Shown here in pieces: positions 1 to 64,000 of a DNA stretch of 64,000 nucleotides; positions within the stretch are counted from its first letter, which is position 1, and every line of letters begins with the position of its first letter. A program made the position numbers and the translations under genes. This DNA comes from Desulfatibacillum sp. (GTDB lineage: Bacteria; Desulfobacterota; Desulfobacteria; Desulfobacterales; SpSt-501), in NCBI GenBank assembly GCA_020725555.1, contig DYEU01000018.1, positions 205,113-269,112 of the forward strand, in the 5' to 3' direction. The notes under the pieces are model-generated. The model did no database searches. It was not told where the DNA came from and worked only from the letters and a program-made list of their open reading frames with translations.

Positions 1-518
1 TGGGGCGAGTTGCGCCGTCTGCGCGACGAAGCCCGCCGCCGCGGCGCCGAGGGGCTGCTGCTCAAGCGCCGGGATGCCCCCTACGCCATGGGCAGGCGCC
101 GCGGAATCTGGTACAAGTGGAAGGCGGACCCCTTCCGGGTCGACGCCGTCCTCACCTACGCCCGGCGGGGGCACGGCCGGCGCGCCGGGTTGTTCACGGA
201 CTACACCTTCTCGGTGTGGGACGGGGGAGAGCTCGTCCCCTTCGCCCGCGCCTACTCGGGCCTCGACGCGGCGGAGATCCGCGCCGTGGACCGCTTCGTC
301 CGCCGCAATGCGCGCGAGCGCTTCGGGCCGGTGCGCGCGGTGCGCCCGGAGCTCGTCTGCGAGATCGCCTTCGAGGACATCCGGCGCTCGGCGCGCCACA
401 AGTCCGGGGTGGCGGTGCGCTTTCCGCGCATCGTGCGCCTGCGGCCCGACAAGAAAGCCGCGGAGGCCGACACCGTCGCCGCCCTGCGGGCCCTGCTTAA
501 GGAGAAAGAGACCGCGCC

Positions 519-1903
<1,385 letters not shown>

Positions 1904-1904
<1 letters not shown>

Positions 1905-2839
1905 TGGGCGACCGCGAGGCGGCGACCGGGGCCGGCCCGGGCGGGGAGGAACGCGGCGACCGGCTGGTAAGCTTTCTTTTGGCGGGCGGGAGCGTGCGCG
2001 GCGCCGTGGTGCACGGCTCGCGCCTGATCGCGGAGATGCGCCGCCGGCACGAACTCGGGATCCTCGAAACCGTGGTCCTGGGCCGCGCCTTCCTCGGCAT
2101 CGCGCTCATGTCCTCCGGCCTCAAGGGGGAGGACCGCCTGGCGCTGCAGATCGCCTGCAGCGGCCCGATCGCGGGGTTGAGCGTCGAGGCCAATGCGGCG
2201 GGCGAGATCCGCGGCTTTCTCGAGCGCGTGCCGATCCCGCTCGACGGGCCGGTCGAGGACCTCGACCTGCGTCGCTTCTTCGGTGCGGGACTGCTCTCGG
2301 TCACGCGCGTGATCGAGGGGGCACGGCGGCCCTTCACCGGCCGGGTCGACCTGCGCTTCGGCAACCTCGCGCTGGACCTCGCCCACTATTTCCTCGTCTC
2401 CGAGCAGATCCCCACGGCCTTCAACCTCAGCCTCCCCCTGGACCGCGGCGGGGAGGTGACCGGGGCGGGCGGCCTCATGCTGCAGGCGATGCCCGAGGCC
2501 GAGGAGCGCACCCTGGCCGAGCTGGAGGGGATCGTCGCGGCGCTCCCCTCGCTCGGGGAGCGCTTCGCGCGGGGGGAGACGCCCGAGGCGGTCGTCGCGG
2601 AGACCTTCGCCGCGTGGTCCCCCGCCCTGCTCGCCTCACGGCCGGTCGCCTTCCGCTGCCCCTGCCACCGGGCGCGCATCGCCTCGCTGCTGCACCTGCT
2701 GCCGATCCAGGATCTCAAGGAGATGCGCGACGGCGGGCCGTTTCCGATCGAGATCCGCTGCCGGAACTGCGGCGCGCGCTACCCCTTCTCCCGGGAGGAG
2801 ATCGCCCGCATCTACGGCAGCCGCCACCCCGACAATTGA
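1904..2839 (+). CDS. hslO: Redox-regulated holdase chaperone Hsp33
   Basis: Hsp33 is a cytoplasmic holdase that is off when its C-terminal cysteines bind zinc and on after oxidation. The protein is 311 aa. The four zinc ligands are visible as Cys-x-Cys (CPCHRARI) and Cys-x2-Cys (CRNCGARY) in the last 50 residues. The start was set at the ATG at 1904-1906, which overlaps the asnS stop (TGATG). The same frame is open much further upstream but reads antisense-like GC-rich sequence there. A 10-bp hairpin follows directly. Confidence 0.94.
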
Positions 2840-2842
2840 AGG

Positions 2843-2868
2843 CGGCCGGCCCCGCGCAGGGCCGGCCG
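2843..2868. terminator. GC-rich hairpin between convergent genes
   Basis: A perfect 10-bp inverted repeat (CGGCCGGCCC / GGGCCGGCCG) with a 6-nt loop sits between the convergent stops of hslO and the TPR gene. There is no T-run, so intrinsic termination is likely but imperfect. Confidence 0.55.
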
Positions 2869-2873
2869 GGAGG

Positions 2874-3530
2874 TCAGCCGGAAGGCTTCGCGGAGGATTT
2901 CTGCTTGAGCCCCTGCACCATGCGGTCGACCGTCATCCCGCCCGGCACCGCGGCGAGGGGGTTGATGGCGAGCAGCTCTTCCCAGGCGCGGATCGCCCCG
3001 GCCTCGTCGCGGAGATCGTGCAGGAGCACGATCCCCTTGTTGAGCCGCGAGATCTCGTGCCGCGGATCGATCGCCATCGCCCGATCGAAGCAGCGCACGG
3101 CCTCCTCGGGGTTTCCGTCCTTGCGGTACATGACCCCGAGGTCGGTCCAGACGTCGGCGTTGTCCGGGTTGAGCGCAAGCGCCCGGCGGTAGGCTTCGAT
3201 CGCCTTGCGCGGCTGGTCGGTGTCGAAGTAGAGGTTGCCGAGCTCGACCCAGGCCGCAACGTCGGAAGGGGTCTGCGCCGTTTGCGCCTCCAGCTCCCGG
3301 ATCCGCTCGGCCATGGCCGGGGCCGAGGGGACGCCGGCCGGGGGCCGGGGGACGCCGCCCTCGTCCCCGGAGCGCCAGACCCCGAAGAACACGCCGCCGA
3401 AGAAACCCACGGCGAGGGCGACAAGCGCGGTCAAGAGCAGCGTCTCCCGCCGCACGAGCTTCGCATCCCCCGAGGCCGGGCCGCGGCCCTGCGGGGCGGG
3501 GGAGGTCGGATCGGTTTTTTTCTTGCCCAT
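2874..3530 (-). CDS. Membrane-anchored TPR-repeat protein
   Basis: The product is 218 aa. It has a short basic N-terminus, one transmembrane segment at about residues 32-52 (LLTALVALAVGFFGGVFF), a proline-rich linker and about three tetratricopeptide repeats (e.g. AAWVELGNLYFDTDQPRKAI and VWTDLGVMYRKDGNPEEAV). TPR repeats mediate protein-protein contacts; the partner is unknown. The gene lies 20 bp downstream of the SPOR gene on the same strand and is probably co-transcribed, which suggests an envelope or cell-division scaffold role. No enzymatic motif is visible. Confidence 0.85.
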   Translation of the reverse strand: MGKKKTDPTSPAPQGRGPASGDAKLVRRETLLLTALVALAVGFFGGVFFGVWRSGDEGGVPRPPAGVPSAPAMAERIRELEAQTAQTPSDVAAWVELGNLYFDTDQPRKAIEAYRRALALNPDNADVWTDLGVMYRKDGNPEEAVRCFDRAMAIDPRHEISRLNKGIVLLHDLRDEAGAIRAWEELLAINPLAAVPGGMTVDRMVQGLKQKSSAKPSG

Positions 3531-3550
3531 GGTCTTCTCCGTCGCAGGGG

Positions 3551-4444
3551 TCAGCGCGCCGCGGTGCGGGCCTCGATTCCCTGCGCGGCAAGCTCCCGCC
3601 GCTGGGTTTCGGCCCCAGCCGGGTCGGAGAACGCCCCGACGAAAAGGCGCACGACGGGGCCTTCCTCCTCAAGGAGGTAAGGATCCCACCCGCGGGATGC
3701 AAGGCGCTCCCGCAGGGCGACGGCCTCCTCGCGCGAGGAGAACTCGCCCACGAGGTTCCCAAACGGCGTTTTCATGGGGACCGCCCCGTCGATGCCCAGC
3801 TCGCGGCGCGCCGCGAGCGCCTCGGGCAGGCTGCGGTAGGCGCCGACGAGAAGCCGCCACCAGGTTCCCCTCTCCCCCAGGTCGACCCGGACGAGGTACG
3901 GCTCGAGGCCCCGGCTCCGCAAGGCGCGCCGGGCGGCGAGGGCATTCTCCCGCGACCGCAGGCTTTCGACCAGGAGCGAAAAGGGGCGCGGCGCGGGCGG
4001 CGGACGCAGCCGTCCGGGGCCGGCCTCCACGACCGGCGGGGGGGCGGACGCTTGCCCCGCCGCGGCGGCGACCGGCGCCGCCTCGGGTGCGGGCGGGGGC
4101 GAGGCGGGGGGGGCGGCCGGGGCCTGCGGCGGCGGGACGGCGACGGGGCGGTTTTCCGCCGCTTCGGCCGCGGCGGGCGGCGCCGGGGCCGAGGCGGCGG
4201 GGGCCTCGGGCATCCGGCCGCGCACCACCGCATCCGTTTCCCGTTCCGGGGCGGCGGGCGGCGCCGCGGCGGGAAGGGGCGGCAGCGGCTTGGTCACCAC
4301 CGCGCCCTTCCCGGCGGAGGCGGCGAGTGCGGCGCGCGGCCCGCCTCCGCCGGGTGCGGGATCCGGCAGCCCGGCCCAGGTGAGAAGGCTGGCGATGAGC
4401 AACCCGGCGGCGAAGAGGATCCGGCGGCGGCGAACAGGTGTCAT
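3551..4444 (-). CDS. Double SPOR-domain envelope protein
   Basis: The product is 297 aa. It has a basic N-terminus and a hydrophobic anchor (ILFAAGLLIASLLTWAG), then a long Ala/Pro-rich linker (about residues 30-160). Two tandem SPOR-like repeats follow (PFSLLVESLRSRENALAARR and LVGEFSSREEAVALRERL), each ending in an LLVGAY or LFVGAF strand. SPOR domains bind denuded peptidoglycan at septa. The start MTPVRRRR was chosen because it directly precedes the anchor; the frame stays open for 2 kb more but that part is shadow sequence. A plausible sigma70 promoter lies at 4512-4540. It heads a two-gene operon with the TPR protein. Confidence 0.85.
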   Translation of the reverse strand: MTPVRRRRILFAAGLLIASLLTWAGLPDPAPGGGGPRAALAASAGKGAVVTKPLPPLPAAAPPAAPERETDAVVRGRMPEAPAASAPAPPAAAEAAENRPVAVPPPQAPAAPPASPPPAPEAAPVAAAAGQASAPPPVVEAGPGRLRPPPAPRPFSLLVESLRSRENALAARRALRSRGLEPYLVRVDLGERGTWWRLLVGAYRSLPEALAARRELGIDGAVPMKTPFGNLVGEFSSREEAVALRERLASRGWDPYLLEEEGPVVRLFVGAFSDPAGAETQRRELAAQGIEARTAAR

Positions 4445-4511
4445 GGCGGATGCTCCCCCGGTTTGGAAGGCGCCCCCGCGGCGGCGGTGGGGGCGGTCGG
4501 ATGCCGCCTCC

Positions 4512-4540
4512 CTCATAGCCGATCGCGCGCCGCAGGTAAA
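4512..4540 (-). promoter_or_regulatory. Putative sigma70 promoter for the SPOR-TPR operon
   Basis: Reading the minus strand, TTTACC and TATGAG are separated by 17 bp and lie about 70 bp upstream of the SPOR start. Each hexamer matches 4 of 6 consensus bases. Confidence 0.45.
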
Positions 4541-4568
4541 GCGGGCGGGCCGCGGGAAAGGTCTGTCT

Positions 4569-4596
4569 TTGACTTCCGGGATGTGATACGTAGTTT
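4569..4596 (+). promoter_or_regulatory. Weak sigma70 promoter candidate for the M1-like gene
   Basis: TTGACT (4569-4574) is followed after 16 bp by TAGTTT. The -35 is good and the -10 poor. The implied transcript start is very close to the GAGG ribosome site at 4603-4606. Confidence 0.3.
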
Positions 4597-4612
4597 TTTT
4601 GCGAGGATGAGC

Positions 4613-6694
4613 ATGCGCCCTCTGGTTCTCTTCTCCGTAGCGGCCGGGATGGCCGCCGCCCTTGTCTTCGCCGCGCCGGCGGCGGCGTCGATGGAGGTCG
4701 AGCATCGCCTCGAGATCGAGCTTGTGCCCGCACGCCGGCTGTTGATCGGACGGGACGAGCTGACCGTGCACACCGACGGCCGCGAACGGCTCCTCTTCTT
4801 TCTCTCCGAGCGGGCCGTCGACCTGCAGGTGGAGGTCCGCGGCCGGCCCCGGGACGTCTCCTTCCGCGCCTCCTTCCTGGAGGTGCCGCTTGAGGCCGGG
4901 GAGCGGGGCGAACCCGTCGCCATCCGCATCGCCTGGGCCGCCCGCTTCGACGATCCCGTGCCGCTCGCCCCCGTCAACACCGACAACCCGGGCTTCGGCG
5001 TCTCGGCCTCGATCACCGAGGCCGGGGCGTTTCTCCTCCCCGGATCCGGCTGGTACCCGGACCTGATCGAGGCCCGGGACCGATTCCCGCGCATCCGCGT
5101 CCAGGCGCCGCCGGGGATCCTCGCCGTGACCTCGGGGCGCTCGCTCGGCCACCGCGAGGAGGGCGGGTTCAGCATCTCCTCCTGGTCGGCGGGCCCGGCC
5201 CCGCGCGGCCTCGCCCTGGCGGCGGGCCGCTGGCTGGTGCGCGAAAAAGCGGTCGGCGAGACCGTCGCCGCCGTCTACTTCACCGCGGACCACCTGGATC
5301 TCGCCCCCGCCTACCTCGAGGCCGTCGCGGCCTATCTCGAGCTCTACACGGAGCTCTTCGGCCCCTACCCGTTCGAGAAGTTCGCCGTCGTGGAGAATTT
5401 CTTCCCCACGGGGTACGGCTTCCCCTCCTTCACGCTGCTCGGCGGCGCCATCCTGCGGCTGCCCTTCATCCTCGAACGAAGCCTCGCCCACGAGATCGCC
5501 CACTGCTGGTGGGGAAACGGCGTCCTCGTCGACTACGAGCGGGGCAACTGGTCCGAGGGGCTCACCACCTACGTCTCCGATTACCTGCTGCAGGCCCGAC
5601 GCTCGGAGGAAGCGGCCCGCGAGGCCCGGCTGCAGAGCCTGCGCAACTACGCGACGCTCGTTCCGCCGGAGAAGGACTTCCCGCTTGCGCGCTTCACCCA
5701 CCGCAGCGACCCGGTCTCCCGGGCCGTCGGCTACGACAAGGCGATGATGGTCTTCCACATGCTCCGCCGCCGCCTCGGCGAGGAAGCCTTCTGGGGCGCG
5801 CTGCGCGACCTCTACGCGGCGCGCCGCTTCGAGGTGACCGGCTGGGACCATCTGCAGCGGGCGTTTGAAACCCGCTCCGGCGAGGACCTCTCCGAGTTCT
5901 TCGACCAGTGGGTGAACCGCCGCGGGGCGCCCGAGATCGAGCTCCAGGGGGTCTTGCGCACCCGGGCCGGCGAGGGCGACTGGGTGGTGACGGGGAAGCT
6001 GGCCCAGGGCTCGCCGCCCTTCGCCGCGCCCTTCGAGATCGCGCTGGAAACGGCGCAGGGGACGAGCCGCGAGCGCCTCGAGCTGCGCGGCCGGGAGGCG
6101 GCCTTCGCCGTGCGCCTCGCCGCGGAGCCGCGGCAGGTGACGGTCGACCCCGACGCCCACACCCTGAGAAGGCTCTCCCCGCAGGAGATCCCCCCCACGG
6201 TCAACTCCCTGCGGGGCGGCGGCTCCGGCGCGGTCGTCTTCTGCGGGCCCGCGCACTTCGCCGACCTCGCCGCCACGCTCGCGGAGGCGCTCGGGCTGCG
6301 CGACTGGCGCCAAGCCGCGGCGTGCCCCGGCGATCCCGCCGCCTGGCCGGAGCAGTCGGTGATCTTCCTCGGGCCCCCCGCCGAGCCGCGCTGGCTCGCC
6401 CGCGCGCCCGCCGCGGCCGGACTCGCCGGCCGCCCGGCGGCGGCGGAGCCCGAGGGGGAGATCGTGTTCGCGGTGTTCGCCCACCCGGCCGCGGACCACC
6501 GCGCGGTGGCGGTCTTCTCCGACCCCGCCTCGCCGTGGGCCCGCCGGGCGGCCGCCCTGATTCCGCACTACGGCCGCTACAGCCGCATCGTCTTCCGCGA
6601 CGGCCGCGTCCGGGAGCGCGAAACCTGGGAGGCCGGAACCTCCAAGGGGGTCTACCGATGGATGTCTTCGGCGTCCGGACGGTCCGACTCCTGA
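4613..6694 (+). CDS. Exported M1-family (gluzincin) aminopeptidase-like protein
   Basis: The product is 693 aa with a signal peptide (LFSVAAGMAAALVFAAPAAAS). Its catalytic core has HEIAH at residues 293-297 followed by WWGN and, 17 residues after the second His, a Glu in GNWSEGLTTY, the third zinc ligand of M1 peptidases. It lacks the standard GAMEN exopeptidase loop in recognisable form, so the substrate may differ from classical aminopeptidases. The last ~230 residues are not homologous to the core in any way I can see. The start was placed at 4613 because the GAGG at 4603-4606 is 6 bp away; an ATG at 4607 is too close. The 3' end overlaps the next gene by 37 bases. Confidence 0.85.
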   Translation: MRPLVLFSVAAGMAAALVFAAPAAASMEVEHRLEIELVPARRLLIGRDELTVHTDGRERLLFFLSERAVDLQVEVRGRPRDVSFRASFLEVPLEAGERGEPVAIRIAWAARFDDPVPLAPVNTDNPGFGVSASITEAGAFLLPGSGWYPDLIEARDRFPRIRVQAPPGILAVTSGRSLGHREEGGFSISSWSAGPAPRGLALAAGRWLVREKAVGETVAAVYFTADHLDLAPAYLEAVAAYLELYTELFGPYPFEKFAVVENFFPTGYGFPSFTLLGGAILRLPFILERSLAHEIAHCWWGNGVLVDYERGNWSEGLTTYVSDYLLQARRSEEAAREARLQSLRNYATLVPPEKDFPLARFTHRSDPVSRAVGYDKAMMVFHMLRRRLGEEAFWGALRDLYAARRFEVTGWDHLQRAFETRSGEDLSEFFDQWVNRRGAPEIELQGVLRTRAGEGDWVVTGKLAQGSPPFAAPFEIALETAQGTSRERLELRGREAAFAVRLAAEPRQVTVDPDAHTLRRLSPQEIPPTVNSLRGGGSGAVVFCGPAHFADLAATLAEALGLRDWRQAAACPGDPAAWPEQSVIFLGPPAEPRWLARAPAAAGLAGRPAAAEPEGEIVFAVFAHPAADHRAVAVFSDPASPWARRAAALIPHYGRYSRIVFRDGRVRERETWEAGTSKGVYRWMSSASGRSDS

Positions 6695-7512
6695 GCGCCC
6701 TTGCGCTCCTGCTCGCTGCCGCCCCCTGCGGGGCGGAGGACCCGGCGGTCTACGACGTGCAGGCCGGGCGCACCATCGGCCTTGCCGACATGGCCCGGCG
6801 CCTGCGGGAGACGCCGCTCGTGCTGGCGGGCGAGCTGCACGCGCAGCCGCCGATCCAGCGCGGCCAGCTCCGCGTCCTCGAGGCCCTGCACGCGGCGGGG
6901 GCCCGGCTCGCGGTCGGCCTCGAAATGTTCCGCCGCGACGGCCGCGAGGCCCTCGACCGATGGGTCGCGGGGGAGCTTGCGGAGCGGGAGTTCCGGGCGG
7001 TCTTCGCCGACCATTGGGGCACGGGCTGGGACGCCTACCGCCCCATCGTTCTCTGGGCGCGCGAGCACCGTGTGCCGCTCGTCGGGCTGAATGTGCCGCG
7101 GGAGATCACCCGCAAGGTGGCCCGGAGCGGCTTTGCGTCCCTGAGCGAGGAGGAGCGCGGCCTGCTCGCCGGCGTCACCTGCGATCTCGACCCGGATTAC
7201 CTGGACTACGTGCGCCGCGCCCACGGGGCCCACGGCCACGGCGGAGGCGACTTCCTCTTCTTCTGCGAGGCGCAGATGGTCTGGGACGCGGCGATGGCCG
7301 TGCACGCCCTCGATTTCCTCGCCGCGCAGCCCGGAAGGACGATGGTCATCCTGACCGGCGTGGCCCACGCCCGCAAGGGGGCCGTGCCGCGCCAGATCGC
7401 GCGTCGAAGCCCGCTGCCCGCCGCGGTGATCCTCCCCGAAATCCCCGGGAGCCTCGACCCCGCCACGGTGCGCTTCGAGGACGCGGACTTCCTGCTGGTG
7501 GGCTTGAAATGA
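6658..7512 (+). CDS. ChaN-like (DUF399) haem-binding family protein
   Basis: The product is 284 aa with an N-terminal hydrophobic signal (LLSALALLLAAAPCGAE). The ChaN-like core reads VLAGELHAQPPIQRGQLRVL at its start and VGLEMFRRDGREALDRWV soon after. The Campylobacter ChaN relative is an iron-regulated lipoprotein that binds haem. A Cys follows the signal here, but APC is not a canonical lipobox, so periplasmic release is as likely as lipidation. A His/Gly-rich patch (RRAHGAHGHGGGDF) could bind metal. It overlaps the upstream gene by 37 bases and the NUDIX gene by ATGA. Confidence 0.85.
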   Translation: MDVFGVRTVRLLSALALLLAAAPCGAEDPAVYDVQAGRTIGLADMARRLRETPLVLAGELHAQPPIQRGQLRVLEALHAAGARLAVGLEMFRRDGREALDRWVAGELAEREFRAVFADHWGTGWDAYRPIVLWAREHRVPLVGLNVPREITRKVARSGFASLSEEERGLLAGVTCDLDPDYLDYVRRAHGAHGHGGGDFLFFCEAQMVWDAAMAVHALDFLAAQPGRTMVILTGVAHARKGAVPRQIARRSPLPAAVILPEIPGSLDPATVRFEDADFLLVGLK

Positions 7513-8060
7513 AATTCTGCAGCGCCTGCGGCCATCCCGTGCAACTCGCCGTCCCGCCGGGCGACGACCGCCCGCGGCACTTCTGCCCGGCCTGCGGGGC
7601 GGTGCACTACGAAAACCCGCGGGTCGTCGTGGGGGCGATCGCCGAGCGGGAAGACCGCATCCTGCTCTGCCGCCGCGCCATCGAACCCCGGCTGGGCCTC
7701 TGGACGCTCCCCGCGGGGTACCTGGAAAGCGGCGAGACGCTCGCCGCCGGGGCGGTGCGGGAGACCTGGGAAGAAGCCGGCGCGCGGATCGCCGAGCTCA
7801 CCCCCTACCTCATGTTCAACATCGCCCACATCGGCCAGATCTACCTCCTCTTCCGCGCCCGCCTGCTGGAGGAGGATTTCGCCCCGGGCCGGGAGAGCCT
7901 CGAGGTGCGGCTGCTCAGCGAGGAGGAGATCCCCTGGGGGCGGATCGCCTTTCCGGTGATCGGCGAAACCCTGAAAACCTATTTCCGCGACCGCCGCCGG
8001 GGAGCGTTTCCGTTCGCCATCGGCGACATCCTGCCGGCGGCCGCCTGGGAGGCCGGCTGA
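7509..8060 (+). CDS. NUDIX hydrolase with N-terminal zinc ribbon
   Basis: The product is 183 aa. A zinc ribbon (CSACGH and CPACG, residues 4-33) precedes a NUDIX domain. The Nudix box keeps all key residues: Gly-x5-Glu, then RETWEEAGA about residues 77-99. Such enzymes hydrolyse nucleoside diphosphate-linked compounds with Mg2+; the ribbon-plus-Nudix layout resembles NADH or ADP-ribose pyrophosphatases. The substrate is not determined by sequence. It is coupled by ATGA to the gene before and TGATG to the gene after. Confidence 0.9.
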   Translation: MKFCSACGHPVQLAVPPGDDRPRHFCPACGAVHYENPRVVVGAIAEREDRILLCRRAIEPRLGLWTLPAGYLESGETLAAGAVRETWEEAGARIAELTPYLMFNIAHIGQIYLLFRARLLEEDFAPGRESLEVRLLSEEEIPWGRIAFPVIGETLKTYFRDRRRGAFPFAIGDILPAAAWEAG

Positions 8061-8788
8061 TGGGTTCGCCTCCCGGCCATCCCCCCCTCCCGCGGGGGCG
8101 GCGACGCCTCCTCCTCGGGCTGCTCGCCTGCCTTTGCCTGTGGGCCGCCTGCGACGGCGGGCCGCAGGCGCCCCCCGCCCCGCCCCCCGCGCCGGCCGAG
8201 GGCATCTCCTTTTTCGGCATCGGCCGCGAGTCGCGCTACACCGAGGCCGTGCGCCGGGAGCTTTCCCGTACCCTCGGCCGCGAGGCGATCGAACGCCGCA
8301 GCCTGCTCGACCTCGAGATCTCCTTCCGCGGCTTCCTGAGAGACCACCTGCCGGAACTCGACCGCCTCCACCGGCGCCTGAACGACCCGCCCGACGAGCG
8401 CGTCGAGCACGAGGTGACACGCCTCATGTACCGCTACGCGCGGCAGGCCGGGGCCCCCTTCGACGTGGTGGACCTGATCTTCGACGGCCCGACGGGCAAG
8501 CCGCTCCTCTTCCGCATGCGCTTCCGCCGCGACGAGGCCGGGACCGTCGCCGCGCTGCGGGAGCGCTACGGGCCGCCCGAGGTCCTGCCGTGGAAGACGG
8601 AAGGGGGGGAGTCCTGGCTGTGGCGCCGGGAGGGGGACCTGCTGGTCCTCTCCTTCGTCCCGGACCAGTTCGGCCAGCCGTCGCACCGGATCGACCTCTA
8701 CTTCACCGCCAACCTCGAGGAAGCCGCGGCGCGGCGCGAGCGCACGCGGCGCGGCGGCGCGCCCTCCCCGCCGCCGTCGCTGTTTTGA
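8060..8788 (+). CDS. Predicted lipoprotein of unknown function
   Basis: The product is 242 aa. A basic start and hydrophobic stretch (RRLLLGLLACLCLWAAC) end in a lipobox-like LWAAC, followed by Pro-rich sequence typical of a mature lipoprotein. The remainder (about residues 55-220) is charged and probably mixed alpha/beta, with a helix-rich part (RRLNDPPDERVEHEVTRLMY) and a beta-strand part including WLWRREGDLLVLSFVPDQ. I do not recognise a family. It starts within the NUDIX stop codon and sits 18 bp before the pentapeptide-repeat gene. Confidence 0.75.
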   Translation: MGSPPGHPPLPRGRRRLLLGLLACLCLWAACDGGPQAPPAPPPAPAEGISFFGIGRESRYTEAVRRELSRTLGREAIERRSLLDLEISFRGFLRDHLPELDRLHRRLNDPPDERVEHEVTRLMYRYARQAGAPFDVVDLIFDGPTGKPLLFRMRFRRDEAGTVAALRERYGPPEVLPWKTEGGESWLWRREGDLLVLSFVPDQFGQPSHRIDLYFTANLEEAAARRERTRRGGAPSPPPSLF

Positions 8789-8806
8789 CCGAGGAGGAGC
8801 CGACCC

Positions 8807-9649
8807 ATGTCCGCCGCAGCGCCCTCCGCATCCGGCCGCAGCCGACCGAGGCCCTTCGCCCGCCTGGCGGAGTGGCTTCTCGCCCTGCTCGAGCGCTTCG
8901 CCTTCTGGAAGCGCTATTCCGCGCGGCGCCTGGCCCGCATCCTCGCCGCCCACGAGCTCTGGTACGGCTCGCGCCAGCGGGAGGGGCGCCGCGCGATCCT
9001 GAGCGGCGCCCACCTGAAGGGGGCGATGCTCGAGGAGGCCGACCTGCGGCGCTCCGATCTCAGCCGGGCCCGCCTGCGCCAGGCGCGCCTCAACCTCGCC
9101 GACCTGCGCGAGGCCGACCTGACCGGGGCGCTCCTGCAGCGCGCCGAGCTGCGCGACGCCGACCTGCGCGAGGCGAACCTGAGCGAGGCCGACCTGAGCG
9201 AGGCCGACCTCACCCGCGCCAACCTCATCATGGCGAACCTCAGCCGCGCGACTCTCGCCCACGCGGTGGCGCGGGACGCCAACCTCTTCCGCACCTATTT
9301 CAAAGGGGCCGACCTCGCCGGCGGCGACCTGCGCGGGGCGGACCTGCGCGAGGCGAACCTCAGCCAGGCCGACCTGAGCCACGCCGACCTGAGCCACGCG
9401 AACCTCATCATGGCGAACCTCAGCCACGCCCGGCTGCAGACCGTGGACCTGAAACACGCGCACCTCTTCCGCGCCTACCTGCGGGGGGCCGATCTCCGCC
9501 GCGCCGATCTGCGCGGGGCCGATCTCGCCGGCGCCAACCTGCGCGAGGCGAACCTGAAAGACGCGCTCCTCACCCGCGAACAGCTGCAATCCGCCGTTCT
9601 GGACGAGCACACGGTGCTCCCGGACGGAACCCGCCCCACGGGGGGCTGA
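8807..9649 (+). CDS. Pentapeptide-repeat protein
   Basis: The product is 280 aa. After a ~60-residue leader, roughly 200 residues (about 64-265) are A-(D/N)-L-x-x pentapeptides such as ADLRE, ANLSE and ADLSH. These fold into a right-handed quadrilateral beta helix. Some family members mimic DNA and protect gyrase, others are membrane-associated scaffolds; no feature here selects between them. The DNA shows the matching 15-base periodicity, and two copies of an identical NLIMANLS block (near 9215 and 9400) suggest internal duplication. GAGGAG precedes the ATG. Confidence 0.9.
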   Translation: MSAAAPSASGRSRPRPFARLAEWLLALLERFAFWKRYSARRLARILAAHELWYGSRQREGRRAILSGAHLKGAMLEEADLRRSDLSRARLRQARLNLADLREADLTGALLQRAELRDADLREANLSEADLSEADLTRANLIMANLSRATLAHAVARDANLFRTYFKGADLAGGDLRGADLREANLSQADLSHADLSHANLIMANLSHARLQTVDLKHAHLFRAYLRGADLRRADLRGADLAGANLREANLKDALLTREQLQSAVLDEHTVLPDGTRPTGG

Positions 9650-9701
9650 CCCCCCGCCGGGCGCATGGTCCCATGACCCCAACCGCCTGAAAGGAGACGA
9701 C

Positions 9702-10412
9702 ATGAACCCGATCCCCCGCCGGGCCGCGGCCCTCGCCGCCGCCCTTCTCCTCCTCGCCTGCGCCGGGGAGAGCCCCGCGCCGCGCCCCCCGGAGCTTTCC
9801 CGCTTCGAGCAGAAGATCAGCTACCTCTTCGGCCGCGAAATCGGCCAGGGGCTGCGGGAGTCGCCCGTGCCCGTGGACCTCGAGGCCTTTCAGCAGGGAC
9901 TGCGCGACGCCATGAGCCAGAGCGCCTCGCGCCTCAACGCCGAGGAGGAGCAGCAGGTGCGGGTCGCCTTCTCGGCGAAGATGCAGGAAGAGCAGTCCCG
10001 GCGCCTCACGGCCCTCGCCGAGAAGAACGCCAGGGAGGAAGCCGAGTTCCTCGAGCGGAACCGCTCCGCGCCGGGGGTCGTCACCACCGAAAGCGGCCTG
10101 CAGATCCAGGTCCTGCGGGAGGGCAGCGGCAACGAGCCCAAGGCGGGCGACCGGGTGCGCGTCCACTACCGCGGAAGCCTCCTCGACGGGACCGAGTTCG
10201 ACAGCTCCTACGCGCGCGAGGAACCGGCGGTCTTCGAGCTCGCCGGCGTCATCCCCGGCTGGTCCGAGGGGCTGCAGCGGATGAAGCCCGGAGGCAAGTA
10301 CCGGCTGTGGATCCCCTCCCGGCTCGCCTACGGCGCGGAGGGGGCGGGCCGGGCGATCGGCCCGAACGCGCTGCTCGTCTTCGAGGTCGAGCCGATCGAG
10401 GTGCTGCACTAG
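9702..10412 (+). CDS. FKBP-type peptidyl-prolyl isomerase, lipoprotein
   Basis: The product is 236 aa. The lipobox LLLLAC at residues ~16-21 predicts a lipid-anchored periplasmic protein. A helical FKBP-N dimerisation domain ([14 protein letters not shown], then [10 protein letters not shown]) precedes the FKBP isomerase domain, which has [31 protein letters not shown] and the terminal [11 protein letters not shown] strand. This is the Mip/FkpA layout, which catalyses proline isomerisation during folding of exported proteins. A strong AAGGAG precedes the ATG. Confidence 0.93.
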
Positions 10413-10430
10413 CCGGGCCGGGCGCGGCGC

Positions 10431-10459
10431 TTGCCAAAGCCGGCAACAACGACTACTTT
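10431..10459 (+). promoter_or_regulatory. Putative sigma70 promoter for the 140-aa gene
   Basis: TTGCCA and TACTTT are separated by 17 bp, directly after the FKBP gene and about 50 bp upstream of the next ATG. Confidence 0.5.
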
Positions 10460-10511
10460 TCTGCACCTCGTCAAGGAAGGCCACAGGACCGCGCGACCGA
10501 AAGGAGGCCCC

Positions 10512-10934
10512 ATGAAGGAGAAACGCAACCTGCACCTGAAGGTCCAGGAGCTCTGCGACTGCTACGCCACGGCCGATCCGCTGCGCGAGATGTCGGCGAT
10601 CGACCGCGAGCCGGACCGCGAGGAAGCCGCGCTCAAGTGGCTGGCGTTGGCCGCCCTCCACGGCGTGAACCACAACGCCGAGTCGATCACCCTGCGCAAG
10701 ACCCGGGACGGCGCCTTCCGCGTCTTCGCCGAATACCGCGTGAGCGAGCTGCCCGCCCCGGGCCGCGAGGTCGGGGAAAAGATCCTCGCCGCGGTGCGCG
10801 AGATCACCCACATCGAGGGCAAGAAGGGCAAAACCCCGCTCGCCCTGGGGATCCGCAACGACAGCCTCGAGCTGAAAATCCGGATCGAATCCAAGGACGG
10901 CGCGGAAAAGGTGAAGATCCATTTTCCCGGGTGA
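10512..10934 (+). CDS. Conserved hypothetical cytoplasmic protein (140 aa)
   Basis: I do not recognise this protein. It has no signal peptide or membrane segment. It reads as a helix ([18 protein letters not shown]), a second helix ([18 protein letters not shown]), then a beta-rich second half ([22 protein letters not shown]). The start at 10512 was chosen because AAGGAGG lies 7 bases upstream; the frame is open for 27 more codons but covers the promoter. It is flanked by its own promoter and a hairpin, so it may be a single-gene unit upstream of ettA. Confidence 0.75.
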
Positions 10935-10941
10935 GCCCGCC

Positions 10942-10967
10942 GGGCCCCGGCACCCCCGCCGGGGCCC
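10942..10967 (+). terminator. GC-rich hairpin upstream of ettA
   Basis: A perfect 10-bp stem (GGGCCCCGGC / GCCGGGGCCC) with a 6-nt loop lies between the 140-aa gene and ettA. There is no T-run. It may terminate or attenuate transcription into ettA. Confidence 0.45.
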
Positions 10968-10996
10968 CCGGTCCCCCGGAGCGAACGGACCCCCCC

Positions 10997-12668
<1,672 letters not shown>

Positions 12669-12679
<11 letters not shown>

Positions 12680-13427
12680 GGAGCCCCAGGCCGTAGGGCA
12701 TGGCGGAGGCGATCTCGCCGAGCGTCCAGGGCGGGGACTGCGGGGTCACGAGCCCCGGCCAGGGCCAGCCGACGGGCGGGGGCAGCCGGAAGCGCAGGGA
12801 CTCGCCGCGCGTGGGATGGAGGAGTTCGAGCTCCTGGGCGAAGAGGGCGATCGCCCCCGGCGGCGGCGAAGGCCGCGCCCCGTAGCGCACGTCGCCCACC
12901 ACGGGGCACCCCAGGCGCGCGAGCTGCATGCGGATCTGGTGCTTGCGGCCCGTCTCGAGGGCCACGACGATCAGGCTTCGGCCGCCGCGCGAGGCGAGCA
13001 CGCGGTAGGCGAGCCGGGCCTCCCGGGAAGGCTGCCCCTCCCCCCCGCCGGCGGCGCGGCGGCCGGCGGCGGACGGGAGCGCGTCGACGAGCCGGCCGGA
13101 GGTGCGCTGCGGCCGGCCCTCGACCACGGCGAGATAGCTTTTTTTCAGGCTGCGGTTGCGGATCTGCTCGCTTACGCGCGCGGCCGCTTTCGAGGTGCGG
13201 GCGAAAATCATCACCCCGGCAACCGGCCGGTCGAGGCGGTGGACGAGGCCGAGAAAGGCGCGGCCCGGCTTCCCGTAGCGCTCCCGCACCCAGCCTTTGG
13301 CGAGATCGAGCAGGCTGGTTTCCCCGCCGCCGTCCCCCTGGGAGAGCAGCCCCGCCGGCTTGTAGAGCGCAAGCAGGTGGTTGTCCAGGTGCAGGACGGG
13401 CCAGCGGGGGTGATAGAACGAATCCAT
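12669..13427 (-). CDS. RluA-family RNA pseudouridine synthase
   Basis: The product is 252 aa, a single catalytic domain without an S4 domain. The active-site motif [13 protein letters not shown] contains the catalytic Asp. [10 protein letters not shown] and [11 protein letters not shown] are the other conserved RluA-family blocks. It isomerises specific uridines in rRNA or tRNA; the short form resembles RluC/TruC-like enzymes, but the target base cannot be read from sequence. Its start codon shares the palindrome CATG (13425-13428) with the divergent RsmG-SpoU gene, so at most one base separates the two translation starts. Confidence 0.9.
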
Positions 13428-14907
13428 GACGAAACCCGGCGGTCCGGAACCCCTTTCCCCCCCCCGCCTCCTGGACGGCCGCGACCCGGGCCGCAGCGAG
13501 ATGGAGGAGATCCTGCGCGGCTGCGGCCTCGCCCTCGCCGCCCCGGCGCTCGATCTGCTTTGGGCCTACCACAGGCTGCTCCGGGAACACAACCCCGAAC
13601 TGAACCTCACCCGGGTCCGCAACTTCCGCCGCATGGTCCTCAAGCTCTACGCCGACGCCCTCCTGCCGGCGGACCGGCTGGAGCTCCCCTCGCCGCTGCT
13701 CGACCTGGGGACCGGCGCGGGCATGCCCGGGATCCCGCTCAAGATCTACCGCCCGCGCCTCGAGGTGCTGCTCGCCGAGTCGCGCGGCCGGCGCGTCGCC
13801 TTCCTCGAGACGGCGATCGCGCGCCTCGGCCTGGAGGGCGTGCGCGTGGTCCCGGGCCGCCTGACCGCGGCCTTCGAAACGCCGGTCGCGGCGGTGATCA
13901 CCCGCGCCGTGGAGCCCATCGCCGAGACCCTCGGCCGGGTCGCGGGCTGCCTGGTGCGCGGCGGGCTCGCCGTCTTCATGAAGGGCCCGCGCTGCGAGGC
14001 CGAGGTCGACACCGCCCGCCGGCGCTGCGCGGCGGAGTACGCCCTCGAGGCCGATCACGCCTACACGATCCCCGGCACCCCCTACGCGCGACGGCTCGTC
14101 GTCTTCCGGCGGCTGACCGCGCCCCTGCCGGAGCGCCGGGCGCGGGCGCTCTCCCGCAACCCCGCCCCCCCGATCGTGAGCCCCCAAAACCCCACGTTCA
14201 AGGACCTGAAGCGGCTGCTCACCGCCCGCGGCATCCGCAAGAGCGGCCGTGCGCTGGTCGCCGGCGAAAAGGCGGTCCGCGACGTGCTCGCCCGGCACCG
14301 CGCGGTCTGCCGCGCCTGGGTGGCAACGCCCGAGGAGGTTCCGCCCGCGGCCGCAGCCGAGCTGGACTGGATCCGGCTCGATCCCGCCTTGTTCGCCGAG
14401 CTCGACCGCTTCGGGACGCACCGGCCGCTCCTGCTGATCGAGGTCCCGCCGATCGCCCCCTGGAGCCCCGCGGAGGGCTTCCCGCCGGGGGCGACGGTGC
14501 TGCTTCCTTTCCAGGACCCCGAGAACGTCGGGGCTGCGGTGCGCTCGGCCGCGGCCTTCGGCGCCGCCCAGGTCGTCCTGCTGCGGGAGAGCGCCCACCC
14601 CTTCCACCCCAAGGCCCTGCGCGCCTCGGGGGGCGCGGTGCTCGAGATTCCGCTCCGCGCCGGCCCCGCCCTCGCCGAGCTCCCGGACGATCTGCCGCTG
14701 ATCGCCCTCTCGGCCGAAGGCGAACCCCTGGAGCGGGCCTCCTTTCCCGAGGCCTTCGGCCTGCTGGCCGGCCTCGAGGGGCCGGGGCTTCCCGCGGCGT
14801 GGCGCCGCCGCGCGGTGCGCATCCCCATGCGGCCCGGCGTGGATTCGCTGAACGCCGCCGCCGCGGTCGCGGTCGCCCTCTATGCGTGGCGCCGCGGCCG
14901 GGAGTGA
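13426..14907 (+). CDS. RsmG-like methyltransferase fused to SpoU/TrmH RNA methyltransferase
   Basis: This 493-aa protein joins two RNA methyltransferases. Residues ~26-215 match RsmG (GidB), the 16S rRNA m7G527 enzyme: LLDLGTGAGMPGIPLKIY is the SAM-binding motif I, followed by RRVAFLETAIARLGL and LAVFMKG. Residues ~245-493 match the trefoil-knot SpoU family: NPTFKDLKRLL, LLPFQDPENVGAAVRSAAAF, KALRASGGAVLEIP, GLEGPGL and VDSLNAAAAVAVALY. I see no stop or frameshift between them. An ATG at 13501 (MEEILRGCG) is where RsmG homologues normally begin and may be the true start; neither start has a clear Shine-Dalgarno site. Confidence 0.88.
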   Translation: MTKPGGPEPLSPPRLLDGRDPGRSEMEEILRGCGLALAAPALDLLWAYHRLLREHNPELNLTRVRNFRRMVLKLYADALLPADRLELPSPLLDLGTGAGMPGIPLKIYRPRLEVLLAESRGRRVAFLETAIARLGLEGVRVVPGRLTAAFETPVAAVITRAVEPIAETLGRVAGCLVRGGLAVFMKGPRCEAEVDTARRRCAAEYALEADHAYTIPGTPYARRLVVFRRLTAPLPERRARALSRNPAPPIVSPQNPTFKDLKRLLTARGIRKSGRALVAGEKAVRDVLARHRAVCRAWVATPEEVPPAAAAELDWIRLDPALFAELDRFGTHRPLLLIEVPPIAPWSPAEGFPPGATVLLPFQDPENVGAAVRSAAAFGAAQVVLLRESAHPFHPKALRASGGAVLEIPLRAGPALAELPDDLPLIALSAEGEPLERASFPEAFGLLAGLEGPGLPAAWRRRAVRIPMRPGVDSLNAAAAVAVALYAWRRGRE

Positions 14908-14914
14908 AGGGAGG

Positions 14915-15772
14915 ATGGTCGGGGAACGCCTCTTGCCGGCCGCCGGGCCCGCCGCGCCCGGCGGGGTCACCCTCTGCCGCGTGGGGGAGCGCCTCTCCTG
15001 CGGCGCCTGCTGCGGCCTCTACAACCGCACGGGGGTTTCGCGGGCGGGGCTGGAGGAGCTGCTCGGGCGGCGCACCGCGCGCTTTCGCGGGGTGCCGCGG
15101 ACGGCCGAGGCGATCGACGCCTACGCCCGCGAGGAGGAGCGCCGCGAACCCGGGCGGCCGCGATTCGCCGAGGTCTATCGCTGCCCCTTTCTCGGCTTCA
15201 CCGGAAAAGGCGGCGACATCCCGGGATGCCTTCTCCACCCGCAGTCGGAGGGGAACGGCGGGGTCGACTACCGGGGCCTCTCCTTTTACGGCGGCCTCGC
15301 CTGCCGCGACTACTTCTGCCCCGCCCACCGCACGCTGAAAGCGCCCTGGAAACGGATCCTGCGCGCGGCCGCGGCCGACTGGTACGCCTACGGGGTGCTC
15401 GTCACCGAGCACCGGCTGCTCGGACTCTTCTTCGCCGAGGGGGAAGCCCGGCTGGGCCGCGCCCTCGAGGAAGAAGACGAGGAGGCCGCCCTGCCCGCCT
15501 TCCGCGCCTTCGCCGCCCTCGCGCTCGACTGGCCCTGGCGCGACCCCGGGCATCCGGGGCCGGGCCGCGACCCCTTCGACGACGGAACCCGCCGCCCGCC
15601 CGGCGACGCCCCCGGCCCTGCCGGGTTCTGCCGTTCGCCCTTCGCGCCTTTCTTCCGCGAGCTCGGTTCGCGCTTTGCGTCGCCCGGGGATCGCGACGCC
15701 GCAGAGAGGTGTCTCGACGAGTCCCTCTCCCGCCTCGCCGCGGCGGTCCGCCGCGCCCTTGACGCACCGTGA
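14915..15772 (+). CDS. Cysteine-rich YkgJ-like protein
   Basis: The product is 285 aa. The N-terminal CGACCGLYNRTG motif (Cys-x2-Cys-Cys) plus later cysteines in YRCPFLGF, GCLLHP and LACRDYFCPAH resemble the YkgJ/UPF0153 cysteine-cluster proteins, which are thought to hold a metal ion or Fe-S centre. The rest is helical with no further recognisable domain. The start at 14915 follows AAGGGAGG with almost no spacing; an in-frame ATG at 14882 inside the upstream gene is the alternative. It follows the fusion methyltransferase by 7 bases and is probably coupled to it. Confidence 0.65.
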   Translation: MVGERLLPAAGPAAPGGVTLCRVGERLSCGACCGLYNRTGVSRAGLEELLGRRTARFRGVPRTAEAIDAYAREEERREPGRPRFAEVYRCPFLGFTGKGGDIPGCLLHPQSEGNGGVDYRGLSFYGGLACRDYFCPAHRTLKAPWKRILRAAAADWYAYGVLVTEHRLLGLFFAEGEARLGRALEEEDEEAALPAFRAFAALALDWPWRDPGHPGPGRDPFDDGTRRPPGDAPGPAGFCRSPFAPFFRELGSRFASPGDRDAAERCLDESLSRLAAAVRRALDAP

Positions 15773-15789
15773 GCCTTCCCGAAGGGCGG

Positions 15790-15819
15790 TTGCCCGGCAC
15801 AGAGGGACTGTGGTATAGG
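15790..15819 (+). promoter_or_regulatory. Putative extended -10 sigma70 promoter for thx
   Basis: TTGCCC and TATAGG are separated by 18 bp, with TGG immediately before the -10 (extended -10). It ends 44 bases before the Thx start codon. Confidence 0.6.
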
Positions 15820-15863
15820 AAAGCGAAATTCCCCGCTTGCAGCGAGTCCAGGAGGAGAAGCCC

Positions 15864-15974
15864 ATGGGCAAGGGAGACCGCCGCACGCGCCGCGGCAAGA
15901 TCTGGCGCGGAACCAACGGGAACACCCGCCCCAAGAAGAAGAAAAAGGCCCTGAAGGACGCCGGGCAGTCCTGA
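15864..15974 (+). CDS. thx: Small 30S ribosomal protein Thx (bTHX)
   Basis: This 36-codon gene encodes [19 protein letters not shown] and a Lys-rich tail ending LKDAGQS. The first 16 residues are essentially identical to Thermus Thx, a very basic peptide that sits in the head of the 30S subunit and stabilises packed rRNA helices. The Thermus protein is about 26 residues, so this one has a ~10-residue C-terminal extension. A strong GGAGGAG at 15851-15857 and an extended -10 promoter upstream support expression as a separate unit. Being so short, it is easily missed by gene callers. Confidence 0.93.
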
Positions 15975-16028
15975 GGGGGGCCGGCGGCGCATACCCGCCG
16001 GCCGCCCGTCCGGAGACGCCGTGACGCC

Positions 16029-16655
16029 ATGAATGGCAAGCCCGCCAACCCCCGTGCCGCCGACTGGGACATCGACAGCCAGTTTCTTGACCGCTGGTCC
16101 CCGCGGGCTTTTTCCGAGGAGCCGCTGAGCGAGCGCGAGATCCACACCCTCTTCGAAGCCGCCCGCTGGGCCCCGTCGTGCTACAACGAGCAGCCCTGGC
16201 TCTTCGTCTACGCGGCGGACGAGGCGAGCCGCAGGCGCCTGTGCGCCTGCCTGGTGCCCAAGAACCAGGCCTGGGCCTGCCGCGCGCCCCTGCTTTGCTT
16301 CGTGCTCAGCCGCAGGCGTTTCCGCGCCGGCGGCCGTGAAAACCGCCACGCCGCCTTCGACGCCGGGGCCGCCTGGATGGCGCTGGCGCTCCAGGCGCGG
16401 CGGCTCGGGCTCTATGCCCACGCCATGGCGGGCTTCCGCCTCGAGGAGGCCTACCGGACGCTCGGGGTGTCGCCGGAGGAGTGGCACGTCCTCGCCGCCG
16501 TGGCCGTGGGCCGCCGGGCGGACCCCTCCCTGCTTCCCGAGGACCTCAAGGCCATCGAGGCGCCGAATGCGCGCAAGCCCCACGTCGAGGTCGCCGTTGC
16601 GCTCGAGCGCTGGACGGCCCCAACGGACCGCGAGGGGCCCGCGGCGGCTCCCTGA
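16029..16655 (+). CDS. Nitroreductase-family FMN oxidoreductase
   Basis: The product is 208 aa. It has the nitroreductase fold with an N-terminal RWSPRAFSEEPLSEREIHTL block, AARWAPSCYNEQPWLF (FMN-phosphate binding) and LALQARRLGLYAHAMAGF. Family members use FMN and NAD(P)H to reduce nitroaromatics, quinones or other acceptors; the physiological substrate is unknown. No signal peptide is seen, so it is cytoplasmic. It stands alone between thx and tatD, same strand. Confidence 0.9.
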   Translation: MNGKPANPRAADWDIDSQFLDRWSPRAFSEEPLSEREIHTLFEAARWAPSCYNEQPWLFVYAADEASRRRLCACLVPKNQAWACRAPLLCFVLSRRRFRAGGRENRHAAFDAGAAWMALALQARRLGLYAHAMAGFRLEEAYRTLGVSPEEWHVLAAVAVGRRADPSLLPEDLKAIEAPNARKPHVEVAVALERWTAPTDREGPAAAP

Positions 16656-16685
16656 ACGCCCCGCCCCCCTCCGCAGCGATGGGCC

Positions 16686-17456
16686 ATGGATCCCCCGCTT
16701 CCGCCGCTGGTCGACACCCACGCCCACCTCGCCTCCCCCGAATTCGACGCCGACCGCGAGGCGGTTCTCGCCCGGGCGGCGGCGGCCGGGGTCGGGGCGG
16801 TGATCTCCGTCGGCGAGACCCTCGCCGATGCCGAAAAAACCCTGGCCCTCGCCCGCGTCTCGCCCCTCGTCCGCCCCGCGGCGGGGCTCCACCCCACGCA
16901 CCTCGACTTCGCCCAGGCCGAGGCCCTCTGCGCCTTCATCCGGAAGCACCGGCCCCTCCTCCGGGCCGTGGGCGAGGTGGGGCTCGACCACTGGAAGGTG
17001 CGGGACGAGGGGGGCCGCGCCCGGCAGCGGGAGATCTTCACGGCCTTCATCCGGCTGGCGATCGAGCTCGATCTCCCCCTGAACGTCCACTCCCGTTCGG
17101 CGGGCCGGGAGGCGATCGCCCGTCTCCTCGCCTGCGGTGCGCGGCGCGTCCAGCTGCACGCCTTCGACGGCCGGGCGCAAAGCGCGCTCGCCGCCGTCGA
17201 GGCGGGCTATTTCTTTTCCATCCCGCCCTCGGCCGCCCGCTCCCCGCAGAAACAGAAACTCATCCGCCGCCTGCCGCTCGCGTGCCTGCTCCTGGAGACC
17301 GACAGCCCGGTCCTCGGGCCCGACCCGGGGGCGCGCAACGAACCGGCGAACCTCCGCCACGCGCTGAGGGCCGTCGCCCAAGCGAAGGGGGTCCCCGAGG
17401 AGGAGGCCGCCCGGGCGATCGCCGCCAACACCGCCCGCCTCTATGGCCCAGTCTGA
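16686..17456 (+). CDS. TatD-family metal-dependent hydrolase
   Basis: The product is 256 aa with the TatD TIM-barrel signature: VDTHAHL near the start, GEVGLDHW, LNVHSRSAG, LHAFDG and LLETDSPVLGP. These supply the His, Glu and Asp ligands of a two-metal centre. TatD enzymes act as 3'-5' exonucleases or D-aminoacyl hydrolases; which activity applies is not visible. The 3' end overlaps the GIY-YIG gene by 14 bases. Confidence 0.9.
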   Translation: MDPPLPPLVDTHAHLASPEFDADREAVLARAAAAGVGAVISVGETLADAEKTLALARVSPLVRPAAGLHPTHLDFAQAEALCAFIRKHRPLLRAVGEVGLDHWKVRDEGGRARQREIFTAFIRLAIELDLPLNVHSRSAGREAIARLLACGARRVQLHAFDGRAQSALAAVEAGYFFSIPPSAARSPQKQKLIRRLPLACLLLETDSPVLGPDPGARNEPANLRHALRAVAQAKGVPEEEAARAIAANTARLYGPV

Positions 17457-18015
17457 TCCCATGCGGGCCGGGCTTCCGACGCTGCCGGGGGTCTACGCCC
17501 TGATCCTCTTCTGCCCGCGGGAGCGCCGGATCGCCGTCGGCGCGCTCGGGGTCCGGCGGTTCCCCGCCGGCTGGTACGTCTACGTCGGCAGCGCCTGCGG
17601 CCCCGGCGGGCTGCGCGGCCGGGCAGGGCGCCACCTCGGGGGGGGCCGCGGGTCTCCCCGCTGGCACATCGATTTCCTGCGCCGGGCCGCCGCCGCGCGC
17701 GAGCTCTGGTGCCTGCCGGGGGCCCCGGCCCGGGCCGAGCACCGCCTAGCAACCCTCTTCGCCTGCTCCCCGGAGGCCTCCGTCCCGGTCCCCCGCTTCG
17801 GGGCGAGCGACTGCCGCTGCCGTGCGCACCTCTTCGCCTTCGCCGCAAAACCCCGGCCCGAGCCCCTCGCGGCGCACCTTGCGGGCCTCGCCGGCCCGGG
17901 CGGGGGCCCCCTCCGGGTTTTTTCTTTGCCGCTGCGGACCGCGGATCTCGCCAAGGCCCCGGAAATGGTCTATAGTCCGCGCAAACGCCTTGGAAGGAGA
18001 ACCGGCAAGCGATGA
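17443..18015 (+). CDS. DUF123 / GIY-YIG-like protein
   Basis: The product is 190 aa. It contains a diverged GIY-YIG-type core: GVYALILF, then GWYVYVGSA, GLRGRAGRHL and WHIDFLRRA. This matches the small DUF123 family, whose function is unknown although the fold is that of GIY-YIG nucleases. The last ~45 codons look unlike the family and overlie a promoter for the next gene, so the C-terminus is probably a non-conserved tail. An alternative start is ATG at 17461. The stop overlaps the next ATG. Confidence 0.75.
   Translation: MAQSDPMRAGLPTLPGVYALILFCPRERRIAVGALGVRRFPAGWYVYVGSACGPGGLRGRAGRHLGGGRGSPRWHIDFLRRAAAARELWCLPGAPARAEHRLATLFACSPEASVPVPRFGASDCRCRAHLFAFAAKPRPEPLAAHLAGLAGPGGGPLRVFSLPLRTADLAKAPEMVYSPRKRLGRRTGKR
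17948..17976 (+). promoter_or_regulatory. Putative sigma70 promoter for the 18012 gene
   Basis: TCGCCA and TATAGT are separated by 17 bp, inside the end of the DUF123 gene. TATAGT matches 5 of 6 consensus bases. Confidence 0.45.
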
Positions 18016-18299
18016 TCGCCTACTTCGTGCACGACGAGAGGAAGGGCTGCGACACGATCTACATCCCCGACATCGGCTGCTTCATCCCGGTCGACGCCGC
18101 CGCGATGGAGCGCTTCATCGCCGTCAAGCCCGATTTCGCGAGCTGGACGGGGACGGCCTGTGCTGCGGTCGCGCCGGAGGAGTTCGGCACGGTGATCGCC
18201 ACCCGCGAGGACCCGGGCGACGTCTGCGTCGTCAAGCCCGAGCTGTGGCGCGCGCGCATGTTCGCCAACCTGGGCAACCCCGCCTGCCCAAGGAGCTGA
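18012..18299 (+). CDS. Conserved hypothetical protein (95 aa)
   Basis: I do not recognise this small cytoplasmic protein. It starts MIAYFVHDERKGCDTIYIPD and contains AAVAPEEFGTVIATREDPGD and a C-terminal WRARMFANLGNPACP. It appears to be a compact alpha/beta fold with no membrane segment. A clear GGAAGGAG lies 13 bases upstream of the ATG and a promoter precedes it. Codon use resembles its neighbours, so it looks real. It is 5 bases upstream of the histidinol-phosphatase-like gene. Confidence 0.8.
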   Translation: MIAYFVHDERKGCDTIYIPDIGCFIPVDAAAMERFIAVKPDFASWTGTACAAVAPEEFGTVIATREDPGDVCVVKPELWRARMFANLGNPACPRS

Positions 18300-18304
18300 G
18301 CGGC

Positions 18305-19108
18305 ATGGCGGGGGCCGGACTCCAGGAGTACCTCGACTTTGCCGTGCAGACCGCCTGGGAAGCGGGCCGCCTGACGCTCGGCTACTTCCGCACGGCGATC
18401 GAAACCGAGACCAAGGCCGATGCCACCCCGGTCACGATCGCCGACCGCCGCGCCGAGGAGTGCATCCGGCGCCGGATCGAGGCGCGCTACCCCGGCCACC
18501 GCATCGTGGGCGAGGAGTACGGCGAGCGCGCGGCCGGGGCCGGCGCGCCCTGCTGGTGGGTCGATCCCATCGACGGCACGCGCTCCTTCATCCGCGGGGT
18601 GCCCCTCTACGGCGTCCTCATCGGCCTCGAGCTCGAGGGCCGCATCGCCGTCGGGGCGGCCTACTTCCCGGCCCTGGACGAAATGCTCTGCGCCGCCGAG
18701 AACCTGGGCTGCTTTCTGAACGGCAGGCGCTGCCGCGTCAGCCAGGCCGCGGCGCTCGGTGCGGCCACCGTCTGCTACACGAACGCCGCCTCCTTCGCCG
18801 GCGCAGGCCGGGAGGAGGCCTTCCGGCGCATCCTGGCGCGCGCCGCCTACAGCGCGGGCTGGTCGGATGCCTACGGTCACGCGCTCGTCGCCACCGGCCG
18901 CGCCGAGCTCATGCTCGACCCCGTGATGAAGCCCTACGACTGCGGGCCGTTTCCCGTGATCCTGCGCGAGGCGGGCGGCTTCTTCGGGGACTGGGCAGGG
19001 CGGGAAACCATCCACGGCGGGGAGGCGCTGAGCACGAGCCGGGCGCTGCTCCCCGAGGTGCTGGCCGTGCTGCGCGGCGGACCGCAACCGAAAGGAGAGC
19101 CCTCATGA
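18305..19108 (+). CDS. Inositol-monophosphatase family enzyme, probable histidinol-phosphatase
   Basis: The product is 267 aa with the lithium-sensitive phosphatase signatures: GEEYGER (first metal Glu), WWVDPIDGTRSFIRGVPLYG and the C-terminal GWSDAYGHALVATGRAEL with KPYDCGP. The SFIRGVPLYG and SDAYGH spellings are those of the HisN type that hydrolyses histidinol phosphate in histidine synthesis, rather than SuhB-like inositol phosphatases. No other his gene is nearby, so the assignment rests on motifs alone. The stop overlaps mscL by ATGA. Confidence 0.8.
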   Translation: MAGAGLQEYLDFAVQTAWEAGRLTLGYFRTAIETETKADATPVTIADRRAEECIRRRIEARYPGHRIVGEEYGERAAGAGAPCWWVDPIDGTRSFIRGVPLYGVLIGLELEGRIAVGAAYFPALDEMLCAAENLGCFLNGRRCRVSQAAALGAATVCYTNAASFAGAGREEAFRRILARAAYSAGWSDAYGHALVATGRAELMLDPVMKPYDCGPFPVILREAGGFFGDWAGRETIHGGEALSTSRALLPEVLAVLRGGPQPKGEPS

Positions 19109-19527
19109 ACGGGACACCCCTGGACCCGGCGAAAACGGCCCTCTCGCTCCTTGAGGAGTTCAAGAAATTCGCCTTCAAGGGCAACGTGGTCGACCTCGCC
19201 GTCGGCGTGATCATCGGCGCCGCCTTCGGCAAGATCATCGACTCCCTCGTCAAGCACCTCCTGATGCCGCTCATCAGCCTGCTCGTCCCCGGCGAAAAGG
19301 GCTATCTCGGCTGGAAGGCCGTGGTGAACGGGGTGGAGATCCCCTACGGGCTCTTCATCGGGGAAGTGGTGAATTTCCTGATCGTCGCCCTGGCGCTGTT
19401 CCTCTTCATCGTGAAGTTCCTCGGCTGGCTCACGAAATCGAAGCAGGAGGAGCGGAAGCTCCCCCCGCCGCCGACCCGCGAGCAGGAACTGCTGGCCGAG
19501 ATCCGCGACCTGCTGAAAAAGGCCTGA
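19105..19527 (+). CDS. mscL: Large-conductance mechanosensitive channel MscL
   Basis: The product is 140 aa, the usual size. The N-terminal amphipathic helix and first pore helix are clear (EEFKKFAFKGNVVDLAVGVI, then IGAAFGKIIDSLV), as is the second membrane helix (VVNFLIVALALFLFIVKF). A cytoplasmic helix (EQELLAEIRDLLKKA) ends the protein. MscL is a homopentameric emergency valve that opens under membrane tension on hypo-osmotic shock. AAAGGAG precedes the ATG, which overlaps the preceding stop. A strong GC hairpin follows. Confidence 0.97.
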   Translation: MNGTPLDPAKTALSLLEEFKKFAFKGNVVDLAVGVIIGAAFGKIIDSLVKHLLMPLISLLVPGEKGYLGWKAVVNGVEIPYGLFIGEVVNFLIVALALFLFIVKFLGWLTKSKQEERKLPPPPTREQELLAEIRDLLKKA

Positions 19528-19537
19528 GGCCGCGCAC

Positions 19538-19576
19538 GGGAGGGGCGGCGCCGCGCGCCGCCGGCCCCCCCCTCCC
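19538..19576 (+). terminator. Hairpin terminator after mscL
   Basis: A 7-bp perfect stem (GGCGGCG / CGCCGCC) is extended by flanking GGGAGG / CCTCCC pairing. It lies just past the mscL stop; no T-run is present. Confidence 0.5.
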
Positions 19577-19608
19577 CCGCCCCGAAGAGCCGGCCGCTTC
19601 CGCCGGAG

Positions 19609-20838
19609 ATGACGACCCCCGTCTGGATCTTCATCGCCGCCTACCTCGGCATCGCCTTGGGCCACGTCCCCGGCCTGACGCTCGACCGGACGGGGATCGC
19701 CCTGCTCGGGGCGATGGCCATGATCGTCGCCGGCGCGATCACCCTGCCCGAGGCCGTGGCGGCGGTCGACGTCCCCACCCTGGTGCTGCTCTACGCCCTG
19801 ATGATCGTCTCCGCCCAGCTCCGCCTGGGCGGGTTCTACACGCGCACGGCGCTCGCCGTGGCCTCCGTGCTCGTTCACCCGCGCTTCTTTCTTTTCGCCG
19901 TCATGGTGACGAGCGCCGTGCTCTCGGCGGTCCTGGCCAACGACATCGTCTGCCTCGCCTTCACCCCGGTCCTGACCCTGGCCTTGCTCTCCGCCCGCCG
20001 CAACCCCATCCCCTACCTTCTCGGGCTGGCCCTTGCGAGCAACATCGGCTCGGCCGCGACCCTGATCGGCAACCCGCAGAACATGCTGATCGGCCAGGTG
20101 GGCCGCCTCGCTTTCGACCGCTTCTTCCTCTGGTGCGGGCCGCCCGCGGCGGCCTCGCTCCTGGCGGCCTACCTGCTGCTCTGCCTTGCCTTCCGCCGCG
20201 ACTTTCACCGCCGCATCGAAGCCCCCGAGGCCGCGCACCTTCTGGAGCGGCTGCCGCACTTCGACCGCTGGCAGAGCCTGAAGGGCCTCGTCGTGGTCGT
20301 CGCCCTGCTGGCCCTCTTTTTCACCGCCGTCCCCCGGGAGCTGAGCGCGCTCGGCGCGGCGGGCCTTCTGCTGTGCAGCCGCAAGATGAGCTCGCGCGCC
20401 GTGCTGCAGCTCGTCGACTGGCACCTGCTCACGCTCTTCGGCGCGCTCTTCATCCTCGTCCACGCCCTCGAGCTGACCGGGGTCCCCGCGGCACTCCTCG
20501 CCGGGTTGCGCCGCGCGGGCTTCGACCTCCACCGGCTCGAGCTTCTGGCGGCGGTCGCGGTCGTGCTGAGCAACCTCGTGAGCAACGTGCCCGCGGTCAT
20601 GCTCCTGGTGCGCTTTCTCGACCCGGCCCAGCCCGCGCCCTGGTACACCCTCGCCGTCGCCAGCACCTTCGCCGGAAACCTCCTCCCCATCGGCAGCATC
20701 GCCAACCTGATCGTCATCGAGCAGGCGGCCGCGGCCGGCGTGACGATCTCCTTCCGCAGCTACGTGCGCGTGGGCCTCCCCGTGACGCTCCTTTCGCTGG
20801 CCCTGCTCGCGCTCTGGATCCGGCTCGGCCCGGGCTGA
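19609..20838 (+). CDS. ArsB/NhaD-type (SLC13-like) anion or sodium permease
   Basis: The product is 409 aa and highly hydrophobic, with about 10-11 membrane helices. Two related halves each carry an Asn/Gly-rich re-entrant motif: NDIVCLAFTPV with ASNIGSAATLIGNPQN, and SNLVSNVPAVMLLVRF with AGNLLPIGSIANLIVIEQA. This inverted-repeat layout is that of the ion transporter superfamily, which includes ArsB, NhaD and dicarboxylate/sulfate carriers. The substrate cannot be read from the sequence and no arsenic genes flank it. It is a single-gene unit between two hairpin/promoter regions. Confidence 0.88.
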   Translation: MTTPVWIFIAAYLGIALGHVPGLTLDRTGIALLGAMAMIVAGAITLPEAVAAVDVPTLVLLYALMIVSAQLRLGGFYTRTALAVASVLVHPRFFLFAVMVTSAVLSAVLANDIVCLAFTPVLTLALLSARRNPIPYLLGLALASNIGSAATLIGNPQNMLIGQVGRLAFDRFFLWCGPPAAASLLAAYLLLCLAFRRDFHRRIEAPEAAHLLERLPHFDRWQSLKGLVVVVALLALFFTAVPRELSALGAAGLLLCSRKMSSRAVLQLVDWHLLTLFGALFILVHALELTGVPAALLAGLRRAGFDLHRLELLAAVAVVLSNLVSNVPAVMLLVRFLDPAQPAPWYTLAVASTFAGNLLPIGSIANLIVIEQAAAAGVTISFRSYVRVGLPVTLLSLALLALWIRLGPG

Positions 20839-20855
20839 GGCCCGCGCGCCCTTCG

Positions 20856-20883
20856 TTGACAAGCCTCCGGCGGGGGTTACCTT
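20856..20883 (+). promoter_or_regulatory. Putative sigma70 promoter for the 96-aa gene
   Basis: A perfect TTGACA is followed after 16 bp by TACCTT (preceded by GT). The -10 is unusual but recurs at two other promoters in this window. Confidence 0.5.
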
Positions 20884-20939
20884 CGGGCAACGGGGCAAGC
20901 CCATCGGCCCCGATCCCGAAACGCATCGAGGAGGGTCCC

Positions 20940-21230
20940 ATGGCCCATCACGAAACGGAGCGACTGGCGTTCTTCTTCCCGCGGGCGCGGGTCTTGAGCG
21001 AAGCCGAGGTCGCCGCCCTGCCCGAAGACAAGCGGCGCGCCGCGGCCCGCGGGGGCACCCCGGGGGTGTGGCTCGAGGTCCACTGCCCCGGCGGGGCCTG
21101 TGTGGGGGCGGACGGCAAGGTCGTCCTCGAGGCCGCGGGCGTCGAGCCCGCCAAGGCCAAGGGCATCTGGCTGAACGTCTTCTGCCCGGAGGAGAGCTGC
21201 CTCTGGAAAAGCGGGGCCGAAACGGTCTAG
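20940..21230 (+). CDS. Conserved hypothetical small protein with paired cysteines (96 aa)
   Basis: I do not recognise a named family. The protein starts MAHHETERLAFFFPRAR and has two Cys pairs, HCPGGACVGADG and FCPEESCLWKSG, in a context of beta strands (GVWLEVHC, KGIWLNVFC). The near-repeat of strand plus Cys-x4-Cys suggests an internal duplication that could bind a metal or form disulfides. GAGGAGG precedes the ATG and a TTGACA promoter lies upstream. It is separated from the convergent regulator gene by a hairpin. Confidence 0.78.
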   Translation: MAHHETERLAFFFPRARVLSEAEVAALPEDKRRAAARGGTPGVWLEVHCPGGACVGADGKVVLEAAGVEPAKAKGIWLNVFCPEESCLWKSGAETV

Positions 21231-21262
21231 ACGGCCGCGGTCCCCGATCCCTCACCCGTTTC

Positions 21263-21286
21263 CCGTCCCGGCCCCGGCCGGGACGG
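21263..21286. terminator. Hairpin between convergent genes
   Basis: A perfect 11-bp inverted repeat (CCGTCCCGGCC / GGCCGGGACGG) with a 2-nt loop abuts the regulator stop codon and can serve both strands. Confidence 0.55.
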
Positions 21287-22690
21287 TCATTTCCGGTAGA
21301 CCTCGGCGCGGATCCCGTAGCGCCGCAGGATCTGCTGCAGCGCCTGGCGCTCCAGCCCGCAGCGGCGCGCGGCCTGCGACACGTTCCCGCCGCTTTCCGC
21401 AAGCAGCCGGCCGAGAAAGTCGCGGTTGAAGCGCTCGAGGGCCTGCTGCTTGGCGCGGCGGTAGTCCCCGGCCGCCTCCGGGGGCGAGGCGGGGCGCTCC
21501 GCTTCGGCGGGCGCTTCCTCGGTTTCCTCCCAGCCCACGTCGGCCGGTCCGATGTCGTCGCCGGCGGCGAAGGAGATCCCGCGCATGATCACGTTTTCGA
21601 GCTCGCGCACGTTGCCGCGCCAGTCGTGCCGCAGAAAGCGGCCCATCAGCTCGGGGGAGATCCGCTTGCGGGGGCGGCCGAGGAGCGTGCAGTGCTTCTG
21701 CAGCAGGTGGTCGGCGATGAGCGGGATGTCCTCGCGGTGCTCGCGGAGGCTCGGCTGCCGGATGGGGAGCACGTTGAGGCGGTAGAAGAAGTCCTCGCGG
21801 AACTCGCCGGCCGCGATCTTCGCCGCGAGGTCCCGGTTCGTGGAGGCGATGATGCGGACGTCGACCACGACCGAGCGCGTCTCCCCGAGCGGCTTGATCT
21901 CCTTTTCCTGGAGCACGCGCAGGAGCTTGGTCTGGATCGAGGGGCTGATGTCGCCGATCTCGTCGAGGAAGATCGTCCCGCCGTGGGCCTCCTGAAAGAG
22001 GCCGGGGCGGTTTTCGGTCGCGTGGGTGAAGGCGCCTTTGCGGTAGCCGAAGAGCTCGCTTTCGAGGATGTTCTCGGGGACGGTGGGGCAGTTCACGGCG
22101 ACGAAGGGGCCGCCGCGGCGCGGGCTGAGCGCATGGAGGGCGCGGGCGGTCAGGTCCTTGCCCGTGCCGGACTCGCCCGTGATCAGGACCGTGAGGTCGG
22201 TCTTGGCCGCCATCTGGATTGTCTCGTAGAGCCGCTGCATCACCGCGCTCTTGCCGACGAGGTCCTGGAAGGCGGCCAGCGGCGAACAGACAAGCTGCAG
22301 CCGCCGGTTCTCCTGGATGAGGCGGCTGCGCTCGAGGGCCTTCTCCAGGCGCACGACGAGGGCCTCGTGCTCGAAGGGCTTGGTGATGAAGTCATAGGCC
22401 CCGCCGCGCATGGCCCGCACGGCGGTGTCGATCTCGCCGAAGGCGGTCATCATCACGACCGTCTGCTCGGGGCTCTCGCGCTTGATGATCTCGAGGAGCT
22501 CCAGCCCGTCCATGCCGGGCATTTTGATGTCGGCGAGCACGAGATCGAAGCGCCCGGCGGAGATCTTGCGCAGGGCCTCCTCGCCCGAGGCCGCCGTCTC
22601 AACCCGGCAGCGGAGCTCGGGCTCGAGAGCCCGCCGCAACAGCTCGAGGAGGTCCCGCTCGTCGTCCACGATGAGGATCGCCCGCTTCAT
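21287..22690 (-). CDS. NtrC-family sigma54-dependent response regulator
   Basis: The product is 467 aa. The receiver domain (1-120) carries the acidic pocket DDE at 9-11 and phospho-acceptor Asp54 (VLADIKMPG). An AAA+ domain (about 140-380) follows with Walker A GESGTGKD, the sigma54-contact loop GAFTHA (usually GAFTGA), Walker [11 protein letters not shown] and the arginine-finger region. The C-terminal Fis-type helix-turn-helix is [20 protein letters not shown]. It activates sigma54 promoters when phosphorylated, presumably by the adjacent kinase, whose stop its ATG overlaps. Two -24/-12 promoters 4 kb away are its best candidate targets. Confidence 0.95.
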
Positions 22691-24207
22691 GTCTCCTCCT
22701 CGGGCGGCGCCCCGGCGGCGGGCAGCACCACGGTGAAGACCGAGCCCTTGCCGGGCCGGCTTTCCACGCGGATCTCGCCGCCGTGGCGGCGCACGATGCC
22801 GTAGCTCACCGAAAGGCCGAGACCGGTCCCCTCGCCGGTCGGCTTGGTCGTGAAGAAGGGATCGAAGATGTGAGGCAGGTCCTTGTCCTCGATCCCGCAG
22901 CCGTCGTCCTCCACGGCGACGGCAAGCTTGCCCTCCTCCTCGAGCCAGCGGGTGACGACCCGGATCGTCCCTTCCCCGCCCACGGCGTGCCGCGCGTTCA
23001 TGAGCAGGTTGAGGAGCACCTGCTTGATCTTCTTTTCGTCCACCACGACCTCGGGGATGCGGCGGTCGAAATCGGACTCCAGACGGATCCGGCCGCCGGC
23101 CGCGTTCTGCCCGAAGAAGTGGAGCACCTCCTCGATCGTGCGGTGGATGTCCACTTTCTCCTGCTTCGGCTCGGAGCGGCGGGCGAACTTGAGGAGGTCC
23201 TCGACGATCGCTTTGCAGTGGCGCACGTGCTTTTCGATCGTCTTCAGGTCCCGGTGGCGCTCGGAGCCGGGGGCCTCGCCGCGCAGGAGAAGCTGCGTGT
23301 AGCCGAGAATGACGCCCAGCGGGTTGTTGATCTCGTGGGCGACGCCGGCGGAGAGCTGGCCGATCGAGGCCAGCCGGTCGGCCTGGGCCATCTGCTCCTG
23401 GAGCCGGCGGCGCTCCTCGATGTCGCGGGCGATCAGGTGGACGGCTGCGCCCTCCCCCCCGCTTTCGCGGTCGCGGACCGCGCTCGCAAGGACGGGGAGC
23501 AGGACGCCGTCGGCGCGCCGGAGCTCGAGCTCGACGTTCTGGACGAAGCCGCGGCGCTCGATCGCCGCACCGATCTCCCGCCAGGCCCCGGGCCGGGCGA
23601 GGAAGCGCACCAGCGGCGCCCCCCGCAGGCGGTCGGCGGCCTCCTCGCCGCCCCCGAGCAGCTTCGCCCCGGCGGGGTTGATCTCGCGGATCGTTCCCTC
23701 CGGGTCGAGGACCAGGATCGGGTCGCGCGCGACCTCGAAGATGCGCCGGTATTGCCGCTCCGAAAAGGCGAGCGCGCGCGCCCTGTCGCCTGCGAGGCGC
23801 TCGAGCTCGCGGTTCACCTCGAGGAGCTCGGCCCGGGCGCGGCGCAGGGCCAGCCGGTCGCGGGCGATCCGCTCGGTGGCTTTCCAGACGCGCTCGAAAA
23901 ACAGGGTGACCGCGGCGAGGGCGACGAACAGCAGGGTGTTGACCGCGCTGCTGTAAGGCCGCAGGGCGGCCCAGAGGTCCTCGCGCCCCGCGAGCAGAAG
24001 CCCCTGGCGGGCGATGTGCCCCGCCGCGCGCGAGAGGGAAAACCCGGCCAGCCCCACGCAGACCCAGAAGAGGTAGATCCGCAGCAGGCTTTCGGGATCC
24101 GCGCGCCTCAGGTGCGTCGCCGTCCCCAGGCAGAGAAACGAGAGGGCGATCATGGCGAGCGAGCCGCCCACGTCCACGGCGAAGAGCGGCCAGAAGGGCA
24201 CGGTCAT
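22687..24207 (-). CDS. Membrane PAS-sensor histidine kinase
   Basis: The product is 506 aa. Three membrane helices span about residues 5-115 (e.g. SLAMIALSFLCLGTATHL). A coiled coil, a PAS domain (IFEVARDPILVLDPEGTI), a HisKA domain with phospho-His in GVAHEINNPLGVILGY, and a HATPase domain (NLLMNARHAV, DDGCGIEDKDLPHIF, GTGLGLSVSYGIV) follow. It autophosphorylates and passes phosphate to the overlapping NtrC-type regulator. The ATG overlaps the stop of the upstream 166-aa membrane protein (ATGA), so sensor membrane protein, kinase and regulator are one operon. Confidence 0.94.
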   Translation of the reverse strand: MTVPFWPLFAVDVGGSLAMIALSFLCLGTATHLRRADPESLLRIYLFWVCVGLAGFSLSRAAGHIARQGLLLAGREDLWAALRPYSSAVNTLLFVALAAVTLFFERVWKATERIARDRLALRRARAELLEVNRELERLAGDRARALAFSERQYRRIFEVARDPILVLDPEGTIREINPAGAKLLGGGEEAADRLRGAPLVRFLARPGAWREIGAAIERRGFVQNVELELRRADGVLLPVLASAVRDRESGGEGAAVHLIARDIEERRRLQEQMAQADRLASIGQLSAGVAHEINNPLGVILGYTQLLLRGEAPGSERHRDLKTIEKHVRHCKAIVEDLLKFARRSEPKQEKVDIHRTIEEVLHFFGQNAAGGRIRLESDFDRRIPEVVVDEKKIKQVLLNLLMNARHAVGGEGTIRVVTRWLEEEGKLAVAVEDDGCGIEDKDLPHIFDPFFTTKPTGEGTGLGLSVSYGIVRRHGGEIRVESRPGKGSVFTVVLPAAGAPPEEET

Positions 24208-24704
24208 GGCTCCTCCTCGCCGGGGAAGGCCGCCTCCGGCCGGCGGCGCAGATCCCGCAACCCCGCGTAGAGAAAGGCCATCGCCGGGACGCAAAGCAGG
24301 TGATCGAGCCGGGCGAGATAGTAGAGCGGGGCGAGGATCTCCCCGAAGGCGCCGGCCTCGATCCGCACCCAGGCCGGTGCGAGGCGGACCGTGGCGACGA
24401 TCCCCCACTGCTCATCCAGCAGGTGGGCGAAGAAGGCGGCCGCGTTCCAGAGAACGAAGAACAGGGCCGCAAGCTGGATCTTCCGCCACCCGGGGTGCCG
24501 CACAAGCCCCCGCTGCCGCAGGCGCAGGACGAGGAGCCCCATCGCGGCGAGAAACAAGAGGTGCGCCCCCTGGTGGAGAACGAGGCTGTCGGTCGGGCCG
24601 TGCTCCTGCAGGGCGTGAAGCGGCGAGGCGGAAAGGAAGAAGAGGAAGGCGGCGAGCGCCGCCGGGGGGGGAGAGACGGTTCTGCCGCGTCGGAGGGGAA
24701 GCAT
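24204..24704 (-). CDS. Integral membrane protein upstream of the histidine kinase (166 aa)
   Basis: The protein has a hydrophobic N-terminal segment that may be a signal anchor (ALAAFLFFLSASPLHA), then about three to four membrane helices (HLLFLAAMGLLVL, ALFFVLWNAAAFFAHLL, APLYYLARLDHLLCVPAMAF). Several His residues lie within or near helices. I cannot name a family. Tight coupling to the kinase (ATGA) suggests a signalling input or accessory role. Function is inferred from position only. Confidence 0.75.
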   Translation of the reverse strand: MLPLRRGRTVSPPPAALAAFLFFLSASPLHALQEHGPTDSLVLHQGAHLLFLAAMGLLVLRLRQRGLVRHPGWRKIQLAALFFVLWNAAAFFAHLLDEQWGIVATVRLAPAWVRIEAGAFGEILAPLYYLARLDHLLCVPAMAFLYAGLRDLRRRPEAAFPGEEEP

Positions 24705-24755
24705 GCTGCGTTCTCTCAGGCGGCGGGCCCGGTTGCCTTGCGCCCGCGGAAGCCC

Positions 24756-25277
24756 TCAGCCCGGTGCGGAGAGGCGGGCGGCCCGCAGCCGCGCGATCAG
24801 CCGGGGGGCGAACCGCCGCAACCGCCCGGTGACCAGCCGCGCCAGGAGATAGGCGACCAGAAACACGAGAACGTAGTTCACCCCCTCCGGCCAGCCGGGA
24901 ACGGGCACGCCGCGGGGGGAAAAACGGAATTGCAGCCAGTCCAGGGCGAAGAAACAGGGCCAGAGCGCGGCTGCGGAGAGCCCGAACTTGTTGAAAAAGA
25001 CGTGGCCGAAGGCGCTGTTCGCCTGGCGGTTCAGGGCCTTGTAGCTTGCGGCGTCGCCGCGGGAGGCCGCTTCCCGCGAGAGCTCGTGGTATTTCCGCAG
25101 CTCGGCCTCCAGGCGGGCGAGATGGCTGCGGTTGACCCGGGCGACGACCCGCAGCGTGCCCTCACCGACGAACACGGCGAGCAGCGCCAGCAGGACGGTG
25201 CCGAGCGCGCCGTTTGCCGGCGCCGAGGCCGTCAGGGCAAACATGGGGGCAAGCCACGGATCCAGCACATGCGCCAT
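24756..25277 (-). CDS. Membrane protein with Oxa1/DUF106-like layout (173 aa)
   Basis: The protein has an N-terminal membrane helix (LGTVLLALLAVFVGEG), a charged cytoplasmic helical segment (ARLEAELRKYHELSREAASR, then GDAASYKALNRQANSAFG), a pair of central hydrophobic segments (GLSAAALWPCFFALDWLQF) and a C-terminal helix (NYVLVFLVAYLLARLV). The order helix / charged hairpin / helices resembles small YidC-Oxa1-EMC3 (DUF106) proteins, but I see no diagnostic residue, so this is only a resemblance. It lies between the permease and kinase genes on the same strand, after a strong hairpin. Confidence 0.65.
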   Translation of the reverse strand: MAHVLDPWLAPMFALTASAPANGALGTVLLALLAVFVGEGTLRVVARVNRSHLARLEAELRKYHELSREAASRGDAASYKALNRQANSAFGHVFFNKFGLSAAALWPCFFALDWLQFRFSPRGVPVPGWPEGVNYVLVFLVAYLLARLVTGRLRRFAPRLIARLRAARLSAPG

Positions 25278-25338
25278 GGCGGCGCTCCTTCCGCCGCGCC
25301 TTCCCCCCGCCGCGGCCGTTGGGGTGCGGGGAGGGGAA

Positions 25339-25368
25339 GCCCGGGCCGGCTTGGCCGCCGGCCCGGGC
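25339..25368 (-). terminator. Strong hairpin after the TauE/SafE permease gene
   Basis: A perfect 12-bp inverted repeat (GCCCGGGCCGGC / GCCGGCCCGGGC) with a 6-nt loop lies 33 bases past the permease stop. It has no T-run. It probably reduces read-through from the sigma54 operon into the sensor genes. Confidence 0.6.
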
Positions 25369-25401
25369 GTGGCCGTGTTCGGCTCCGTACCGCGGGTGCG
25401 A

Positions 25402-26631
25402 TCACATCGGCACCCAGGCCCTCCCGAAGAAGCCCTTGCTCAGGTAGCCGATCCCCACGTAGAGGGCGAGCACGATGAAGATGAGCTTCAACCACTTGTC
25501 GGGGATGTACTTGGCGGTCCGCGGGCCGATCATGGAGCCGATGAAGATCCCGATCAACTGGATGCCGACGAGCGTCCAGTCCATCCCGGCGCCGGCCACC
25601 TGGATGTAGGTCGTGATGCCCGTGATCATGCTGAGCAGCACGGCGAGCGCCGAGGTGCCGGCAACGACGAACATGGGCAGCCCCACGATGCTCGTGAGGT
25701 AGGGGACGTAGAGGAAGCCCCCGCCCACCCCGATGAAGGCCGAGATGGCGGCGATGACCACCCCGCCGAAAAAGGCGGCGATGGGGTTGAAGGTGAAGTC
25801 GGTCCCGAAGAAGGCCATGGTGGACTTGGTGAGCCCGAAGGATTTCAGGGTGACGCCCGCGGCGGCGATGTCCTTTTTCTCGCGCACGGTCTTCTCGAAG
25901 GCCTGGGCCGCGGCCTTGGCGGCCTTCTTGCTCTCCTGGCCCTTGGGCGTGAGCTCGTAGATGAGGACGAAGCCCACGACCAGGACGAAGACCCCGAACC
26001 AGCCCTGGTACTGGCTGAAACTCACGCGTCCGCCGCTGATCGAGGCCGAGAGATAGGCGCCGACGATCGAGCCGATGCCGAGGGCGAGCCCGAGCGGCCA
26101 GGACATGCGCCGGGACTTGAAGTAGTTGATGACGCTGAGAATGGCCGAGAGCCCGACCAGGAACTGGTTCGAGGTGCGGATGCTGTCGGTCAGCGTCTTG
26201 TTCAGGCCGGGTGCGGTTTCGCGGAAGGTGCGCACCCAGTCGCCCAGCCCGTAGACGGTCATGTGCCCGACCCCGGCCATGATGCCGCCGAAGGCGCCGA
26301 CGGTCGAAAAGATCCAGCCCACCCAGGTGGCCCAGACGAGCGCGAGAATCCAATTGACCTGCGGTGCTCCGGGCACGCCGAAGGCCCCGCGCGGGGCCGT
26401 GGGGTCGATCTGCCCCTTGCCCTTGCCCTCCGGGGCCTTGGCGATCTCCTGGCCGAGCTTGGCGGGAAGCCCGAGATCGCTGCCCACGGTCTTGGGCTTG
26501 GGCGCCTCGGCCGCCGGCTGGCCCTGGGCGGCGGGCTGCTGGGCCCAAAGGGCGCCGGCGCCCAACACGAAGAACGCCGCCGCCAGCGCGAACACGGCGA
26601 TCCCTTTTGCCAAAAATCCTTTCCTCTTCAT
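25402..26631 (-). CDS. TauE/SafE-family sulfite/sulfonate-type permease, enlarged form
   Basis: The product is 409 aa, longer than the usual ~250. It begins with a signal-like hydrophobic segment (GIAVFALAAAFFVLGAGALWAQ), an extracytoplasmic Pro/Ala/Gln linker (about residues 32-85), then about 8 membrane helices in two homologous halves. The halves are separated by a charged loop rich in Lys/Ala (KGQESKKAAKAAAQAFEKTV). The second half contains the typical FIGVGGGFLYVPYL motif. Family members export or import sulfite, sulfoacetate or related anions. AGGAGG precedes the ATG, and a near-consensus sigma54 promoter lies 69-84 bp upstream. Confidence 0.88.
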   Translation of the reverse strand: MKRKGFLAKGIAVFALAAAFFVLGAGALWAQQPAAQGQPAAEAPKPKTVGSDLGLPAKLGQEIAKAPEGKGKGQIDPTAPRGAFGVPGAPQVNWILALVWATWVGWIFSTVGAFGGIMAGVGHMTVYGLGDWVRTFRETAPGLNKTLTDSIRTSNQFLVGLSAILSVINYFKSRRMSWPLGLALGIGSIVGAYLSASISGGRVSFSQYQGWFGVFVLVVGFVLIYELTPKGQESKKAAKAAAQAFEKTVREKKDIAAAGVTLKSFGLTKSTMAFFGTDFTFNPIAAFFGGVVIAAISAFIGVGGGFLYVPYLTSIVGLPMFVVAGTSALAVLLSMITGITTYIQVAGAGMDWTLVGIQLIGIFIGSMIGPRTAKYIPDKWLKLIFIVLALYVGIGYLSKGFFGRAWVPM

Positions 26632-26699
26632 CCTTCCTCCTTTCCCGATGCACCGGCCGGCGGCCGGGTATTGGATGACGGCAAACCCCCGCCTCGCAA

Positions 26700-26715
26700 A
26701 GCAAGCCGCATGCCA
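26700..26715 (-). promoter_or_regulatory. Sigma54 (-24/-12) promoter for the TauE/SafE permease
   Basis: The minus strand reads TGGCATGCGGCTTGCT, close to the consensus TGGCACG-N4-TTGCW. The invariant GG and GC are exactly 10 bp apart. The predicted start is ~12 bp downstream, about 60 bp before the ATG at 26631. Confidence 0.72.
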
Positions 26716-26802
26716 TGCGGGGCGGACCCCCGGCACCCCCGGGCGGCCGGCGGCGGATGGGGAACGCCGCCGGGGAGAAAGGATGGCTGTAAGGGCAATA
26801 AC

Positions 26803-26824
26803 CAATCGAAATTCATGGTGATTG
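26803..26824. promoter_or_regulatory. Candidate activator-binding dyad (CAATC-N12-GATTG)
   Basis: CAATC and GATTG are inverted and 12 bp apart, 88-109 bp upstream of the minus-strand -24 element, a normal position for an enhancer of a sigma54 promoter. The arms are short, so the support is positional. Confidence 0.35.
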
Positions 26825-26931
26825 TTTCAAGATCGCCGCGGTCGGCGAACCCTCCCCGGGCGCTGGTGCGCGGCTTCTGGGGAGCCTCCGCGGGGAATGC
26901 CGCCGTCGCCTCGGCCTTCGGTATCGCAAAA

Positions 26932-26958
26932 AAAATTATGCACTGCAACAATAATTTT
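26932..26958. promoter_or_regulatory. AT-rich perfect dyad, candidate sigma54 enhancer
   Basis: AAAATTAT and ATAATTTT form a perfect 8-bp inverted repeat around an 11-bp centre (GCACTGCAACA). Flanking CGC and GCG bases extend the symmetry if the longer A-run is looped. It lies about 135-160 bp upstream of the plus-strand -24 element, suited to an NtrC-type activator. Confidence 0.45.
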
Positions 26959-27090
26959 GCGTTTAACCCTCCCCCGGCCATGGCGCCGGAAACGGCGGGG
27001 GAAACGAACTCACGCCCCAACCCTTCGGAACGAATTGAGTTTCTCCTCCCCGAAGGCGGCTGCGGCCGTTTCGGGGTGCTGCGCAGCGCC

Positions 27091-27106
27091 TGGTATGCTT
27101 ATTGCT
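27091..27106 (+). promoter_or_regulatory. Sigma54 (-24/-12) promoter for the molybdopterin oxidoreductase operon
   Basis: TGGTATGCTTATTGCT matches the pattern TGGCACG-N4-TTGCW with GG and GC exactly 10 bp apart and a C before the TGG. The ATG is at 27176, 70 bp downstream, after a GGGGGAGG ribosome site. Confidence 0.68.
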
Positions 27107-27175
27107 GCCTTCCCGGGGTTCGAATGCCGCGAAGATTCAGACCACACCTTACTCGTAGGGGGAGGTTTTCGGCCG

Positions 27176-29260
27176 ATGGAAAAAACCGTTTACAGCCTGT
27201 GCTTCATGTGCTCGGTGCGCTGCCCGATCCAGGTCACGGTCAAGGACGGGCAGGTGACCTTCATCCAGGGCAACCCCAAGGTCCCCGGCATCGAGGGCAG
27301 CCTCTGCCCGCGCGGCGCGGCGGGGATCGCGCTCCTCTACGACGCCCAGCGGCTGCAGTCGCCGATGATCCGCACCGGCGAGCGCGGCTCGGGCTCCTGG
27401 CGCAAGGCGAGCTGGGATGAGGCCCTCGACTACATCGCCGAGAAGCTCCGGGCGATCCTCAAGAAGCACGGCGGCCAAAGCGTCGCCCTGATCGAGCGCG
27501 CCAACCTCGCCACCCACGTGAGCAAGGCCTTTCTCAAGGCGATCGGCTCCCCCAACTATTTTTCCCACGACGCCCTCTGCAAGGGCTCGGTCAACACCGC
27601 CTGCCGCTCGCTCTTCGGCTACACCGACGCCCAGATGGGGATCGACTACAAGAACACGCGCCACATCGTGCTCTACGGCCGCAACCTCTTCGAGGCGATC
27701 GCCGTCAAGGAGGTGAACCAGATGATCGAGGCCCTGGGGGCGGGGGCCAAGATGACCTGCATCGACCCGCGCGTCTCGATCACCGCGACCAAGGCCCATC
27801 GCTACTGGATGATCCGGCCGGGGACCGACCTCGCCCTCAACTACGCCCTCATCCACGTGATCCTCAAGGAGCGGCTCTACGACGCGGCCTACGTCGAGCG
27901 CTGGGTGCTCGGGTTGAACGAGCTGCAGGATTTCGTCCAGCCCTACACGCCGGAGTGGGCCGAACAGGAGACCGGGATCCCCGCCGCCGAGATCGTGACG
28001 CTCGCCCGCGAGGTGAGCCGGGAGAAGCCCGCGGTGATCTTCCACTACGGCTACCGCGGGGCGCACCACACAAACGAGATCTACCTGCGCCGCTCGATCC
28101 TGATCCTGAACGTCCTCATGGGCAGCGTCGAGGCCAAGGGCGGCCTGTTCTTCAAAAAGGGCCCGGGCGAGGTCGGCCGCAAGCCGGCGCGCAAGCTGAC
28201 CGACCAGAAGTTCCCCGCGGTCAAGGCGCCGCGCATCGACAAGGTCGGCACCCCGGACTTCCCGCTGCCCGACCCGGAGCACGGCGTGCCGCAGGTGCTG
28301 CCGCAGGCCATCCTGAGCGAGGACCCTTACCCCCTCAAGGCCCTCTTCGCCTTCCGCATGGACCCGCTCATGTCCATGCCGGACACGAACCTCACCAAGA
28401 AGGCGCTCCAAAAGCTCGATCTCGTGGTCGCCTGCGACATCAACTGGAGCGACATCGCCTGGTGGTCCGACGTCGTGCTGCCCGAGTCGGTCTTCCTCGA
28501 GAGAACCGACTGCGTCCAGCAGGCCAACGGGCAGAAGCCCCAGATGTTCCTGCGCCGCCGCGCCGTGCCCCCGCGCTACGACACGCGCGACTGGGCGGTG
28601 ATCGTCAAGCAGCTCGCCGAGCGCATCGGCGCGGGCGATTTCTTCCCCTACCAGGACACCGAGGAGCTCGTCCGCTGGCAGCTCGAGGGAACCGGCTTCA
28701 CCCTCGAGGATTTCGACAAGACGGGCTTCGTCGCCTACACCGACAAGCAGATCCTCTGGGACCGCCTGGGGGGGCTCAAGCTCAAGACCCCCTCGCAGAA
28801 GATCGAGTTCACGTCCTCGCTCCTCGAAAACGCGGGCTTCCCCTCGTTTCCGCCCTACGAGCCGGTGCCGGCCTACGAGGGCAACCGCTTCCGGCTGATC
28901 ACCGGCCGGGCGGCCCTGCACACCCACGTCTCCACCCAGAACAACCCTTACCTGCACGAGCTCCTGCCCGAAAACGAGCTGTGGATCCATGCCCGGCGCG
29001 CCGCCGCCCTCGGGGTGAAAGACGGGGCCCTCGTCACCGTCGCCTCCCGGGTCGGCTCGGGCCAGATCCGCGCCCGGGTGACCGAGCACATCCACCCCGA
29101 CTGCGTCTTTCTCCTCCACGGCTTCGGCCACGAGGCGGCCTTCGCCGCGCGCGCCTGCGGCCGCGGGGTTTCGGATGCGCTGCTCGAGGAGAACCTCACC
29201 GACCGCGTCGGCGGGAGTCCCGCCCTGCACGACACGACCGTGACCGTCCAGCCGGTTTGA
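27176..29260 (+). CDS. Cytoplasmic molybdopterin oxidoreductase (PhsA/PsrA-like catalytic subunit)
   Basis: The product is 694 aa, a member of the DMSO-reductase superfamily. A [4Fe-4S] motif Cys9-x2-Cys12-x3-Cys16-x27-Cys44 opens the protein, followed by the Mo/W-bis-MGD domains. Cys135 in SHDALCKGSVNTAC is the likely metal ligand. A C-terminal cofactor-binding domain (ITGRAALHTHVSTQNNPYLH) closes it. There is no twin-arginine signal and no in-frame Sec codon, so it is a soluble cytoplasmic, cysteine-type enzyme. Closest resemblance is to thiosulfate/polysulfide reductase A chains, but the true substrate is unknown. It heads a five-gene operon under a sigma54 promoter. Confidence 0.9.
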   Translation: MEKTVYSLCFMCSVRCPIQVTVKDGQVTFIQGNPKVPGIEGSLCPRGAAGIALLYDAQRLQSPMIRTGERGSGSWRKASWDEALDYIAEKLRAILKKHGGQSVALIERANLATHVSKAFLKAIGSPNYFSHDALCKGSVNTACRSLFGYTDAQMGIDYKNTRHIVLYGRNLFEAIAVKEVNQMIEALGAGAKMTCIDPRVSITATKAHRYWMIRPGTDLALNYALIHVILKERLYDAAYVERWVLGLNELQDFVQPYTPEWAEQETGIPAAEIVTLAREVSREKPAVIFHYGYRGAHHTNEIYLRRSILILNVLMGSVEAKGGLFFKKGPGEVGRKPARKLTDQKFPAVKAPRIDKVGTPDFPLPDPEHGVPQVLPQAILSEDPYPLKALFAFRMDPLMSMPDTNLTKKALQKLDLVVACDINWSDIAWWSDVVLPESVFLERTDCVQQANGQKPQMFLRRRAVPPRYDTRDWAVIVKQLAERIGAGDFFPYQDTEELVRWQLEGTGFTLEDFDKTGFVAYTDKQILWDRLGGLKLKTPSQKIEFTSSLLENAGFPSFPPYEPVPAYEGNRFRLITGRAALHTHVSTQNNPYLHELLPENELWIHARRAAALGVKDGALVTVASRVGSGQIRARVTEHIHPDCVFLLHGFGHEAAFAARACGRGVSDALLEENLTDRVGGSPALHDTTVTVQPV

Positions 29261-29287
29261 GGCGAACGCCAAGGAGGGAAACCGCCC

Positions 29288-29803
29288 ATGAGCCAGTATT
29301 ACCTCTTCCAGGACACCAAGAACTGCATCGGCTGCCACTCCTGCGAGATCGTCTGCAAGAGCAACAAGGGCCTGCCGATCGGCCCCAAGCCCTGCCAGGT
29401 GATCCACGTCGCCCCCCGCCTGGTGAACGGCCAGCCGCGCGCCTCCTACGTCTTCATGCCCTGCTTCCACTGCCAGAACCCCTGGTGCGTCGCCGCCTGC
29501 CCGACCGGGGCGATGCGCAAGCGGCCCCAAGACGGGATCGTCTACGTCGAGCCCGAGCTCTGCGTGGGCTGCAAGACCTGCATCACCGCCTGCCCCTGGG
29601 GCGCCCCGCAGTGGAACCCCGAGACCGGCAAGGCGGTGAAATGCGACTACTGCAAGGACCGGCTCGACGCCGGGCTCAAGCCCGCCTGCGTGACCGTGTG
29701 CACGACGCATTGCCTGCACTTCGGCCGTGTCGAGGAGATGACCCGCATCCGCCGCGAGCGCCACGCGCGCACGATCGCCAGCCTGGAGAACCAGATCGGA
29801 TGA
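29288..29803 (+). CDS. Four-cluster 4Fe-4S ferredoxin subunit (PsrB/DmsB-like)
   Basis: The product is 171 aa. Four cysteine groups are visible: CIGCHSCEIVC, CFHCQNPWCVAACP, CVGCKTCITACP and CDYCKDRLDAGLKPACVTVC, enough for four [4Fe-4S] clusters. This is the electron-transfer beta subunit of complex iron-sulfur molybdoenzymes and would carry electrons between the catalytic subunit at 27176 and the flavoprotein at 29835. No membrane-anchor gene (PsrC/DmsC type) follows, which fits a soluble complex. GGAGGG precedes the ATG. Confidence 0.93.
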   Translation: MSQYYLFQDTKNCIGCHSCEIVCKSNKGLPIGPKPCQVIHVAPRLVNGQPRASYVFMPCFHCQNPWCVAACPTGAMRKRPQDGIVYVEPELCVGCKTCITACPWGAPQWNPETGKAVKCDYCKDRLDAGLKPACVTVCTTHCLHFGRVEEMTRIRRERHARTIASLENQIG

Positions 29804-29834
29804 GCCCCCGCGGCCGTCCGCCGGAGCCGAGCCG

Positions 29835-31994
29835 ATGAGCGCGCCCGCCCCCTGCCCGGTCCACGAGACGATCCTGCGCGTGCGCGGGGAGATCGAGTCC
29901 GGAAGGCTGGCCCACCCCCGCAGCCGCCGGATCGCCGAGGAGATCCTCGATCTGCTGAACGACGTCGCCTGGGGCCGCGCGGGCCAGGACCATCCGGGGG
30001 CGATCGCCTCGCTCGCCGACGAGCTCGCCGCGGACACGGAGCACCCGGCCGCACCCGGCCTCGCCCGGTTCCTGCTCGACGCCCTGAGCCGGCAGCGGGA
30101 GGTCTTCCAGAGCCACATCGAGACCCACAACTGCGCGAGCGGGGACTGCGTGCGCCTCGTCCCCGCCCCCTGCCAGATGGCCTGCCCCGCGGGGATCGAT
30201 GTCCCCACCTACGTGAACCTGATCGCCCTCGGCCGGGACGCCGAGGCGATCGAGGTCATCCGCCGCGACAACCCCTTTCCCTGGGTCTGCGGCCTCGTCT
30301 GCACCCGGCCCTGCGAATTCATGTGCGTGCGCGGCCGCCTGGACAAGCCGATCTCGATCAAGTTCCTCAAGGCCTTCGCCGCCGAGCGCGCCCTCTCCGA
30401 GCGCAGCTACCGCAACCCGCCGCGCGAGGCGGACAAGGGCCGGCGCGTCGCGGTGATCGGGGCCGGCCCGGGGGGCCTGACCGCGGCCTACTACCTCGCC
30501 CTCAAGGGCTACGGGGTCACGGTCTTCGAGGAGCTCCCCATGGCGGGCGGCATGATGATGATCGGCATCCCCCGCTACCGCCTGCCGCGCGAGGTGATCG
30601 ACCGCGAGGTGGCCATGCTCGAGGACCTGGGCGTCCGCTTCCGCTTCGGCACGCGCTTCGGCCGCGACGTCGATCTCGAAACCCTCAAATCCCGTGGCTA
30701 CGACGCGGTCTTCCTCGCCATCGGCGCCCACGCCTCCTTCAAGCTGAACATCCCCGGCGAGGCCGACTTCCCCCAGGTGATCGAGGCGATCGCGCTGTTG
30801 CGCCGGGTGGCGCTCGGCGACCACCGCGCCCCGGGCAAACGGGTCGTGGTCGTGGGCGGGGGCAACGTCGCCATCGACGCCGCGCGCACCTGCCTGCGCC
30901 TGGGCTGCGAGGAGGTGACGATCGCCTACCGCCGCAGCCGGGCGGACATGCCGGCCGACGTGGAGGAGGTGGAGCAGGCCGAGGAGGAGGGGGTGCGCTT
31001 CTCCTTCCTCACCATCCCCAAGGCCGTGCACGGGGCCGCGAGCGCCGTGCGCGGGCTGGAGTGCGTGCGGGCGAAGATGGTCAAAAAGGACGACGGCCCG
31101 CGGCTCTTCCCCGTCCCGGTCGAGGGCAGCGAGTTCACGATCGAGGCCGACACGGTCGTCTCGGCCATCGGGCAGCGCATCGAGCTCGAGTGCCTGCGCG
31201 ATCTGCAGGGCCTCTCCTGGAGCCGGCGGCAGACGATCCAGGCGAGCGCCGTGACCCAGGAGACCTCGCTCCCCGGCGTCTTCGCCGGCGGGGACGCCGT
31301 CACCGGCCCGGCGACCGTGGTCGAGGCGATCGGCGCCGGAAAACGCGCGGCCGAGGCGATCGACCGCTGGCTCTCGGGGATCCCGCAGCCGACGATGCCG
31401 CCCGTCCCCGTGCGCCGCCGCCGCGTCGACTGGATCGAGGTCCCGGCCAGCACGAAGATGACGCTTAGGCGGCCGGAGATGCCGCTGCTCAACCTCGAGC
31501 GGCGCCGCACGACCTTCCAGCAGGTCGAGCTCGGCTACCCCGAAAACGCCGTGCGCGAGGAGGCCCGGCGCTGCCTGCGCTGCGACGTCTGCCTGCGCTG
31601 CGGCCAGTGCGTCGCGGTCTGCCGCGACCGCATGGGGATCGACGCCCTGCAGTTCGGCTTTCTCTCCTTCGACCGGCCCGGGCCGACCGATCTGCGGGTC
31701 ACGGCCGAGCGCTGCATCCTCTGCGGGGCCTGCGCGGCGAACTGCCCCAACGACGCCATCCGCGTCGTTGACCGCGGCGGCGAGCGCCTGCTATCCTGGT
31801 GCGGAACGATCCTGAACCGCGAGCGGCTCGAGCGCTGCGAGGGGTGCGGGGCCGTGCTCGGCCCGCGGCGCTACCTCGAGTACCTCCAGAAACGCACCGC
31901 GCCGGTCGGCCCGCTCCTGACCGGGAGGCTCCTCTGCCAGGCGTGCGCCCGCCGCGAAAGCGCGCGCATGCACACGGACATCGCCCCCGTGTAG
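29835..31994 (+). CDS. FAD-dependent NAD(P)H oxidoreductase (GltD-like) with extra Fe-S domains
   Basis: The product is 719 aa. After a helical N-terminus come the GltD/DPYD-type Fe-S helical domain (CQMACPAGIDVPTYV, then CGLVCTRPCEFMCVRG, ~115-175), an FAD site (GAGPGGLTAAYYLALKGYG, ~206), an NAD(P) site (VVVGGGNVAIDAARTCLRLG, ~337) and a second FAD motif (VFAGGDAVTGPATVVEAIGA). Two ferredoxin-like motifs (CLRCDVCLRCGQC and CILCGACAANCP) and a terminal Cys-pair module (Cys668/671 and Cys701/704) follow. It probably exchanges electrons between NAD(P)H and the ferredoxin subunit. Overall it is considerably longer than GltD (~470 aa). Confidence 0.9.
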   Translation: MSAPAPCPVHETILRVRGEIESGRLAHPRSRRIAEEILDLLNDVAWGRAGQDHPGAIASLADELAADTEHPAAPGLARFLLDALSRQREVFQSHIETHNCASGDCVRLVPAPCQMACPAGIDVPTYVNLIALGRDAEAIEVIRRDNPFPWVCGLVCTRPCEFMCVRGRLDKPISIKFLKAFAAERALSERSYRNPPREADKGRRVAVIGAGPGGLTAAYYLALKGYGVTVFEELPMAGGMMMIGIPRYRLPREVIDREVAMLEDLGVRFRFGTRFGRDVDLETLKSRGYDAVFLAIGAHASFKLNIPGEADFPQVIEAIALLRRVALGDHRAPGKRVVVVGGGNVAIDAARTCLRLGCEEVTIAYRRSRADMPADVEEVEQAEEEGVRFSFLTIPKAVHGAASAVRGLECVRAKMVKKDDGPRLFPVPVEGSEFTIEADTVVSAIGQRIELECLRDLQGLSWSRRQTIQASAVTQETSLPGVFAGGDAVTGPATVVEAIGAGKRAAEAIDRWLSGIPQPTMPPVPVRRRRVDWIEVPASTKMTLRRPEMPLLNLERRRTTFQQVELGYPENAVREEARRCLRCDVCLRCGQCVAVCRDRMGIDALQFGFLSFDRPGPTDLRVTAERCILCGACAANCPNDAIRVVDRGGERLLSWCGTILNRERLERCEGCGAVLGPRRYLEYLQKRTAPVGPLLTGRLLCQACARRESARMHTDIAPV

Positions 31995-32033
31995 CCTCGG
32001 GGAAGGGGCGGGGGCGGGGAAAGGAGGCCCGGC

Positions 32034-32246
32034 ATGGCCTTTCACAAGGGACAGAAGGTGGAAATCTACCGGCGCTCCGCAGACGAGAGCTGGGGGCCGC
32101 ACATGGACGAGTACATCGGCCGCCACGGCGTGATCACCGACCCGGACACGACGAAAAACGACCCCGACGCCCTGATCGAGGTCTCGATCGACGGCAAGGG
32201 GACCCATCGCTTTCCCCAGGACTGCCTGCGGCTGATCGACGCATGA
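32034..32246 (+). CDS. Small SH3/KOW-like protein in the oxidoreductase operon (70 aa)
   Basis: The protein is 70 aa: MAFHKGQKVEIYRRSADESW opens it, then YIGRHGVITDPDTT, ALIEVSIDGKGTHRFPQDCL. The alternation of short strands with KGQKVEIY, GRHGVI and a closing RFPQDCLRLID is what a small SH3-like or KOW-like beta barrel looks like. I do not recognise a named family. It overlaps the next gene by ATGA, so it is stoichiometrically linked to the Fe-S subunit and may be an assembly, regulatory or docking factor. Confidence 0.78.
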   Translation: MAFHKGQKVEIYRRSADESWGPHMDEYIGRHGVITDPDTTKNDPDALIEVSIDGKGTHRFPQDCLRLIDA

Positions 32247-33019
32247 CCGGCGAAGGATCGATCCCCGTCCGCGTGAACGACCGGGTCCTCGATCTCCCCG
32301 AGGGCCGATCCCTCCTCGAAGGGCTGCTCGAGGCCGGCGTGCCGATCCCCCACCTCTGCCACCACCCCGCCCTGAAGAAGGCCACGGGGGTGTGTCGGCT
32401 GTGCACGGTCGAGGTGAGCGTGGGGGACGGCGGCCCGCAGACCCGGCGCGCCTGCCTGCTCAAGCCGCTGCCCGGCATGGCGGTCCGGACCGAGAGCGCG
32501 GCCGTCCAGGCCGCGCGCGAGAAGGCCATGCGCGCGCTTTTGCGCCAGGCCCCGCAGGCCGAGCGGCTGCTCCAGATCGCCGCGCAGTTCGCCATCCGCG
32601 TCGACCCCGCCCCCGACGGCTGCATCCGCTGTCTCCTCTGCGAGCGCATCTGCCGCGAGGTGGTGGGCGCGGCGGCCCTGCGGCTGGGAAAGCGCGGGGG
32701 GGTCCGCCTGATCGAGCCGGTCGAAGGCCGCTGCATCGGCTGCGGCACCTGCGCCAACGTCTGCCCGACCCGCGTGATCCACGTGCACGACGAGGAGGCC
32801 GTGCGCGTGATCTCGATCCGCGGCGAGACGATCGGCCGCCACCCGCTCGCCGTCTGCGAGGGCTGCGGCAAGCGCTTTGCGACCCCGAAGTTCCTGGATG
32901 CGGCCCACCACCGGGCGGTCGACCACCACCCCGACGTGAAAGAACACCACCGCTTCTGCCCGGAGTGCGCCAAGCGCCTCTCCGGCCGCGTCTCCGCCCT
33001 GACCACCCGCCGCTATTGA
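32243..33019 (+). CDS. NuoG/HydA-N-like 2Fe-2S and 4Fe-4S electron-transfer subunit
   Basis: The product is 258 aa. An N-terminal [2Fe-2S] domain (HLCHHPALKKATGVCRLCTV, with a later Cys in RRACLLKP) precedes a histidine-poor linker and two [4Fe-4S] motifs (CIRCLLCERICRE from residue 127 and CIGCGTCANVCP from 164). A C-terminal Cys-pair module (Cys205/208 and Cys239/242) ends it. This is the layout of the N-terminal part of NuoG and bidirectional-hydrogenase diaphorase subunits, which pass electrons from NADH or ferredoxin. It completes the soluble oxidoreductase operon. Its end overlaps the convergent carbamoyltransferase gene by 7 bases. Confidence 0.9.
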   Translation: MTGEGSIPVRVNDRVLDLPEGRSLLEGLLEAGVPIPHLCHHPALKKATGVCRLCTVEVSVGDGGPQTRRACLLKPLPGMAVRTESAAVQAAREKAMRALLRQAPQAERLLQIAAQFAIRVDPAPDGCIRCLLCERICREVVGAAALRLGKRGGVRLIEPVEGRCIGCGTCANVCPTRVIHVHDEEAVRVISIRGETIGRHPLAVCEGCGKRFATPKFLDAAHHRAVDHHPDVKEHHRFCPECAKRLSGRVSALTTRRY

Positions 33020-34605
33020 GCCCCCGCGCCGGGGCGGCCCGTTTTCGTCTCGACCCCCTCCGGCGTGACGAGCACATCGAGGCCCGTCCGCCGCCAGGTG
33101 GCGCGCGCCTGGGCGACGGTGTCCACGAGCGGCTCCTGGCAGTTGAAGGAGGTGTTGAGAAGGAGCGCGCAGCCCGTCCTTTCCCTCCAGAGGCGAAGCA
33201 GCCGGAGAAGGAAGGGGTCGTCGCCCTCTTCCAGGATCTGGGGCCGGGTGGTGCCGTCGACGTGGGTCACGGCCGGGACCCCGTGCGCGGCGACGGGGAC
33301 GATGTAGGACATGTACTTTCCGGGGACACCCCAGTCGCCCCCCAGCACCATGGGCGCGTAGGGCCGGTACCACTCGCGGTGCTTCACCTCGCGGTTGAGC
33401 CGCTCCTTGCCGTCGGGGATGCGGGGGTCGAGGAGGATGCTCCGGTGGCCGAGGGCGCGCGGGCCGGACTCGGCCCGGCCGTAGCAGAGCCCCACGCTCA
33501 GGCCTTGTTCGAGGAAGCCCACGATCTCCTCGGCCCGCTCCTCGGGGAGGGGGCCGGCGTCGGTGCCCAGATAGGGCGTGAGCGGCCGGGGGGTCCGCGG
33601 CCGGCCGAGCACGTGGTGCCAGGCGAAGAGCGCCTGGCCCAGGCTCAGGCCGCCGTCGTGGGGCTGGGCGGGGACCCAGGTGCCGGCGAAGAGGGAGCTG
33701 CGGTGCACGGCGGTGTTGGCGATGCAGTTCATCGCGCAGCCGCCGGTCAGGACGGCACAGGCGACCGGCCAGCGCGATTTCAGGCGGCGGGCGGCCTCGA
33801 GGAAGAGCTCGGTCGTGAGCTGCTGCAGCGAGGCGCAGACGTCCTGGGCGAAGGGGTCCTCGGGCTCGAGGGCGAGCTCGTCGCCGCGGCCGAAGCGGAA
33901 GGTCTGAAACGGCGCGTAGGGGTAGTAGAGCATCTGCTCGCGCAGGACGGCCACGATCTCCTCCCGCGGGGTGCCGTAGCTGGCGAGCCCCATGAGCTTG
34001 CCGGCGCCCTCGAGCCGCTTCATCCCGAAATTGTATTCCCCGAGCGAGGCCCAGACGGCCCCGATGTTGAGCTGCATCTTCTTCTTTTCGTAGCCCCAGC
34101 CGTACTCGATCTCGTGGATGCGGTTTCCCGCGCCCCAGGCCATGGCGCAGGCGCGCAGATCGCCGCTGCCGTCGGCGGAGAGGATGCCCGCCTCGGCGAA
34201 CGGCGAGGTGAAGAGCGCGCCCGCGGCGTGGGCGAGGTGATGGTCCACGGCCAGCGCTTCGAAGCGGCGGCCGAAGAGCCGGATGCGGTGGCGGCTCATG
34301 CGCCCCTCGGGCGGCCCGCACCAGCCGTCCTGCTTGTAGTCGGGCCGCTCGTCGTAGCGCTCGCCCTCGATCTCCAGGGCGAAGCGCCGGCCGTCCCGCC
34401 CGGGGCGGAGGTAGGGGTTGAAGACCACGAGGTCGACGGACTCGGGCGTCCAGCCGTAGTCTTCCAGGATCGCCGCGAGGTCCATCGGGCCCGCGTCGTG
34501 CTTGACGCGCGTCAGGCGCTCCTTTTCAAGGACGCAGACCACCTCCCCCTCGTCGAGGAGGGTGACGTTCGCGTCATGCCCGAAATAAAAGGACAAGATC
34601 CGCAT
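33013..34605 (-). CDS. NodU/CmcH-family carbamoyltransferase
   Basis: The product is 530 aa. It has the N-terminal Kae1-like part (FYFGHDANVTLL, VDHHLAHAAGALFTSPF, LTGGCAMNCIANT) and the C-terminal YrdC-like part (ESGPRALGHRSILLDP, LNTSFNCQEP). These enzymes make carbamoyl-adenylate from carbamoyl phosphate and ATP and carbamoylate hydroxyls on sugars or secondary metabolites. The acceptor is unknown; glycosyltransferase genes 2 kb away make a surface polysaccharide possible. A strong promoter lies at 34644-34672. Confidence 0.93.
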   Translation of the reverse strand: MRILSFYFGHDANVTLLDEGEVVCVLEKERLTRVKHDAGPMDLAAILEDYGWTPESVDLVVFNPYLRPGRDGRRFALEIEGERYDERPDYKQDGWCGPPEGRMSRHRIRLFGRRFEALAVDHHLAHAAGALFTSPFAEAGILSADGSGDLRACAMAWGAGNRIHEIEYGWGYEKKKMQLNIGAVWASLGEYNFGMKRLEGAGKLMGLASYGTPREEIVAVLREQMLYYPYAPFQTFRFGRGDELALEPEDPFAQDVCASLQQLTTELFLEAARRLKSRWPVACAVLTGGCAMNCIANTAVHRSSLFAGTWVPAQPHDGGLSLGQALFAWHHVLGRPRTPRPLTPYLGTDAGPLPEERAEEIVGFLEQGLSVGLCYGRAESGPRALGHRSILLDPRIPDGKERLNREVKHREWYRPYAPMVLGGDWGVPGKYMSYIVPVAAHGVPAVTHVDGTTRPQILEEGDDPFLLRLLRLWRERTGCALLLNTSFNCQEPLVDTVAQARATWRRTGLDVLVTPEGVETKTGRPGAGAQ

Positions 34606-34643
34606 GCTTCCGGGTTCTCCCTCGGCCGGTGATGAGGCAGGGG

Positions 34644-34672
34644 ATGCTACGGCCCGGCCCGGCGGCTGTCAA
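34644..34672 (-). promoter_or_regulatory. Sigma70 promoter for the carbamoyltransferase
   Basis: The minus strand carries a perfect TTGACA and TAGCAT separated by 17 bp, ending about 39 bp before the start codon. Confidence 0.65.
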
Positions 34673-34687
34673 GGCGCGGGGCCGGGT

Positions 34688-34716
34688 TTGAGCCCGCGGC
34701 CCGGATGTGCTACCCA
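34688..34716 (+). promoter_or_regulatory. Weak promoter candidate for the ferritin-like gene
   Basis: TTGAGC and TACCCA are separated by 17 bp with TGC before the -10 (extended -10 type). The -10 hexamer is poor by consensus but resembles those at 20878 and 55611. Confidence 0.35.
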
Positions 34717-34787
34717 TCCCCCGTCACCGCGACGACGGGGAGGGGGTGCCGCCCCTCCCCGGTGAGCCCCCGAGAAAGGAGATGCCC

Positions 34788-35333
34788 ATGGCACCGAAAT
34801 CCCGCGAGGAACGCAGGCAGAAGGTCATCGAGGTGTTGAACAAGGCGCGCGCGATGGAGCTCCACGCCATCCACCAGTACATGAACCAGCACTACCACCT
34901 GGACGACAAGGACTACGGCGAGCTCGCGGCCAAGATCAAGCTGATCGCGATCGACGAGATGCGCCACGCCGAGATGTTCGCCGAGCGCATCAAGGAACTG
35001 GGCGGCGAGCCCGTGACCGAACACGGCCACAAGGTGCAGAAGGGCCAGAAGGTCGAGCAGCTCTTCGCCTTCGACGCCCGCCTCGAGGACAACACGATCG
35101 ACGTCTACAACGGGTTTGCCGGGGTCTGCCGCGAAAACGGCGACAGCCTCACCATGAAGCTCTTCGAGGCGATCATCGCCGAGGAGCAGATCCACTACAA
35201 CTACTTCGACAACGTCGACGAGCACATCCAGACGCTCGGCGACACCTTCCTCGCCAAGATCGCCGGCACCCCCTCGTCCGCGGGCCTGACCCCCAAGGGC
35301 TTCGCCGTGGGCACGGGCGGCGAGGCGGCCTGA
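34788..35333 (+). CDS. Bacterioferritin/ferritin-like diiron protein
   Basis: The product is 181 aa. A four-helix bundle carries the diiron ligand pattern: Glu in AMELHAIHQY, ExxH in DEMRHAEMF, a Glu in helix 3 (ARLEDNTID) and ExxH in AEEQIHYNYF. This is the ferritin-like fold used for iron storage or peroxide detoxification. The C-terminal Gly/Ser tail is unconserved. The start at 34788 is 7 bases after AAAGGA; ATG at 34782 is an alternative. A haem-ligand Met could not be assigned confidently, so bacterioferritin proper is not proven. Confidence 0.88.
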   Translation: MAPKSREERRQKVIEVLNKARAMELHAIHQYMNQHYHLDDKDYGELAAKIKLIAIDEMRHAEMFAERIKELGGEPVTEHGHKVQKGQKVEQLFAFDARLEDNTIDVYNGFAGVCRENGDSLTMKLFEAIIAEEQIHYNYFDNVDEHIQTLGDTFLAKIAGTPSSAGLTPKGFAVGTGGEAA

Positions 35334-35343
35334 CCCCCCTTCT

Positions 35344-36627
35344 TCACGACCCGCGCCGGGAGGCCTGCTCCAGGGCCTCCCGGTGCAGCCGGGCGAGGTC
35401 CCCGGCGAGCCGGCGGTTGTCGAAGGCCGCAAGGACGCGCGCGCGCGCGGCGGGGAGGATCTGCCGCCTGAGCCCGGGATCACAAAGCAGCCGGTGCATG
35501 GCGCGGGCGAGGCCGGCCGCATCCCCCGGCGGGACGAGAAGGCCCGTTTTGCCGTCCTCGACCAGCTCGGGGATCGCCGAGACCCGGGTCGCCGCCACGG
35601 GGACCCCCATGCACATCGCCTCGACGAGGACGTTGGGGATCCCGTCGCGGTCGCCGTCGGCGGCGATCTCGCTGCCGAGTACGAAGAGGTCGGCGCGGCG
35701 GTACTCCTCGCGCACGGCCTCGTGGGCGAGTGTGCCGGCGAGCCGGCAGACCCCCTCGAGGCCCAGCTTGCGGACCAACCCCGCGACCCGCTCCCGCTCC
35801 GGCCCCTCGCCGACCAGCGTGTAGGCGAAGGACAGGCCCTCCCCCTTGAGTCGCGCCAGGCCGTCGAGGATCGTGGGGATCCCCTTTTTCGCGATCAGCC
35901 GCGCCACGGTGAGGATGCGGAAGGGCGGGCGGGCCTCGAAGCGCAGGGCCCCGCCGGGGTCGAAAAAGCGCGTGTCGATGCCGTGGTAGAGGCGGTGGAT
36001 GGGGGTTGCCAGCCCGGCGGCGACCCGGCCGAGGTGCTGCGCGTTGTACCCCGTGCAGGTGACGACGAAGCGGGCGCGGGCGATCTTTTCCCGGAGCTGC
36101 GCGGGATCCGTGGTGTAGATGTCCTTGGCGTGCGCCGTGAAGCTGAAGGGAAGCCCCGCGAGGACCGAGGCGTAGAGCGCGACCGAGGCCGGCGAGTGCG
36201 CGAAATGGGCGTGGAGGTGGGCGATCCCGCTTGCCGGCAACACGCGCTCGACGAGCCAGCCCGCCTGCAGAAAATGCCTCAGGCTCGCCGGGTTCCCGCC
36301 CCGCGCCAATCGCCGCAGGGCAAGGTGCAACCCCGCCGCCCAGCGGCCCGGGCGGCGCAGGGCGAGGCGGAGGTTGCGGAAAAGGAGGCGGTGGGCGTTC
36401 TTCAGAAAGGTCTCGGGGAGGTAGTCCACCCGCGCCCGGATCGCGGCCACGACGGGGTGGGTGATCGCCTCCCGCCCCGGCCGCATGGAGAGGATGCGGA
36501 TCGCGAGGCCCGCCTCCTCGAGCAGGCGGATCTCGTTGGCGATGAAGGTCTCGGAGATCCGGGGATAGCCCTTGAGCAGCATCCCCAGGACCGGCGGCCG
36601 CGGCGCCGGATCGGGATCGCGGGGCAT
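35344..36627 (-). CDS. GT4-family glycosyltransferase
   Basis: The product is 427 aa with a GT-B fold. The N-terminal half contains GYPRISETFIANEI and LHAHFAHSPASVALYAS, typical of bacterial exopolysaccharide GT4 enzymes. The C-terminal half has the nucleotide-sugar site: RILTVARLIAKKGI, YTLVGEGPERERV, and the Glu-rich GIPNVLVEAMCMGVPVAATR with IPELVEDGKTGLLVPPGD. It transfers a sugar from an NDP donor to a glycan or lipid acceptor. The start lies 1 base after the stop of the upstream glycosyltransferase, so the two are one operon. Confidence 0.92.
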   Translation of the reverse strand: MPRDPDPAPRPPVLGMLLKGYPRISETFIANEIRLLEEAGLAIRILSMRPGREAITHPVVAAIRARVDYLPETFLKNAHRLLFRNLRLALRRPGRWAAGLHLALRRLARGGNPASLRHFLQAGWLVERVLPASGIAHLHAHFAHSPASVALYASVLAGLPFSFTAHAKDIYTTDPAQLREKIARARFVVTCTGYNAQHLGRVAAGLATPIHRLYHGIDTRFFDPGGALRFEARPPFRILTVARLIAKKGIPTILDGLARLKGEGLSFAYTLVGEGPERERVAGLVRKLGLEGVCRLAGTLAHEAVREEYRRADLFVLGSEIAADGDRDGIPNVLVEAMCMGVPVAATRVSAIPELVEDGKTGLLVPPGDAAGLARAMHRLLCDPGLRRQILPAARARVLAAFDNRRLAGDLARLHREALEQASRRGS

Positions 36628-36628
36628 C

Positions 36629-37828
36629 TCAGCCGGCCTGCCCGCGGAACTCCCGCAGGCGCTCCTTCATGACCTCGATCCCCGTCATGGGGAAACGGGC
36701 GATCGCCTCGCGGACCGGGGCCGGCTCCTCGAGGAGGCGGCCGATCCGCTCCCGCAGGCGGCCGGGGGAGAGCTCCTCCCAGGGGATGAGCTCGATCAAG
36801 CCGCGCTGCCGGAACGCCTGCGCGCGCAGCGCCTGTTCGCGGCGCGGGCTCTCGCGGGGCACGACCAGCGCGGGGGTCCCCACGCTCAGGATCTCGCAGA
36901 GGGTGTTGTAGCCCCCCATGCAGACCACGACGTCGGCCGCGGCGAAGAGCGTCTCCATGCGCCGGAAGAAATGGTACATGCGCGCCCCCACCTTGCGCGC
37001 GCGCCGCGCGATCCCCTTGCGCTCGGCCCGCGGCATGAAGGGCCCGGTGATCAGGATGCTCCGGAAGGGCGCCGCCCCGGCCTCGGATTCGAGCATCGCG
37101 AGAAAGGCGTCCATCACCGGGAAGCCGTCGCCGCCCCCGCCGGTCGTCACCACGACCAGGCGCTCCCCCTCGCCGATCCCGTGCTCGCGCCGCAGCCCCT
37201 GCACGGCCTCGGCCGAGGGGACCTTGCGCGGGATGTAGCCCGTGAAGCGGAAGCGCAAGGCGAGTTCCTCGGGGATCGCATACTCGCTGACCGGGTCGTA
37301 GAGCCCGCGCTCGCCGTAGACCCAGATCTCGCTGTAGAGCTCCTCGAGCGCCCCGTAGGCCCCTTTCTCCCGCCACTCGCGGCGGGTCGTCTCGGCGTCG
37401 TCCATGATGTCGCGCAGGCCGAGCACCGTGCGCGTGGCCGGCCGCGAGCGCTTGAGCCACTGCAGCGCGGGGAGCACCTCGCGCTTCAAGCCCAGGGGCT
37501 CCTTGTCCACGATGAAGAGCTGGGGCTGGAAGCTCTTCACCGTGGCGGTGATGATGCTCTTGCGGATGTCGAGCGCGTGGCGCGGGTTGATCTTGATCGA
37601 AAGCGGCAGGTACTCTTCGTTGGTGCGCTTGATCATGCCGGGGATGCGCACGAAGTCGATCTGCTCGGGGAAGCTGAAGCGGCCGGCGATGGGCGAGCCG
37701 GTGAGGATGAGGATGTTCAGCCGCGGGGCGAGCAGGTGGGCGGCGATGGCGAGGCTCCTGCGGATGTGGCCCAGCCCGTAGGTGTCGTGCGAGTACATGA
37801 GGATGTTGTAGGTCGCGTTGCGGGCCAT
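36629..37828 (-). CDS. MurG-like (GT28-type) glycosyltransferase
   Basis: The product is 399 aa. MYSHDTYGLGHIRRSLAIAA near the start is the glycine-rich acceptor-side loop of MurG/GT28-like enzymes, and VVVTTGGGGDGFPVM plus VVCMGGYNTLCEILSVGTPA form the donor-binding half. The family is common next to polysaccharide genes. Acceptor and donor are unknown. A near-consensus promoter at 37876-37905 and a perfect 10-bp dyad lie just upstream. It is the first gene of a two-gene leftward operon, and the GSCFA gene is divergent from it. Confidence 0.85.
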   Translation of the reverse strand: MARNATYNILMYSHDTYGLGHIRRSLAIAAHLLAPRLNILILTGSPIAGRFSFPEQIDFVRIPGMIKRTNEEYLPLSIKINPRHALDIRKSIITATVKSFQPQLFIVDKEPLGLKREVLPALQWLKRSRPATRTVLGLRDIMDDAETTRREWREKGAYGALEELYSEIWVYGERGLYDPVSEYAIPEELALRFRFTGYIPRKVPSAEAVQGLRREHGIGEGERLVVVTTGGGGDGFPVMDAFLAMLESEAGAAPFRSILITGPFMPRAERKGIARRARKVGARMYHFFRRMETLFAAADVVVCMGGYNTLCEILSVGTPALVVPRESPRREQALRAQAFRQRGLIELIPWEELSPGRLRERIGRLLEEPAPVREAIARFPMTGIEVMKERLREFRGQAG

Positions 37829-37875
37829 GGGGCCTCCGGGCGCGAAGGCGTCGTTCGCCGCCGGGAAAATGCGAT

Positions 37876-37905
37876 TTTATAGTGAAATTCGGGGGATCTT
37901 GTCAA
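37876..37905 (-). promoter_or_regulatory. Near-consensus sigma70 promoter for the glycosyltransferase operon
   Basis: The minus strand reads TTGACA, 18 bp, then TATAAA. This is the best-matching sigma70 promoter in the window. It ends 48 bp upstream of the ATG, and its -35 abuts the palindrome at 37908. Confidence 0.75.
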
Positions 37906-37907
37906 TT

Positions 37908-37930
37908 CGCAGGCTTCCCCGAAGCCTGCG
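37908..37930. promoter_or_regulatory. Perfect 10-bp dyad, candidate operator
   Basis: CGCAGGCTTC and GAAGCCTGCG form a perfect inverted repeat around a CCC spacer. It sits 2 bp from the -35 of the minus promoter and 7 bp before a TATAGA (37938-37943) that could be the -10 for the divergent GSCFA gene. That places it over both promoters. A hairpin function cannot be excluded. Confidence 0.55.
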
Positions 37931-38013
37931 ACTTTGGTATAGAGAGGCTTTGCCGCACGCTTCCCCCGCGGCCGCGCGCCGCGATGCGGTTCTTCCGTTT
38001 GCGAGGTTGAGGC

Positions 38014-39012
38014 ATGGCCCGTTCCGAAGTCCACCCCGTGCACCGCTTCGAGCCCTGGCAGGTCTGGCCGGGCTCCTACGACAACCCGCCCGCCGACGGC
38101 GACTTCCCCCGGCCGCCCGATCTCGGCCTGGCGATCACGCGCCGGACGAAAATCGCCTCCATGGGGAGCTGCTTTGCCCGCGAGATCAAGCGCCGCCTCC
38201 TGCAGCGCGGGTTTTGCTACATCCAGGAGGAGGCCCACCACCCCGCCGCGGTGCACGCGAGCGCGGCCTGGGAGCGGGTCTACAACACCTTCTGCATGCG
38301 CCAGATCGTGGAGTACAGCTTCGGCGACTTCCGGCCGGCCCTGCGCTGGTGGCGGACCCCGGTCTCGGGCCGCATCCAGGACCCCTTCCGCCGCGCCGTG
38401 CTCTACGACACGGCGGAGGAGGCCGAGGCCGATTTCGCGCGCCACCGCGAGCACTCCCGCCGCGCCCTCGCCGCGGCCGAGCTGCTGATCCTCACCCTGG
38501 GGCTGACCGAGATCTGGCGCGACCGCGAGGACGGCTCCGTGATCAGCCTCCCGGGCGGGCCCTACGTGAACGAGGGCGGGGACCTCTCGCGCTACGCCTT
38601 CACGGTGAGCCGGGTCGCGGAAAACCTCGAAAACCTCGAGCGCATCCACACCCTCGTCACCGCCCACAACCCGGGCTGCCGCATCCTCGTCACCGTCTCC
38701 CCGGTCCACCTCTGGGCGACCTTCCGGCGCGACGCCGATGTCCTGAGCGCAAGCTGCAACTCGAAGAGCACGCTCCGCGCCGCGGCCGACGAGTTCGTCT
38801 CCCGCCACGAGAACGTCTTCTACTTCCCGGCCTTCGAGATGGCGACCCTCTACCGCCCGATCCTGGGCCGGAGCTGGTTCGCCCCCGGCCGCGAGAACTT
38901 TCACGTCGACAAGGCGACGGTCAAGTTCATCATGAACCATTTCTTCCGCTGGTACGCGCCCGGCGAACCCTGCGCGCCCTTCGCCCTCGAGGAGGAGGAG
39001 GGGCTCCCTTGA
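38014..39012 (+). CDS. GSCFA-domain protein
   Basis: The product is 332 aa. It carries the family hallmark IASMGSCFAREI (residues ~48-59) with a candidate nucleophilic Ser, and later blocks LLILTLGLTEIWRDREDG, ILVTVSPVHLWATF and ENFHVDKATVKFIMNHF. GSCFA proteins belong to the SGNH-like hydrolase fold and are thought to be acyl-esterases acting on glycans or lipids; no substrate is known. It is divergent from two glycosyltransferases and 63 bp upstream of gatB. Confidence 0.88.
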   Translation: MARSEVHPVHRFEPWQVWPGSYDNPPADGDFPRPPDLGLAITRRTKIASMGSCFAREIKRRLLQRGFCYIQEEAHHPAAVHASAAWERVYNTFCMRQIVEYSFGDFRPALRWWRTPVSGRIQDPFRRAVLYDTAEEAEADFARHREHSRRALAAAELLILTLGLTEIWRDREDGSVISLPGGPYVNEGGDLSRYAFTVSRVAENLENLERIHTLVTAHNPGCRILVTVSPVHLWATFRRDADVLSASCNSKSTLRAAADEFVSRHENVFYFPAFEMATLYRPILGRSWFAPGRENFHVDKATVKFIMNHFFRWYAPGEPCAPFALEEEEGLP

Positions 39013-39038
39013 CTTCCGGCCCCGCCCTCCGCGACAAT
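39009..39038 (+). promoter_or_regulatory. Putative sigma70 promoter for gatB
   Basis: TTGACT overlaps the GSCFA stop codon and is followed after 18 bp by GACAAT. It ends 37 bp before the gatB ATG. Confidence 0.5.
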
Positions 39039-39075
39039 GGCGCGCCGGTTTTGACCCCGCCGGCAAGGAGTGGCC

Positions 39076-40506
39076 ATGGAATTTGAGCCCGTGATCGGGC
39101 TGGAGGTGCACGCCCAGCTCAAGACGAGGACGAAGATCTTCTGCTCCTGCGCGACCGCCTTCGGCGCCCCGCCGAACACCCAGGTCTGCCCGGTCTGCCT
39201 CGGGCTGCCGGGGGTGTTGCCGGTGCTCAACCGCGCGGTCGTCGAGTGCGCGCTTGGCATGGCCCTGGCGGTCTCCTGCACCATCGCCCGCGAGAGCCGC
39301 TTTGCGCGCAAGAACTACTTCTACCCCGACCTTCCCAAGGGCTACCAGATCTCGCAGTACGAGCTTCCGCTCGCCGAAAACGGCCGGCTTGAGGTCGAAA
39401 CCGACGCCGGCCCCCGGGTCGTGCGCATCCGGCGCATCCACATGGAGGAGGACGCCGGCAAGCTCGTCCACGACCCCCGCCTGGGCAGAAGCCGCGTGGA
39501 TTTCAACCGCGCCGGCGTCCCGCTGATCGAGATCGTGAGCGAGCCCGACCTCGACTCCGCGGCCGCGGCCGGGGCCTATCTCCGCGCGCTGCGCGGCCTG
39601 GTCCGCTGGCTGGGGATCTGCGACGGGAACCTCGAGGAGGGAAGCTTCCGCTGCGACGCGAACGTCTCCGTGAAGCCCCGGGGGAGCCCCGTTCTGGGCA
39701 CGCGGACCGAGCTCAAGAACCTGAACTCCTTCCGCTTCGTCGAGCGCGCGATCGAGCGCGAGATCGAGCGCCAGCGCGAGCTCCTGGCCGAGGGCGGGGC
39801 GGTCGTCCAGGAAACCCGCCTCTACGACCCCGAGCGCGACCGCACCGTCCCCATGCGCGGCAAAGAAGAGGCGCACGACTACCGCTATTTCCCCGACCCG
39901 GATCTCCCGCCGCTCACGATCGACGAGGCCTGGATCGAGGCCGTGCGGCAACGCCTGCCCGAGCTCCCCGAGGCGCGCCGTAGGCGCTTCGTCGCGCGCC
40001 TCGGCCTCTCGGCCTACGACGCGGGGGTGCTCACCTCCGAGCGCGGCCTCGCGGACTACTTCGAGGAGGCGCTCGCCCGCTTTCCCCAGCCGAAGACGGT
40101 CGCCAACTGGGTGATGGGGCCGGTGCTCGCGCTCTTGAACGAGCGCGGCGTGGAGCCCCAGGCCGCCCCCGTCGCGCCGGCCGCCCTCGCCGGGCTGCTC
40201 GCGCTGGTCGAGCGGGGGACGATCAGCGCGAAGACGGCCAAGGAGGTCTTTGCCGAGATGGCCCACAGCGGCGCCGCCGCCGAGGCGATCGTCGCCGCCA
40301 AGGGACTCTCCCAGATCAGCGGCGAATCCGAGCTCGAGGCGATCGCCCGCGGCGTTCTCGCGCGGCACCCGGAGGAGGTCGCCTCCTTCCGCGCCGGAAA
40401 GAAGAAGCTCATGGGCTTCTTCGTCGGCGAGGTGATGAAGGCGACCCGCGGCCGGGCGAACCCGAAAACGGTGAACGCCCTGCTCGCCCGGCTCTTGAAC
40501 GCGTAA
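39076..40506 (+). CDS. gatB: Aspartyl/glutamyl-tRNA amidotransferase subunit B
   Basis: The product is 476 aa, the family's length. GatB binds the mischarged tRNA and activates the glutamyl or aspartyl group for amidation. [20 protein letters not shown] opens the protein; the zinc site [20 protein letters not shown], the kinase-like core ([20 protein letters not shown]) and the helical YqeY tail ([20 protein letters not shown]) follow. AAGGAG 5 bases upstream decides the ATG at 39076. gatA and gatC lie 6-8 kb away on the other strand, so the complex is encoded at two loci. Confidence 0.96.
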
Positions 40507-40514
40507 CCCCCAGG

Positions 40515-40536
40515 GCGCCGGGCCCCCGCCCGGCGC
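40515..40536 (+). terminator. Hairpin after gatB
   Basis: A perfect 9-bp stem (GCGCCGGGC / GCCCGGCGC) with a CCCC loop lies 8 bases past the gatB stop. There is no T-run. Confidence 0.5.
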
Positions 40537-40559
40537 AAACGACCCGAGGAGTCCTTTTC

Positions 40560-42203
40560 ATGAGAACGATCCGTTTCGCCCTTACCGCGGCCTTGCTCTT
40601 CGCCCTCTTCCCGGCCGCCCTCGGCGCCAAGACGCTCGCCATCATCCCCTTCAAGGTCCACGCCGACCGCGACGTGGCCTTCATGGCGGACGGGATCTAC
40701 GACATGCTGAGCGCGCGGTTAAACCGCCCAGGCGAGCTCGAGGTGAAGCCGCGGGCGGCCGTCGAGCGCGGGATCGCCGCCGTCCCCGGCGGCTTTGCCG
40801 AGGCGCGCGCCCCCGAGATCGCCCGCGCCCTGGGGGTCGACTTCCTGCTCTTCGGGAGTCTGACCGTGCTGGGCGAGGGAGTGAGCCTCGACGCCAAGGC
40901 GATCGAGGCGGCGGGCGGCCGACCGCCCCTTTCCTTTTCCGAGCAGAGCGCAGAGTTAGGCGGGATCATCTCCCGCGTGAACCGCATGGCGGGCGAGATC
41001 CAGGCCGCGCTTCTGGGAAAACCGGCCGCAGCGAAGGCCGGCGGCGCCCCCTCGCCCGCCGCCGCCCCGCAACCCGCCCCCCCCGCCGACACCCAGGCCC
41101 ACCCCGAGAAGCTCTTCCGCCGCCAGGGCGGGCTTGCCCCCGAGGACCGGCCCTCGCCCTTCGTCTCCGAGGAGGGCGGCGGCGGGATCGAGCTCTCGCC
41201 CCGCTTCTGGCGAAGCGCCGCCTTCAAGCAGCTCTTCAACGGCCTCGCCCTGGCCGATGTGGACGGGGACGGCAAGACCGAAACCGTGATCGCGACCCCG
41301 GAGGGGGTCCTCGTGTATCGCATGGAGCAGGGCCGCTTCCACCAGGTGCACGACCTGAGAAAGGAAAACCAGGGCCTCCCCGCGGCCCTCGATGTCGCCG
41401 ACGTGAACGGCAACGGCCGGCCCGAGATCTTCGTCACCGCCCTCAGCGCAACCCGGCGCGCGGTCTCCTCCTATGTCCTCGAGCACGACGGGCAGGGCTT
41501 CCGCCGCGTCGCCGCAAACCTCCCCCACTATTTCCGCGTCTGCCGCACCCCGGAGCGCGGCGCGGTCCTTCTCGGCCAGGAACACCGGCCGGGGAGCCCG
41601 CATTCGAACCGCATCCACGAGCTCATCTGGAAAAACGGCCGCTACGAACCCGAGGTCGCCGTTTCCGTGCCGATCGCCCTGAACGTCCTGGGGATGGCCT
41701 TCGCCGACCTGCGGGGGGAGCACAAGGAGGAGACGATCGCCTTCGACCGCGACGATTTCATCCGCATCTTCGCCCCCGGAGGGGCGGAGGAGTGGAAAAG
41801 CACCGAGAAATACGGCGGGAGCACCCTCTACTTCGCCGCCGGCCGTGCCGACCAGGGCGACGTCGAAAACCCGGTCTACCTCCCCATGCGCCTTCTCCCC
41901 TGGGGCCCGGGGGCCGACGGCAAGGGCCGGCTGCTCGTGGTGCGCAACCACGACTGGTCGGGCCGCCGACTCGAGCGCATGCGGAGCTACCAGGAAAGCC
42001 AGATCTTCTCCTTCTTCTGGGACGGCCTGGGGCTCGCCCCGGAGTGGCGGACCCGCAAGATCACGGGCGCGATCCGCGACTTCGCCGTGGGCGATTTCAC
42101 AAACGACGGCAAGAAATCCTTCGTCGCCGCGGTCGTCCTCGAGGAAGGCCACGTCATCGGCACCGACCCCAAGAGTGTGGTGATCGCCCTCGAGTTCAAA
42201 TAG
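40560..42203 (+). CDS. Exported FG-GAP/VCBS-repeat protein with TolB-like N-terminal domain
   Basis: The product is 547 aa with a signal peptide (FALTAALLFALFPAALGA). Residues ~23-140 resemble the nucleotide-binding-like domain of TolB/penicillin-binding activators (TLAIIPFKVHADRDVAFMAD, FLLFGSLTVLGEGVS). A Pro/Ala linker follows. The C-terminal ~370 residues contain Asp-rich FG-GAP-type repeats (LADVDGDGKTETVIATPEG, VADVNGNGRPEIFVTALS, VGDFTNDGKKSFVAAVV) that fold into a Ca2+-binding beta propeller. It is probably periplasmic or surface-attached. Function is unknown. A strong terminator follows 220 bp downstream. Confidence 0.87.
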   Translation: MRTIRFALTAALLFALFPAALGAKTLAIIPFKVHADRDVAFMADGIYDMLSARLNRPGELEVKPRAAVERGIAAVPGGFAEARAPEIARALGVDFLLFGSLTVLGEGVSLDAKAIEAAGGRPPLSFSEQSAELGGIISRVNRMAGEIQAALLGKPAAAKAGGAPSPAAAPQPAPPADTQAHPEKLFRRQGGLAPEDRPSPFVSEEGGGGIELSPRFWRSAAFKQLFNGLALADVDGDGKTETVIATPEGVLVYRMEQGRFHQVHDLRKENQGLPAALDVADVNGNGRPEIFVTALSATRRAVSSYVLEHDGQGFRRVAANLPHYFRVCRTPERGAVLLGQEHRPGSPHSNRIHELIWKNGRYEPEVAVSVPIALNVLGMAFADLRGEHKEETIAFDRDDFIRIFAPGGAEEWKSTEKYGGSTLYFAAGRADQGDVENPVYLPMRLLPWGPGADGKGRLLVVRNHDWSGRRLERMRSYQESQIFSFFWDGLGLAPEWRTRKITGAIRDFAVGDFTNDGKKSFVAAVVLEEGHVIGTDPKSVVIALEFK

Positions 42204-42486
42204 CCCCTCCCCGGACACGGCCCTGGGCAAGGGGGCCGGGGCGAGTGGGATCCCCGCCGCACGCGACAGGCGGGGGCGGCACCCCCGGTCTCCCTCGGCC
42301 TTCGCGGGGAGGGGTCCCGCCTCTTTTTCGGCGGGGCGGGCCGCGGGGGTGGGTGCGCCGCGGCAAGCGTGGGGCGCGGTCGCTTCCTTCCCGGAAGGGG
42401 CGGAAGGGGGGGCAGCGGGAAATGAAAAGGCCCGGGGCCGAAGCCCCGGGCCTTTTCGTGCAGGAAGGCCGGAAGAAGCGGCGGGA
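42204..42486. other. Intergenic stretch between convergent genes
   Basis: This 283-bp gap lies between the FG-GAP gene and the convergent porin gene. Apart from the strong bidirectional terminator at 42425-42456 I see no promoter, gene or repeat in it; the open frames that cross it are GC-rich filler. Confidence 0.6.
42425..42456. terminator. Bidirectional intrinsic terminator
   Basis: A perfect 14-bp inverted repeat (AAAAGGCCCGGGGC / GCCCCGGGCCTTTT) has a CGAA loop on plus and TTCG on minus. It gives a stable tetraloop hairpin with a T-run on each strand and serves both the FG-GAP and porin genes. Confidence 0.9.
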
Positions 42487-43587
42487 TCAGAAATCGATCT
42501 GCCACTTCGCGCCGGCGTACCAGCGGTAGCCGACGTTGTCGTCCGTCACCGGGTCGTCGCCGAAATCGATGTAGCCGATTTCGGGGATCAGGTAGACGCC
42601 CTTGGCGAGGGTGATCACGGCCTGGATGTAGGCTTCCCAGGCCACGGCGTCGTCCACGCCGGAGACGTCGGCGTCGTCGTTGCGGTAGCCGACGCCCGCC
42701 TCGAACTTCAGGGTGTCGGTGAACTTGAGGCCGGCGACGAGCATCGCGGACAGGCTCTTTGCGTCGTTGGTGTCGTCGGTGCCCTTAAGCGTGGCCCGGG
42801 CGTAGGTCGCGCCCCAGCGGCCGTTCGCCCAGCCGGCGTTCGCCCAGTTCTGGCCGTAGGCGACCTGCGGGCCGATCCAGAAGGCGCCGATGTTGATCAT
42901 GCTGTCGATGCCGATGACGTAGGAATAGACGTCGAGGTCGTCGGTCAGGGTGCTGTCACCCCGATCGACCTTGAAGTACTGGAGACCGCCGAAGGGGCGC
43001 AGATCGAAGGCCCCGAACTTCATGAGGTAGGAGGCCTCGAGCTTGGGCAGGTTCCAGTCGGGGTCGCTGTCGACCGGGGCGATCCCCGTGGTGACCAGGG
43101 CGTTGGTCAGCAGGGCGATGTCGAAGTTGCCCAGGGTGAGCCCGAGCATCGCCGGGCGGCGGCCGTAGAAGTTGCCGTTCCCGAGAAGGCCGTTGTCGGC
43201 GTCGAAGACCTGGCCGGAGATGAAACGCGTGACCGGCGAGTAGTCTTTCCCGACCTTCAGGATGGCGTTGTCGGAGAACTTCCAGGTGCCGTAGGCGCGC
43301 CGGGTGTTGACGGAATCGTCGCCACCGTCGCCGCCGCCGGTTGCGCGCATGGCGAGCTCAATGTGCCCGCCCACGTTGCCCTCTTTCACGCGCGCGCCGA
43401 GCCGCGAGTTGCCCTGGAAATCCCAGCGCAGCCCCCAGTCGGAGTCGTTACCCGCGACCTTGCTGTCGCCGAAGTCGTCGGCGATGTAGAAGGTCGCCAT
43501 GCGCTGGCTGCCGTAGAAGGACCAGTCGGCGGCCAGGGCCGGTGCCGCAAGCAAAAGCACCGCGAAAACCGCAATCAGTTTCTTCAT
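42487..43587 (-). CDS. Outer-membrane porin-like beta-barrel protein
   Basis: The product is 366 aa. A clear signal peptide (LIAVFAVLLLAAPALA) is followed by alternating beta strands with many aromatic and Asp/Gly residues (WSFYGSQRMATFYIADDFGD, YGTWKFSDNAILKVGKDYSP). It ends in Phe (YRWYAGAKWQIDF), the Bam recognition signature for barrels. It probably forms a general diffusion channel. AGGAGG 9 bases upstream favours the start at 43587 over an in-frame ATG at 43596. A near-consensus promoter and a bidirectional terminator bracket it, typical of an abundant monocistronic porin. Confidence 0.9.
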   Translation of the reverse strand: MKKLIAVFAVLLLAAPALAADWSFYGSQRMATFYIADDFGDSKVAGNDSDWGLRWDFQGNSRLGARVKEGNVGGHIELAMRATGGGDGGDDSVNTRRAYGTWKFSDNAILKVGKDYSPVTRFISGQVFDADNGLLGNGNFYGRRPAMLGLTLGNFDIALLTNALVTTGIAPVDSDPDWNLPKLEASYLMKFGAFDLRPFGGLQYFKVDRGDSTLTDDLDVYSYVIGIDSMINIGAFWIGPQVAYGQNWANAGWANGRWGATYARATLKGTDDTNDAKSLSAMLVAGLKFTDTLKFEAGVGYRNDDADVSGVDDAVAWEAYIQAVITLAKGVYLIPEIGYIDFGDDPVTDDNVGYRWYAGAKWQIDF

Positions 43588-43743
43588 CGTCTCCATCCTC
43601 CTTGAACGAGCTGTGGGAAAACCGGTTGCCAAAACCCGACCCTTCCTGCACCTCCTTTTCCCCGGAGCGGGCGGCCTTGGGGCGTGTCACGGGGGGAAGC
43701 CTGAAAAACCCCCCGTCGGCCCTCCGGCCGAAAATCGGGGCGG

Positions 43744-43773
43744 ATCATAGGGCGAGGCCCGGACCCTTGTCAA
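43744..43773 (-). promoter_or_regulatory. Near-consensus sigma70 promoter for the porin
   Basis: The minus strand carries TTGACA and TATGAT separated by 18 bp, about 155 bp upstream of the porin ATG, leaving a long 5' leader. Confidence 0.7.
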
Positions 43774-43805
43774 GCGCTTTCTCTTTTTTCATCAAATTCG
43801 AAAAT

Positions 43806-45572
43806 TTACCCCCGCTTGAAGGCCCGCTCGATCATCCGCCGCCCCCAGAGGAGAAAGGTCGGCCGGCCGTGGGGGCAGGTCCCGGGGTTGCGGCAGGAAT
43901 CGAGCGCCGCAAGCAAGGCCTGCATCTCGGCCAAGCCAAGCGCCTGCCCCGCGCGCACGGCCCCGTGGCAGGCGGAGAGCCGCCGCAGCCGCTCTTGCGC
44001 CGCAAAGGCGCCCCCCGCCCCTTCGGTCTCCGCGAGGGCCGCGGCGAACTCGGCGATCAGGGGGGCGGCCGCGCCCCCGGAAAGGACGCGGGGGACCTCC
44101 GCGACCTTGAGCGTCCCCTCGCCGAAGGGCTCGACCATGAATCCCGCCTCCCGGAGCGTTCCCAGATGGGGGAGCAGCGCGGCCAGCGCCCGGGGGCCGA
44201 TCTCGACCGTCTCGGGGAGAAGAAGCGCCTGCCGCTCCCCGCCTGCGGCGGAGGAAAACTGCTCGTAGAGGATGCGCTCGTGGGCCGCGTGCTGGTCGAC
44301 GAGGACGAGGCCCTCCTCGCCCTCGCAGACGATGTAAGCGGCCGCGAGCTGCCCGAGCACGCGCAGCCGGGAAAAGCCCCTTTTTTCGACGACCTCGATC
44401 TCCGGGACGACCGGGGCGGAGGCCCCCCCCGTCCGGGGCGCAACAAAGGGGGGGGCGGGGGGGTCGGCCGCGAAAAGGGCCGGGAGGGGCGGCTTCGCCA
44501 AAGGGGCGGCGAAAGGCGCCCTCGGCTCGCGCACCGCCTCCGGGGGCCTGGGCCCCGCCCTCTCCCCCCAGGCGGCGAGGCCCGCCTCGTAGAGCGCCTG
44601 GGCCGCGGCGCGGCGGACGAGCTCGTGGACGACGTGCGGCCTGGCGAAGCGCACCTCGCTCTTTGCCGGGTGCACGTTCACGTCCACCCCGGCCTCGGGG
44701 GCTTCGAGAACGAGAACCGCCACCGGGAACTCGCCTCTTCCGAGGCGCTCGGCATAGGCCTGGAGGAGCGCGTGCTTCAGCATGCGGTCGTTGACCGCGC
44801 GGCGGCCGACGAGCACGAAGATCCCCTCCGCCGAGCGCCTGACCAGGCCGGGTCGCGACACCCAGCCCGTTACCCGGAACCCCTCGGTTGCGGCCTGAAG
44901 CGGGAGGAGGTCGGAGGGGTGTTTTAGCCCCAGGACGGCAAGGGCCCGCTCGAGCGGGTCGGAGGCGGCCGGGTAGCGCCTGAGCGTCCTTTCGTGGTGG
45001 GCGAGCTCGAAGCGGACCTGCGGGTGGCCGAGCGCCAGGCCGGCGACCGCCTCCGCCGCGCGCGAAGCCTCGGCGGCCGCGGATTTCATGAACTTGCGGC
45101 GGGCCGGAGTGTTGAAGAAGAGATCGCGCACCTCGACCAGGGTCCCCGGCGCAGCCGCCGCCGCGGCGATCCCCGTCACCCGGCCGCCCTCGGCGCGGAT
45201 CTCGGTCCCCTCGGCGGCACCCCCCGCGCAGGTGACGATGCGCAGGCGCGAGACCGCGGCGATGCTGGGGAGCGCCTCGCCGCGGAAGCCGAGCGTGCGC
45301 AGGCGGAAGAGATCCTCGGCGGAGGCGATCTTGCTCGTCGCGTGGCGCTCGAGGGCGAGCCGGGCGTCCTCGCGGCCCATGCCGCAGCCGTCGTCGGCGA
45401 CGCGGATGAGGGCGAGCCCCCCCTCCTCGAGCTCGATGGCGACCCGGCTTGCGCCCGCATCGAGGGCGTTTTCGACGAGCTCCTTCACCGCCGCGGCCGG
45501 CCGCTCGATCGCCTCGCCGGCCGCGATGCGGGCGGCCACCTCGGGGGGAAGGACGCGGATGCGGCCCGCCAT
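43806..45572 (-). CDS. mutL: DNA mismatch repair protein MutL with endonuclease motif
   Basis: The product is 588 aa. The N-terminal GHKL ATPase has ELVENALDAGASRVAIEL, DDGCGMGRED and TLGFRGEALPSIAAVS. The C-terminal half begins near residue 400 and contains the metal-binding endonuclease motif DQHAAHERILYE, plus the ACHGAVRAGQ and CPHGRP blocks. MutL of this type nicks the strand itself, as expected in bacteria without MutH. The start MAGRIRVLPPEV is the family N-terminus; the frame is open upstream through the 60-aa gene. It is the last gene of the SPOR-gatC-gatA operon. Confidence 0.95.
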   Translation of the reverse strand: MAGRIRVLPPEVAARIAAGEAIERPAAAVKELVENALDAGASRVAIELEEGGLALIRVADDGCGMGREDARLALERHATSKIASAEDLFRLRTLGFRGEALPSIAAVSRLRIVTCAGGAAEGTEIRAEGGRVTGIAAAAAAPGTLVEVRDLFFNTPARRKFMKSAAAEASRAAEAVAGLALGHPQVRFELAHHERTLRRYPAASDPLERALAVLGLKHPSDLLPLQAATEGFRVTGWVSRPGLVRRSAEGIFVLVGRRAVNDRMLKHALLQAYAERLGRGEFPVAVLVLEAPEAGVDVNVHPAKSEVRFARPHVVHELVRRAAAQALYEAGLAAWGERAGPRPPEAVREPRAPFAAPLAKPPLPALFAADPPAPPFVAPRTGGASAPVVPEIEVVEKRGFSRLRVLGQLAAAYIVCEGEEGLVLVDQHAAHERILYEQFSSAAGGERQALLLPETVEIGPRALAALLPHLGTLREAGFMVEPFGEGTLKVAEVPRVLSGGAAAPLIAEFAAALAETEGAGGAFAAQERLRRLSACHGAVRAGQALGLAEMQALLAALDSCRNPGTCPHGRPTFLLWGRRMIERAFKRG

Positions 45573-45574
45573 CC

Positions 45575-45757
45575 TCAGGCCTTTTGCTCCTTGAAGAACT
45601 GGAACAGGAACTCGCCCTCGGCGGGCGAGAGGTTGAAGCGCAGGCTCGCCTCCTCGACCAGCTTGGCAAGCGGCTTGGCGGGTTCGCTCTGCCGCTCCTC
45701 GGAGATCCATTTCACGGCCTTGCGGATGCTTTCGCCCGGCGGGAGAATCGGGGCCAT
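45575..45757 (-). CDS. Conserved small helical protein upstream of mutL (60 aa)
   Basis: The product is MAPILPPGESIRKAVKWI, then a charged helical region (EPAKPLAKLVEEASLRFN) and LSPAEGEFLFQFFKEQKA. It has no signal or membrane segment and is predicted all-helical. GGAGGGGAGG lies just upstream of the ATG. The gene fits exactly between gatA and mutL (2 bp before mutL), so it is probably translated as part of the operon. I do not recognise a family. Confidence 0.75.
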   Translation of the reverse strand: MAPILPPGESIRKAVKWISEERQSEPAKPLAKLVEEASLRFNLSPAEGEFLFQFFKEQKA

Positions 45758-45816
45758 GGCCTCCCCTCCTTTCGTTTCGCGGTGCACACTGAAAAAGCGG
45801 CCGCCCCCGGCAAGGC

Positions 45817-47274
45817 TCAGCACGGGCGGCGGCGGAACAGGCCCCGTTCCCCCTCGAGCGCGTGGGCAAGCCTCAGGATCGTCTCCTCGTCGAAGGCTTT
45901 GCCCAGGAGCTGGAGCCCGATCGGGAGCCCCGCCGCGGAGAAGGCGCAGGGGACCGACACCGCCGGGATCCCGGCGAGGTTCGCCGGGATGGTGAAGATG
46001 TCGGCCAAATAGAGGGTGAGCGGGTCGCCCGCCTTCTCCCCGATCCGGAAGGCGGGGGTGGGCGCGGTCGGGCAGGCGATCGCGTCGCAGTGCCGGAAGG
46101 CCTCCTCGAAATCGCGCACGATGAGCGAGCGCACCTGGGAGGCCTTGCCGTAGTAAGCGTCGTAGTAGCCCGCCGAGAGGCAGTAGGTGCCGATCACGAT
46201 GCGCCGCCGCACCTCGGGGCCGAAGCCGCGGCCGCGCGTCCTTTTGTACATGGCGAGGAGCTCCCCCCCGCCCGGCTCGCGCAAGCCGTATTTCACGCCG
46301 TCGTAGCGCGCGAGGTTCGAGCTCGCCTCGGCCGGGGCGATGACGTAGTAGACGGCGACCGCGTAGCGCGTGTGCGGCAGCGAGACCGGGACGGCCGTCG
46401 CGCCCAGCCGCTCGAGGGTGGCGACGGCCTCCTCGACCGCCCGGCCCACCTCGGGGTCGAGACCCTCGGCCGCACGGTACTCGGCGGGGATCCCGATCCG
46501 CAGCCCCCGGACCCCGCGGCCCAGGGCGGCGGCAAAGTCGGGGACGGGCGCATCGGCCGAGGTGGAATCGGCCGGGTCGCGGCCCGCGATCGCCGCAAGC
46601 TGCAGGGCCGCGTCCTCGACCGTCCGGCCGAAGGGGCCCACCTGGTCGAGCGAGGAGGCGAAGGCGACGAGGCCGTAGCGGGAGACCCGGCCGTAGGTCG
46701 GCTTCACGCCCACCACCCCGCAGTGCGAGGCCGGCTGCCGGATCGAGCCGCCGGTGTCCGAGCCGAGCGCCCCGAGGCAGAGGCGCGCGGCGACCGCCGC
46801 GGCCGAGCCCCCGCTCGAGCCGCCCGGGGTGCGGCTCGGGTCCCAGGGGTTGCGCGTCACCTGGAAGGCGGAGTTCTCGGTCGAGGAGCCCATGGCGAAC
46901 TCGTCCAGGTTGAGCTTGCCCAGGATCACGGCCCCGGCCTGCCTCAGGCGCCGGACCGCGGTCGCGTCGTAGGGGGGGACGAAGTGTTCGAGGATGCGCG
47001 AGCCGCAGGTCGTGCGCACCCCGCGCGTGCAGAGGACGTCCTTCACCGCGAGCGGGATGCCGGTGAGCGGCCCGGCGTCGCCGGCGGCGATCCGCCGGTC
47101 GGCCGCCGCCGCGGCGGCGAGGGCCTCCTCGGCCGTCACCGTGAGAAAGGCCCCGATCCCGGGGTCCAGGGCCTCGATCCGGCCGAGATGCGCCCGCGCA
47201 AGCTCGACGGCGGAGATCTCCCTCCTCCGGAGCAGCCGGCCGGCCGCGGCGATCGTGAGCTCGTGCAGTTCCAA
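45817..47274 (-). CDS. gatA: Glutamyl/aspartyl-tRNA amidotransferase subunit A
   Basis: The product is 485 aa, an amidase-signature enzyme that releases ammonia from glutamine for the GatB step. The catalytic Lys lies in [14 protein letters not shown] and the Ser-cisSer pair in [13 protein letters not shown] and [11 protein letters not shown]. The best start is a TTG at 47272-47274 ([15 protein letters not shown]), since no ATG or GTG gives the family N-terminus; AGGAAAAGG lies upstream. gatC precedes it by 58 bp. gatB is at 39076 on the other strand. Confidence 0.94.
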
Positions 47275-47332
47275 GACGCCTTTTCCTTTCCGCCAGGAGG
47301 CGCCGGCGGACGCGCGGCCGCCGGGTCCCCCC

Positions 47333-47617
47333 TTAGATGACCCGCGGCACAAGGAAGCTTTCCTCGTCGGCCTCGGGCGCGTTGGCGAGCGCTTCCCCGC
47401 GCGGCAGATGCCCCCCCTCCTCGTCCTCGCGGAAGGCGTTTCTGAAAAAGCCGGCGTGGGCCGTGGCCGGAACGCCCGCCGTGTCGACCTCGCGCAGCCG
47501 GTCGATGTAGCCCAGGATCTCGGCGACCTGCGCGGCGAAGGCGTCGATCTCGGCCTCCGCGATCTCCAGCCGCGCCAGTTCGACGACATGGAGGATCTCT
47601 TCGCGGGTGATGCTCAT
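47333..47617 (-). CDS. gatC: Glutamyl/aspartyl-tRNA amidotransferase subunit C
   Basis: The product is 94 aa. The opening [20 protein letters not shown] and the [15 protein letters not shown] block are the GatC signature; the C-terminus [20 protein letters not shown] is the extended strand that wraps around GatA. It stabilises the GatA-GatB interface. It lies between the SPOR gene (16 bp) and gatA in one operon. Confidence 0.95.
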
Positions 47618-47633
47618 GGGGTTCTCCTGCGCT

Positions 47634-48329
47634 TCACTTGGCGACCGCCTCGGCCGGGAAGCCGTCGCGGCGCAGCCGCTCGACGAGGCCGCGCGCGAAA
47701 TCCCGCGTGGGGTACTCGCCCATGCGCACGCGGAAGATCTTCCCGCCGGCGGCCGAAGAGATGGGCTCGACATAGGCGGCATAGCCGCGCTGCCGCAGCC
47801 TCGCCGCAAGGCCGCGCGCCTCCTCCTCCGAGGCGAGCGCCGCCACCTGGACGGTGAAGGTGCGACCCGCCGTCGACGGGGCCGGGGCCGGGCCCGGGGC
47901 CGGCGACACGGCCGGGGGCGAAGGGGCGGCCGCGGCCGGCTTTCTCTCCGGCGGCGGGGGGGCGGGGGGCTCCTTCGCGCGGGGCTCGGCTTCTTTGGTC
48001 TTTTCGGCCCTGGGCGCCTGGGGCAGGGCCGGCTTCTCCTCCGGGCCGCGCACCAGCGAGTCGTAAAACCCGAGATCGGTCTTGCGCTTCATCTCCGGCT
48101 GCGCTGCGGCCTGGGGCTTTTCCGCGGAGGCGGCGCGGCCCGCGGCCTCGACGGCGCGCTTGAGGCGGTCGATGTCGAACTCGATCGGCGCCGTGCCGCG
48201 GCCGACCATCACCCCCAGGACGAACATGCCGGCCGAGATCGCAAACACCCCCGCGACCCAGCCCCAGAGCGCCGCCCGGCTCATGGTCAGAAACGGCCTC
48301 GTTTCGCTTTCCCCCGCCGCTTGCGCCAT
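47634..48329 (-). CDS. SPOR-domain membrane protein, first gene of the gatCA-mutL operon
   Basis: The product is 231 aa. One N-terminal membrane helix (ALWGWVAGVFAISAGMFVLG, ~20-42) precedes a charged and then Pro-rich periplasmic linker. A C-terminal SPOR domain follows (RTFTVQVAALASEEEARGLA, then FRVRMGEYPTRDFARGLVER). This is the FtsN/DedD-like layout, binding septal peptidoglycan. It starts the leftward operon, with a good promoter at 48337-48365. Confidence 0.88.
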   Translation of the reverse strand: MAQAAGESETRPFLTMSRAALWGWVAGVFAISAGMFVLGVMVGRGTAPIEFDIDRLKRAVEAAGRAASAEKPQAAAQPEMKRKTDLGFYDSLVRGPEEKPALPQAPRAEKTKEAEPRAKEPPAPPPPERKPAAAAPSPPAVSPAPGPAPAPSTAGRTFTVQVAALASEEEARGLAARLRQRGYAAYVEPISSAAGGKIFRVRMGEYPTRDFARGLVERLRRDGFPAEAVAK

Positions 48330-48336
48330 CCCGGTT

Positions 48337-48365
48337 TCCTTAGAGAGTTTCCCTATCCAAGTCAA
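48337..48365 (-). promoter_or_regulatory. Sigma70 promoter for the SPOR-gatC-gatA-mutL operon
   Basis: The minus strand has TTGACT and TAAGGA separated by 17 bp, starting about 8 bp upstream of the SPOR ATG, so the leader is very short or absent. Confidence 0.5.
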
Positions 48366-48382
48366 GCCGCGCCATGCCCCGC

Positions 48383-48411
48383 TTGACAGGGAAAAGCCCC
48401 TGGAGTAGAGG
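48383..48411 (+). promoter_or_regulatory. Sigma70 promoter for the nickel transport operon
   Basis: TTGACA and TAGAGG are separated by 17 bp. The start codon is 153 bp further on, leaving room for the structured leader. Confidence 0.68.
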
Positions 48412-48421
48412 TGCGGCGACT

Positions 48422-48532
48422 GCGGGCCGAAGCCCGCCCTTGCCTTTCCGTTTTCGTTTTCGTCAAGGCCGTTTCCTGAAAGGCCGTGCGAACTGGGCGC
48501 CTGAAGGCGCCTTGTGCGCGCGGCCTTTTTTT
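48422..48532 (+). ncRNA. Structured 5' leader with candidate anti-terminator/terminator switch
   Basis: Downstream of the promoter a first hairpin GCGGGC-CGAA-GCCCGC (48422-48437) forms, then a pyrimidine-rich stretch. The segment 48467-48470 GGCC can pair with 48482-48485 GGCC, the same bases that form the outer terminator stem with 48522-48525. These pairings are mutually exclusive, as in attenuators and riboswitches. No ligand class was recognised: I find no cobalamin-riboswitch core and no NiCo-like modules. The function is inferred from layout. Confidence 0.5.
48478..48532 (+). terminator. Intrinsic terminator inside the nickel operon leader
   Basis: An outer stem (AAAGGCCGTGCG with CGCGCGGCCTTT, one mismatch) encloses an inner perfect hairpin GGCGCC-TGAA-GGCGCC, followed by seven T. 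It lies only 32 bp upstream of the nikK ATG and can only affect the rightward transcript. Confidence 0.75.
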
Positions 48533-48564
48533 GTCCGCAACCGCCGCCGGAAAGGAGGTCTTCC

Positions 48565-49332
48565 ATGAAACGGTGCTCCGTGCTCGTGGCCTTGGTTCTC
48601 TCCCTTTCTCTCCCCGCGTGGGCCCATTTCGGGATGCTCATCCCCTCGAGACCCGTGATTGCGCAGGCCGACCCCAAGACGGTCGAGCTTTCGCTCTCCT
48701 TCTCGCACCCCATGGAAGGGGTCGGCATGGACATGGCGAAACCGAAAGCCTGCGGCGTGCTCGCCGGGTCGGCGAGGGAGGACCTGACGCCCGGCCTCAG
48801 GCCCGCCTCCGTCATGGGCAAGGCGGCCTGGAGCGCGGCCTACACGGTCAAGCGTCCCGGGGTCTACATCTTCCACTTCGAGCCCGAGCCCTACTGGGAG
48901 CCGGCCGAGGACTCCTTCATCGTGCACTACACCAAGGTCGTCGTCCCCGCCTTCGGCGAGGAGGAGGGCTGGGACCGCGAGGTGGGCCACCCGATCGAGA
49001 TCGTCCCCCTCACGCGGCCTTTCGGGCTCTATGCCGGAAACGTCTTCCAGGGGATCGTCAAGCAGAACGGCAAACCCGCGCCTTACGCCGAGGTCGAAAT
49101 CGAGTTCTACAACCGCGAGGGCAAGGCCGTCCCGCCGACCGCGTACCAGGTGACCCAGGTCGTCAAGGCCGACAGAAACGGCGTCTTCACCTACGCCGTG
49201 CCGCGGGCCGGCTGGTGGAGCTTCGCCGCGCTCGCCCCGGCCGACTTCAAGCTCAAGAAGGACGGCAAGGACAAGGCGGTCGAGATCGGGGGTGTGATCT
49301 GGGTCTATTTCCACGCGTGGCAGGAAAAATGA
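48565..49332 (+). CDS. nikK: Periplasmic nickel-transport component NikK (DUF4198)
   Basis: The product is 255 aa. The signal peptide ([15 protein letters not shown]) is predicted to be cut after AWA, giving a mature N-terminal His21 (HFGMLIPS), as is usual in DUF4198 proteins. The mature part has two beta-sandwich halves, with [17 protein letters not shown] holding His and several Met, and [20 protein letters not shown]. In delta-proteobacterial NikKLMQO importers this protein is thought to present nickel to the membrane core. AAAGGAGG precedes the ATG, and the leader terminator lies upstream. Confidence 0.85.
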
Positions 49333-49392
49333 CCGCCGTGCCGCAAGGGTCTTGCGGCCCTTGCGGCGGGCGAAGACCGATGGAGGTGGGGC

Positions 49393-50096
49393 ATGAGACG
49401 ATGGCTGGGGTTCGCCTTGGCGGGGCTGTGGCTCGGGATCCTCCCGGTCGGCGGGGCGCTCGCCGACACCGCATCCGTGCTGAAGGAGATTCAGGCGCTC
49501 AAAGAGCGGATCGCCGAACTCGAGCAGCGCCTGGAGGAGCAGGAGCAGCTCGCCAAGCGCCGGGAGCTCAAGGCCGAAAAGGTGCGCGACGAGAAGATTG
49601 CGGAGGCGCTGGAGGAGCGGTTTTAGACGCTGGAGATTCAGGGCGGGCGATTCTTTACTATGGCCGGTATGCGGGCTAAGACCATTCCAGGCTCGACGCC
49701 GAGCGCAATTTTCTCGCCGGCGAACGGGGCAAGGGCTGGGGTCTGGGGGTTTCCGCCGACCAGAGGCTCACCGCGGCGCTCGGGCTCTTTGCCCGCCTCG
49801 GCTGGAACAACGAAGAGGTTTACGTGGTCAAGCGGGAGGTCTCGGGGGGGCTGAACGTGAAGGGGCTGACCCCGGGCCGCACGGAGGACGAGATCGGCAT
49901 CGGTTTGGCGGCCCTGGTGCCCGACCGCCGCTTCCGGGCCGATGCCCCCGAGTACCACCTGGAGGCCTACTACCGCCTCGCGGTGACCGAGAACCTCGCC
50001 TTCACGCCCGATGTCCAGTACGTCCGGAACCCCGGCGGGGACGCCGACAACGACCCCGTCTTCGCCGCCACCCTGCGCGCCGCGTTCGGGTTCTGA
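49393..50096 (+). pseudogene. Degenerate carbohydrate-porin (OprB-like) gene
   Basis: An N-terminal piece (49393-49626, 77 codons) has a signal peptide (GFALAGLWLGILPVGGALA) and a coiled coil (LKERIAELEQRLEEQEQLAK) and ends in TAG. The C-terminal piece lies in a different frame. It reads DHSRLDAERNFLAGERGKG after an in-frame TAA at 49677, then ALGLFARLGWNNEEVYVV, and ends TPDVQYVRNPGGDADNDPVF and AAFGF, typical of an OprB barrel end. OprB-type porins are over 400 aa; here only about 215 residues remain, so an internal deletion plus frameshift is likely. Confidence 0.75.
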
Positions 50097-50138
50097 GGCG
50101 GCTTTCTCTTTGCGGTCGATTCGGGTAGAGGAGGAACC

Positions 50139-50756
50139 ATGCACCTTTCCGAGGGGGTCCTCTCCGGTCCGGTCCTGGTCGCCGGGGCGGCGCTTGCCGC
50201 CGCGGGGACGGCCGTGGGCCTGAAACGGCTCGACCCGGACCGGATCGCCCGCACGGCGATGCTCGCCGGGGCCTTCTTCGTCGCCTCGCTCGTCCATGTG
50301 CCGCTCGGGCCGGCGAGCGTGCATCTCGTCCTGAACGGGCTGGTGGGGCTGCTCCTCGGCTGGCCGGCCTTCCCCGCCATCGTGGTGGGGCTTGTCCTGC
50401 AGGCGGTCTTCTTCCAGTTCGGGGGCCTGACGACCCTCGGGGTGAACACGCTCATCATGGCGCTCCCCGCGGTGATCGGCTACGGCCTCTTTTCCCGTTT
50501 CCTCCAGGCGGGGCGTGCGGCGGCGCTCGCCGCCGCCTTCGCCTGCGGCTTCCTTGCCGTGCTGCTCGGCGGGGTCCTCGTGGGCCTTGCGCTCACCTTC
50601 ACCGAGGAGCATTTTTTCAACGTGGCCGTCGCCGTGATCCTCGCCCACCTGCCGGTGGCGGTCGTCGAAGGGGTGGTCACGGCCCTGTGCGTGGGCTTCC
50701 TGCGCCGGGTCCAGCCCGGCTTGCTCCCCGGCCGGCCGCCTGCGGAGGTGCCATGA
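50139..50756 (+). CDS. nikM: ECF-type nickel/cobalt importer core subunit NikM/CbiM
   Basis: The product is 205 aa with about 6-7 membrane helices. It begins MHLSEGVLSGPVL; in NikM/CbiM the N-terminal Met-His is inserted into the substrate cavity and the His2 and a later His (SLVHVPLGPASVHLVLNG region) bind Ni2+ or Co2+. The FGGLTTLGVNTLIMALPAV block is conserved. The stop overlaps nikL by ATGA. Presence of NikK, NikL and CooT favours nickel over cobalt. Confidence 0.92.
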   Translation: MHLSEGVLSGPVLVAGAALAAAGTAVGLKRLDPDRIARTAMLAGAFFVASLVHVPLGPASVHLVLNGLVGLLLGWPAFPAIVVGLVLQAVFFQFGGLTTLGVNTLIMALPAVIGYGLFSRFLQAGRAAALAAAFACGFLAVLLGGVLVGLALTFTEEHFFNVAVAVILAHLPVAVVEGVVTALCVGFLRRVQPGLLPGRPPAEVP

Positions 50757-51322
50757 AGCCTGTATCGTTCCTTTGCGGCCTGATCGCGGCCGCAGCCTTC
50801 CTCGTTTTCCCCGCGGGGGCCTTCGCCCACCGCGTCACCCTCTTCGCCTGGGTGGAGGGCGACACCGTGCACACCGAGTCCAAATACCCCGACGGCACGC
50901 GGGTGAGGGAGGGCCTGATCCGGGTGCTCGACCGCGAGGGCCGCGAGCTGCTTCAGGGAAAGACAAACGAGCGCGGCGAGTTTTCGTTCCCGATCCCCCG
51001 CCGCGAGGACCTGCGGATCGTGCTGGAGGCCGGGATGGGCCACCGCGCGGACTGGCCCCTTACGCGCGAGGAGCTCGGCGGCGCGGAGCCGCCCCCCCCT
51101 TCGCCCGCCCCGGCGCAGGCTCCGGCGACGGCCCCGGCCGCCTTTTCCACGGCCGAGCTCGAGCAGGCCCTGGAAAAAGCTCTGGACAGGAAGCTCGCCC
51201 CCGTGGTGAAACTGCTCTCCGAGCTCCATGAGCCGCGCCTCCGGCTAGCCGACATCGTCGGCGGGCTCGGCTGGATCCTGGGGCTCGCCGGGCTCGCCGC
51301 CTGGATGAAGCAGCGGCGCTGA
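50753..51322 (+). CDS. nikL: Nickel-transport accessory protein NikL
   Basis: The product is 189 aa. The signal peptide (LIAAAAFLVFPAGAFA) would be cut to expose His26 (HRVTLFAWVEGDTV), and a beta-sandwich domain follows. A Pro/Ala linker, a helix (STAELEQALEKALDRKLAPV) and a C-terminal membrane helix (DIVGGLGWILGLAGLAAWM) anchor it. This matches the NikL component described for delta-proteobacterial nickel ECF transporters. It is ATGA-coupled to nikM. Confidence 0.85.
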   Translation: MKPVSFLCGLIAAAAFLVFPAGAFAHRVTLFAWVEGDTVHTESKYPDGTRVREGLIRVLDREGRELLQGKTNERGEFSFPIPRREDLRIVLEAGMGHRADWPLTREELGGAEPPPPSPAPAQAPATAPAAFSTAELEQALEKALDRKLAPVVKLLSELHEPRLRLADIVGGLGWILGLAGLAAWMKQRR

Positions 51323-51341
51323 CCGCGGGAGGTCGGGTCAC

Positions 51342-51764
51342 TTGAAACGCATCTGCGTCATCGACGGCCAGGGGGGCGGCATCGGGGCGGCGATCCTGCG
51401 CGCGCTGAAAGACGCCTACGGCGAGACGATCGAGCTGATCGCCCTCGGCACCAACGCCATCGCCGCGGCCCAGATGCTCAAGGCCGGGGCGAACCGCGCC
51501 GCGAGCGGCGAAAACGCGATCGTCCAGACGGCCCCCCGGGTGGACGTGATCGTGGGCGCGGTCTCGATCGGCTGGGCGCACGCCATGCTGGGCGAGGTCA
51601 CCCCGCGGATGGCCGAGGCGATCATGGCCAGCCCCGCGCCCAAGCTCTTCCTCCCCCTCACCCAGGAGGCGGTCCACCTGGTGGGGCTCTCCGCCGAGCC
51701 CCTGCCGCACCTGGTCCAGGCGCTCGTGCACAAGAAACTGAAGGAGGTGCTGCCCGATGTGTGA
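51342..51764 (+). CDS. DUF3842-family protein
   Basis: The product is 140 aa: MKRICVIDGQGGGIGAAIL opens it, with LIALGTNAIAAAQMLKAGAN and SGENAIVQTAPRVDVIVGAV. The Gly-rich first loop and alpha/beta pattern suggest a Rossmann-like fold of unknown function. The start is TTG (51342) with GGGAGG 9 bases upstream. It overlaps cooT by 8 bases and sits inside the nickel operon, which suggests a role in nickel handling or in coupling import to a nickel enzyme. Confidence 0.88.
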   Translation: MKRICVIDGQGGGIGAAILRALKDAYGETIELIALGTNAIAAAQMLKAGANRAASGENAIVQTAPRVDVIVGAVSIGWAHAMLGEVTPRMAEAIMASPAPKLFLPLTQEAVHLVGLSAEPLPHLVQALVHKKLKEVLPDV

Positions 51765-51945
51765 AGCGCACGCCTACGTGGAACGGGACGGCCGCGAGGA
51801 GCTGCTCCTCGAGTCGGTCGACCGGGTCGAGCCCCAGGAGGACGGGAGCTTTCTCCTGGTCAACATCTTCGGCCAGCAGAAGACCGTGAAGGCGCCCCTG
51901 AAACGGATGCACCTGGTCGAGCACCGCATCGTCTTCGGCACCTGA
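51757..51945 (+). CDS. cooT: CooT-family nickel-binding protein
   Basis: The product is 62 aa: MCEAHAYVERDGREELLLES, then VNIFGQQKTVKAPLKRMHLV and EHRIVF. The invariant Cys2 is present; in CooT of carbon monoxide dehydrogenase systems this Cys binds one Ni2+ per dimer. The fold is a small Sm-like barrel, which led to earlier annotation as RNA-binding. It overlaps the DUF3842 gene by 8 bases and precedes nikQ, supporting nickel specificity of the operon. Confidence 0.9.
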   Translation: MCEAHAYVERDGREELLLESVDRVEPQEDGSFLLVNIFGQQKTVKAPLKRMHLVEHRIVFGT

Positions 51946-51964
51946 AGGGGGACGCACGCCCGCC

Positions 51965-52717
51965 TTGATCCCCGCCCCCCCCGTCGAAGGCGGCGATGCG
52001 CCCGGAGGGATCGACCCCCGGGTGCGCCTCGCCGCGGCGATCGGCTTCAGCGCGGCGACCGCCGCGTGGCAGCGGCCCGCCGGCATCCTCGCCGCGCTCG
52101 GCTTCGCGCTGGGTCTGGCGGCCTTCTTCCGCCTTTCCCCGCGGCCCCTCCTGCGCCGTCTCCTCGCCGCAAACGGCTTCGTGCTGCTTCTCTGGGCGAT
52201 CGTCCCCTTCAGCCTGCCCGGCGAGGCGCTCGTGCGGCTGGGGCCGCTGGCGGCGAGCCGCGAGGGGCTCGCGCTCGCGCTGGCCATCACGCTCAAGTCG
52301 AACGCGCTCGTTCTTGCGCTTCTGGCGCTCGTCGCCCCCCTGCCCTTCCCGGCCGCCGGCCACGCCCTCCACCGCCTGGGGGTCCCGGGAAAGCTCGTCC
52401 AGCTTCTCCTGCTCACCTGGCGCTACCTCGCCCTCCTCGAGCAGGAATTCCACAGGCTTCGCCGTGCGGCCGCGCTGCGCGGCTTCCGTCCGCGGACCGA
52501 CCTCCACACCTACCGCACCTTCGCCTGGCTGCTCGGCATGCTGCTCGTGCGCTCCGTCGACCGCGCCGAGCGCGTGCGCCGGGCGATGCTCTGCCGCGGC
52601 TTCCGGGGAGTCTTTCTCAGCCTGCACGAGTTTCGGCTGACGCGCCGGTCGCTCGCCTTCGCCGCGGCCGCGGCCGCGGCCGTCGTCGCCTCGGCTTGGC
52701 TGGAACTCGCCGGCTGA
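51965..52717 (+). CDS. nikQ: ECF transporter T component NikQ/CbiQ
   Basis: The product is 250 aa with about 5-6 membrane helices (LAAAIGFSAATAAW, NALVLALLALVAPLPF). Two coupling helices carry the Ala-Arg-Gly-type signatures (RRAAALRGFRPRTDL and RVRRAMLCRGFRGVF) that contact the ATPase. It links NikM to NikO. The start is TTG at 51965 with AGGGGGA upstream; no better start is in frame. It lies 16 bp before nikO. Confidence 0.9.
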   Translation: MIPAPPVEGGDAPGGIDPRVRLAAAIGFSAATAAWQRPAGILAALGFALGLAAFFRLSPRPLLRRLLAANGFVLLLWAIVPFSLPGEALVRLGPLAASREGLALALAITLKSNALVLALLALVAPLPFPAAGHALHRLGVPGKLVQLLLLTWRYLALLEQEFHRLRRAAALRGFRPRTDLHTYRTFAWLLGMLLVRSVDRAERVRRAMLCRGFRGVFLSLHEFRLTRRSLAFAAAAAAAVVASAWLELAG

Positions 52718-52733
52718 GGGGGAGGAGGGCGCC

Positions 52734-53471
52734 GTGGCCGCGGAGGAACCGCTCGTCGCCCTGCGGGGCATCCGCTTCGGCTACCCCGGCGCGGCGCCCA
52801 TCCTCGAGGGGCTCGACTTCGCGCTCGGAGGCGGGGAGCGGGTGGGGATCCTCGCCCCCAACGGCAGCGGCAAGACGACCCTGTTGTTGCTGATCATGGG
52901 GCTCCTCAGGCCCCAGGCCGGCGAAATCCGCATCTTCGGCGAACCCCGCCGCGCCGAGGCCGACTTCCTCGAGGTCCGCCGCCGCATCGGGCTCGTCTTC
53001 CAGGACCCCGAGGACCAGCTCTTCTGCCCCACGGTGCTCGAGGACGTCGCCTTCGGGCCCCTCAACCTCGGCAAGAGCCGGGCCGAGGCGGCGGCCGTGG
53101 CGCGGCGCACGCTCGCGGCCTTAGGGCTCGAGGGGTTCGAGGGCCGCATCGGCTTCAAGCTCTCCGGCGGGGAAAAGCGGCTGGTCGCGCTCGCGGCGGT
53201 GCTCGCCATGGAACCCGAGGCGCTGCTCCTCGACGAGCCCGAGAACGGCCTCGACGCCCGCACCCGCCTGCGGCTGGTCGAGGTGCTGGAGAGGCTGCCG
53301 ATCCCGCAGGCGATCGTCTCCCACGACATCGACCTCCTCACCGCCCTCTGCGACCGGCTGCTCACCCTCGAAGCAGGCACGATCCGCGACGTGGACGGCG
53401 AGGCGCTCCACCGCCATCTCCACGTCCACCGGCTGGGCGACCGCCCCCACCGCCACGGCCTCCCCGGGTGA
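52734..53471 (+). CDS. nikO: ECF transporter ATPase NikO/CbiO
   Basis: The product is 245 aa. Walker A is APNGSGKTTLLL, the Q-loop LVFQDPEDQLFCPTV, the signature KLSGGEKRLVALA, Walker B LLLDEPENGLD and the switch His is in AIVSHDIDLL. The QDPEDQLF spelling is typical of ECF ATPases. It powers nickel import through NikM and NikQ. The start is GTG at 52734 with GGAGGAG just upstream. It is the last gene of the nickel operon. Confidence 0.94.
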   Translation: MAAEEPLVALRGIRFGYPGAAPILEGLDFALGGGERVGILAPNGSGKTTLLLLIMGLLRPQAGEIRIFGEPRRAEADFLEVRRRIGLVFQDPEDQLFCPTVLEDVAFGPLNLGKSRAEAAAVARRTLAALGLEGFEGRIGFKLSGGEKRLVALAAVLAMEPEALLLDEPENGLDARTRLRLVEVLERLPIPQAIVSHDIDLLTALCDRLLTLEAGTIRDVDGEALHRHLHVHRLGDRPHRHGLPG

Positions 53472-53480
53472 AGGCCGGCC

Positions 53481-53509
53481 TTGCAATCCCGGGGCGGCCC
53501 GGATAGAAC
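53481..53509 (+). promoter_or_regulatory. Putative promoter for coaX (very short leader)
   Basis: TTGCAA and TAGAAC are separated by 17 bp. The implied transcript start falls at or next to the coaX ATG (53516), so the mRNA could be almost leaderless. Confidence 0.35.
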
Positions 53510-53515
53510 GCGGGC

Positions 53516-54283
53516 ATGCTGCTCGCCGTCAACGTGAACAACACGAACACCTCCTTCGGGGTGCACGGCGGGGCCGAGGGGTGGATGGCGCACTGGCGGG
53601 CGGCCACCGACCGCGCGCGGCTGGCCGACGAGTACGCCATGCTGCTGCGGAGCTTCTTCGACTTCCGCGGGCTTTCCTGGTCGCAGCTCACCGGGGTGGC
53701 GCTTTCAAGCGTCGTGCCGCCGGTCACGCCGGTCTTCGTCGAGCTCAGCCGCCGCTACCTGGGGCTCGAGCCGCTCGTCGTCTCCCACCGGCTGCGCACG
53801 GGGGTGGAGATCCGCATCGACTACCCCGCCGAACTCGGCGCCGACCGCATCCTGAACGCCGTGGCCGCCAAGCGGCTCTACGGTTGCCCCTGCATCGTGG
53901 TCGATTTCGGCACCGCGACCACCTTCGACGCCCTCTCCCGCGAGGGGGACTACGTCGGCGGCGCGATCGCGCCGGGGCTCGGGATCGCCGCCGAGGCCCT
54001 GTTCGCCCGCACGGCCAAGCTGCCGCGCATCGAGCTCACGGCCCCGCCGGCGGCGATCGGCCGCAACACCGTGCACGCCATGCAATCGGGGCTGGTGCTG
54101 GGCTACGTGGGCCTGATCGACGGCCTGGTCGGCCGCCTGCGCGCCGAGCTGGGCGGGTCGGCCCGCGTCGTCGCCACCGGCGGCATGGCGGCGATCCTCG
54201 CCGAGCACGCCGCCGTGATCGAGAAGGTCGACCCGATGCTCACCCTCGAGGGGCTGCGCATGATCTACGAGATGAACCGCTGA
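53516..54283 (+). CDS. coaX: Type III pantothenate kinase CoaX, with altered N-terminal motif
   Basis: The product is 255 aa and catalyses ATP-dependent phosphorylation of pantothenate, first step of CoA synthesis. GADRILNAVAA and VDFGTATTFDALS (phosphate 2) are intact, as are GGAIAPGLGIAAEALF and the final MLTLEGLRMIYEM. The first phosphate loop, normally Asp-x-Gly-Asn-Thr, reads NVNNTNT: Asn6 replaces the usual Asp and Asn8 the Gly. It is followed 23 bp later by coaBC, the next steps in the pathway. Confidence 0.92.
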   Translation: MLLAVNVNNTNTSFGVHGGAEGWMAHWRAATDRARLADEYAMLLRSFFDFRGLSWSQLTGVALSSVVPPVTPVFVELSRRYLGLEPLVVSHRLRTGVEIRIDYPAELGADRILNAVAAKRLYGCPCIVVDFGTATTFDALSREGDYVGGAIAPGLGIAAEALFARTAKLPRIELTAPPAAIGRNTVHAMQSGLVLGYVGLIDGLVGRLRAELGGSARVVATGGMAAILAEHAAVIEKVDPMLTLEGLRMIYEMNR

Positions 54284-54306
54284 ACCGCCCGGCCGGAGGG
54301 TTCTTT

Positions 54307-55539
54307 ATGGAGAATAAAATCCCGGTGCTCGACCGGCGCCCGGTCGTCCTCGGCGTGACGGGCGGGATCGCCGCCTACAAGGCGGCCGATCTCGCCAGCC
54401 GCCTCGTCCAGGCCGGGGCCGCCCTCGAGGTCGTGATGACGCCCGCCGCGGCCGAGTTCGTGCGGCCGCTCACCTTCCAGGCCCTCACCCACCGGCCGGT
54501 GGCGATCGAGATGTTCTCCCTGCTCCAGGACCGCGAGATCGGCCACGTCGCCCTCGGGCAGCGCGCCGCGCTGATGATCGTCGCCCCCGCCACGGCGAAC
54601 ACGCTCGCCCGGCTCGCCTGCGGGCTCGCCGACAACCTGCTCGTCACCACCGCGCTCGCCTGCCGCGGCCCGCTGCTTGTCGCCCCGGCCATGGAATCGG
54701 GCATGTGGCACCACCCGGCGACGCGCGCGAACCTCGAAACCCTCACCCGCCGCGGCGCCTTCGTCGTGGGGCCGGAGAAGGGGCGGCTCGCCTCGGGCGC
54801 AAGCGGCGAGGGCCGCATGGCCGAGCCCGAGACCATCCTGGACGCGGCCTGCTGGGTGCTCGGCCGCAGCGGCCCGCTTGCCGGGAAGAAGGTCGTCGTG
54901 ACCGCGGGCGGGACGCGCGAGCCGATCGACCCCGTGCGCTTCATCGGCAACCCGAGCAGCGGCAAGATGGGCTTCGCCCTTGCCCGCGCGGCGCGCGACC
55001 GCGGCGCCGAGGTGACCCTGATCCACGGGCCGGTCGCCCTGCGGCCGCCCTACGGGGTTGCCTGCCACGCGGTCGCCACCGCGGCGCAGATGCAGGAAGC
55101 GGTGCTCGCGGCCGCCGCCGAGGCCGATGTCCTGCTCATGGCCGCGGCCGTCGCCGACTACCGGCCGCGGGCGGCGGCGGCGCAGAAAATCAAGAAGGAG
55201 GCCGAGGCCGCGCGCCTCGAGCTCGTGCGCACCGAGGACATTCTCGCGTGCGTCGCCGCGCGGCGCCGCAGCGGCGAAGCCGGCCCGGCCGTCGTCGTCG
55301 GCTTCGCCGCCGAGACCGAGGAGCTCCTGCGCCACGCGCGCGAGAAGCTCGAGAAAAAAGGGCTGGACCTGATCGTCGCCAACGACGTGAGCGCCGCGGA
55401 AAGCGGCTTCGAGGCGGAGACGAACCGCGTGGTGATCCTCGACCCCCGCGGCGGGGTGGAGAGCCTGCCGCTTCTCCCCAAGCGCGAGGTGGCCGAGGCC
55501 GTCCTCGACCGCATCCTCCCCCTGCTCGCCGCGCGCTGA
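54307..55539 (+). CDS. coaBC: Bifunctional phosphopantothenoylcysteine decarboxylase/synthetase CoaBC
   Basis: The product is 410 aa. The flavin-dependent CoaC half (1-~190) has VTGGIAAYKAADLASRLVQ, the active-site His in EIGHVALGQ and APATANTLARLACGLADN. Its substrate clamp reads PAMESGMW, where the family normally has Asn in place of Glu130. The CoaB half carries VVVTAGGTREPIDPVRFIGN and AAAVADYRP, plus Lys in AQKIKKEAE. It condenses 4'-phosphopantothenate with Cys using CTP and decarboxylates the product. The start at 54307 gives the family N-terminus. Confidence 0.94.
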   Translation: MENKIPVLDRRPVVLGVTGGIAAYKAADLASRLVQAGAALEVVMTPAAAEFVRPLTFQALTHRPVAIEMFSLLQDREIGHVALGQRAALMIVAPATANTLARLACGLADNLLVTTALACRGPLLVAPAMESGMWHHPATRANLETLTRRGAFVVGPEKGRLASGASGEGRMAEPETILDAACWVLGRSGPLAGKKVVVTAGGTREPIDPVRFIGNPSSGKMGFALARAARDRGAEVTLIHGPVALRPPYGVACHAVATAAQMQEAVLAAAAEADVLLMAAAVADYRPRAAAAQKIKKEAEAARLELVRTEDILACVAARRRSGEAGPAVVVGFAAETEELLRHAREKLEKKGLDLIVANDVSAAESGFEAETNRVVILDPRGGVESLPLLPKREVAEAVLDRILPLLAAR

Positions 55540-55587
55540 AACCACGCCCGGCCGCCCCCGGGCGGCGCCGGCCGGGTCCCGCCCGGG

Positions 55588-55616
55588 TTGACGAACGCCG
55601 CCGGACGTGTTACCCC
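55588..55616 (+). promoter_or_regulatory. Putative promoter for the Tim44-like gene
   Basis: TTGACG and TACCCC are separated by 17 bp, with TGT before the -10. It ends 55 bp upstream of the ATG. Confidence 0.42.
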
Positions 55617-55670
55617 TTGATGTAAACAAACGATCACCAAAACCGCCTCGATGGAGGAAACCCTGACCCG

Positions 55671-56540
55671 ATGAAACGAAGCGCTCTCCTCTCCGTGTTG
55701 GGTGCCGCGGCGATCGCCTTCTTCCTCATGTTCCTGCTCGCGGAGGCCGCCCATGCCGCCCGCTTGGGCGGGGGCAAATCCTTCGGCAGCCGGCCGAGCT
55801 ACCAGCGCAGCGCCCCGCTGCCCTCGCCCTCCCCGGGCGCCCCGCAACCCGGGGGCCAGCCGGCGGCCGTCGCCCCGCGGCCCGCCTTCGGGGGCTTCGG
55901 CGGCATGCTGGGGGGGATGCTCATGGGCGGCCTGATCGGCTCGCTGCTCTTCGGCGGCGGCCACGCCTGGGGCGGCCCGGGGCTGCTCGACCTCCTCGTC
56001 CTCGGGGGCGGGATCTTTCTCCTCTTCCGGCTGCTCCGGGCGCGCCGGCCCGCGCCGGCCGCGGCCGGCCTCTCCGGGTCGCCGGGACTGGCCCGCGGGG
56101 AGCTGGACCCCTGGGGAATCGCCGCCTCGCGCACGGCCGAGGCCCCCTCCCCGCCGGCCGCCTACCCGGAGGGCTTCGACCCCGAGGAGTTCCTCCAGGG
56201 CGCGCGCCTCATCTACAACCGCCTGCAGGCCTCCTGGGACCGGCGCGACCTCGAGGACATCCGCGCCTTCACGACCCCCGAGGTCTTCGAAGAGATCCGG
56301 CGCCAGGCCGAGGAGGATCCCCGGCCCGGGAAGACCGACATCCTGCTCGTCCACCCCGCGATCCAGGAAGTGCGCGAGATCGAGGGCAAGATCGTGGTCT
56401 CGGTCCTCTACGACGCCATGCTGCGGGAGGAGGCCTCCGAGGCGGCCCGTCCGGTGCGCGAGCTGTGGCACTTCAGCCGCGACGCGCAGGGCGGGGACTC
56501 CTTCTGGAAGCTCGAGGGGATTCAGCAGGCGGAAGGCTGA
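55671..56540 (+). CDS. Tim44-like domain membrane protein
   Basis: The product is 289 aa. A signal-like N-terminus (AAAIAFFLMFLLAEAAHAA) and a Gly-rich segment with one or two membrane helices (MLGGMLMGGLIGSLLF, LLDLLVLGGGIFLLFRLL) lead to a C-terminal Tim44-like domain (GFDPEEFLQGARLIYNRLQA, then LEDIRAFTTPEVFEEIRRQA). Bacterial members with this layout are inner-membrane proteins of unknown role; the domain is related to the mitochondrial import motor subunit. It is convergent with the ACT gene. Confidence 0.87.
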   Translation: MKRSALLSVLGAAAIAFFLMFLLAEAAHAARLGGGKSFGSRPSYQRSAPLPSPSPGAPQPGGQPAAVAPRPAFGGFGGMLGGMLMGGLIGSLLFGGGHAWGGPGLLDLLVLGGGIFLLFRLLRARRPAPAAAGLSGSPGLARGELDPWGIAASRTAEAPSPPAAYPEGFDPEEFLQGARLIYNRLQASWDRRDLEDIRAFTTPEVFEEIRRQAEEDPRPGKTDILLVHPAIQEVREIEGKIVVSVLYDAMLREEASEAARPVRELWHFSRDAQGGDSFWKLEGIQQAEG

Positions 56541-56547
56541 ACGCGCC

Positions 56548-56967
56548 TCACGCGGCCGAAAGGGTGCGGATCCCCTGTTGCCGCAGCGCCTCCTCCGCCA
56601 GCGCGTTGTCGGAGAAGCGGAAGACCATGACCGCCGTCCCGGGGCGAGAGCTCACCGCGGTGTAGGTGTAGGACACGGCGACGGGGACCGCCGCGAGCGC
56701 ATCCAGGATGCGGCCCAGGGCGCCGGGGCGGTCCTCGACTTCGATCACCACAACCTCGTTCAAGACCGCCGTGAGCTTGCCGGCCGCGAGGGCCGCGGCC
56801 GCCCGCTCGGGCTCGGCGACGATCAGCCGCAACTTGGCGTGGATCTCGCCGTTGTCCACGAGGCAGTGGGCGCGCACGTCGATCCCGGCCTCGCCCAGAA
56901 GCGAGAAGACCCGCCCCACGTCGCGGGCGGCGTTGCCCGTCAAGACCGTCAGCTGTTGTCGGTACAT
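56548..56967 (-). CDS. ACT-domain regulatory protein
   Basis: The product is 139 aa with two ACT-like repeats: QQLTVLTGNAARDVGRVFSL with EAGIDVRAHCLVDNGEIH, and VVVIEVEDRPGALGRILDAL with VAVSYTYTAV. ACT domains bind amino acids allosterically. Stand-alone double-ACT proteins of this kind are often linked to acetate/CoA or amino-acid metabolism, but nothing nearby fixes the ligand. The start MYRQQL was chosen as the family-like N-terminus; an ATG at 57018 in frame is less likely. Confidence 0.85.
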   Translation of the reverse strand: MYRQQLTVLTGNAARDVGRVFSLLGEAGIDVRAHCLVDNGEIHAKLRLIVAEPERAAAALAAGKLTAVLNEVVVIEVEDRPGALGRILDALAAVPVAVSYTYTAVSSRPGTAVMVFRFSDNALAEEALRQQGIRTLSAA

Positions 56968-57028
56968 CCTCCCATCCCTCCGGCGCCGTGAGGGGTCGAC
57001 CCCCGATGCGCCCTGCATGATCCCGACT

Positions 57029-57057
57029 TACGTAACAAAGCCCCTGCGCGGATGCAA
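57029..57057 (-). promoter_or_regulatory. Weak promoter candidate for the ACT gene
   Basis: The minus strand has TTGCAT and TACGTA separated by 17 bp, about 60 bp upstream of the ACT start. Confidence 0.35.
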
Positions 57058-57141
57058 CCTCGGCCGCCAAGGGGTTGTAACCTTTTTCCCGGTCGCGGCT
57101 CCTCAGAGGCGACGCAACACCCCGCTTCCCCGGAGGGCGAA

Positions 57142-58107
57142 ATGGCGATTTCCCGGCGCACCTTTCTCAAGGGCTCGCTTGCCGCCGCGGCGCTTGCCGC
57201 GGCACCTGCACCGCCGGCCGCCGCCGCGGCCGAGGAATCGGTTGCGACCTTGATCGACATCCGCAAGTGCATCGGCTGCGGCTCCTGCGTGGCGGCCTGC
57301 CGCGAGGCGAACGCCGACCGTTTCCCCGAGCCGCAAAAGCCCTTCCCGCGGATGTTCCCCGCCCGGGTCAAGGTCTCGGACTGGTCCGAGCGCCGCGAGG
57401 TGGACGACCGGCTCACCCCCTACAATTGGCTCTTCATCCAGCAGGCGCGGGTCGTGCACGACGGCCGGGAGATCGAGCTCACGCTCCCGCGGCGCTGCAT
57501 GCACTGCGTCAATCCCCCCTGCGTCAAGCTCTGCCCCTGGGGGGCCGCCCGGCAGACGCCGGAGGGCATCGCGCTCATCGACCCCGAGATCTGTCTCGGC
57601 GGCTCGAAATGCAAGAGCGTCTGCCCCTGGGACATCCCCCAGCGGCAGACCGGGGTGGGGCTCTACCTGAAGCTCGCCCCTTCCTTCGCCGGAAACGGGG
57701 TCATGTACAAGTGCGACCGCTGCCGGCAGCGCCTCGCCGCGGGCGGTCTTCCCGCCTGCATCGAGGCCTGCCCCGAAGAGGTGCAGACGATCGGGCCGCG
57801 GCCGGAGATCCTCGCCCGCGCCCACGCGATCGCCGAAGAGATCGGGGGGTTCACTTACGGCGAGCACGAAAACGGCGGGACGAACACGATCTACGTCTCC
57901 CCCGTCCCCTTTGAGATACTGAACCGCGGGATCGAGACCGGCGAGGGGCGGCCGCACCTCGCGCCCGTCCCGGACACGATGGACGAGGCAAACCGCCTGA
58001 CGGCGGCCCTGGCGATCGCCCCCCTGGCCGGGGTCGCGGGCGCGGCCCTGCGGCTTGTCTCCCGCGCACGGGGCAACACCCCGTCGGAGGAGAGCGATGA
58101 GCGCTGA
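57142..58107 (+). CDS. Tat-exported 4Fe-4S ferredoxin with C-terminal membrane anchor
   Basis: The product is 321 aa. A twin-arginine signal (ISRRTFLKGSLAAAALAA) predicts folding in the cytoplasm and export. Cysteine groups are CIGCGSCVAACREAN, CMHCVNPPCVKLCPWG, CLGGSKCKSVCPW and CDRCRQRLAAGGLPACIEAC. The third has only three Cys, so that centre may be [3Fe-4S] or use another ligand. A C-terminal hydrophobic helix (ALAIAPLAGVAGAALRLV) resembles FdnH-type beta subunits. The downstream gene, overlapping by 11 bases, encodes a cytochrome b-like partner. No catalytic subunit is adjacent. Confidence 0.9.
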   Translation: MAISRRTFLKGSLAAAALAAAPAPPAAAAAEESVATLIDIRKCIGCGSCVAACREANADRFPEPQKPFPRMFPARVKVSDWSERREVDDRLTPYNWLFIQQARVVHDGREIELTLPRRCMHCVNPPCVKLCPWGAARQTPEGIALIDPEICLGGSKCKSVCPWDIPQRQTGVGLYLKLAPSFAGNGVMYKCDRCRQRLAAGGLPACIEACPEEVQTIGPRPEILARAHAIAEEIGGFTYGEHENGGTNTIYVSPVPFEILNRGIETGEGRPHLAPVPDTMDEANRLTAALAIAPLAGVAGAALRLVSRARGNTPSEESDER

Positions 58108-58585
58108 CGCGCAAGTCCCCGCGCGGCCGACCGCCCCGGGCCGGGCCGCGCGATGGGCCTTCCGGGGGCTCGTCTTCGTGCTTGCCCTGACGGGCTTCGG
58201 GCAACTGCCGATCTACAACCGCTATTACCTGAGCGATCTCCCCGGCTGCGGCTGGCTGGCCGACTACTGGGCGACGCGCCTCGTCCACTACCTGGCGGCG
58301 GCCCTCTTTCTCGCCCTCCTCGCCCACGCGGCGACCCTCTACCTCGCCGCACGCCGCCCGCGGCGCCTGCGCCTGTCCCGCTCCGGGGCGCTGCGCGCGG
58401 GGCTGCTCGCCGCGCTCGTCGCCTCCGGCGGCCTGATCGTGGTCAAGAATTTTCCGGGGGTTTTCTTTTCCGACGCCCTCGTGATCGCCGTCGATCTCGC
58501 CCATCTCGGCGCGGCGGCGGCCTTTCTCCTGGCCCAGCTCATCGCGCTCATCGGCCGCCGCCCCTGGGTCGAGCAGGCAGCCTGA
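58097..58585 (+). CDS. Cytochrome b-type membrane partner of the Tat ferredoxin
   Basis: The product is 162 aa with four predicted membrane helices (AFRGLVFVLALTGFGQLP, LVHYLAAALFLALLAHAATL, AGLLAALVASGGLIVVKNF, VIAVDLAHLGAAAAFLLAQL). His residues in the second (VHYL and LLAHAA) and fourth (LAHLG) helices could bind haem b, as in FdnI-type anchors. With the ferredoxin it would pass electrons between periplasm and quinone pool. The family name is not certain; role is inferred from topology and coupling. Confidence 0.72.
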   Translation: MSADAQVPARPTAPGRAARWAFRGLVFVLALTGFGQLPIYNRYYLSDLPGCGWLADYWATRLVHYLAAALFLALLAHAATLYLAARRPRRLRLSRSGALRAGLLAALVASGGLIVVKNFPGVFFSDALVIAVDLAHLGAAAAFLLAQLIALIGRRPWVEQAA

Positions 58586-58661
58586 GGGAGGCCCCGGCCG
58601 GGGCGACCCGAGGAAGACGAGCCCCGCAAGGAAGCCGGCACCGCCCGGCCCCTCCCCCACC

Positions 58662-59507
58662 CTACCGCCCAAGCCGCAAGAGCCCGACGCCCAAAAGCGT
58701 GCACAGGGTGGCGAAGAGCTTGAGGAGATCGAGCCGCTCCTTGAGCACCACGACCCCCAGCAGCAGGGCGAAAACGATGCTCGTCTCGCGCAGCGCCGTG
58801 ACCAGGGGGATCGGGGCCCGGGTGAAGGCCCAGGTCACCAGCGCATAGGCCAGAAAGGAGGCCCCGCCCCCGCTCAGGGCGAGCCGCGGCTCATGGAAAA
58901 CCGCCCGGCGCACGGACTGCGGATGGACGAGGCCCATCCCCAGCGCAAAGAGGGCGGCGTTCGCCACCGAGAGCCAGCCGTAGTAGCCGAGCGCCGTGCC
59001 GGCGGTGCGGGCCCCCATCCCGTCGACCAGGGAATAGGCGGCGATGAACCCGCCGGTGACGAGCGCGAGGGCTGCGGCGCGGCCGTTGCGGAGTCCTTCG
59101 CTGCGGCGGACGAGGGCGAGGCTCATGATGCCGGTGCCGATCAGGGCGACGGCCGCCAGCTCCACCCGCGAAAGGTTGACCCCCAGCAGCGTGAGGGAAA
59201 CGCCGGCGACGATGAGCGGGGCCGAACCCCGGGCCAGGGGATAGACCTGGCTCAGGTCGCCGGCCCGGTAGGAGGCGAGCAGAACGAGCTGGTAGCCCGT
59301 GTGCAGCACCGCACCGCCCAGGATGAAAGGCAGGGCCTTCGCGTCGGGCGCGGGGGCGACCCCGAGGGCCGCCAGGGCGAACGGCGTGTGCCCCAGAACG
59401 ACGGCGGTCATGCCGAGATACGGGTCCCTGTTGCGCTTGACCAGGAAATTCCAGGAGGCGTGCAGAAACGCGGCGGCCAGCACGAGGGCCATCACCGGGA
59501 GGGTCAT
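58662..59507 (-). CDS. EamA/DMT-superfamily transporter
   Basis: The product is 281 aa with ten predicted membrane helices arranged as two 5-helix EamA repeats (VLAAAFLHASWNFLVKRN at the start and FLAYALVTWAFTRAPIPLVT in the second half). Conserved Pro/Gly residues at helix ends fit drug/metabolite transporters. Substrate unknown. It is a single leftward gene. Confidence 0.9.
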   Translation of the reverse strand: MTLPVMALVLAAAFLHASWNFLVKRNRDPYLGMTAVVLGHTPFALAALGVAPAPDAKALPFILGGAVLHTGYQLVLLASYRAGDLSQVYPLARGSAPLIVAGVSLTLLGVNLSRVELAAVALIGTGIMSLALVRRSEGLRNGRAAALALVTGGFIAAYSLVDGMGARTAGTALGYYGWLSVANAALFALGMGLVHPQSVRRAVFHEPRLALSGGGASFLAYALVTWAFTRAPIPLVTALRETSIVFALLLGVVVLKERLDLLKLFATLCTLLGVGLLRLGR

Positions 59508-59637
59508 GGATGCCCACCGCCTTTCGGGGGTTCGGTCCGCCGTCCCACCGCCCGGCCGCGGGGTTCCCCGGCCGGTCCCCCCCGGCCCCGGAGGCCGAAG
59601 GGTTTCCGCTCCGGCCCCGCGGTCGTTCCCCCGGCGT

Positions 59638-60090
59638 TCACTCGATGAACTGCGCGATCACGCTGTGCCTGCGCTTGATCTCGAACATGAGGCGATCGCA
59701 GTGGCGCATGCGCGCGAGCGAACGGACGATGAGCATGACGCCGAACACGGCGAGGGCCAGGGAGAAAACCCCCAGGGGAATGAGCACAGGCAGCACGTGC
59801 TCGATGAGGTAGTATTTCGAGGTCGCGATCAAGACGCTCGCCACCGACAGGGGCAGGGCGAGAACCGCGATCCCCGTCCGCATCACGGCCAACGAGGTCC
59901 GCTTTTCGGCAAGGAGCAGCTGCACTTCGCCGATCACGACCGACACGGGAGGAAGAGCGTCCCCCTCGCCGCCGGCTCGGTCTTCCCCCCCGCGGGCGCT
60001 CGACCCTGCGGGGGGAGGCGCCGCGCGGGCCTCGGGGGCCTCTCCCGGCCGGCCGGCCTCGGGGGAGGTCCCATGGGGGATGCGTTTCAT
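59638..60090 (-). CDS. DUF202-like small membrane protein
   Basis: The product is 150 aa. A charged Pro/Ala-rich N-terminus (~60 residues) precedes LLAEKRTSLAVMRTGIAVLA, the R-T-x-L-A/R-T-x-x-A pattern of DUF202/YidH proteins. Two membrane helices (LALPLSVASVLIATS and VLPVLIPLGVFSLALAVFGV) follow, then a basic tail. Function of the family is unknown. A longer in-frame start exists at 60171, but its extra residues are low-complexity. Confidence 0.78.
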   Translation of the reverse strand: MKRIPHGTSPEAGRPGEAPEARAAPPPAGSSARGGEDRAGGEGDALPPVSVVIGEVQLLLAEKRTSLAVMRTGIAVLALPLSVASVLIATSKYYLIEHVLPVLIPLGVFSLALAVFGVMLIVRSLARMRHCDRLMFEIKRRHSVIAQFIE

Positions 60091-60214
60091 GCCGTCTCCT
60101 CCGGCCGCGTGTCCGGGGTTCCCCCCCCGGGGGCGCGGGTGCGGCCCCGCCGGGGCCCGCGACCAGGACAAAAAGGGGCTGCGGTGTTTTTCCCCCGCAA
60201 CCCCCCGTTTCTCG

Positions 60215-60289
60215 TGGTAGGCACGACGAGATTTGAACTCGTGACCCCTACCGTGTCAGGGTAGTGCTCTCCCCCTGAGCTACGTGCCT
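60215..60289 (-). tRNA. tRNA-Val (anticodon GAC)
   Basis: The minus strand folds into a full cloverleaf: 7-bp acceptor (AGGCACG with CGTGCCT), D-stem GCTC/GAGC, anticodon stem CTACC/GGTAG with loop CTGACAC (anticodon GAC), a T-arm with TTCAAAT loop, discriminator A and encoded CCA. It has its own promoter at 60303-60331. Confidence 0.95.
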
Positions 60290-60302
60290 GAAATCGGGAA
60301 AC

Positions 60303-60331
60303 TTCTTAGCATCCGGCCCTCAGCCTGTCAA
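60303..60331 (-). promoter_or_regulatory. Sigma70 promoter for tRNA-Val
   Basis: The minus strand reads TTGACA, 17 bp, TAAGAA, ending 13 bp upstream of the mature tRNA 5' end. It lies in the gap after pgsA. Confidence 0.7.
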
Positions 60332-60354
60332 GCAGGCGCGCGCTCCCGCCCGCC

Positions 60355-60936
60355 TCAGTCGCGGCGGGTCTCCTCTTTCCGGGCGGCGTTGGCAAACCCG
60401 GCCTGCAGCAGTTGGAGCCCGGTCCAGGTGTAGTGCAGCCCCGAAAGGACGGTCATCACGACCGCGATCCAGCAGAGCGGGTAAACCGCCGGGTCGAGGG
60501 CGGGGAGCCTGAGGGCGAGGAGGGCGGCGGCGACCAGCACCACCTGGCAGACGGTCGTCCACTTGCTGAGGATCGAGGGCCGGATCTCGAAGGCGATCTT
60601 CGCGAAAGCGAGCACGGCAACGCCGATCACGATCAGCACGTCGCGGCTGATGACGACGACCGCCACCCAGGGGGGGATCCCCTGGATGAGGGCGAGGCAG
60701 ATGAAGGCCGCCGTGAGGAGGAGCTTGTCGGCGATCGGGTCGAGCACGGCGCCGAGCGCGCTGCGCCGGTCGAGCAGGCGCGCGAGCAGACCGTCCAGGC
60801 CGTCGCTCACCCCGGCCGCGAGGAAGACGGCGAGCGCCCAGCCGGTGTCCCCGCGGATGAGGAGGATGACGAAAAGCGGGGTGAGAAAGATCCGCAGGAC
60901 GGTGATCAGGTTGGGGAGGCTGATCGTGTGCCGCAT
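60355..60936 (-). CDS. pgsA: CDP-diacylglycerol-glycerol-3-phosphate 3-phosphatidyltransferase
   Basis: The product is 193 aa with about five membrane helices. The CDP-alcohol phosphotransferase motif Asp-Gly-x2-Ala-Arg-x8-Gly-x3-Asp-x3-Asp is intact in SDGLDGLLARLLDRRSALGA and VLDPIADK. It makes phosphatidylglycerol phosphate, the first committed step to phosphatidylglycerol. SLPNLITVLRIFLTPLFV at the start is typical of PgsA. It is the last protein gene before tRNA-Val in the rimO-led leftward run. Confidence 0.93.
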   Translation of the reverse strand: MRHTISLPNLITVLRIFLTPLFVILLIRGDTGWALAVFLAAGVSDGLDGLLARLLDRRSALGAVLDPIADKLLLTAAFICLALIQGIPPWVAVVVISRDVLIVIGVAVLAFAKIAFEIRPSILSKWTTVCQVVLVAAALLALRLPALDPAVYPLCWIAVVMTVLSGLHYTWTGLQLLQAGFANAARKEETRRD

Positions 60937-60997
60937 GCCCTTCTTGCACCCGCCTCTTCCGGCGGGCGGGGCGCCGCCGCGTACGGCCCGGGGTTCT

Positions 60998-61699
60998 TCA
61001 GCGGGGCGCGAGAACGACCCGCAGGCCGCCTTCTTCCGCCGCTTGGGCGACCGAAACGGTGAAGGCCTCGAAGGCCATCGCCGCGAGCCTCCGGGCCAAG
61101 TCCTCCACCCCGCCCCGGAAGGACACCTCGAGCGCGGTTTCGACGCCGCGAATCTCCCGGACCTGGAGACCCTCGACCCCGGGAAGCTCAAGGAGCGCCC
61201 GGCGGAAGCGGACGAAATGGGCGAGCGCCGCGCCGGCCTCCACCTGGAGGAGAATCGGACGCGGCGCCGCGGGCGCAGCCCCCTCGGCCGCGGCCAGGCC
61301 CGCGGCGAGCAGCCGCTCGCGCAGGAGTCGCTCGTTCAGCGTGACCTGGAGCAGGACCCGGTGCTCGCGGCCGGCGGGGGCCTCGGCAAGCAGGCGGTAA
61401 TCCTGGACGAAGTCGCCGGGCCGGGAGAGCACCTCGTCGTTCGCCCGGCGAAAGCCCTCGGCGAGCCGCTCCGCCGGCAAGCGCTCGATCGCCGCCGCAG
61501 CCACGACGCGGAGCATCGCATCGGCGATCGCGGCCTCACGGGCCGCGGCGGGCCCGGCCCCCGCCGCCGGCCCCACGCCGAGGGCGACCACGGTGCGCAG
61601 GTCCTCGGCTTTCTGCGCCCCGGCGGGGGCGGCGACCGCGAGCAGCGTCGCCAGGAGCAGCACCCAGGCCCTCTCGGGCATCCCAAAAACCGGCGGCAT
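60998..61699 (-). CDS. Exported hypothetical protein (233 aa)
   Basis: The protein has a signal peptide (RAWVLLLATLLAVAAPAGAQ) followed by a helical Ala/Arg-rich region (AAREAAIADAMLRVVAAAAI), then a mixed alpha/beta part (HRVLLQVTLNERLLRERL and LEVSFRGGVEDLARRLAAMA). I do not recognise a firm family; the early region faintly resembles periplasmic LPP20/FlgT-like domains. GGAGG 10 bases upstream supports the start at 61699. It lies between the polyprenyl synthase (28 bp) and pgsA. Confidence 0.7.
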   Translation of the reverse strand: MPPVFGMPERAWVLLLATLLAVAAPAGAQKAEDLRTVVALGVGPAAGAGPAAAREAAIADAMLRVVAAAAIERLPAERLAEGFRRANDEVLSRPGDFVQDYRLLAEAPAGREHRVLLQVTLNERLLRERLLAAGLAAAEGAAPAAPRPILLQVEAGAALAHFVRFRRALLELPGVEGLQVREIRGVETALEVSFRGGVEDLARRLAAMAFEAFTVSVAQAAEEGGLRVVLAPR

Positions 61700-61727
61700 G
61701 CGCTTCGTTCCTCCCGGCTTCACAGGC

Positions 61728-62704
61728 TCAGAGATTCCGTTCCAGGCAATAGTCGGCCAGGTCCATGAGCGTCCGCCGCGTGGGCGAGTCGGGGAAGCGG
61801 CGGAGGTGTCCCTTCGCCGCGGCGATCCACGTCTCGGCCGCGCGGCGGGCGTAGGCGATCGCCCCGCTTTGCGCGAGAAACCCGCGCAGCCAGGCGAAAT
61901 CTTCGGCGGGAACGTCGGGGTTGCCGATCAGGGCGAGGATCCGCCGCCGCTCGGCCGCGCCGGCCAGGGCGAGACCCCGGATCAGCGGCAGCGTCATCTT
62001 CCCCTCGCGCAGGTCGCTGCCCACGTCCTTTCCGATCCGCTCGGCCTGGGCCGTGTAGTCGAGCAGATCGTCGGCGATCTGAAAGGCGTGGCCGAGGGCG
62101 AGCCCGTAGGCGGCGAGGGCCTCCTCGCTCGAGGCCGGGGCCTCGGCGAGCAGCGCGCTCACGCGGCAGGCCGTCTCGAAGAGCACGGCCGTCTTGCGGC
62201 GGATGACCTCGCCGTATTCCTCCTCGCTGAGGCCGGGGTCGCCCTTGCGCTGGAGCTGGTGGACCTCGCCCTGGGACATCTCCTCGGTCAGGCGCGAGAG
62301 CACGGCGACGATCCGGGGGTTGCCGGTGGCGGCGGTGAGGGAAAGGGCGCGCGCAAGCAGGAAATCGCCCACGAGCACGGCGATCGCGTTTCCCCAGAGC
62401 CGGTGGGCGGCCGGCTTGCCGCGCCGCGTCTCGGCCCCGTCGACCAGGTCGTCGTGCAGGAGGGTCGCCGCGTGCAGGTACTCGAGCGCGGTCGAGAAGG
62501 CCGTGTCGTAGCTGCCGCGGTAGCCGCAGAGCCGCGCACCCAGCACCAACAGCAGCGGCCGCATCCGCTTTCCGCCGTTGAAGAGGATGTGGCCCGCGAC
62601 CTCGCGCACGAGCTCAAGGTGCGGGGTCAGGTTCGCGACGAGCGCCTCCTCGATCGCCCGGAGATCGGCCTCCACCGCCCCGAGAATCCGTGCCTTCAGG
62701 CCGC

Positions 62705-62708
<4 letters not shown>
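61728..62708 (-). CDS. Polyprenyl diphosphate synthase
   Basis: The product is 326 aa. Both aspartate-rich motifs are present: LLHDDLVDGAETRRGKPA and FQIADDLLDYTAQ, with GGKRMRPLLLVL upstream. It makes a long-chain all-trans polyprenyl diphosphate (octaprenyl or longer) for quinone side chains by adding isopentenyl units. Chain length is not deducible with certainty. The ATG overlaps the rimO stop by 4 bases. Confidence 0.92.

Positions 62709-64000
<1,292 letters not shown>

Follow-up and report, generated by a model that had tools for sequence, protein, structure and literature searches.

The window analysed here is the whole 64,000-nucleotide stretch of DNA from Desulfatibacillum sp., and all coordinates are positions in it. 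Two groups of genes diverged from a control region of about 0.4 kb. The minus-strand gene nearest to this region encoded a TauE/SafE (TSUP) family permease of 409 aa (25402..26631; Pfam PF01925, 96.3 bits, cut-off 32.6). It was accompanied by a 173-aa membrane-type protein of no family (mem173; 24756..25277, minus strand), whose membrane nature was judged by eye. Further along the minus strand were a 166-aa His-rich membrane-type protein, likewise of no family (mem166; 24204..24704), the PAS/HisKA/HATPase histidine kinase that it accompanies (22687..24207; PF00512/PF02518; hydrophobic N-terminus by eye) and an NtrC-family response regulator (21287..22690) with receiver (PF00072), AAA+ (PF00158) and Fis-type HTH (PF02954) domains and the loop GAFTHA. 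The activator and the kinase had been named in the initial annotation; both genes proved real, with domains assigned by Pfam. The plus strand carried a PhsA/PsrA-like molybdopterin oxidoreductase of 694 aa (phsA; 27176..29260) with Cys135 at the Mo-ligand position. It was followed by genes for a PhsB/DmsB-like 4Fe-4S protein (29288..29803), a GltD-like NAD(P)H/FAD oxidoreductase with an extra 4Fe-4S domain (29835..31994), a 70-aa conserved protein of no family (p70; 32034..32246) and a NuoG-N/HoxU-like 2Fe-2S plus 4Fe-4S protein (32243..33019). In 29 distinct loci, a strongly conserved p70 was encoded next to the GltD-like gene. Intergenic gaps were short or overlapping on both sides, the longest (124 bp) following the permease, which makes two operons likely. 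A block of 21-33 kb had been proposed as one regulon; its best limits are 21287-33019.

Each operon was preceded by a predicted -24/-12 (sigma54) box. The box of the permease operon, TGGCATGCGGCTTGCT (26700..26715, minus strand), matched TGGCAYGN4TTGCW exactly and was conserved in relatives. The box of the molybdoenzyme operon, TGGTATGCTTATTGCT (27091..27106, plus strand), had T in place of C compared with the consensus. Both were present as described in the initial annotation, with 10 bases between GG and GC in each. The likely starts were ATG 26631 for the permease and ATG 27176 for the molybdoenzyme, each preceded by a Shine-Dalgarno-like sequence as judged by eye. The reported distance of 70-85 bp to the start codons was reproduced, with near edges at 69 and 70 bp and far edges at 84 and 85 bp for permease and molybdoenzyme, respectively. 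The pair faced outward, 391 bp apart, with the control region between the boxes.

With up to two mismatches allowed, the pattern was not enriched in the window relative to shuffled sequence (37 versus 42 expected), which makes loose matching uninformative and would fit boxes that match by chance in GC-rich sequence. Strict matches told against this explanation. In the 3.59-Mb genome of the organism, TGGCAYGN4TTGCW occurred 12 times exactly, compared with two occurrences of the reversed pattern. The wider pattern TGGYAYGN4TTGCW had 13 exact matches, two of which formed the outward-facing pair; with up to one mismatch the excess was smaller (81 versus 54 in the control). Nine of the 11 other exact strict sites were located 40-197 bp before an ATG frame, a count made with no control, and the frames behind these nine showed five or six of six Shine-Dalgarno letters. 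Exact sigma54 boxes elsewhere in the genome (L040-L050) preceded pilin, Wzz-like chain-length, CoA transferase and HdrC-like iron-sulfur genes, named by eye. RpoN was represented by a single match in the genome (PF04552, 211.6 bits). dsrA was also present (623 bits, cut-off 393), so the host is probably a dissimilatory sulfate reducer.

Relatives of the locus were obtained by a contig scan with phsA, from which the best 80 of 216 were taken together with 10 same-genus stretches. After removal of the duplicates L062 (identical to L054) and L068 (identical to L052), 88 loci were compared. L056 was left out of all box counts because its phsA was cut by the contig start. A box was counted when at least 10 of 12 consensus letters matched with GG and GC fixed, and the reversed pattern served as control. 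Among these loci, a box was found within 300 bp upstream of phsA in 33 of 48 testable relatives with a phsA identity of at least 60%, compared with none in the control. This rules out chance boxes, whose probability is negligible. Below 60% identity, the phsA box was found in 5/38 of the compared loci (control 1). The 700 bp upstream of phsA held 64 box matches over all loci versus two in the control, and strong boxes over 1.48 Mb of loci numbered 77 versus nine; both totals, 64 and 77, count the two boxes of the duplicated locus L052 twice. In an enzyme tree built by a quick method, the box label required six changes, compared with 26.9 for shuffled labels.

The arrangement of the pair was conserved as well. 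In 18 of the 24 loci with both boxes, the window included, the boxes were 374-407 bp apart. For alignment, 21 paired-box loci were picked by hand; L072 and L135, with boxes 684 and 532 bp apart, were kept outside the alignment and inside the spacing count. The plus-strand box began with TGGTA instead of TGGCA in 21 of 22 aligned regions. Named relatives of the enzyme belonged mostly to Desulfobacterota, and the cultured relatives that carried the locus with both boxes were Desulfosarcina widdelii PP31, D. alkanivorans PL12 and Desulfatibacillum alkenivorans DSM 16219. Conservation in related genomes had been suggested as a check of the initial annotation, and many relatives did keep the boxes beside both of these operons. 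The phsA box was absent from 15 of the 48 testable relatives, including two of the same genus (G001 and G003), indicating that phsA does not need the box.

The presence of the box followed the presence of the two-component system. Among the 48 testable relatives, the DNA examined contained the regulator (at least 50% identity) or mem166 in 25 relatives, and 23 of these had the box at phsA. The two exceptions, L075 and L078, have permease and phsA pointing one way; L075 had boxes upstream of gltD and within the permease gene or close to its start, and in L078 the permease was preceded by a box. Where the DNA examined held neither regulator nor mem166, the box occurred at phsA in 10/23 relatives of the same set, many of these loci being short. 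This last count, together with the 92 matches to the regulator query found in the organism's own genome at E ≤ 0.001, would be expected if another NtrC-type activator of the genome acted on the boxes in place of the neighbouring regulator. The 23/25 count argues against such an activator, as do the same-genus genomes. In the five of these with DNA upstream of phsA, regulator, mem166, boxes and site were present or absent together. Overall, control by another activator is very unlikely.

Three of seven same-genus genomes (G000, G005 and G006) contained mem166 and an ortholog of the regulator with at least 79% identity, and all three had both boxes; the next best regulators in same-genus genomes reached at most 48%. 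The site in G006 matched 8 of 10 letters only. In G001 and G003, the genes for kinase and regulator were absent together with mem166, the pair of boxes and the site. Their phsA followed directly after a gene whose window counterpart, matched by eye, ends at 21230, just past the regulator. Permease and mem173 were relocated in both genomes, with no box or site at the new position. In G002, the phsA start was outside the available sequence. A close phsA was absent from G004, whose permease fragment showed no box in the preceding 2.8 kb. Completeness was 98% for G001, 87% for G003, 85% for G002 and 80% for G004. In the loci L054, L055, L150 and L151, the enzyme gene was kept and the permease relocated, and kinase, regulator and control region were missing; the whole enzyme operon was seen in L054, and L055 was cut. 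The same-genus genomes that lack the switch offer a natural comparison of unswitched with switched expression.

A candidate activator site was found in the middle of the control region. An unbiased search over every 4-letter inverted dyad with a spacer of 0-20 covered 21 control regions, after removal of L138 (near L067) from the dyad and site counts. GCAA-N8-TTGC was the top dyad, present in 15/21 regions compared with 0.38 in dinucleotide shuffles; over 100 shuffles, the best count of any dyad was seven. The extended form TGCAA-N8-TTGCA had 27 matches with 9 or 10 letters in 17/21 regions, versus 0.3 after mononucleotide shuffling, and its centre was A/T-rich (94% A/T in the best sites). In the window, candidate site 1, CGCAAAAAAAATTATGCA (26925..26942, no strand assigned), matched 8 of 10 letters and candidate site 2, TGCAACAATAATTTTGCG (26944..26961, no strand assigned), matched 9 of 10. 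The two stood in tandem 19 bp apart, and site 2 was 129 bp before the plus-strand box. A 19-bp pair with at least 8 letters per site was present in 7/21 regions, some 115-150 bp upstream of the phsA box. Eight regions carried an extra copy (at least 8 letters) on the permease side, its distance to the box there being about 125-155 bp; no such permease-side copy was found in the window at 8 or more letters. Further targets of the regulator were sought in the organism's own genome, where the site pattern with up to one mismatch occurred at 18 places compared with 10 in the control, none of them clear. Judged by these motif counts, TGCAA-N8-TTGCA is likely the shared activator site of both promoters. 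The binding site of NtrC is TGCACC-N5-GGTGCA. Both motifs have TGCA-type palindromic half sites, whereas the centre is A/T-rich and the gap eight bases in the motif found here.

The sigma54-contact loop expected of an NtrC-family activator is GAFTGA, and the deviating loop of the window regulator counts against the proposed switch. The loop read GAFTHA in 18 of 27 regulator orthologs of at least 53% identity (17/26 without the duplicate L068) and GAFTGA in one. GAFTHA is counted in the text of PMC4641369 among the loop variants that would keep activity. Several Desulfobacula/Desulfotignum-type loci had GAFTNA, GAFTSA or GAFTDA as the loop and a phsA box ending in ATGGC, ATAGC or ATCGC. The GAFTDA loci L065 and L066 had TTGC at phsA. 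In six genomes of this type (G007-G012, corresponding to L084, L085, L088, L095, L075 and L120), boxes without T before GC numbered 27 versus five in the control and boxes with T 57 versus one; in four other genomes the numbers were 23 versus 39 and 46 versus nine, respectively. Covariation of the GAFT-x-A loop with the base before GC was considered and is not claimed, as it looks like a lineage trait.

mem166 had invariant His at positions 35, 44, 48, 94 and 135 across 25 sequences. A kinase match was found in the same locus for 29 of the 30 loci with mem166. The structure model of mem166 (mean pLDDT 84) matched nothing among solved structures at E ≤ 0.001, so the fold gives no clue to function. 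From its constant place, mem166 may be a sensor partner of the kinase.

On the permease side, a TSUP gene followed the outward box in 23/24 loci. In 13 of these it was the next gene, and in 10 a single small gene of about 133-161 codons came between; the ORFs of the latter arrangement were checked in L082 only. In L108, the ORF search after the outward box gave none. Two distant TSUP types, sharing about 30% identity, were found behind this promoter, with the same enzyme as neighbour. The second type replaced the first in L071, L074, L082 and others. It comprised 565-587 aa with a long N-terminal part in L082, L089 and L094 and was mostly preceded by a small membrane-type gene. The permease retained a box where the gene order was altered (L072, L078, L095, L104 and L135). 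A box was also found at the extrapolated permease start in L100 and about 0.55 kb before it in L111. A separate search detected the permease box in 13/35 loci of the window clade, which is an undercount: starting from an extrapolated gene start, this search overlooked TSUP genes of the second type.

The best family of the large molybdoenzyme subunit was PhsA with 625.5 bits, under the NCBIfam equivalog cut-off of 694. Its best solved relative was 2vpw, over residues 3-684. This structure is presumably from Thermus thermophilus, and we take its Mo-ligand cysteine to be at the position matched by Cys135. Cys was present at this position in 78/81 rows of the alignment. The enzyme thus resembles PhsABC and PsrABC in its best solved relative, in the Cys at the Mo-ligand place and in its PhsB/DmsB-like partner. 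It differs from them in its score below the PhsA cut-off, in the lack of a Tat signal and of a PhsC/NrfD membrane anchor, and in its NAD(P)H-type partners. Owing to the low score and the lack of signal and anchor, PhsA proper was rejected. The first 45 residues of the window enzyme contained no RRxFL-like Tat motif, and 78/81 aligned rows, including the window, lacked a Tat-like motif. The Fe4S4 domain began at residue 2, and no PhsC/NrfD anchor was present among the five operon genes. The enzyme therefore looks soluble, in agreement with the initial annotation. Formate dehydrogenase alpha was also rejected (FdhA 262 bits versus a cut-off of 666). At their active site, formate dehydrogenases carry Cys or Sec with His as the next residue, and Cys135 was followed by Lys, which argues against this function. 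In eight window-clade loci, nuoE and nuoF directly followed phsB (Pfam check in L082), and the GltD-like protein was common among the loci. On the basis of these partners, NAD(P)H is the presumed electron donor.

Taken together, the two operons are probably governed jointly by a two-component sigma54 switch, with an estimated probability of about 85%. That they form one regulon, as had been proposed initially, was well supported by the comparison of genomes, namely by the boxes, the presence and loss of kinase and activator, and the shared site candidate. In this switch, the kinase, perhaps together with mem166, would sense a signal and phosphorylate the regulator. The regulator would bind the tandem TGCAA-N8-TTGCA sites and activate RNA polymerase with RpoN at both outward boxes, so that both operons would be turned on together. 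The permease operon probably includes the kinase and regulator genes, which would result in autoregulation. The second operon switched in this way would comprise the genes for the PhsA-like, PhsB-like, GltD-like, p70 and NuoG-N-like proteins.

The biochemical part of the model, which includes the initial proposal that permease and enzyme handle one compound, is tentative, with somewhat less than an even chance. We infer that the TSUP permease transports a sulfur-containing anion, most probably into the cell, and that the soluble PhsA-like enzyme carries out its cytoplasmic reduction, drawing electrons from NAD(P)H via the GltD-like and NuoG-N-like subunits. Alternatively, the permease may be an exporter of sulfite or another anion that serves relief, and the enzyme may catalyse a different or oxidative reaction, with the signal alone in common. 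This is considered rather unlikely. The text of PMC5840216, according to which it cannot be predicted what TSUP proteins do in sulfate reducers, leaves room for it, and the finding that two distant TSUP types share this promoter and this neighbouring enzyme speaks against it. Two types at one promoter fit a shared task and do not fix the direction of transport. Returning to import and reduction, our best guess is that the system takes up a sulfur oxyanion, for example thiosulfate, and reduces it in the cytoplasm. In its most specific form, thiosulfate, polythionate or polysulfide would be taken up and reduced in the cytoplasm of Desulfobacterota by a TSUP permease and an NAD(P)H-linked soluble PhsA-type enzyme, under a kinase with mem166 as sensor partner; this version is doubtful.

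Control of this kind is already known from Desulfovibrio vulgaris, in which sigma54-dependent TSUP operons and divergent operons sharing a motif have been described. According to the text of PMC4641369, nine operons of this species combine sigma54 control with TSUP or PSE transporters. One of them, DVU0132-DVU0133, is a sigma54-dependent TSUP permease operon under the response regulators DVU0110/DVUA0057 (PMC4641369). It shares with the locus described here the TSUP permease, the sigma54 promoter, the two-component activator, a conserved upstream motif and the occurrence in a sulfate reducer. In contrast, the passages of PMC4641369 on this operon name no molybdoenzyme partner or divergent pair for it. 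The same text describes divergent sigma54 type III secretion operons under DVUA0100 with a binding motif predicted in the common region. They are similar in being a divergent sigma54 pair with such a motif, but they comprise other genes and have a single-component regulator. A published flavoprotein system is similar in thiosulfate import and cytoplasmic NAD(P)H-dependent reduction; it differs in the flavoprotein and in the transporter family, and the text of that paper does not mention molybdopterin. A literature search that covered few subscription journals returned no recognised description of a TSUP/PhsA-like pair. Within this known type of control, the regulon, its activator motif and the combination of permease with enzyme seem to be new members.

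Sulfate reducers have many TSUP permeases, whose substrates are described as unknown in the texts of PMC5840216 and PMC4641369. The control region ties one of them to a soluble PhsA-like enzyme and a two-component system, which narrows the guess at its substrate. Uptake of thiosulfate has been described physiologically (Cypionka 1987, cited in PMC5840216 and PMC3949148). If thiosulfate is the substrate, this physiologically known uptake would gain genes.
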